Numbered from the stretch's first letter, positions 1-20,775 are shown. The stretch is 20,775 nucleotides of DNA from a virus (IMGVR_UViG_3300028388_001952:1-20775); one strand, 5' to 3'. Notes: generated by a model not told the origin, from the letters alone. Numbers and translations are program-made.

Positions 1-908
1 TGTTCTATGTTCTTTTTGAAAGAAATATCAGACAAAGAGTTGAACTCAGTTGCGTTCAACTGACCCGTACTTGGATTGAAATACAACTTTGTAGAAGAAA
101 CATCGAGTCCTGGTAATTCGGTATTTGCAGTCTCTCCTGTGAAAGTTAAATACCGAACATCATTTGTTGAAGTGTCGTCTGATACTACTATACCGCCGCC
201 GCCTATTTCCCCCCATTCGGTACCATCATAACCTTCAAACACACCAAGCGTTGAATTAAACCTGAATTGACCTGTCGCGGATGTAGGTCGTTGCGCCGTT
301 GTACCCACTGGCACACGAATTGAAGCTGTACCCGTTGCGTTTAAATCGACTACGGTTGTGTTCGCGCCAGTGAATGTGGTATTAGAACTAACAGACAGAG
401 TAGAGCTGGCTATCGTCGTGTTGCCGTTGATTGTGGTGTTTGCGCCAACGGTGAGAGTGGTTCCATTGATTGTAGTATTGGCCGCGAAGGTTGACCGACC
501 ATTGAAGGTTGTATTCGCGTTGAATATCGAAGATGTGCCATTGATCGTGGTATTCGCCGCGAAGGTCGTACGACCATTGAAGGTTGTATTCGCGTTGACT
601 ATTGCGCCTGTGCCGCCGATTGTTGTGTTGGCATTGACATTAAATTCTGTTGCTGTTACTGTTGTGTTTGCTGTTATCTCAAGATTTGCTTTTGCGGTTG
701 TTGTACCACCAAACAATTCACCACCCACGGCAACATTACCCGAGGATTCAAAGTCTCCTGTCAGTTTGAAGTCGCCGACATTGTTATTACCAACCGAAAA
801 AACATCGGTCGCAAGGTCATTTGACATTTCGTTTACACGAATTACTAGGTCATTAAACCCGTTTGTTGAAATATCAATGTCATTGCCTGAATATGAAATT
901 ATTGCCAT
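1..908 (-). CDS. Tail-fibre-like structural protein with S74 chaperone domain (partial, 3' end off the window)
   Basis: This gene starts at ATG 908 and is open through 302 codons to the window edge, so its C-terminus is not visible. Residues about 1-75 form a unique head. Residues about 75-190 are Asn/Thr-rich beta repeats of the type ANTTxNG, with a 12/13-residue sub-period and a 25-residue super-period, as expected for a trimeric beta-helical shaft. Residues about 196-235 contain a segment common in phage fibre and virion proteins (GTTAQRP, then GVFEGYDGTEWGEIGGGG). The last visible residues read LSDISFKKNIE. This matches the start of the intramolecular chaperone/peptidase S74 domain, in which the fibre trimer folds and then cleaves itself; the Ser and the Lys five residues later fit the catalytic pair. 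The start overlaps the preceding 67-aa gene by 10 bases. The likely role is a virion fibre or fibre-like decoration at the baseplate edge. Host-receptor specificity is inference. Confidence 0.8.
   Translation of the reverse strand, partial: MAIISYSGNDIDISTNGFNDLVIRVNEMSNDLATDVFSVGNNNVGDFKLTGDFESSGNVAVGGELFGGTTTAKANLEITANTTVTATEFNVNANTTIGGTGAIVNANTTFNGRTTFAANTTINGTSSIFNANTTFNGRSTFAANTTINGTTLTVGANTTINGNTTIASSTLSVSSNTTFTGANTTVVDLNATGTASIRVPVGTTAQRPTSATGQFRFNSTLGVFEGYDGTEWGEIGGGGIVVSDDTSTNDVRYLTFTGETANTELPGLDVSSTKLYFNPSTGQLNATEFNSLSDISFKKNIE
463..612 (-). repeat. Two tandem copies of a 75-bp coding repeat in the fibre shaft
   Basis: Plus-strand copies begin at 463 and 538 and are nearly identical over about 60 bases. 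A diverged third copy begins at 613. Each unit encodes 25 residues made of two related 12/13-residue beta repeats centred on ANTTxNG. The high DNA identity in two adjacent units points to recent duplication or gene conversion in the shaft. Confidence 0.8.
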
Positions 909-1102
909 TTGTTATCTCTTATTTCTTGTTGAAGTTCATCAACCTTTTTCTGTAATGCGAACACCATAGACTTCATATTCTCAAAGTCACGGTAGAATTG
1001 TTTCTTGTCATTATATCTCTTTTTTTCGCTGACATTGGCGTTAATCAAAGCACCAGTTTTTTTGTCCTTGTAAACTTTTTCTACCTGTGTTTTGTATAAC
1101 AT
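899..1102 (-). CDS. Small coiled-coil protein (67 aa), function unknown
   Basis: The reading frame could extend upstream to 1213, but that would overlap the 3' end of the 2033-aa gene by more than 100 bases. ATG 1102 lies one base after that gene's TAA, with AGGTG four bases upstream, so I chose it. The 67-aa product starts MLYKTQVEKVYKDKKTGA and is Lys- and Glu-rich. Residues about 40-63 (ENMKSMVFALQKKVDELQQE) show heptad spacing of hydrophobic residues, consistent with a coiled coil. There is no signal peptide or membrane segment. Small proteins with a similar KxTGALIN-like opening and a C-terminal helix sit next to tail genes in several T4-like marine phages, as I recall; a precise function is not known to me. 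Its position between the outer baseplate gene and the fibre gene suggests an assembly chaperone or small structural part, which is inference. Confidence 0.75.
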   Translation of the reverse strand: MLYKTQVEKVYKDKKTGALINANVSEKKRYNDKKQFYRDFENMKSMVFALQKKVDELQQEIRDNKWQ

Positions 1103-1103
1103 A

Positions 1104-4100
1104 TTACACCTGTAACGCAATTGCGCGAAGTCTTGATCCTTTAGGATACAAGGCCGGGTTATCACCAAGCAACACAATCTTGATCTGGAACGCGCGGTAG
1201 CCCGTGTACACATTTCCGTTTGTGGATGTGTATTGAACTTCGTTAAATAGTCCAGTCTTCATCGCGGCCGGAACCGAGTATTGTGTATCAATAAAGTTCT
1301 CGCGGTTGTCAGGCGAACTTGTGATGCTTTTCGTTGTTTCCATTTCAAACCAATTAGAGAATTTTAGTTCTTCGGTGTCGTATTTATTCAATAGACGAGC
1401 GTACACTCGAATTTCAGAACCAGATGGTCTATATTCTTCAAGGAACACAACTAGGTCTTCAGCATCATTGTCGTCATTCAGTTCAATGATCTGTGACATA
1501 TATACCGCATTGTTACTATTACTGTATGGCAACAGTTCATTGTTCGCAGAATTACCTAGTTCGTTTTCAATAAGAACTACATTCAAGGTGTCATTGTCAA
1601 GAATAGAAGACAATCGGTCGTCTGAGGAGGTCATTGTTGCCGTGATCTTGAACGACTTCTCACCCGCGAGTTGAGCAACTTCTTCGGAACGCGAAAGTAT
1701 GTTTTGATCCGCTTTCAACTCAACAAGTTCGTGTGGTGCCAAGGATGTGGCTGTAGTCAATGTCGTGTTTATCACACCTCTGTGCGTATATGTCAGGGTT
1801 GTTGTGCCATCAAACACCAATGAACTTGGTCGCCATTCCAACGCGGAATAGTCGTATGTGTCAAACGAATCGATTGTAAACGAAGGATATGTTCCTGAAC
1901 CAATTGACTGACCAACAGGTACCGCCAAGAATCCAGACTGTGGAAAATACTTGTTCGGTATCGTTGAGGTCGTTAGACCTGTGTAAGACATTTCGGTGTA
2001 TGTACCATTTAGAATCGTTTCGTATCTGTCTGGTAGAAGACTTCTCAATTCACTTCCGACAAAGAATCGACCGTTTGAGTGGTCAATCATAAAGGTGCCT
2101 TCGTTGCGACGAATCTTACGAATAATGCCTGTTCCGAAGTCGATGCTTGAAACGGTTGATGTGATATCTTTGACTGTGTTGCCAGAGTCGTAAATATCCA
2201 AATCGTTGTCTAACACAAAGTCGTGTGCGTCGGTGTATATTTCTGTACCATCAACATCTAGTACTGTCGCTTCAAGACCAGTGTTTGCGTCACGAATAAT
2301 ATCACCAATGGCAACAGTGTCCGCGCCCGCGGTCTTGTTGATTTCGATGATTTCTGTACCCTTGATAGGTTCACCAGGTCTAAAGAATGTGTTTGACGAA
2401 GCAGACAAAGGTAGAACTCCAGAAAGGAATTCAATGTCTTCGTTGATTATTGAGACTGTGCCTGTCAGGCTAGTATCGAAGTCCGCATAATAGAAGGTAC
2501 AAGTAAGGTCAACATCTGGTACCGGATCCCAGTTCAGGTTGTTGTTTGTGACATATGTTGTACCTGTCAATTGGCGACCTGTAACTTGGTTGCCTGTGTT
2601 CAAATCTGTTTCACCTAGACGGGACACCCAGAAATATGTATCAGGGTTTAGGCCTTCGGTGTGAATCAGAAACGCGTATTGTGTCTTGTTTTGAAGATAA
2701 ACTGGTGCTTCAAAGTTGACATTAGTTGGTGTGGACCCGTCCGCTGTGATATTGATACGCGGGTCGTCTCGTGTCATCCACACTTTACTGAATGGTATCA
2801 TATTTCGTGTGATACCACCGTCGTTTGTCATTTCACGAATTTCAAACCACATACCAAGTTCTGCGTCCATTGATTGAACAAATACATCAACACTCGTTAG
2901 GAACACACCTTCAACATCTCCCGGTTGGTCAACATAGAACGAATATGCCATACAAGAAGGGCCATATTCTTTGACCTGTTGCGGTGAAGCCAAAGTTTTT
3001 GTAATTTCTCGGCTATCAGTGATTGTTCTGGTATCTGTTATGATGGTTCGTGTAGACTGAATCGTATTCTGTTTTTGAAGCAACAATCCGTTAGACACAA
3101 AATAGTCTTCGGCGTAACTTGTCGCATCAACCGCGTTTGTTGGACTATCAGTGATAACGATAGGCTTTGTGCCTGTACGGAACCTCTTTCCTTCTTCTGG
3201 TAGACGAAGGAAACCAACAAAGATACCAAACTCATCACTATATAGATCATCACCTTCTGTACCAATACCTGTCAAGTCACTACTTTGTGTGGCGTCTGTC
3301 GCGAAAGAGGCGGCTGTGTTAGCATCCAGAGTGGTCGCACCAACAGGTGTGACATAATCTGTCATATCTTCGCCGTCAAAATAAACAAAGAACTGTGTGT
3401 CTGCTTTGAGTCCACGCGCGTACAGTCTTATCACCTGTGGCTTGATATAAGGAACCCAGGACACATCTGTGACAAAGTTTCCAAGTTCAGTCAGTTCTTC
3501 TTTTGAGCTGAGAGTGGTTTCAATACCAGTTCTCGTTTGCATTTCAATTTCTGTTTGAGTGCCACCTTCTACAATAAAATAACGGCTTAGATTGCTTTGA
3601 GCGTACGCTCGTGCCTCTTGTTGTGTCGCGAATTCACCTACGAACCGGTGCGCGTTTGGATCGTTTTGTGTCGCGGCCTGTTGTTCTGCCTGTGTGTTAT
3701 TCGCCAACGCTCTTTTGTCGGCTGTGTTGAGTGATCCTGTGCCAGAACTTGAATAACTATCTGCTAGGCCGGAATTGAAGTCGTTATCGTCTTCACCCCA
3801 AGCGCGGACATAAACTTTCCAAGTTGGTGAGCCTGCGGTACCACCTGATCCGGATGTTTGCCAGGCTCCCCATTCGGTTGACATACCCAAGTTGGAAGGA
3901 ATGAAGTCATCCTTTAGAATACGGTCAACGGTGTTTGTATCAACCCAACTGTTGATACCAGGATCGACGGTTAGTTCGCCAATGTATCTGAAAACACCTT
4001 GTTCAATGTTGCGGAATGTTGTGATTCGCGGTTGGTCAATTAGAGTGCGTTCTGTGTACGGAAGCGAAATAAGAGACTTGTTCAAAGATACATTTGTGCT

Positions 4101-7100
4101 GCCCGCAGCATCGTATCTCATATCAACGCCTTCCATATCGTAAACGGGCCGAATAATTTTGTCTTGAGGATCAACAGCAATTCGGTAGTCGGGGTGACCA
4201 GAATCCGCCAAGCTGTGGTCAGCAAACACATCCACGAAAATGCCGTTCTTGAATCGATTTAGTCCGTTGTTGTCTGGTAGTTCCAGATCAAGTGTCTGTT
4301 GTTCAATCAAAGACAGTGCGGCATAGTATTCCAAGTTCTTGACGCGCTTACGAATATTACCAATGTCGCGCATCGTGTATCGTGCAAATGTGATCTTTTC
4401 ACTGAAGGATCCTTGGCTTTCTTTACCTATCTTTCGCGCATATGTCTCCGCCAACGAAGGATACGGGGGCACATAGATGTAAGCCAGACCCATAACATTG
4501 TCAGAGTAAGTTGGAATCGGTGGCCGGCGTTTCGGTTCACCTTGTATAGATTTGTAGTTGCCTTTCTTGTCAATAACCATTACATCATATCTTGGAAGAT
4601 AATACGAATAGTCATAAACAAGTGTGGTGTCAGGAGCCGCAATTCGCAGACCTTGCCCATCCACGGATGAAATGTATGTGCTTGATTCAGTCGGGTTTAT
4701 TGTTGCTGATGTAACAGTTTCCGTCTGTGTCGCGGTCGCAGATTTCACCGGTCGCATATCAATGATGTTGCGTAGATTGATTCCGTTGAATGTTGGAATA
4801 TCAATCGTCTTGATTGTTGAAGCGCTTTCGGTCGTGTCGTCAATGTCGTAACTGTCAATGGAAAAGTATCCAATGCCAGGTGTATAGTCGGGTTCAAAGT
4901 ATCTCAACTTGACCAGTAGATGTTCGCTGCCCGTAATGGGGTTTGTTGTGCCTAGATAAGATGTTTCATAAGACCAAGATGTTTGGTTTCTTGCGAGTGT
5001 ATAATCGTCAGTTACATCTGTACCTTGGGTGGATGTTGTAAATGTACTTGAATCTTTTCGTACTTCCAAAATGTCATAAACATCTGAAAAACCAAGTGGA
5101 AAGAATTCTGTGTTCGCGACGGAACTGCCGTCAATACGCACATAAGATGTTTTTAGTGTTTTTTGCGCAGGCTCCGCGTCATTTCTTACCGCGCGGTGTA
5201 CAACCACACAGTTGACAGAAGCACCAAAGTTTTCTTTTACATCAATTGAGAATGATGTTGTGTTCGCGACCGTGACAGTTCGTTCTGTGCCGTCGGATGA
5301 TCCCTTTGCTGTCAGATCAAGTAAATCACCAGACTTGAAATATTTCGTGAAGGTATTTGCTACCACCGAAGATCCAGCGTTCTCGGATATTTCCATTACC
5401 GTGTCGTTCGTGATTGAATCGATATAATACAAATCAGAGCCACCGACCTGAATTCTATCACCAACATTCAAGTTTGTAAAGCTGGTTCCGGAACCCGTCA
5501 CGATTGTGTTGCCCGCTGTGATTGACACTGTACCTGCCTGTGTCGCGGTCGCGTCACCAGTCAGTGTGACAAGAATTGTGTTCTTGAGGTTATCACTTAC
5601 CGGGCTGGTATATGGAATCGTCTCACCTGTTGTGGTGATGTTCACAGTCACTTCACCACTTGAGTTGAAGTTGATTCCCGTCTTGCGACGGTTGAATGTG
5701 AAACTAAAGTCGTATGTACCTGCTTCGGATTTTGTGTCGCGAGTTGCTTCTGAACCTGTGTAATACAACCTACTCAAAAGGTTTGTATCATAGATCAAGG
5801 TTCTATCGTTTGTGTCCAATACAGTGTCAGCAAAGAAGCTGGCTGTGTTACCAACCGCGCGTATGTCCGCAAGGCTTTGGTTCGCGTTCATTACCACATC
5901 GGTCAAATACAACTTCGCTTGCGCTTTAGGATCACCAAGTGTACCAGAATATTTTTCAATCGCATTGACTCGGGCGGTACCGACCACTGAACCTGTTGCT
6001 GCGTCACTGAAATTGTTTGCGTTTGTAACACGATTTTCTGCTGTGTCGTATAGGTTGACAGGAATTGAGAAGTCGGTGTTTGGAAGGCCGCGGATTTCAT
6101 CTACAATGATGTAGTTGCCGCCTCGGGCGTATGATGTTTGGTTTTCAACATTGATGTATGTAGAAGCCTTTGGTATTTCTACATATGAAGTCAGAAGGTT
6201 GTTGATTTCATAGCCCTTGACATAAGCAAGACCGCGTTCAATGCCAACCGCAAGTAGGTCATTGTTACCACCTTCGGCCGCAGTGTAAAGACCTTCGTTT
6301 GTGCCTGTATTCAAGTGTTCTCTTGTGAAAACATCCATACCGCGCACAACATAATCGCCACTTTCATCATATGTTCGTTTCGCGATTTCATCATATAGAC
6401 GCGCATAGTCAGTTCTTTCATTGCGTATTCTCACTTCACCATTTTGAAGTTCTAATAGAAGTGAATAATCGTCTTCATTTTTTGTAACAGTTGAGGCAGT
6501 AACTTCCAAAGATATTTCGGCCGCCAGACGATCCGCGCCCGGCGCAGCATAGTTGTTAAACCCGTTTGCGTTATCCAAAAGAGATATGTCTTCGTTGCTA
6601 TCAACAATGGAAAACTCGTTTTTGAAATAGACTTTCGCGTTGGGTGTACTGTCTGAAAAGGAAACACCAGTGGTCAGTTTAGGAAACTTGATGAAGTACC
6701 CAGACATAAACACAACGCCTTCCGATATGGAAAACAAGGTGCCGTTGCCTGTGGATATGACAGAAACACTTTCATTGTTGTTTGACACTGTTTCACCACT
6801 AGTGAATACACTTGTGGCGACGGTACTATTTTTATACCGAATATAAAGGTGTGCTAATCCAACGGTGTTGGTATCCAATTCGCCGTGTACAACATACGCT
6901 TTTAGTGTAGATGTACCGCCTTCAATGGTTGTGCCGATGATCGCATCAAGTTGAGTTTGGCCTGTGACTTCGACAGTCGCGACAGTGATACCAGTTTGAA
7001 CATCAAAGGCACCACCCAGAACGATTGTACCATTCTGGAAAATGTGACGACCAAAATCTTCAATCTGTCTTTGAAGACTGGTTTGAATTTGCGTCAGTTC

Positions 7101-7205
7101 GCGCGCTTGTACCGCCACGCTTGGCTTGAACAGAACACGTAGATAGTTCTTATCAGCGTCATAATCATCAAAATATGGTGATTGGTTTAAATCAATGGTT
7201 GCCAT
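1104..7205 (-). CDS. Giant DUF4815 baseplate/tail structural protein (2033 aa)
   Basis: The N-terminus (YFDDYD, KNYLRVLFKP, VQARELTQIQTSLQRQIEDF, HIFQNGTIVLGG) is the hallmark of the DUF4815 family of phage tail proteins. Other modules, in order with rough residues, are: a small beta module with VTGSGTSFTNLNVGDRIQVGG (about 555-615); a helical hairpin with RYTMRDIGNIRKRVKNLEYY (about 920-975); a segment with LPYTERTLIDQP and GINSWVDTNTVDRI (about 1045-1095); SWVPYIKPQVIRLYARGLKADT and FFVYFDGEDMTDYV (about 1230-1300), typical of large fibre/baseplate proteins; and a jelly-roll-like domain running from VFLTSVDVFVQ to FWVSRLGE (about 1425-1535). Such proteins occupy the outer baseplate region (T4 gp10/gp11 area) of marine T4-like phages, though T4 itself has no equivalent of this size. 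ATG 7205 has AGAGG four bases upstream and lies 9 bases after the gp8-type stop. An exact virion position and receptor role cannot be read from sequence. Confidence 0.85.
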   Translation of the reverse strand: MATIDLNQSPYFDDYDADKNYLRVLFKPSVAVQARELTQIQTSLQRQIEDFGRHIFQNGTIVLGGAFDVQTGITVATVEVTGQTQLDAIIGTTIEGGTSTLKAYVVHGELDTNTVGLAHLYIRYKNSTVATSVFTSGETVSNNNESVSVISTGNGTLFSISEGVVFMSGYFIKFPKLTTGVSFSDSTPNAKVYFKNEFSIVDSNEDISLLDNANGFNNYAAPGADRLAAEISLEVTASTVTKNEDDYSLLLELQNGEVRIRNERTDYARLYDEIAKRTYDESGDYVVRGMDVFTREHLNTGTNEGLYTAAEGGNNDLLAVGIERGLAYVKGYEINNLLTSYVEIPKASTYINVENQTSYARGGNYIIVDEIRGLPNTDFSIPVNLYDTAENRVTNANNFSDAATGSVVGTARVNAIEKYSGTLGDPKAQAKLYLTDVVMNANQSLADIRAVGNTASFFADTVLDTNDRTLIYDTNLLSRLYYTGSEATRDTKSEAGTYDFSFTFNRRKTGINFNSSGEVTVNITTTGETIPYTSPVSDNLKNTILVTLTGDATATQAGTVSITAGNTIVTGSGTSFTNLNVGDRIQVGGSDLYYIDSITNDTVMEISENAGSSVVANTFTKYFKSGDLLDLTAKGSSDGTERTVTVANTTSFSIDVKENFGASVNCVVVHRAVRNDAEPAQKTLKTSYVRIDGSSVANTEFFPLGFSDVYDILEVRKDSSTFTTSTQGTDVTDDYTLARNQTSWSYETSYLGTTNPITGSEHLLVKLRYFEPDYTPGIGYFSIDSYDIDDTTESASTIKTIDIPTFNGINLRNIIDMRPVKSATATQTETVTSATINPTESSTYISSVDGQGLRIAAPDTTLVYDYSYYLPRYDVMVIDKKGNYKSIQGEPKRRPPIPTYSDNVMGLAYIYVPPYPSLAETYARKIGKESQGSFSEKITFARYTMRDIGNIRKRVKNLEYYAALSLIEQQTLDLELPDNNGLNRFKNGIFVDVFADHSLADSGHPDYRIAVDPQDKIIRPVYDMEGVDMRYDAAGSTNVSLNKSLISLPYTERTLIDQPRITTFRNIEQGVFRYIGELTVDPGINSWVDTNTVDRILKDDFIPSNLGMSTEWGAWQTSGSGGTAGSPTWKVYVRAWGEDDNDFNSGLADSYSSSGTGSLNTADKRALANNTQAEQQAATQNDPNAHRFVGEFATQQEARAYAQSNLSRYFIVEGGTQTEIEMQTRTGIETTLSSKEELTELGNFVTDVSWVPYIKPQVIRLYARGLKADTQFFVYFDGEDMTDYVTPVGATTLDANTAASFATDATQSSDLTGIGTEGDDLYSDEFGIFVGFLRLPEEGKRFRTGTKPIVITDSPTNAVDATSYAEDYFVSNGLLLQKQNTIQSTRTIITDTRTITDSREITKTLASPQQVKEYGPSCMAYSFYVDQPGDVEGVFLTSVDVFVQSMDAELGMWFEIREMTNDGGITRNMIPFSKVWMTRDDPRINITADGSTPTNVNFEAPVYLQNKTQYAFLIHTEGLNPDTYFWVSRLGETDLNTGNQVTGRQLTGTTYVTNNNLNWDPVPDVDLTCTFYYADFDTSLTGTVSIINEDIEFLSGVLPLSASSNTFFRPGEPIKGTEIIEINKTAGADTVAIGDIIRDANTGLEATVLDVDGTEIYTDAHDFVLDNDLDIYDSGNTVKDITSTVSSIDFGTGIIRKIRRNEGTFMIDHSNGRFFVGSELRSLLPDRYETILNGTYTEMSYTGLTTSTIPNKYFPQSGFLAVPVGQSIGSGTYPSFTIDSFDTYDYSALEWRPSSLVFDGTTTLTYTHRGVINTTLTTATSLAPHELVELKADQNILSRSEEVAQLAGEKSFKITATMTSSDDRLSSILDNDTLNVVLIENELGNSANNELLPYSNSNNAVYMSQIIELNDDNDAEDLVVFLEEYRPSGSEIRVYARLLNKYDTEELKFSNWFEMETTKSITSSPDNRENFIDTQYSVPAAMKTGLFNEVQYTSTNGNVYTGYRAFQIKIVLLGDNPALYPKGSRLRAIALQV

Positions 7206-7214
7206 TTTGCCTCT

Positions 7215-9257
7215 TTAGAATTTTATCACTAGTTTTATCTTTTCGGAACTTGACGATGAACGAACTACTTCGTTAATGTTTTCTATGTAGAATATTTCGC
7301 CGCTGTTGTCCACGATTTTCTTTTCTGTTTTTTCTGTTACGTATGCCTTAGCACCACTCGTTTGACCAACAATTTCTTTTTCGGTTTCGTTGACTTCGAA
7401 TTCTCCGAATACACTCACCAATTCAATACTAGTTCCATTATCTTTTGAAATATAACCTCTTGCCAGGGTTTCTTCCTGTATTACTGTTTCCCCAACTTCA
7501 AATCCACCAAGAAATAGATTTACTGTCAAATCAATTGTGTTGTCAAATGTCGATACATCCCTATTTATACCTGTTACCTCAACGATTGTGTTTGAAGTTG
7601 CTCCTGTGACTTGATTATTTGATATTTCAAATTCACCAAACACATTCGTGATTGTGATTACATTGTTAGCATCATCAATAGACACAACTTCACCATATGC
7701 GCCAGTCACGTCTTGTGTTATCACTTCTCCGTTTGAATATTCACCGGCTGATATAGCATCCACTGTCAATTCAATATCGTTGTGTAACAGGTTTTTAATT
7801 ACCGCGATTTGCGAATATGTGAAATAATCTTTAACATCGGTATTGGAAATTGACACACCAATACCTACATTATGCGCGTGTAATTCTTTATATTGGTTTG
7901 CTCCGTGGCCGCCTTTTGGTGAAATGATTGGTCGAATTTTGGCCGTGGTACTGAACACCGCAGCGCCATTAGAATCGAGTATGCCGCTGTTACCTTCTAT
8001 GGTCGCGGTCGCGTATGTGTATCCTGTTCCCCTGTTCACGATTTGAACATCAATAACAGAGTTTGCGGTAGAGTCAATAACAGGAATCGCGCTGGCGCCG
8101 GTGCCATCGCCTTCTATCTTAACATCTGGCAAAATACTGAAAGTGGTTGTTGTGTCTGGCACAACACTAAATGCTGTGTTAAGAGTCACTATTCGTTCGT
8201 TTCCGTTGACTTCGTAATTATCAATCTTTCGGATTTGGCCGACGCCAGGACCAGAACGAAGGTAGATCACGCTGTTCTTATAGAAATCATCTTCGCGAGA
8301 CAATTGAGGAACTAGTTCCGTTCTAATGTCAAGAATACCCGCGCTTGTGTTAGCATCTGACAAAGTGATATATGTGTTAGCATCAATCGCGGATTGAATT
8401 TCCGTGAGAGTGATTGCTTCGGTGTTCGCATTGATTCTAAAACTTGCGGTGCCAGGCCCTGTCTTATAGACTTCGGCTGTGACCGTGTTCGCGCCTGGAA
8501 TATCAATATCAACGGACTGACCTTCATCAAAGGTTGTTGCGTTGTTTGTCGTATAGATCAAGTCAAATGTGTATATCTCAAATGTAGTGGCTGCGTCAAG
8601 AGAATATTTCAGCGAGTTGCCTCCGACCTGTGATTCTTTTATGTTACCGCTTGTGTAACTGTTGTAGCCCACCCCAGAATTTTCAATGGTCATAGCTTCA
8701 ATAGCACCATCAACAGCGGCCGCTTTGACAGCAGAATTTTCTACAAAAGGAACATAATTTTGCGTTGCGAAGTTTGAATAATCTGAATTGGAAATTGTAC
8801 CCATATATTTCCACTGATATCCATCTCCTGTTATATAAACTTCATCAGCAGCGTTGGTCTGAAACACAAGTGGTTTAACAGTAGAAGCGACCTCCGTTTT
8901 CTTGTCCAGACATTTGAACACAGCATATGTACCATCTTCCTGGTCGGCCACTACATAATAATCCTCTTCTTTCGTGTCAATTTGATCGTCGTATGGTACA
9001 TATGTTTTACCGGACACCCAAGGTATGTAGCGAATCATTCTACGAAAATTAGTGGATTCTAGACGCTTGCCAAACAACATATCATCGTGTATATCGTAAA
9101 ACGAATCAAATTCACTGCGAGTAGGAGTTGCTGTGGCGTTACTTGGCTCCACAATTTTGGCACCCACCAGATCGTAAGTGATCGCGGTGTTGGTCGTAGT
9201 TTCCATAACTTGTTCTGTCAAGAACTGTTTGAAATCATTTGTTAGAATATAACTCAC
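7215..9257 (-). CDS. 8: Baseplate wedge protein, gp8 family, enlarged (680 aa)
   Basis: Residues about 50-175 carry the T4 gp8 signature: FYDIHDDMLFGKR, a YxPYDD segment, YAVFKCLD and GYQWKYMGTISNSDYSNF. The C-terminal end (GEIFYIENINEVVRSS, then EKIKLVIKF) also matches the gp8 ending. T4 gp8 is 334 aa, so this protein is about twice as long. The extra mass lies in a beta-rich segment at about 210-380, a GTGYT-type repeat near 405-425, and two copies of an FxxGExVxQ-type module at about 496-560 and 577-640. In T4, gp8 is a dimeric wedge subunit that binds gp10, gp7 and gp6; the same role is expected here. The start is GTG at 9257, set by AGAGG at 9263-9267; the ATG two bases upstream is out of frame and runs straight into TGA. 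Nine bases separate its stop from the next gene. Confidence 0.88.
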   Translation of the reverse strand: MSYILTNDFKQFLTEQVMETTTNTAITYDLVGAKIVEPSNATATPTRSEFDSFYDIHDDMLFGKRLESTNFRRMIRYIPWVSGKTYVPYDDQIDTKEEDYYVVADQEDGTYAVFKCLDKKTEVASTVKPLVFQTNAADEVYITGDGYQWKYMGTISNSDYSNFATQNYVPFVENSAVKAAAVDGAIEAMTIENSGVGYNSYTSGNIKESQVGGNSLKYSLDAATTFEIYTFDLIYTTNNATTFDEGQSVDIDIPGANTVTAEVYKTGPGTASFRINANTEAITLTEIQSAIDANTYITLSDANTSAGILDIRTELVPQLSREDDFYKNSVIYLRSGPGVGQIRKIDNYEVNGNERIVTLNTAFSVVPDTTTTFSILPDVKIEGDGTGASAIPVIDSTANSVIDVQIVNRGTGYTYATATIEGNSGILDSNGAAVFSTTAKIRPIISPKGGHGANQYKELHAHNVGIGVSISNTDVKDYFTYSQIAVIKNLLHNDIELTVDAISAGEYSNGEVITQDVTGAYGEVVSIDDANNVITITNVFGEFEISNNQVTGATSNTIVEVTGINRDVSTFDNTIDLTVNLFLGGFEVGETVIQEETLARGYISKDNGTSIELVSVFGEFEVNETEKEIVGQTSGAKAYVTEKTEKKIVDNSGEIFYIENINEVVRSSSSSEKIKLVIKF
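7338..7772 (-). repeat. Two tandem protein modules (FxxGExVxQ type) in the gp8-like C-terminal half
   Basis: Residues 496-560 and 577-640 of the gp8-type protein share a pattern: a Gly-Glu turn (NGEVITQ and VGETVIQ), a Gly about 8-10 residues later, a hydrophobic strand ending in VFGEFE, and an ending of the type TGATSNTIVEV or GQTSGAKAYV. Similarity is at protein level only. The same module recurs in the 1004-aa neighbour. A compact all-beta domain is likely. Confidence 0.65.
7562..7569 (-). promoter_or_regulatory. Possible T4-type late promoter box inside the gp8 gene
   Basis: The minus strand reads TATAAATA, the exact T4 late promoter -10 octamer recognised by sigma gp55. It lies about 360 bases upstream of the 2033-aa gene and could feed that gene, the 67-aa gene and the fibre gene. 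It also encodes part of the gp8-type protein (GINRD), so chance is a real alternative. I found no other exact copy on this strand by eye. Confidence 0.25.
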
Positions 9258-9262
9258 ATCTG

Positions 9263-9267
9263 CCTCT
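9263..9267 (-). promoter_or_regulatory. Ribosome binding site that fixes the GTG start of the gp8 gene
   Basis: AGAGG lies five bases before GTG 9257 and overlaps the TAA stop of the 1004-aa gene. The same arrangement, TAA followed by GAGGC, precedes the 2033-aa gene (AGAGG at 7210-7214). It supports GTG over the nearby out-of-frame ATG. Confidence 0.7.
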
Positions 9268-12200
9268 TATACTTGTGTGATTGAGGATTCAACCTCAACG
9301 GTTTCTTCTGGTTCGGTAATCTTGATCGTAGTGCCAAACAATTTCATACCTGCTTGGTGTACAATGTCAAATAGTACTTTTTCGTATTCTACAAGGTTGA
9401 TCGCGCTTTGTACATCATATGAAAATTCTTGGTAATAGAAATTGTCGTGTAATCTTTTCTCACTATTTAGGTGGGAATTTCTTGTGCGCCAATACCCAAC
9501 ATCTACACCTTGGCTTTCTACCCGCGCGATACCCACAACATCATCAAAGCCTTCTCTGCGCAAGATTACTTCTTCACCATCAACATATCCATAACCTGAA
9601 GTGATAATATCAACAGTATTGATTGTACCTGTCGTTTCAATCACAAACACATCTAGGTCAGCATTATTACCGATGTAATCTCCTGTTATGTTTTCGTCTG
9701 ATATTTCATTGATTGTGGCTATTGTACCGCTGTCAGCGCCGATAATGTTTCCGCCTGTGGACGACAATACGAAATCATCGTTGTATGAAATATCACGCAA
9801 CACAAGACGGCCATTTGAAGCGCTCCACGAAAGAACAATGCCTTTGGCGTCTGTGTTTGCTTGTGTTACAACTTCGCCTATGATAAACGACCCACTAATA
9901 ATTGTAGTGTTGGTTGAAATTTCATCAGTGAGTTTCGGGTTCGCGATAGAATCGTCTACAACTATGTCGGCATAAGGTTTTACAGTGTATCCTGTTCCTT
10001 TAGTCACGTTTGTCAATGTCGCAATCGTTCCAATTTCAACATCCGTTGTACTCAGCAAATCTTCTATAGGTGTATTGGCATCACCTGTTGGATTGGCAGT
10101 GAAACCATATGAAAATTCCATCACTAGTTCCAAATTTGCTCCGGATCCGTCAGCAACAGAAATTGTCGGTGTAGAATAAAATCCTTCGCCCGCGCGAGTG
10201 ATGTTGACAGAAGTGATCGCGCCGCCTGAAGTGAGGACTGTACCTTCGGCCTGTATCAAAGGTTCTTCGTCGTTGAAACCACCGCCCGTGAAAGTAACGG
10301 CAGAGCCATTTGTATATCCAGTACCGCCTGCGTTGACCGTGACTGAAGAAACATATCCGACACCGCTACCAGAACCATCAAGGTTTATTTCTGAATATGG
10401 TACACCGACAATGTTTGTATCACTTATAACTTCCGCGTCAATACTGATTGTCTCGGTGTTTGTCAATGTTCCAATTTCGTATGAGGCGCCTGTTCCCGGA
10501 TCAACATCTTCGACGGTATATGATACATTGTTTTGGTTTATCAATATGCTTGTGTTTGCTAGATATTTGAATGAAGACCCATCGACGCTCGCGATACCAA
10601 TAGTAATGTTGTTCTGACCGATCACCAAACCGTTGTAAGACATATCACTTATTGAATATATATTTGCGGTTTCTGTTCCGTTATCTACATAAATCACATC
10701 TTGACTAGACTTGTTCGCGATAGTTCTGGTGACATTTGTAACCGGGTTTCGTATTGTCCGACCAGTTGTAAATGAAATTGATAGGTCAGACTTTGTAACT
10801 GTGTATTCAGTGTTGGATGTAACCAAACTAATATCACCTGACCCACCTTCATAATCAAAAGATAGATTCGCGACTTCAGCAAAAGCACCACTATCCCATC
10901 CGGTGATTACATCATTGTTCGCATAAAATTCTCCAAAAGCGTCTATGATAACCAAATGAGTTGCGTTTGCGCTTGAGACTTCACCGAACGCATATCGTTC
11001 TGAAACCGTGTTGGATGTGTTGGCAAAGAAATCTTGTTGGTAAACTATTTCACCGATGGTAAATACACCATTCGCGTTTTCAATCTCAAAGGTGATATCG
11101 TTACTTTCTTCTAATGTATCACCAACTTCCCATACAACATCTGTTGTTATTTCCAATGTTTCGGTGTATGAGAACGCGTTTTCTTCAGTTTGTAGAATCA
11201 TATATGGATAAATCAGGCTACTGATTGTTTCAGTACCATATTCCATCACGGTTCCGTTCGCGATGCTTACATTATTAGCATCTTCGGCAATGATCGTAGC
11301 ACCATCCGAAAGAGTGAAACTTTCACTTGGGTTCAATAATATTTTGACAAGATTTTGTGTGACGGTATCTCCCGTAGCAAAAACCTCGGTTGTGTTGTCT
11401 CTTTTAACAATCAAATCGCTGATATAAGCATTTGTTCTTGAATCTAATGTGTAGCCATAGCCGCCGTCAGCCAGAGAAATATCAACAGTGCCGGTTTGAC
11501 TCAATACATTTGTGACTCGCACTGTGCCTTGATCACCAAAATCAGATATAATGTTTAGTACATCCCCGTTTTCAAATCCACCTATGTTCTGAGGTTCAAT
11601 TGTGATGGAAGATAGAGAACCAACAATTTTTGGAGCGCTAGACAGAACACCATCGTTGGTGATTCTTTCACCTGTAATAAAGGTTCCCTTCACATTTGAT
11701 AGGTAAACGATATCAACAAATCTGTTTTGAACGCGCTTACGCACAATACTTTCGACAAAAGCGGTTGCACCCGACAACGATCCATAAATTGGTTTGTTGA
11801 CAAGTGAAAAATCATCTTCGTCAGGTGTCACTTCAACAAAGATGGGCTTGACCCATTTACTATCAGAAGCACGGAGAATGTCGGTGCCCGGATAGTATAT
11901 CTCGGCCATTTCGTTGAACAACATCTTGATCAAGAGCTTTACAGATTGTTCGCTACCCTTTGACCTGTATAGGTCCAAAATGTTCTTGACAATAAACCGT
12001 TCGTCTGTTTGGATTGAGTTTGGAAAATCAGCGAGATATTTGCGTCGGAAGAATTCTAAGAATTCATCAACCGTTGTGTCAATGTCGTCATACTCTAGAA
12101 GTCTGCGCCCAAGCATCGTTGTATCTGAAAAGTTTTCCTCCAGATATTCAAAATACGCTTTGACAAAATCAACAATAAGATATGGTTCAGATGTGACAAT

Positions 12201-12281
12201 TTCCGCACCATCCTGTAGAATGTGGTCCGGAAATTGATCCTGTATAAGGGTTGAAATATCTTTTGTGATATCTTGACTCAT
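9267..12281 (-). CDS. Large baseplate structural protein in the T4 gp7 position (1004 aa)
   Basis: The protein sits between gp6 and gp8, where T4 carries gene 7 (1032 aa), and has a similar size. I do not see clear gp7 sequence features, so identity with gp7 is positional only. Residues 1-150 are helical and start with ITKDISTLIQDQFPDHI, followed by FVKAYFEYLEEN, a start typical of large structural proteins in marine T4-like phages. The middle is beta-rich, with GYGYT/GTGYT repeats (near 274, 653, 762 and 897) and FxxGExVxQ modules (401-470 and 795-858). The C-terminus has a conserved-looking segment around WRTRNSHLNS and NFYYQEFSYDV (930-956), then HQAGMKLFG. The ATG overlaps the gp6 stop by four bases (ATGA), implying coupled translation. 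The likely job is to bridge wedge proteins in the baseplate. Confidence 0.7.
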   Translation of the reverse strand: MSQDITKDISTLIQDQFPDHILQDGAEIVTSEPYLIVDFVKAYFEYLEENFSDTTMLGRRLLEYDDIDTTVDEFLEFFRRKYLADFPNSIQTDERFIVKNILDLYRSKGSEQSVKLLIKMLFNEMAEIYYPGTDILRASDSKWVKPIFVEVTPDEDDFSLVNKPIYGSLSGATAFVESIVRKRVQNRFVDIVYLSNVKGTFITGERITNDGVLSSAPKIVGSLSSITIEPQNIGGFENGDVLNIISDFGDQGTVRVTNVLSQTGTVDISLADGGYGYTLDSRTNAYISDLIVKRDNTTEVFATGDTVTQNLVKILLNPSESFTLSDGATIIAEDANNVSIANGTVMEYGTETISSLIYPYMILQTEENAFSYTETLEITTDVVWEVGDTLEESNDITFEIENANGVFTIGEIVYQQDFFANTSNTVSERYAFGEVSSANATHLVIIDAFGEFYANNDVITGWDSGAFAEVANLSFDYEGGSGDISLVTSNTEYTVTKSDLSISFTTGRTIRNPVTNVTRTIANKSSQDVIYVDNGTETANIYSISDMSYNGLVIGQNNITIGIASVDGSSFKYLANTSILINQNNVSYTVEDVDPGTGASYEIGTLTNTETISIDAEVISDTNIVGVPYSEINLDGSGSGVGYVSSVTVNAGGTGYTNGSAVTFTGGGFNDEEPLIQAEGTVLTSGGAITSVNITRAGEGFYSTPTISVADGSGANLELVMEFSYGFTANPTGDANTPIEDLLSTTDVEIGTIATLTNVTKGTGYTVKPYADIVVDDSIANPKLTDEISTNTTIISGSFIIGEVVTQANTDAKGIVLSWSASNGRLVLRDISYNDDFVLSSTGGNIIGADSGTIATINEISDENITGDYIGNNADLDVFVIETTGTINTVDIITSGYGYVDGEEVILRREGFDDVVGIARVESQGVDVGYWRTRNSHLNSEKRLHDNFYYQEFSYDVQSAINLVEYEKVLFDIVHQAGMKLFGTTIKITEPEETVEVESSITQV

Positions 12282-14089
12282 GTTCTTGTGCCGGTGACTG
12301 TGATTGAAATGTCTTCAGGTAAAATAGACAGAATACGGTCCTTGGCGGGCGCAATGTCTTTGTTGACAAACTTACCGTAAACCTTGATCGCATTACCACC
12401 AAAATCTGTGACCGTCAATGAGTTGATTTTTACTTCACCCGTTGTATAGTTCACAGTGCCGATCTTTCTCACATAAGGTACAATACCATCAGACGCTTCA
12501 TATACGATATCCAGATTACCTAGGCTGTCGTCCTGTATGTACACCGCGCGGTCCACATAAGTGAATCTTGAAGTGTAGACGGCCGGCTCATATCTCTTGG
12601 AGTACTTGTTGATTGTGGTCGTACTTGTTGAACTAAGATATTCGTCTGGTTCTAGTTCGTTCTCAAAAGAGAAGTTGTAGTAGGTCGCCTGTCGTAGATT
12701 AGGTTGAAGCGCAATGATACCCAGAATGTCGGTGTCGTTTGAAAGTATACTTTCATCGCTGTCGTCAATCATTTTGACTAACTTGGAATACCTTAGCGTT
12801 TTTCGGAAATCTTCCAGGTTGGTATATGAATAGTTGGAGATAGTGTCACGAACTAATGTGTCAATATCACCTGTAGATTTTCGTGTTGCGTTCACATCAT
12901 AAAAAACACGACTGACAACGCGAGCATACATAAACTTTGCGGTTTGAATTACTGGTTCAATCGCGATGGGTGTCTTGTCTGATAGGTAATCGGATATTCT
13001 TGTGCGTGTTGCGTCAGACAAACCATCAATGTTCTGTAGGTCAACCGCCACAACCACCTTACCGTATAGAGGTGGGTTCAGTTTTTCACCACCGAATACA
13101 TTGACTGCTTGTATCTCAGGAAACTCATTCTTCAACAGTACAGAATAGTCCGTCTCGGTAATGGTTCGATTCTGAATTTGTAGATATTTTGGCGCAAAGA
13201 AACGAATTGATTCTGTGCTTTCACGTTCTGCGCCACCCCGGCTTAAATCTTGTTTTGTAACCAATGTGTCATAACCATCAATAGTGTCTTGAGCAGCAAT
13301 GTTATTGATACCGTTGGCGCGCTCGCCGGCCGTGATACGGTATTCAATACGAACAACATTACCAGCTTCTGGATCCACACCAAACACATTCTGACCAAAT
13401 TGAATTATATATTGATCATCGTAATAAGGTTCAATATAAAATACTTTGTCTTCGGCACCAACACCATATAGAGAATTTTTATAGATGTATTCTGTTTGTG
13501 TTTCCAAATCATTTTCAGAAGGTGAAACAAACACACGAACACTGGAGATATCCACACCATTGTTGCGAATAATTAGGTCTTGATTTCTTATATCATCTAT
13601 GGTATAATATTCGTTTAGATACCGCCCTTCATACACTGGTAAGCCTGTGTATGTATAAGAGCCATCGTTTGGTGTAACCACAACTGATTCTTCATTGTAG
13701 AAGACATAGTTTTTATTGTTACACCTCGCGACAAAAGGTGTCTTTTCAGGTATTGTGATGGTGGATGGTGTGTCGCCCAAAGGTACCGAAAATGTCAGAT
13801 TCAACAACATCTTACTTGAGACACGGGATTTTGGAAGGTAGTTCAGTTCCTTGGCGTGTGAAACAACCGACTGTCGCCTTTGCGCAGAATCAAGATACGT
13901 TTCAGTGAACGCCATATTGGTGTAGAAGTTATTCTTCCAGGTATTGTAGGCAAGAATGTCAAGTAGAACATTGATATTCGACCCTTCAAAGTCATAGTCC
14001 TTGAACTTATCCTGCGATTGTAGATAAGTTTTTAGGTCCGACTTTATGTCTGAATAATCAAGTTTGGATAGGTCTGGTGTATATGCCAT
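12278..14089 (-). CDS. 6: Baseplate wedge protein gp6 (603 aa)
   Basis: The N-terminus (LDYSDIKSDLKTYLQSQ, then YDFEGSNINVLLDILAYNT and LDSAQRRQSVVSHAKELNYL) and the central stretch at about 283-350 (GGAERESTESIRFFAPKYLQ, RTITETDYSVLL, VFGGEKLNPPLYGKVVVAVD) are diagnostic of gp6/Baseplate_J-type wedge proteins. T4 gp6 is 660 aa, so the length is close. In T4, gp6 dimers form the continuous ring around the hub and drive the change from hexagon to star form at contraction; the same role is expected here. The start ATG shares one base with the gp25 stop (TAATG), and the stop overlaps the next start by four bases. No domain is missing as far as can be seen. Confidence 0.93.
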   Translation of the reverse strand: MAYTPDLSKLDYSDIKSDLKTYLQSQDKFKDYDFEGSNINVLLDILAYNTWKNNFYTNMAFTETYLDSAQRRQSVVSHAKELNYLPKSRVSSKMLLNLTFSVPLGDTPSTITIPEKTPFVARCNNKNYVFYNEESVVVTPNDGSYTYTGLPVYEGRYLNEYYTIDDIRNQDLIIRNNGVDISSVRVFVSPSENDLETQTEYIYKNSLYGVGAEDKVFYIEPYYDDQYIIQFGQNVFGVDPEAGNVVRIEYRITAGERANGINNIAAQDTIDGYDTLVTKQDLSRGGAERESTESIRFFAPKYLQIQNRTITETDYSVLLKNEFPEIQAVNVFGGEKLNPPLYGKVVVAVDLQNIDGLSDATRTRISDYLSDKTPIAIEPVIQTAKFMYARVVSRVFYDVNATRKSTGDIDTLVRDTISNYSYTNLEDFRKTLRYSKLVKMIDDSDESILSNDTDILGIIALQPNLRQATYYNFSFENELEPDEYLSSTSTTTINKYSKRYEPAVYTSRFTYVDRAVYIQDDSLGNLDIVYEASDGIVPYVRKIGTVNYTTGEVKINSLTVTDFGGNAIKVYGKFVNKDIAPAKDRILSILPEDISITVTGTRT

Positions 14090-14499
14090 TAGCGCGCCCT
14101 GCGTAGGAGTATTTCAAGTGTAGATGTTTCATTAGTATTTATCACAACAAAACGTATCGTTGCCCGTAAATTATTGCTGTCAGGATCACCTCCGACGGTC
14201 ACATCAATCAATTCACATCTTGGCTCATACATTTTTATGGCTGCGCGGATGTCGTTTTCAGCTGATTTGTATGTAACGGGAGTGTGATTTTCAAACAGAT
14301 AGGCCGTGATATTGGAACCAAAATCCCGATCAAACGGGCGTTCACCTTTCTTTGTCAAAACAATATTACGAATCGAGGCTTTCACCGCGTTCTCATTGAT
14401 ATTTACAGAAACATCGTTTGTCACTGGGTGCCTTGTCAGGTCCAGATCAACATCTTTGTATAGTTCTTTTTTCTTTGTGAGTGGTGTAATTGTAACCAT
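14089..14499 (-). CDS. 25: Baseplate wedge protein gp25 (136 aa)
   Basis: The protein contains the GPW/gp25 family core: KKGERPFDRDFGSNI at about residue 50, followed by the Glu-Pro-Arg segment YEPRCELIDV near residue 90. T4 gp25 is 132 aa, and members of the family seed sheath assembly in T4 phages, contractile R-type pyocins and type VI secretion systems. In T4, gp25 binds gp6 and gp53 at the inner baseplate. Here its gene lies directly before gp6 and shares one base with it, whereas in T4 gene 25 is in a separate cluster. The ATG lies five bases after the stop of the M15 gene, with only a weak GGAT as binding site, so coupling with upstream translation is likely. Confidence 0.95.
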   Translation of the reverse strand: MVTITPLTKKKELYKDVDLDLTRHPVTNDVSVNINENAVKASIRNIVLTKKGERPFDRDFGSNITAYLFENHTPVTYKSAENDIRAAIKMYEPRCELIDVTVGGDPDSNNLRATIRFVVINTNETSTLEILLRRAR

Positions 14500-14504
14500 T
14501 AGTC

Positions 14505-16589
14505 TTATCCGTTTCTATATCTGCCTTGTCGGTGGATTTGGTATGCGTAGTATGGTTCTGCGTCATTTCTATTTACAAACGATCCATATCCTCTATTAGA
14601 TCCTATATCGCTGTGTATAAAAACGGAACCAGGATATGTACCGCCAAACCCCTCTTGGCTGGCCGCTTTCAAGAGTCTGGCTCTTTGTGACGCTGTAAGA
14701 TTGTTACCCCAATCAATTGCGTGACCTGTTGTGTGTAATGAACCATCGACACTTTTCGCAATGACTTTATTATAATACGGACTGCGATACGCACTATTCA
14801 CTACAACAGGACCGCTTATGACGCCCTGATCCTGTAATCTTTTGGCGGCTCGGATGGCTCTTACCCAAACTTCGGAGTCGACATTGAACCAACCATCGTC
14901 TGACTTGTTTTCAGAAAATGAGAATAGAGACACTGGCTGTTTTTGTGACCTATATGCTGATAATGCGCGGGCACCCATCTGGGACACATTATCATTAAAA
15001 GATAGATATCCCGCAATGCCGCTGGAAGATATGTTGTTTCTCACCCACATTCTATCGGCTTCGGTGACATTACCAGGCACATATACAGTTGGTTCTAATC
15101 CAGTCAAATCCGCGTTCTCGGTTTTGGTATTATTCGTGTCGCGCCATTTTTCGGCTAGTTCTCTTTTTGCTTTGGCTGGCACTCTTTGTGCGCCATAATC
15201 AAGGGATTCGTTTACTGCGCCGCCGCCAAGAGCCGCCAGAGCGTTGTACCCACCAAAAATAGCATCTTTAAACTTACGAAATTCGTTGGTGACCTTTTTG
15301 AACAATTCATCCACGATACTAGAAAATTTACACGACCGGTACTTAACATTTTTCTTGACAAGATCCTGCGTGATTCTGGGTAACACACCTGCCAATGTCT
15401 GTGGGTCAAGTCTTAGTTCCATAATATGCGCAAATTCTTTGAGTTTGCGACGAATCATCTCCACATTGAACTCCGCAAAAAAGTTAGCATACTTTTGAAA
15501 TTCTCGCATCAACATAGGACCAACACGATCCGGTGCCCAGCCTGGCATACCTGAAATGAAAGTTGACGCTTCATTGAAAATACCTTCTATTCTCGCAAAG
15601 GCTGATTGTGCCAAAGAATTTACTTGTTCAACCGCAGCTTGTAATGGTCCTATAACTTCAGCCAGTATGTGTGATATATTTATCTGTACTAGGCTTTGAA
15701 CACTGCTTATAAATCCTCGGACACCACTCAAAAACGGTTTACGGTCCATTACCTGACTCAGGATTTTGGTGAACAAAGGTGGTAGAATATTAGAGGCACC
15801 GAATTTACAGCTATCAGAATCAATTTCATTATTTTCAACCCATAGATCGCCGTATGTGTTATTCAAAACACTCAAAGCGGCCGCGAGTTTTGGACCTGGT
15901 TCCCATTGTTGTGTGGTGTCGATTCCCGTTTCGTTATCGTCCTCTGTCGTCTCGGGATCATCAGTGCCGGCAGGAGAACCACCTACGCCCGCGACCGGAA
16001 CAATAGGTGTGGTTGTTGAAAAGATTGGAGGAAAAGCGGCCGGGGCACCACTACCACCACTACCGCCGGGGTCGGTTGTTGGTGTAGGTATATTGATATC
16101 TTCTAGTGTGCCGTCAGGTTGTTGAACCGTGATTGGAGTTGTGCCATCATTATTAGGTGCGCCCACATCAACGATTACACCTCCAAGTTCAGCTTCCAAT
16201 TCGTCGTTGACAGTCTTATCAAGTTCTTCAATCAAATCTATTACATCTTGAATGTCAATTGGCAACGGTGAATCTTCTATCACTAGAACCGCAAAATCAT
16301 CCGGTGCGATACCCACATCATATAACGCGTCCGCAAATTCAGATTCACCTATGGTCGTCAGGTTTTTAGAACCCTCTTTCAAAAACCTTTGCTTGATAAA
16401 ATCATATTTTTCTAAATCAAGAAACGGAACAATGGTGTTGAACAGTACAGTTGCTACACGAAGATCGTTGCTGTCATAATTCAGCGTAGGATCCGACTGC
16501 GCAGCCAAAACTGTGTTGATATCGGGCAGAACAATTTGGTTCTGACTGTTCAACATTTCCGTTGGATAGATTGGTCTACAAATAGCCAT
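14505..16589 (-). CDS. Baseplate-associated protein with C-terminal M15-type peptidase domain (694 aa)
   Basis: Residues 1-140 are an unrecognised, partly acidic head. About 145-230 is a low-complexity Pro/Gly/Thr/Asp linker. About 235-470 is a helical, structural-looking region containing SCKF at 260-263 and again at 419-422. Residues about 555-670 form a peptidase M15A-like domain, with AYRSP (600-604), SLHTTGHAID (617-626) and FIHSDIG (657-663); the predicted zinc ligands are His619, Asp626 and His659. M15 enzymes cut peptide bonds in peptidoglycan stem peptides or cross-links. Lying between the gp5 and gp25 genes, it is more likely a tail-associated wall-degrading protein used at entry than a free endolysin, which is inference. 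I see no signal peptide. The start has AGGAG six bases upstream, eleven bases after the gp5 stop. Confidence 0.8.
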   Translation of the reverse strand: MAICRPIYPTEMLNSQNQIVLPDINTVLAAQSDPTLNYDSNDLRVATVLFNTIVPFLDLEKYDFIKQRFLKEGSKNLTTIGESEFADALYDVGIAPDDFAVLVIEDSPLPIDIQDVIDLIEELDKTVNDELEAELGGVIVDVGAPNNDGTTPITVQQPDGTLEDINIPTPTTDPGGSGGSGAPAAFPPIFSTTTPIVPVAGVGGSPAGTDDPETTEDDNETGIDTTQQWEPGPKLAAALSVLNNTYGDLWVENNEIDSDSCKFGASNILPPLFTKILSQVMDRKPFLSGVRGFISSVQSLVQINISHILAEVIGPLQAAVEQVNSLAQSAFARIEGIFNEASTFISGMPGWAPDRVGPMLMREFQKYANFFAEFNVEMIRRKLKEFAHIMELRLDPQTLAGVLPRITQDLVKKNVKYRSCKFSSIVDELFKKVTNEFRKFKDAIFGGYNALAALGGGAVNESLDYGAQRVPAKAKRELAEKWRDTNNTKTENADLTGLEPTVYVPGNVTEADRMWVRNNISSSGIAGYLSFNDNVSQMGARALSAYRSQKQPVSLFSFSENKSDDGWFNVDSEVWVRAIRAAKRLQDQGVISGPVVVNSAYRSPYYNKVIAKSVDGSLHTTGHAIDWGNNLTASQRARLLKAASQEGFGGTYPGSVFIHSDIGSNRGYGSFVNRNDAEPYYAYQIHRQGRYRNG
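14580..14927 (-). other. Peptidase M15A-like domain within the 694-aa protein
   Basis: Residues about 555-670. The pattern SxHxxGxAxD followed about 33 residues later by an IH motif is the zinc-binding pattern of the D-Ala-D-Ala carboxypeptidase/endopeptidase M15 group. All expected ligands are present, so activity is plausible. The exact bond cut cannot be predicted. Confidence 0.8.
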
Positions 16590-16595
16590 TGTGTT

Positions 16596-16600
16596 CTCCT
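16596..16600 (-). promoter_or_regulatory. Strong ribosome binding site for the M15-domain gene
   Basis: AGGAG sits in the 11-base gap between the gp5 stop and ATG 16589, with a six-base spacer. It supports the start chosen and independent initiation of this gene. Confidence 0.75.
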
Positions 16601-17914
16601 TTATTCCTGATCGTCCAACAAGCCAGGTCGCGCGGACATTGTGCCCCGACCGAAGTCTGAATACGGCGTTGCCTGTTCTGGTGGATCTTCAACATCAGGT
16701 TTCTTCACTTCGTCCCAATCTCTCAACTCCGCCGTCTTCACACCCATTTCAAGGTATGTTTTGGAACCATCAATTTGAATAATGTCAGCGGCTTTCAGAT
16801 CAATGGTCGAACTTTCGCTCGTGATACGAACATCCTGCGAGGCAGATACGTGATATTCCTCTCTCGATTCGATCCAAGTGTCCTTGTTTGATTTGATGCC
16901 AACGGCACCTTCGGCTTCCATACGAATATCGTTTTCAGAAAACAAGTTGATGTGTTCCGTCTGTGCGCGTATAGAAATATTATGACCAGCATCCATATGT
17001 ACATTTTGACCCGCTGATACAGTGAACGAACCACCAACCATCAGTTCATAATCACCTTGAACAATGTGTTTGACACTACCACCACAATAAACCTCCCAGT
17101 CACCGTCTTCAATGTGTAGGTTGTAAGAGGATTGAACGCGTTCGGACTTGTTATCATTGACCATAAATTCCATATCACCTTCAGAGCCAATGAAGTTTGT
17201 GCCCGAGGCTTTCAACTTCACATTGCCGTGTTGGTCCATTTGTACGGACGAACCCGATTCGTGCATAAGAACAATGATCTGTGAACCTTCGTGCCCGCCC
17301 ATTTCAATGTAGCTGGTGTCGTGTGGAGGACCCGCGGACCAAACCGAGGATTTCACCGAACCGCCGTATACTGGCATAGGTTCATTTATACCTTTTACAT
17401 CCGAACCTGGTTTAGTTGATCCAATACCAAATCCTCGCAACAAATTTTTACCACTGTTATATATTGACCGTACTGCGGCGGCCAGTGCCGCAGTTTCTTC
17501 AATGCCTTCACCACTCATTTGTGGTGGAATAGGCCATTCACCAAACCGTCTGTATGCTTCCAGACTAGGTTTGATCCAAGGGTTTTCACCGTCTGCACCT
17601 ACGCCTTCAAACGGCGCAGTCGAAGTTCCAGGTAGAGTGCCGATTACCATTGGGTGTTGCGCGTCACGACCATCAATGAAGAAACCAAAAACCCAGTCAC
17701 TGATTTCCGGTACAGAAATCATCTTACTGTTTTGTAGAACCACCGCCCAAGGAAGATGTTCGGTCGGCACGCCTTCGCCGCCTTGAGAATCTTCCCAAGT
17801 GGGGTGAACACCAAAACAGCGCACTTGAACGCGTCCTTGGTTCATCATATCAATGTTGTTTTCAACCACTCCCATAAATGGCATCATATTGTCAAATGTC
17901 ACACTTGATTTCAT
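16601..17914 (-). CDS. 5: Baseplate hub/spike protein, gp5 family, without lysozyme domain (437 aa)
   Basis: Residues about 10-100 match the gp5 OB-fold: MPFMGVVENNIDMMNQGRVQ, CFGVHP, then GVPTEHLPWAVVLQ and DWVFGFFIDG. Residues about 205-240 (GHEGSQIIVLMHESGSSVQM and DQHGNVKLK) and the beta-repeat region to about 395 (VQGDYELMVGGSFTVSAGQN, NISIRAQ, DIRMEAEG) correspond to the T4 gp5/VgrG-type triple-stranded beta-helix. T4 gp5 is 575 aa, with a lysozyme domain at about 174-345 between these parts and a maturation cleavage after Ser351. Here only a short Gly/Ala-rich linker (about 100-200) fills that place. The protein should form the trimeric cell-puncturing spike on the hub. The start shares one base with the preceding stop (TAATG). 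No PAAR tip gene is seen in the window. Confidence 0.9.
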   Translation of the reverse strand: MKSSVTFDNMMPFMGVVENNIDMMNQGRVQVRCFGVHPTWEDSQGGEGVPTEHLPWAVVLQNSKMISVPEISDWVFGFFIDGRDAQHPMVIGTLPGTSTAPFEGVGADGENPWIKPSLEAYRRFGEWPIPPQMSGEGIEETAALAAAVRSIYNSGKNLLRGFGIGSTKPGSDVKGINEPMPVYGGSVKSSVWSAGPPHDTSYIEMGGHEGSQIIVLMHESGSSVQMDQHGNVKLKASGTNFIGSEGDMEFMVNDNKSERVQSSYNLHIEDGDWEVYCGGSVKHIVQGDYELMVGGSFTVSAGQNVHMDAGHNISIRAQTEHINLFSENDIRMEAEGAVGIKSNKDTWIESREEYHVSASQDVRITSESSTIDLKAADIIQIDGSKTYLEMGVKTAELRDWDEVKKPDVEDPPEQATPYSDFGRGTMSARPGLLDDQE

Positions 17915-20184
17915 TATCTTGGACCCTCTAATTTACTAACGATGTTTGGTATTGTTTTTGTTCCCGGCCTGTTAAGTACTGATGTTACTTGTGATACTGT
18001 CTCTAAAGCCTTTGACGCGATTTGGTTGAGTGCCGGTATACCAAGACCAGCTGCGTCACTTTGTGTTGTATTGCCGCCGCTTGAAGACGATGAACCTGTT
18101 TTCTTCAAACCACTCTTTGAAGCTGTCACCTCACACGTATAAACGGCTTCGTCAAATATGTGTTTTATACTTTCAACAAGGTATAGTCCGGACTTTTCAG
18201 GATCAATTTCGTGCGATTGAACTTCGTTGCCCAATAGTCTTACGTCTCGTTTTGGTATGACCAGTTCCACAACCTGACCAGCCGTGATATTATTGCGACC
18301 ATAGATTTTAAAGGTGGTGTAGTGTTGTACGTGGTGATAAGCCGAGGCCGATTTGCCATTATATGAATCTGTATAAAATGGGTTTGGTCTTATATACGTA
18401 TTTGTTGTATTTGTGCCTATGCCAGTTGGAGTATTTCGAGTAGCTTCTTGCCCCTCGGCCACAACATCCTGTGAAAGTACAATTTCTTCATCAGTAACTG
18501 GTGGCAACTCAGCTTGTTCTAATGGTGTTCCTGTAGTAACACCTGGTCCCGTTGCGCCTATTTCTTTTTCGTATGTATCAAAATATGTTGCGACGGAATC
18601 TGCTCGGGCATTCTGTAAAGACCACGCTTCCCATTCTAATCCCATAGCAGCAAACAGTTGATCAATTTTTGCGGGATCGTTTTGATGCAACTCCATATAT
18701 TCATCTAGCGTTGCTGGATTGGCGGCTCTACCGCCAGGCAGTCTTGATCTACCTCCATATTGTCCAAATCCTGCATACCTATCCCTTGCGCGCTGTAGTG
18801 CTGCTTTATCCTGATTTTCTGGCGTCATAGGTAAGTTCTTGCCGCGATTAACTTCTTTCCAAGTGCCATAAATAAATTGATATCGACCTGTTGCGCTTGA
18901 GACGCCACCGGGTGCCGGCGTGACTCCAGGGTGAGGTTTGGTTGTGTCGTGAAATACATTACCAGTTCCTTGTCTAACGGCATAATCCCCCCTTGATTCT
19001 CTCGCGGCAATACCGTTCAAAAACGCAGTCTCCCAAGGTTGTAACCCTTTTGTTGCTGGGTTATCCATAGGTACAGATTTACCAGGCTTGTATGGACCAG
19101 TTGTGCCGGGAAATCCACCGCCGGGCACAAACCCAAGTCCCGCAATCGCACCTGGTTCCGCATAGTCTTTGATCACCAATGTGTTGTCATATTCTGTCAT
19201 ATACGTGTCAACAAACGGTTTCTTATCGTGCATTGGTTTATCTACACCACCAGTACCGTCTGGTAAAAAGTAATCTGGATATTCGTCAAGATAATCATAC
19301 CGCGTTTGTAGATATCGCTTGTTCATCCAATCAATTTCACTAGTCTTGCGTTTGTATCCGCCTTGAACCATATCACGGATGGTATTGACGTGTTCGCTCC
19401 ATTCTATCTCTATGATTTCCTGCATTAGCATCAACTGACCATCTTTTTCACTACCATATTGTTGGTAATTCATAGAGTTATATAATAATTTCAAACTACC
19501 CGGTGGTTCTGGTTCACCTTCTGAATCATATATCGTCGCTAATCCAGAATTGAAATTACCCATTGATTCGAAGTAAAACCTATTGCGATTTTCGAACCAT
19601 CGTATTGTCTGTATTTGTGATGGATCTTCTGGTACAGCTTTTCGCGAAAAGAAATACATTGTTTGTTCGGGTGAAAAGTTTGGAACGACCAACCATTGTG
19701 GACCCCTAGTTGTGACAGGCGGCTCCAATGCCTTTTCGCCAACATAATATTCGTCAAATATATCCTGAACCATATCATCAATGCGAATGTTCTTATACGA
19801 CTTTTGAACGGACAAGGACTCGGTAATGAACTTGTCAATTGATACAAAGTTCAAACGGTACATCGCGGCCACATCTTGCCCGTCATTGGTGTCTGTTACC
19901 TTGTCAATACTGTAGACGAATATTCGGTGCTTGTATTTCTTCTTATAGAAGTCTTCGTATTCAATCACTCCGATTTCTTCACCCTTGAGTGGGTAAAGGT
20001 GTATCTGGTCAAAAGGTTCTCGTATCCAGGCTTCACCACGCAAGTGCCCCACATTCATCGATTCTTCAATCGTGAAGTAATAGATCGCATCTTTAAATTC
20101 AATAGGCGTTTTCTTTTCGATTATGTTTGTCAGTTGAAACTTGAATAACCGAAAGTCACCCGCCTTGTTATGTGTGTCAACCAT
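17914..20184 (-). CDS. gp27-like baseplate hub protein with an inserted lysozyme/transglycosylase-like domain (756 aa)
   Basis: The N-terminal 330 residues look like the gp27/gpD hub fold: IRIDDMVQDIFDEYYV, then VPNFSPEQTMYFFSRKAVP and IRWFENRNRFYFES, the usual segment of these proteins. The C-terminal part (FKIYGRNNITAGQVVELVIP at 625-644 and GLYLVESIKHIF, CEVTASK to 690) matches the second hub barrel. Between them, flanked by Gly/Pro-rich linkers, lies a wall-degrading domain at about 383-540. T4 gp27 is only 391 aa and has no such insert. The gene lies directly before gp5, whose OB-fold binds gp27 in T4, which supports the hub role. The start overlaps the gp53 stop by eight bases and its binding site is weak, suggesting coupling. 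A Ser/Gly-rich stretch (697-704) precedes a C-terminal tail of about 50 residues of unknown role. Assignment as gp27 rests on pattern and position; overall fold similarity was not tested. Confidence 0.8.
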   Translation of the reverse strand: MVDTHNKAGDFRLFKFQLTNIIEKKTPIEFKDAIYYFTIEESMNVGHLRGEAWIREPFDQIHLYPLKGEEIGVIEYEDFYKKKYKHRIFVYSIDKVTDTNDGQDVAAMYRLNFVSIDKFITESLSVQKSYKNIRIDDMVQDIFDEYYVGEKALEPPVTTRGPQWLVVPNFSPEQTMYFFSRKAVPEDPSQIQTIRWFENRNRFYFESMGNFNSGLATIYDSEGEPEPPGSLKLLYNSMNYQQYGSEKDGQLMLMQEIIEIEWSEHVNTIRDMVQGGYKRKTSEIDWMNKRYLQTRYDYLDEYPDYFLPDGTGGVDKPMHDKKPFVDTYMTEYDNTLVIKDYAEPGAIAGLGFVPGGGFPGTTGPYKPGKSVPMDNPATKGLQPWETAFLNGIAARESRGDYAVRQGTGNVFHDTTKPHPGVTPAPGGVSSATGRYQFIYGTWKEVNRGKNLPMTPENQDKAALQRARDRYAGFGQYGGRSRLPGGRAANPATLDEYMELHQNDPAKIDQLFAAMGLEWEAWSLQNARADSVATYFDTYEKEIGATGPGVTTGTPLEQAELPPVTDEEIVLSQDVVAEGQEATRNTPTGIGTNTTNTYIRPNPFYTDSYNGKSASAYHHVQHYTTFKIYGRNNITAGQVVELVIPKRDVRLLGNEVQSHEIDPEKSGLYLVESIKHIFDEAVYTCEVTASKSGLKKTGSSSSSGGNTTQSDAAGLGIPALNQIASKALETVSQVTSVLNRPGTKTIPNIVSKLEGPR
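18565..19038 (-). other. Lysozyme-like (lambda R / GH104-like) domain inserted in the hub protein
   Basis: Residues about 383-540. The order FLNGIAARESRGDY, SSATGRYQFIYGTWKEV, then MTPENQDKAALQRARDR parallels the lambda R-type lytic transglycosylase: a helix with the catalytic Glu, GRYQ, then SPxxQDxxALQ. Glu396 is the candidate catalytic residue. The domain should cleave the glycan strand of peptidoglycan during tail penetration. The family name is a recognition call and could be a related lysozyme clan member. Confidence 0.75.
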
Positions 20185-20740
20185 TCAGCAATTCTTTCAT
20201 TTCCTCTAGTGCCTGGTTCGTGTATTTTCTGTCTAACAACAAAATGGATCGCTTGTTGTCGTTCAGTTCCGATTCGTAATCATACACTCTTATTGGTGAC
20301 CATTCTGAACCGAGGAGCGATGTGTCAAGTCGGTATGTGTCAGGCGACAAAACGATTTCTGGCTCATCGTTGTTTCGATATTCAACAATGTTGTCGTCAA
20401 TCAATGTGTTTTGAGTCCAAGCCAAAACCGCATAGCCTGTTGTGTTGGCTTGTTCTTCGTATTTATTGATAATGTAACGGTCAAAGTCGCGCGAACTCAT
20501 AGGCCAGTCAAAATATGGATCCACAATCTGGTTGGAGAAATATACCAGCCAGGTCAAACTCACATTGCCGTAGTAGAAATGTGCCACATCTTCTGGTCTA
20601 TCATCACTTTCCAACATATAGGGCAGGAAGGCATATGGATCCGCGAACACGGTTGAACGAAAAACATTGCGACGGGTTATGTCTCGTGCCACCCGACCAT
20701 CGTATTTGATCTTCGGAAAGTAGGAAAAGTATACTGACAT
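20177..20740 (-). CDS. 53: Baseplate wedge protein gp53 (187 aa)
   Basis: The product starts MSVYFSYFPKIKYDG and carries DPYAFLPYMLE, EDVAHFYYGN and SLTWLVYFSNQIVDPYFDWP, the core of the gp53 family. T4 gp53 is 196 aa. A longer reading from GTG 20770 is possible, but ATG 20740 has a perfect AGGAGG five bases upstream, so I chose it. In T4, gp53 joins neighbouring wedges and contacts gp25 and gp6 at the inner baseplate. It also precedes gene 5 in T4, so the order is conserved except that the gp27-like gene is placed between them. The stop overlaps the next start by eight bases. No truncation is seen. Confidence 0.92.
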   Translation of the reverse strand: MSVYFSYFPKIKYDGRVARDITRRNVFRSTVFADPYAFLPYMLESDDRPEDVAHFYYGNVSLTWLVYFSNQIVDPYFDWPMSSRDFDRYIINKYEEQANTTGYAVLAWTQNTLIDDNIVEYRNNDEPEIVLSPDTYRLDTSLLGSEWSPIRVYDYESELNDNKRSILLLDRKYTNQALEEMKELLNG

Positions 20741-20745
20741 TTTAG

Positions 20746-20751
20746 CCTCCT
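20746..20751 (-). promoter_or_regulatory. Perfect Shine-Dalgarno for gp53
   Basis: AGGAGG lies five bases before ATG 20740 and decides the start over the upstream GTG. It is the strongest binding site in the window and heads the block. The remaining bases to 20775 hold no recognisable promoter or terminator. Confidence 0.85.
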
Positions 20752-20775
20752 GATGGCGGTAGTATATCACTGATA

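Follow-up and report, generated by a model that had tools for sequence, protein, structure and literature searches.

The baseplate locus

The stretch of DNA analyzed here (hereafter, the window), a complete IMG/VR record 20,775 bases in length, carries on its minus strand a baseplate operon for gp53, a 756-aa hub, gp5, a 694-aa protein with an M15 domain, gp25 and gp6, along with other large structural proteins. The gene for the baseplate wedge protein gp53 (20177..20773; PF11246, phrog_232) lies directly upstream of that for the 756-aa gp27-like baseplate hub (17914..20184), an intact ORF with the frame open throughout, which contains an internal lysozyme domain. Next to the hub gene are those for a 437-aa gp5-like spike (16601..17914), the 694-aa protein (14505..16589) and the baseplate wedge proteins gp25 (14089-14499) and gp6 (12278-14089), the latter three proteins and the spike being assigned through family searches. 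Among isolates, the gp6 proteins nearest to that of the window belong to the Sinorhizobium phages phiN3 and phiM12 (40% identity), and the gene order of the operon matches that of phiN3. A scan of bacterial genomes with the hub yielded no relative, so that no host is suggested.

In phage T4, the textbook case, the tail lysozyme is part of gp5. In the window gp5, family searches detected an OB fold and a beta-helix and no enzyme domain, and the T4-type arrangement, with a lysozyme between these two parts, is absent from the window and present in relatives (L141, L142, L149 and L239). The first-pass annotation of this locus had placed a wall-degrading domain in the gp27-like hub and none in gp5, and both halves of this assignment hold, given the matches to the inserted domain described below and the empty searches with gp5.

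The 694-aa protein contains a C-terminal M15 peptidase domain (PF05951/PF08291) and is a conserved neighbor: a protein of similar size is encoded in the equivalent place, between gp5 and gp25, in related loci, and the syntenic protein of phiN3 is annotated as 'peptidase'. The baseplate thus probably has this protein as a further wall-degrading enzyme. At the other end of the window, an ORF at positions 3-908 encodes repeated NTTxNG-type units and ends at the record edge with SDISFKKNIE, which resembles the beginning of an S74-type intramolecular chaperone; the product is a probable tail fibre.

Assignment of the 756-aa protein to the gp27-type hubs

Pfam contains no family for the window hub, the hub family profile found no match among PDB chains, and the hhalign comparison of the hub family with T4 gp27 was not significant, so that a comparison of folds was needed. 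The match to phrog_350 spans hub residues 6-314, and an HMM derived from the relatives matches residues 7-335 and 581-694, being interrupted at a single place of the model. The hub core accordingly consists of a first part (residues 1-351; 19132..20184, minus strand), which is aligned in 49 relatives, and a second part (residues 596-694; 18103..18399, minus strand) delimited by the HMM, the alignment and the AlphaFold2 (AF2) model; these are followed by a C-terminal tail predicted with low confidence (residues 695-756; 17917..18102, minus strand), the place where an enzyme is found in L091, L131, L151, L153 and L237. In the AF2 model, pLDDT is mostly about 90 in residues 1-345 and 600-690, and the first PDB match of this model in Foldseek is T4 gp27 (1k28_D, E=1e-10, probability 1.00), followed by hubs of T4-like phages, contractile injection systems and diffocin. 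On this evidence, the core has the pair of tube-type beta barrels seen in T4 gp27. With confident core parts, T4 gp27 as the first structural match and a gene that shares its baseplate operon with those for gp53 and gp5, the gp27-like character proposed in the first-pass annotation is confirmed by the predicted structure, and the 756-aa protein can be assigned as the gp27-type hub of a T4-like baseplate.

A lambda-R-type lysozyme domain inserted in the hub core

The two parts of the core are separated by an insert of 244 residues (352-595; 18400..19131, minus strand) that is missing from 49 of the 49 aligned hub relatives. It holds a lambda-R-type (GH104-like) lysozyme domain at residues 376-548 (18541..19059, minus strand), delimited by phrog_90, the profile, the model and Foldseek, and flanked by linkers, about 24 and about 47 residues long, for which pLDDT in the AF2 model is mostly below 50. 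The earlier proposal of a lysozyme-like fold at residues 383-540 was thus correct as to the fold and slightly too narrow in its limits. From the order of secondary-structure elements, we infer that the exit point of the insert lies not on the torus but on the excursion that separates the two halves of the second barrel (residues 240-306 of T4 gp27).

The single sequence by itself would not convince one of a lysozyme identity: Pfam has no family above the cut-off for this domain, and a single-sequence search reaches lambda lysozyme (1am7/3d3d) at E=0.06 only. The evidence comes from profiles and structure. The endolysin family phrog_90 matches the domain with E=8e-11, and a profile of the domain family matches lambda lysozyme with E=6e-8 over 85 positions, so that the relationship to lambda R suggested at first pass passed the profile search. 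The model of the domain alone (pLDDT 87, pTM 0.84) has a sole clear match in Foldseek, lambda lysozyme 1am7_A (E=2.7e-3, probability 1.00, TM 0.50/0.55); the sequence agrees with that of lambda R at only 32 of 133 aligned positions. Glu396 (codon 18997..18999, minus strand) is aligned with the catalytic Glu19 of lambda R, and this residue, the GRYQ motif (residues 433-436; 18877..18888, minus strand) and the glutamine and aspartate of the NQD motif are invariant across 25 copies of the domain. Glu396, GRYQ and the MTPENQDKAALQ motif (residues 453-464) are located where the first-pass annotation had them. Sequence homology, the lambda lysozyme fold and the equivalent of the catalytic glutamate together confirm residues 376-548 as a lambda-R-type lysozyme domain, a predicted muramidase.

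The internal placement in the hub was found in one contig only among the IMG/VR relatives scanned, which is what would be expected if a lysozyme fragment of another phage had been stitched into an ordinary hub gene during assembly. Such a chimera is hardly credible, given that the reading frame is open across both joins, that the ends of the insert coincide with the alignment break against all 49 hubs and are marked by disordered linkers on both sides, and that the composition is continuous, the lysozyme part not being a strong outlier in GC or GC3 among the neighboring genes. Furthermore, the nearest relatives of the domain are hub-borne copies from the same phage group (see below), a result that a random stitch would not give.

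Location and identity of tail enzymes in related phages

Relatives were gathered from IMG/VR through gp6, gp5 and profile scans; when the complete hub was used as a single-protein query against viral contigs, no relative was recovered. A combined alignment of hub and domain was discarded, given that it misplaced the C-terminal halves of the hubs onto the insert.

Four locations of a glycan-cutting domain emerge from this set. L140-L144, L147, L149 and L239 have an enzyme-free hub of 445-453 aa, and the lysozyme family of the window resides in their gp5, between the OB fold and the beta-helix. The lysozyme lineage of the window is found at the hub C-terminus in L151/L152 and L153, a position that is occupied by an SLT domain in L131 and L091 and by SLT_3 in L237, for which the hub sequence is partial. 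SLT_3 is also located inside gp5 in L247, and Phage_lysozyme2 inside gp5 in L148 and L150; in L139 and phiN3, gp5 ends in a lysozyme-like domain. The survey of T4-like phages therefore yielded hub-borne enzymes in L151, L153, L091, L131 and L237, all of them at the C-terminus, and no second case of the internal insertion.

Among 62 non-redundant pairs of hub and gp5 (including L131, in which gp5 ends at the contig edge), the probes used detected an enzyme only in the hub in 5 pairs, only in gp5 in 12, in both proteins in none and in neither in 45. The mutual exclusion of hub-borne and gp5-borne enzymes over these 62 clusters is not significant on its own, since independent placement would give about one pair with both; it becomes notable within the clade of the window alone, where shared descent also contributes. 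A rule of one enzyme per phage holds only within this clade, and even here L234 shows none.

The 45 of 62 pairs of the wider group that have no detectable enzyme in either protein suggest that some phages may do without a tail muramidase, and the inserted domain could accordingly be a wall-binding or structural remnant that is no longer an enzyme, the M15 peptidase alone digesting the wall. We regard this as highly unlikely: the catalytic glutamate, GRYQ and the NQD residues would not be expected to be invariant in all 25 copies of a remnant, and the repeated appearance of unrelated glycan-cutting families at equivalent ports points to selection for activity.

Origin of the hub-borne domain

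In the phylogenetic tree of the domain, the hub-borne copies of the window, L151 and L153 form one clade (98.5/100), and the hub-borne and gp5-borne copies together form another (97.1/97) that is separate from the other phage proteins sampled. In full-domain alignments, the window domain is 54% identical to that of L151, compared with at most 42% for copies in other proteins. Since the hub-borne domain and the gp5-inserted lysozymes have a common ancestor exclusive to them, the sequence data support the relocation of one enzyme lineage between gp5 and the hub as the source of the arrangement in the window. Of the two parts of the first-pass reading that bear on origin, domain transfer is thus upheld by the presence of the same enzyme lineage in gp5 and in the hub of relatives, and the notion of an independent solution gives way to relocation.

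The opposite view, in which the hub-internal enzyme was acquired separately from another phage or from a host and is unrelated to the gp5-borne lysozymes of the relatives, draws on the novelty of the port and on the wide spread of this lysozyme family in large proteins of unrelated phages. An 817-aa protein of a podovirus-like contig (L088, 5209-7662), for instance, contains a copy that is 52% identical to the window lysozyme domain over 86 residues. We consider separate acquisition unlikely in light of both clades described above and of the higher identity to the L151 copy than to copies in other proteins.

The tree of the hub core requires at least 4 changes of location, at least 6 changes of enzyme family and at least 3 changes of carrier protein. 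Uniting all hubs that carry an enzyme in one clade is disfavored on the hub data (p-AU 0.0185). In the same tree, the sister group of the window is weakly supported (58.8/76) and the union of the window with L151/L153 is mildly disfavored (p-AU 0.036); given this weak placement, the transfer may have run from gp5 to the hub or from the hub to gp5.

Comparison with known hub and spike enzymes

The window resembles the T4 gp27/gp5 complex (PDB 1K28) in the gp27 hub fold, the presence of gp53, gp5, gp25 and gp6, the spike composed of an OB fold and a beta-helix, and a single lysozyme-superfamily muramidase in each protomer. The difference is that T4 has a T4L-type lysozyme in gp5, whereas the window has a lambda-R-type lysozyme in the hub and an empty gp5. 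The Sinorhizobium phages phiN3 and phiM12 (Emdodecavirus) share the order gp53-hub-gp5-M15 peptidase-gp25-gp6 but have a 416-aa hub without an enzyme and a gp5 that carries a lysozyme-like domain at its C-terminal end.

The combination of a gp27-type hub and a wall hydrolase domain in a single chain, as in the window, is already published for the Anabaena myophage A-1(L), diffocin and the Tal proteins of siphophages. The A-1(L) hub gp15 contains an internal lysozyme domain along with an endoglucanase and a peptidase, of which the latter two were shown to be active (PMC10966104). Its lysozyme domain, which is not among the two reported as active, belongs to the same family as that of the window (PDB 8KEA; profile E=7e-6, residues 102-213) but is located near the N-terminus (residues 56-265), at a site other than that used in the window, and shares its chain with the other two enzymes. 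The diffocin protein CD1368 is likewise a gp27-type hub with peptidoglycan hydrolases placed for release on contraction, its hub-borne hydrolase being held against the baseplate wedge (PMC11329794), and its C-terminal lytic transglycosylase resembles the enzymes of L091 and L131. Unlike the window hub, CD1368 has C-terminal tandem enzymes, no internal insertion and a Gram-positive target. Siphophage Tal proteins, such as gp59 of 80alpha, join a gp27-related N-terminal part and a wall-directed enzyme in one chain (PMC7048315); in contrast to the window, the tails are non-contractile and the C-terminal domain comes from a different enzyme class.

The window hub is therefore not unique in kind, being accompanied by the enzyme-carrying hubs of L151, L153, L091, L131 and L237 and by those of A-1(L) and diffocin. 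As far as we found, what is new is the use of an internal port by a T4-like hub, along with a panel of relatives that have the same enzyme in either protein; our literature search found no report of a port inside the gp27 core in T4-like phages.

A proposed exchangeable cassette and its possible exposure

Taken together, these observations make it very probable that the hub of this phage, presumably a trimer, is also its tail lysozyme and that in this clade the domain that cuts glycan behaves as an exchangeable cassette. Under this scenario, the cassette could occupy any of four ports, namely gp5 internal, gp5 C-terminal, hub C-terminal and hub internal, with normally one filled per phage, and the phage of the window would have arisen when a cassette of the lineage common to gp5 and the hub landed in the internal hub loop. 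The muramidase domain is inserted in a loop of the hub core by way of the two flexible linkers, and gp5 is a bare needle. A more specific version, in which a mobile cassette within one T4-like clade fills a single one of four interchangeable ports on two interlocked proteins, the same lineage having moved between gp5 and gp27 and one port lying inside the gp27 core, appears to us evenly balanced between right and wrong. If it is correct, the port would set the time and place of enzyme release.

The T4 gp5 lysozyme is blocked by a linker and the beta-helix until the helix departs (PMC3004832). A block of this kind cannot act likewise in the window because the enzyme is in the hub, and by analogy with diffocin an exposure step that differs from that of T4 is plausible. 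In the sequence of events that we propose, three copies of the lysozyme would surround the hub at the tip of the tube, and the folded resting baseplate would, by analogy with known systems, keep these domains off the wall. The drive of the tube would then carry them across the outer membrane into the periplasm, where the glycan strands would be cut; the neighboring M15 peptidase probably cleaves the peptide cross-links, and the lysozyme domains would stay tethered to the tube end after loss of the needle.

A different geometry, in line with the placement above the spike given at first pass, would keep the enzyme in the hub ring and let it act only after the spike is shed, instead of beside the needle as in T4. 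The tie of the domain to the hub speaks for it, as do the lack in gp5 of the linker that blocks the T4 lysozyme and the precedent of diffocin, in which the hub-borne hydrolase rests on the baseplate wedge and is released on contraction (PMC11329794). Against this stand the length and low confidence of the linkers, through which the domain could reach either the side of the hub or the needle. We treat the placement above the spike as a serious though somewhat less probable candidate.

The T4 model of activation, with its block by linker and beta-helix, is unusable for phages with a hub-borne enzyme, and the annotation 'baseplate hub subunit and tail lysozyme', is mistaken in these cases when derived solely from homology to gp5. 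The close relatives, in which the same enzyme is carried either by gp5 or by the hub, amount to a natural experiment on whether position matters and on how the enzyme is held back before contraction.

Additional observations in related loci

Several loci show other departures in the genes for the hub and the spike. In L047 (5188-7689), the hub gene lies in three frames, the last piece being continuous with gp5, which probably reflects sequencing frameshifts. The gp5 of L012 (8734-9525) is short (263 aa) and shows at its C-terminus a weak match to the PAAR motif (E=0.003), a possible fusion of the spike tip. Further enzyme swaps in gp5 are seen in Rhizobium phage N34 (L003, 10266-11132), where gp5 has a CHAP domain, and in Caulobacter phage Cr30 (L004, 6518-8623), where it has Phage_lysozyme2 and a weak C-terminal match to M15.
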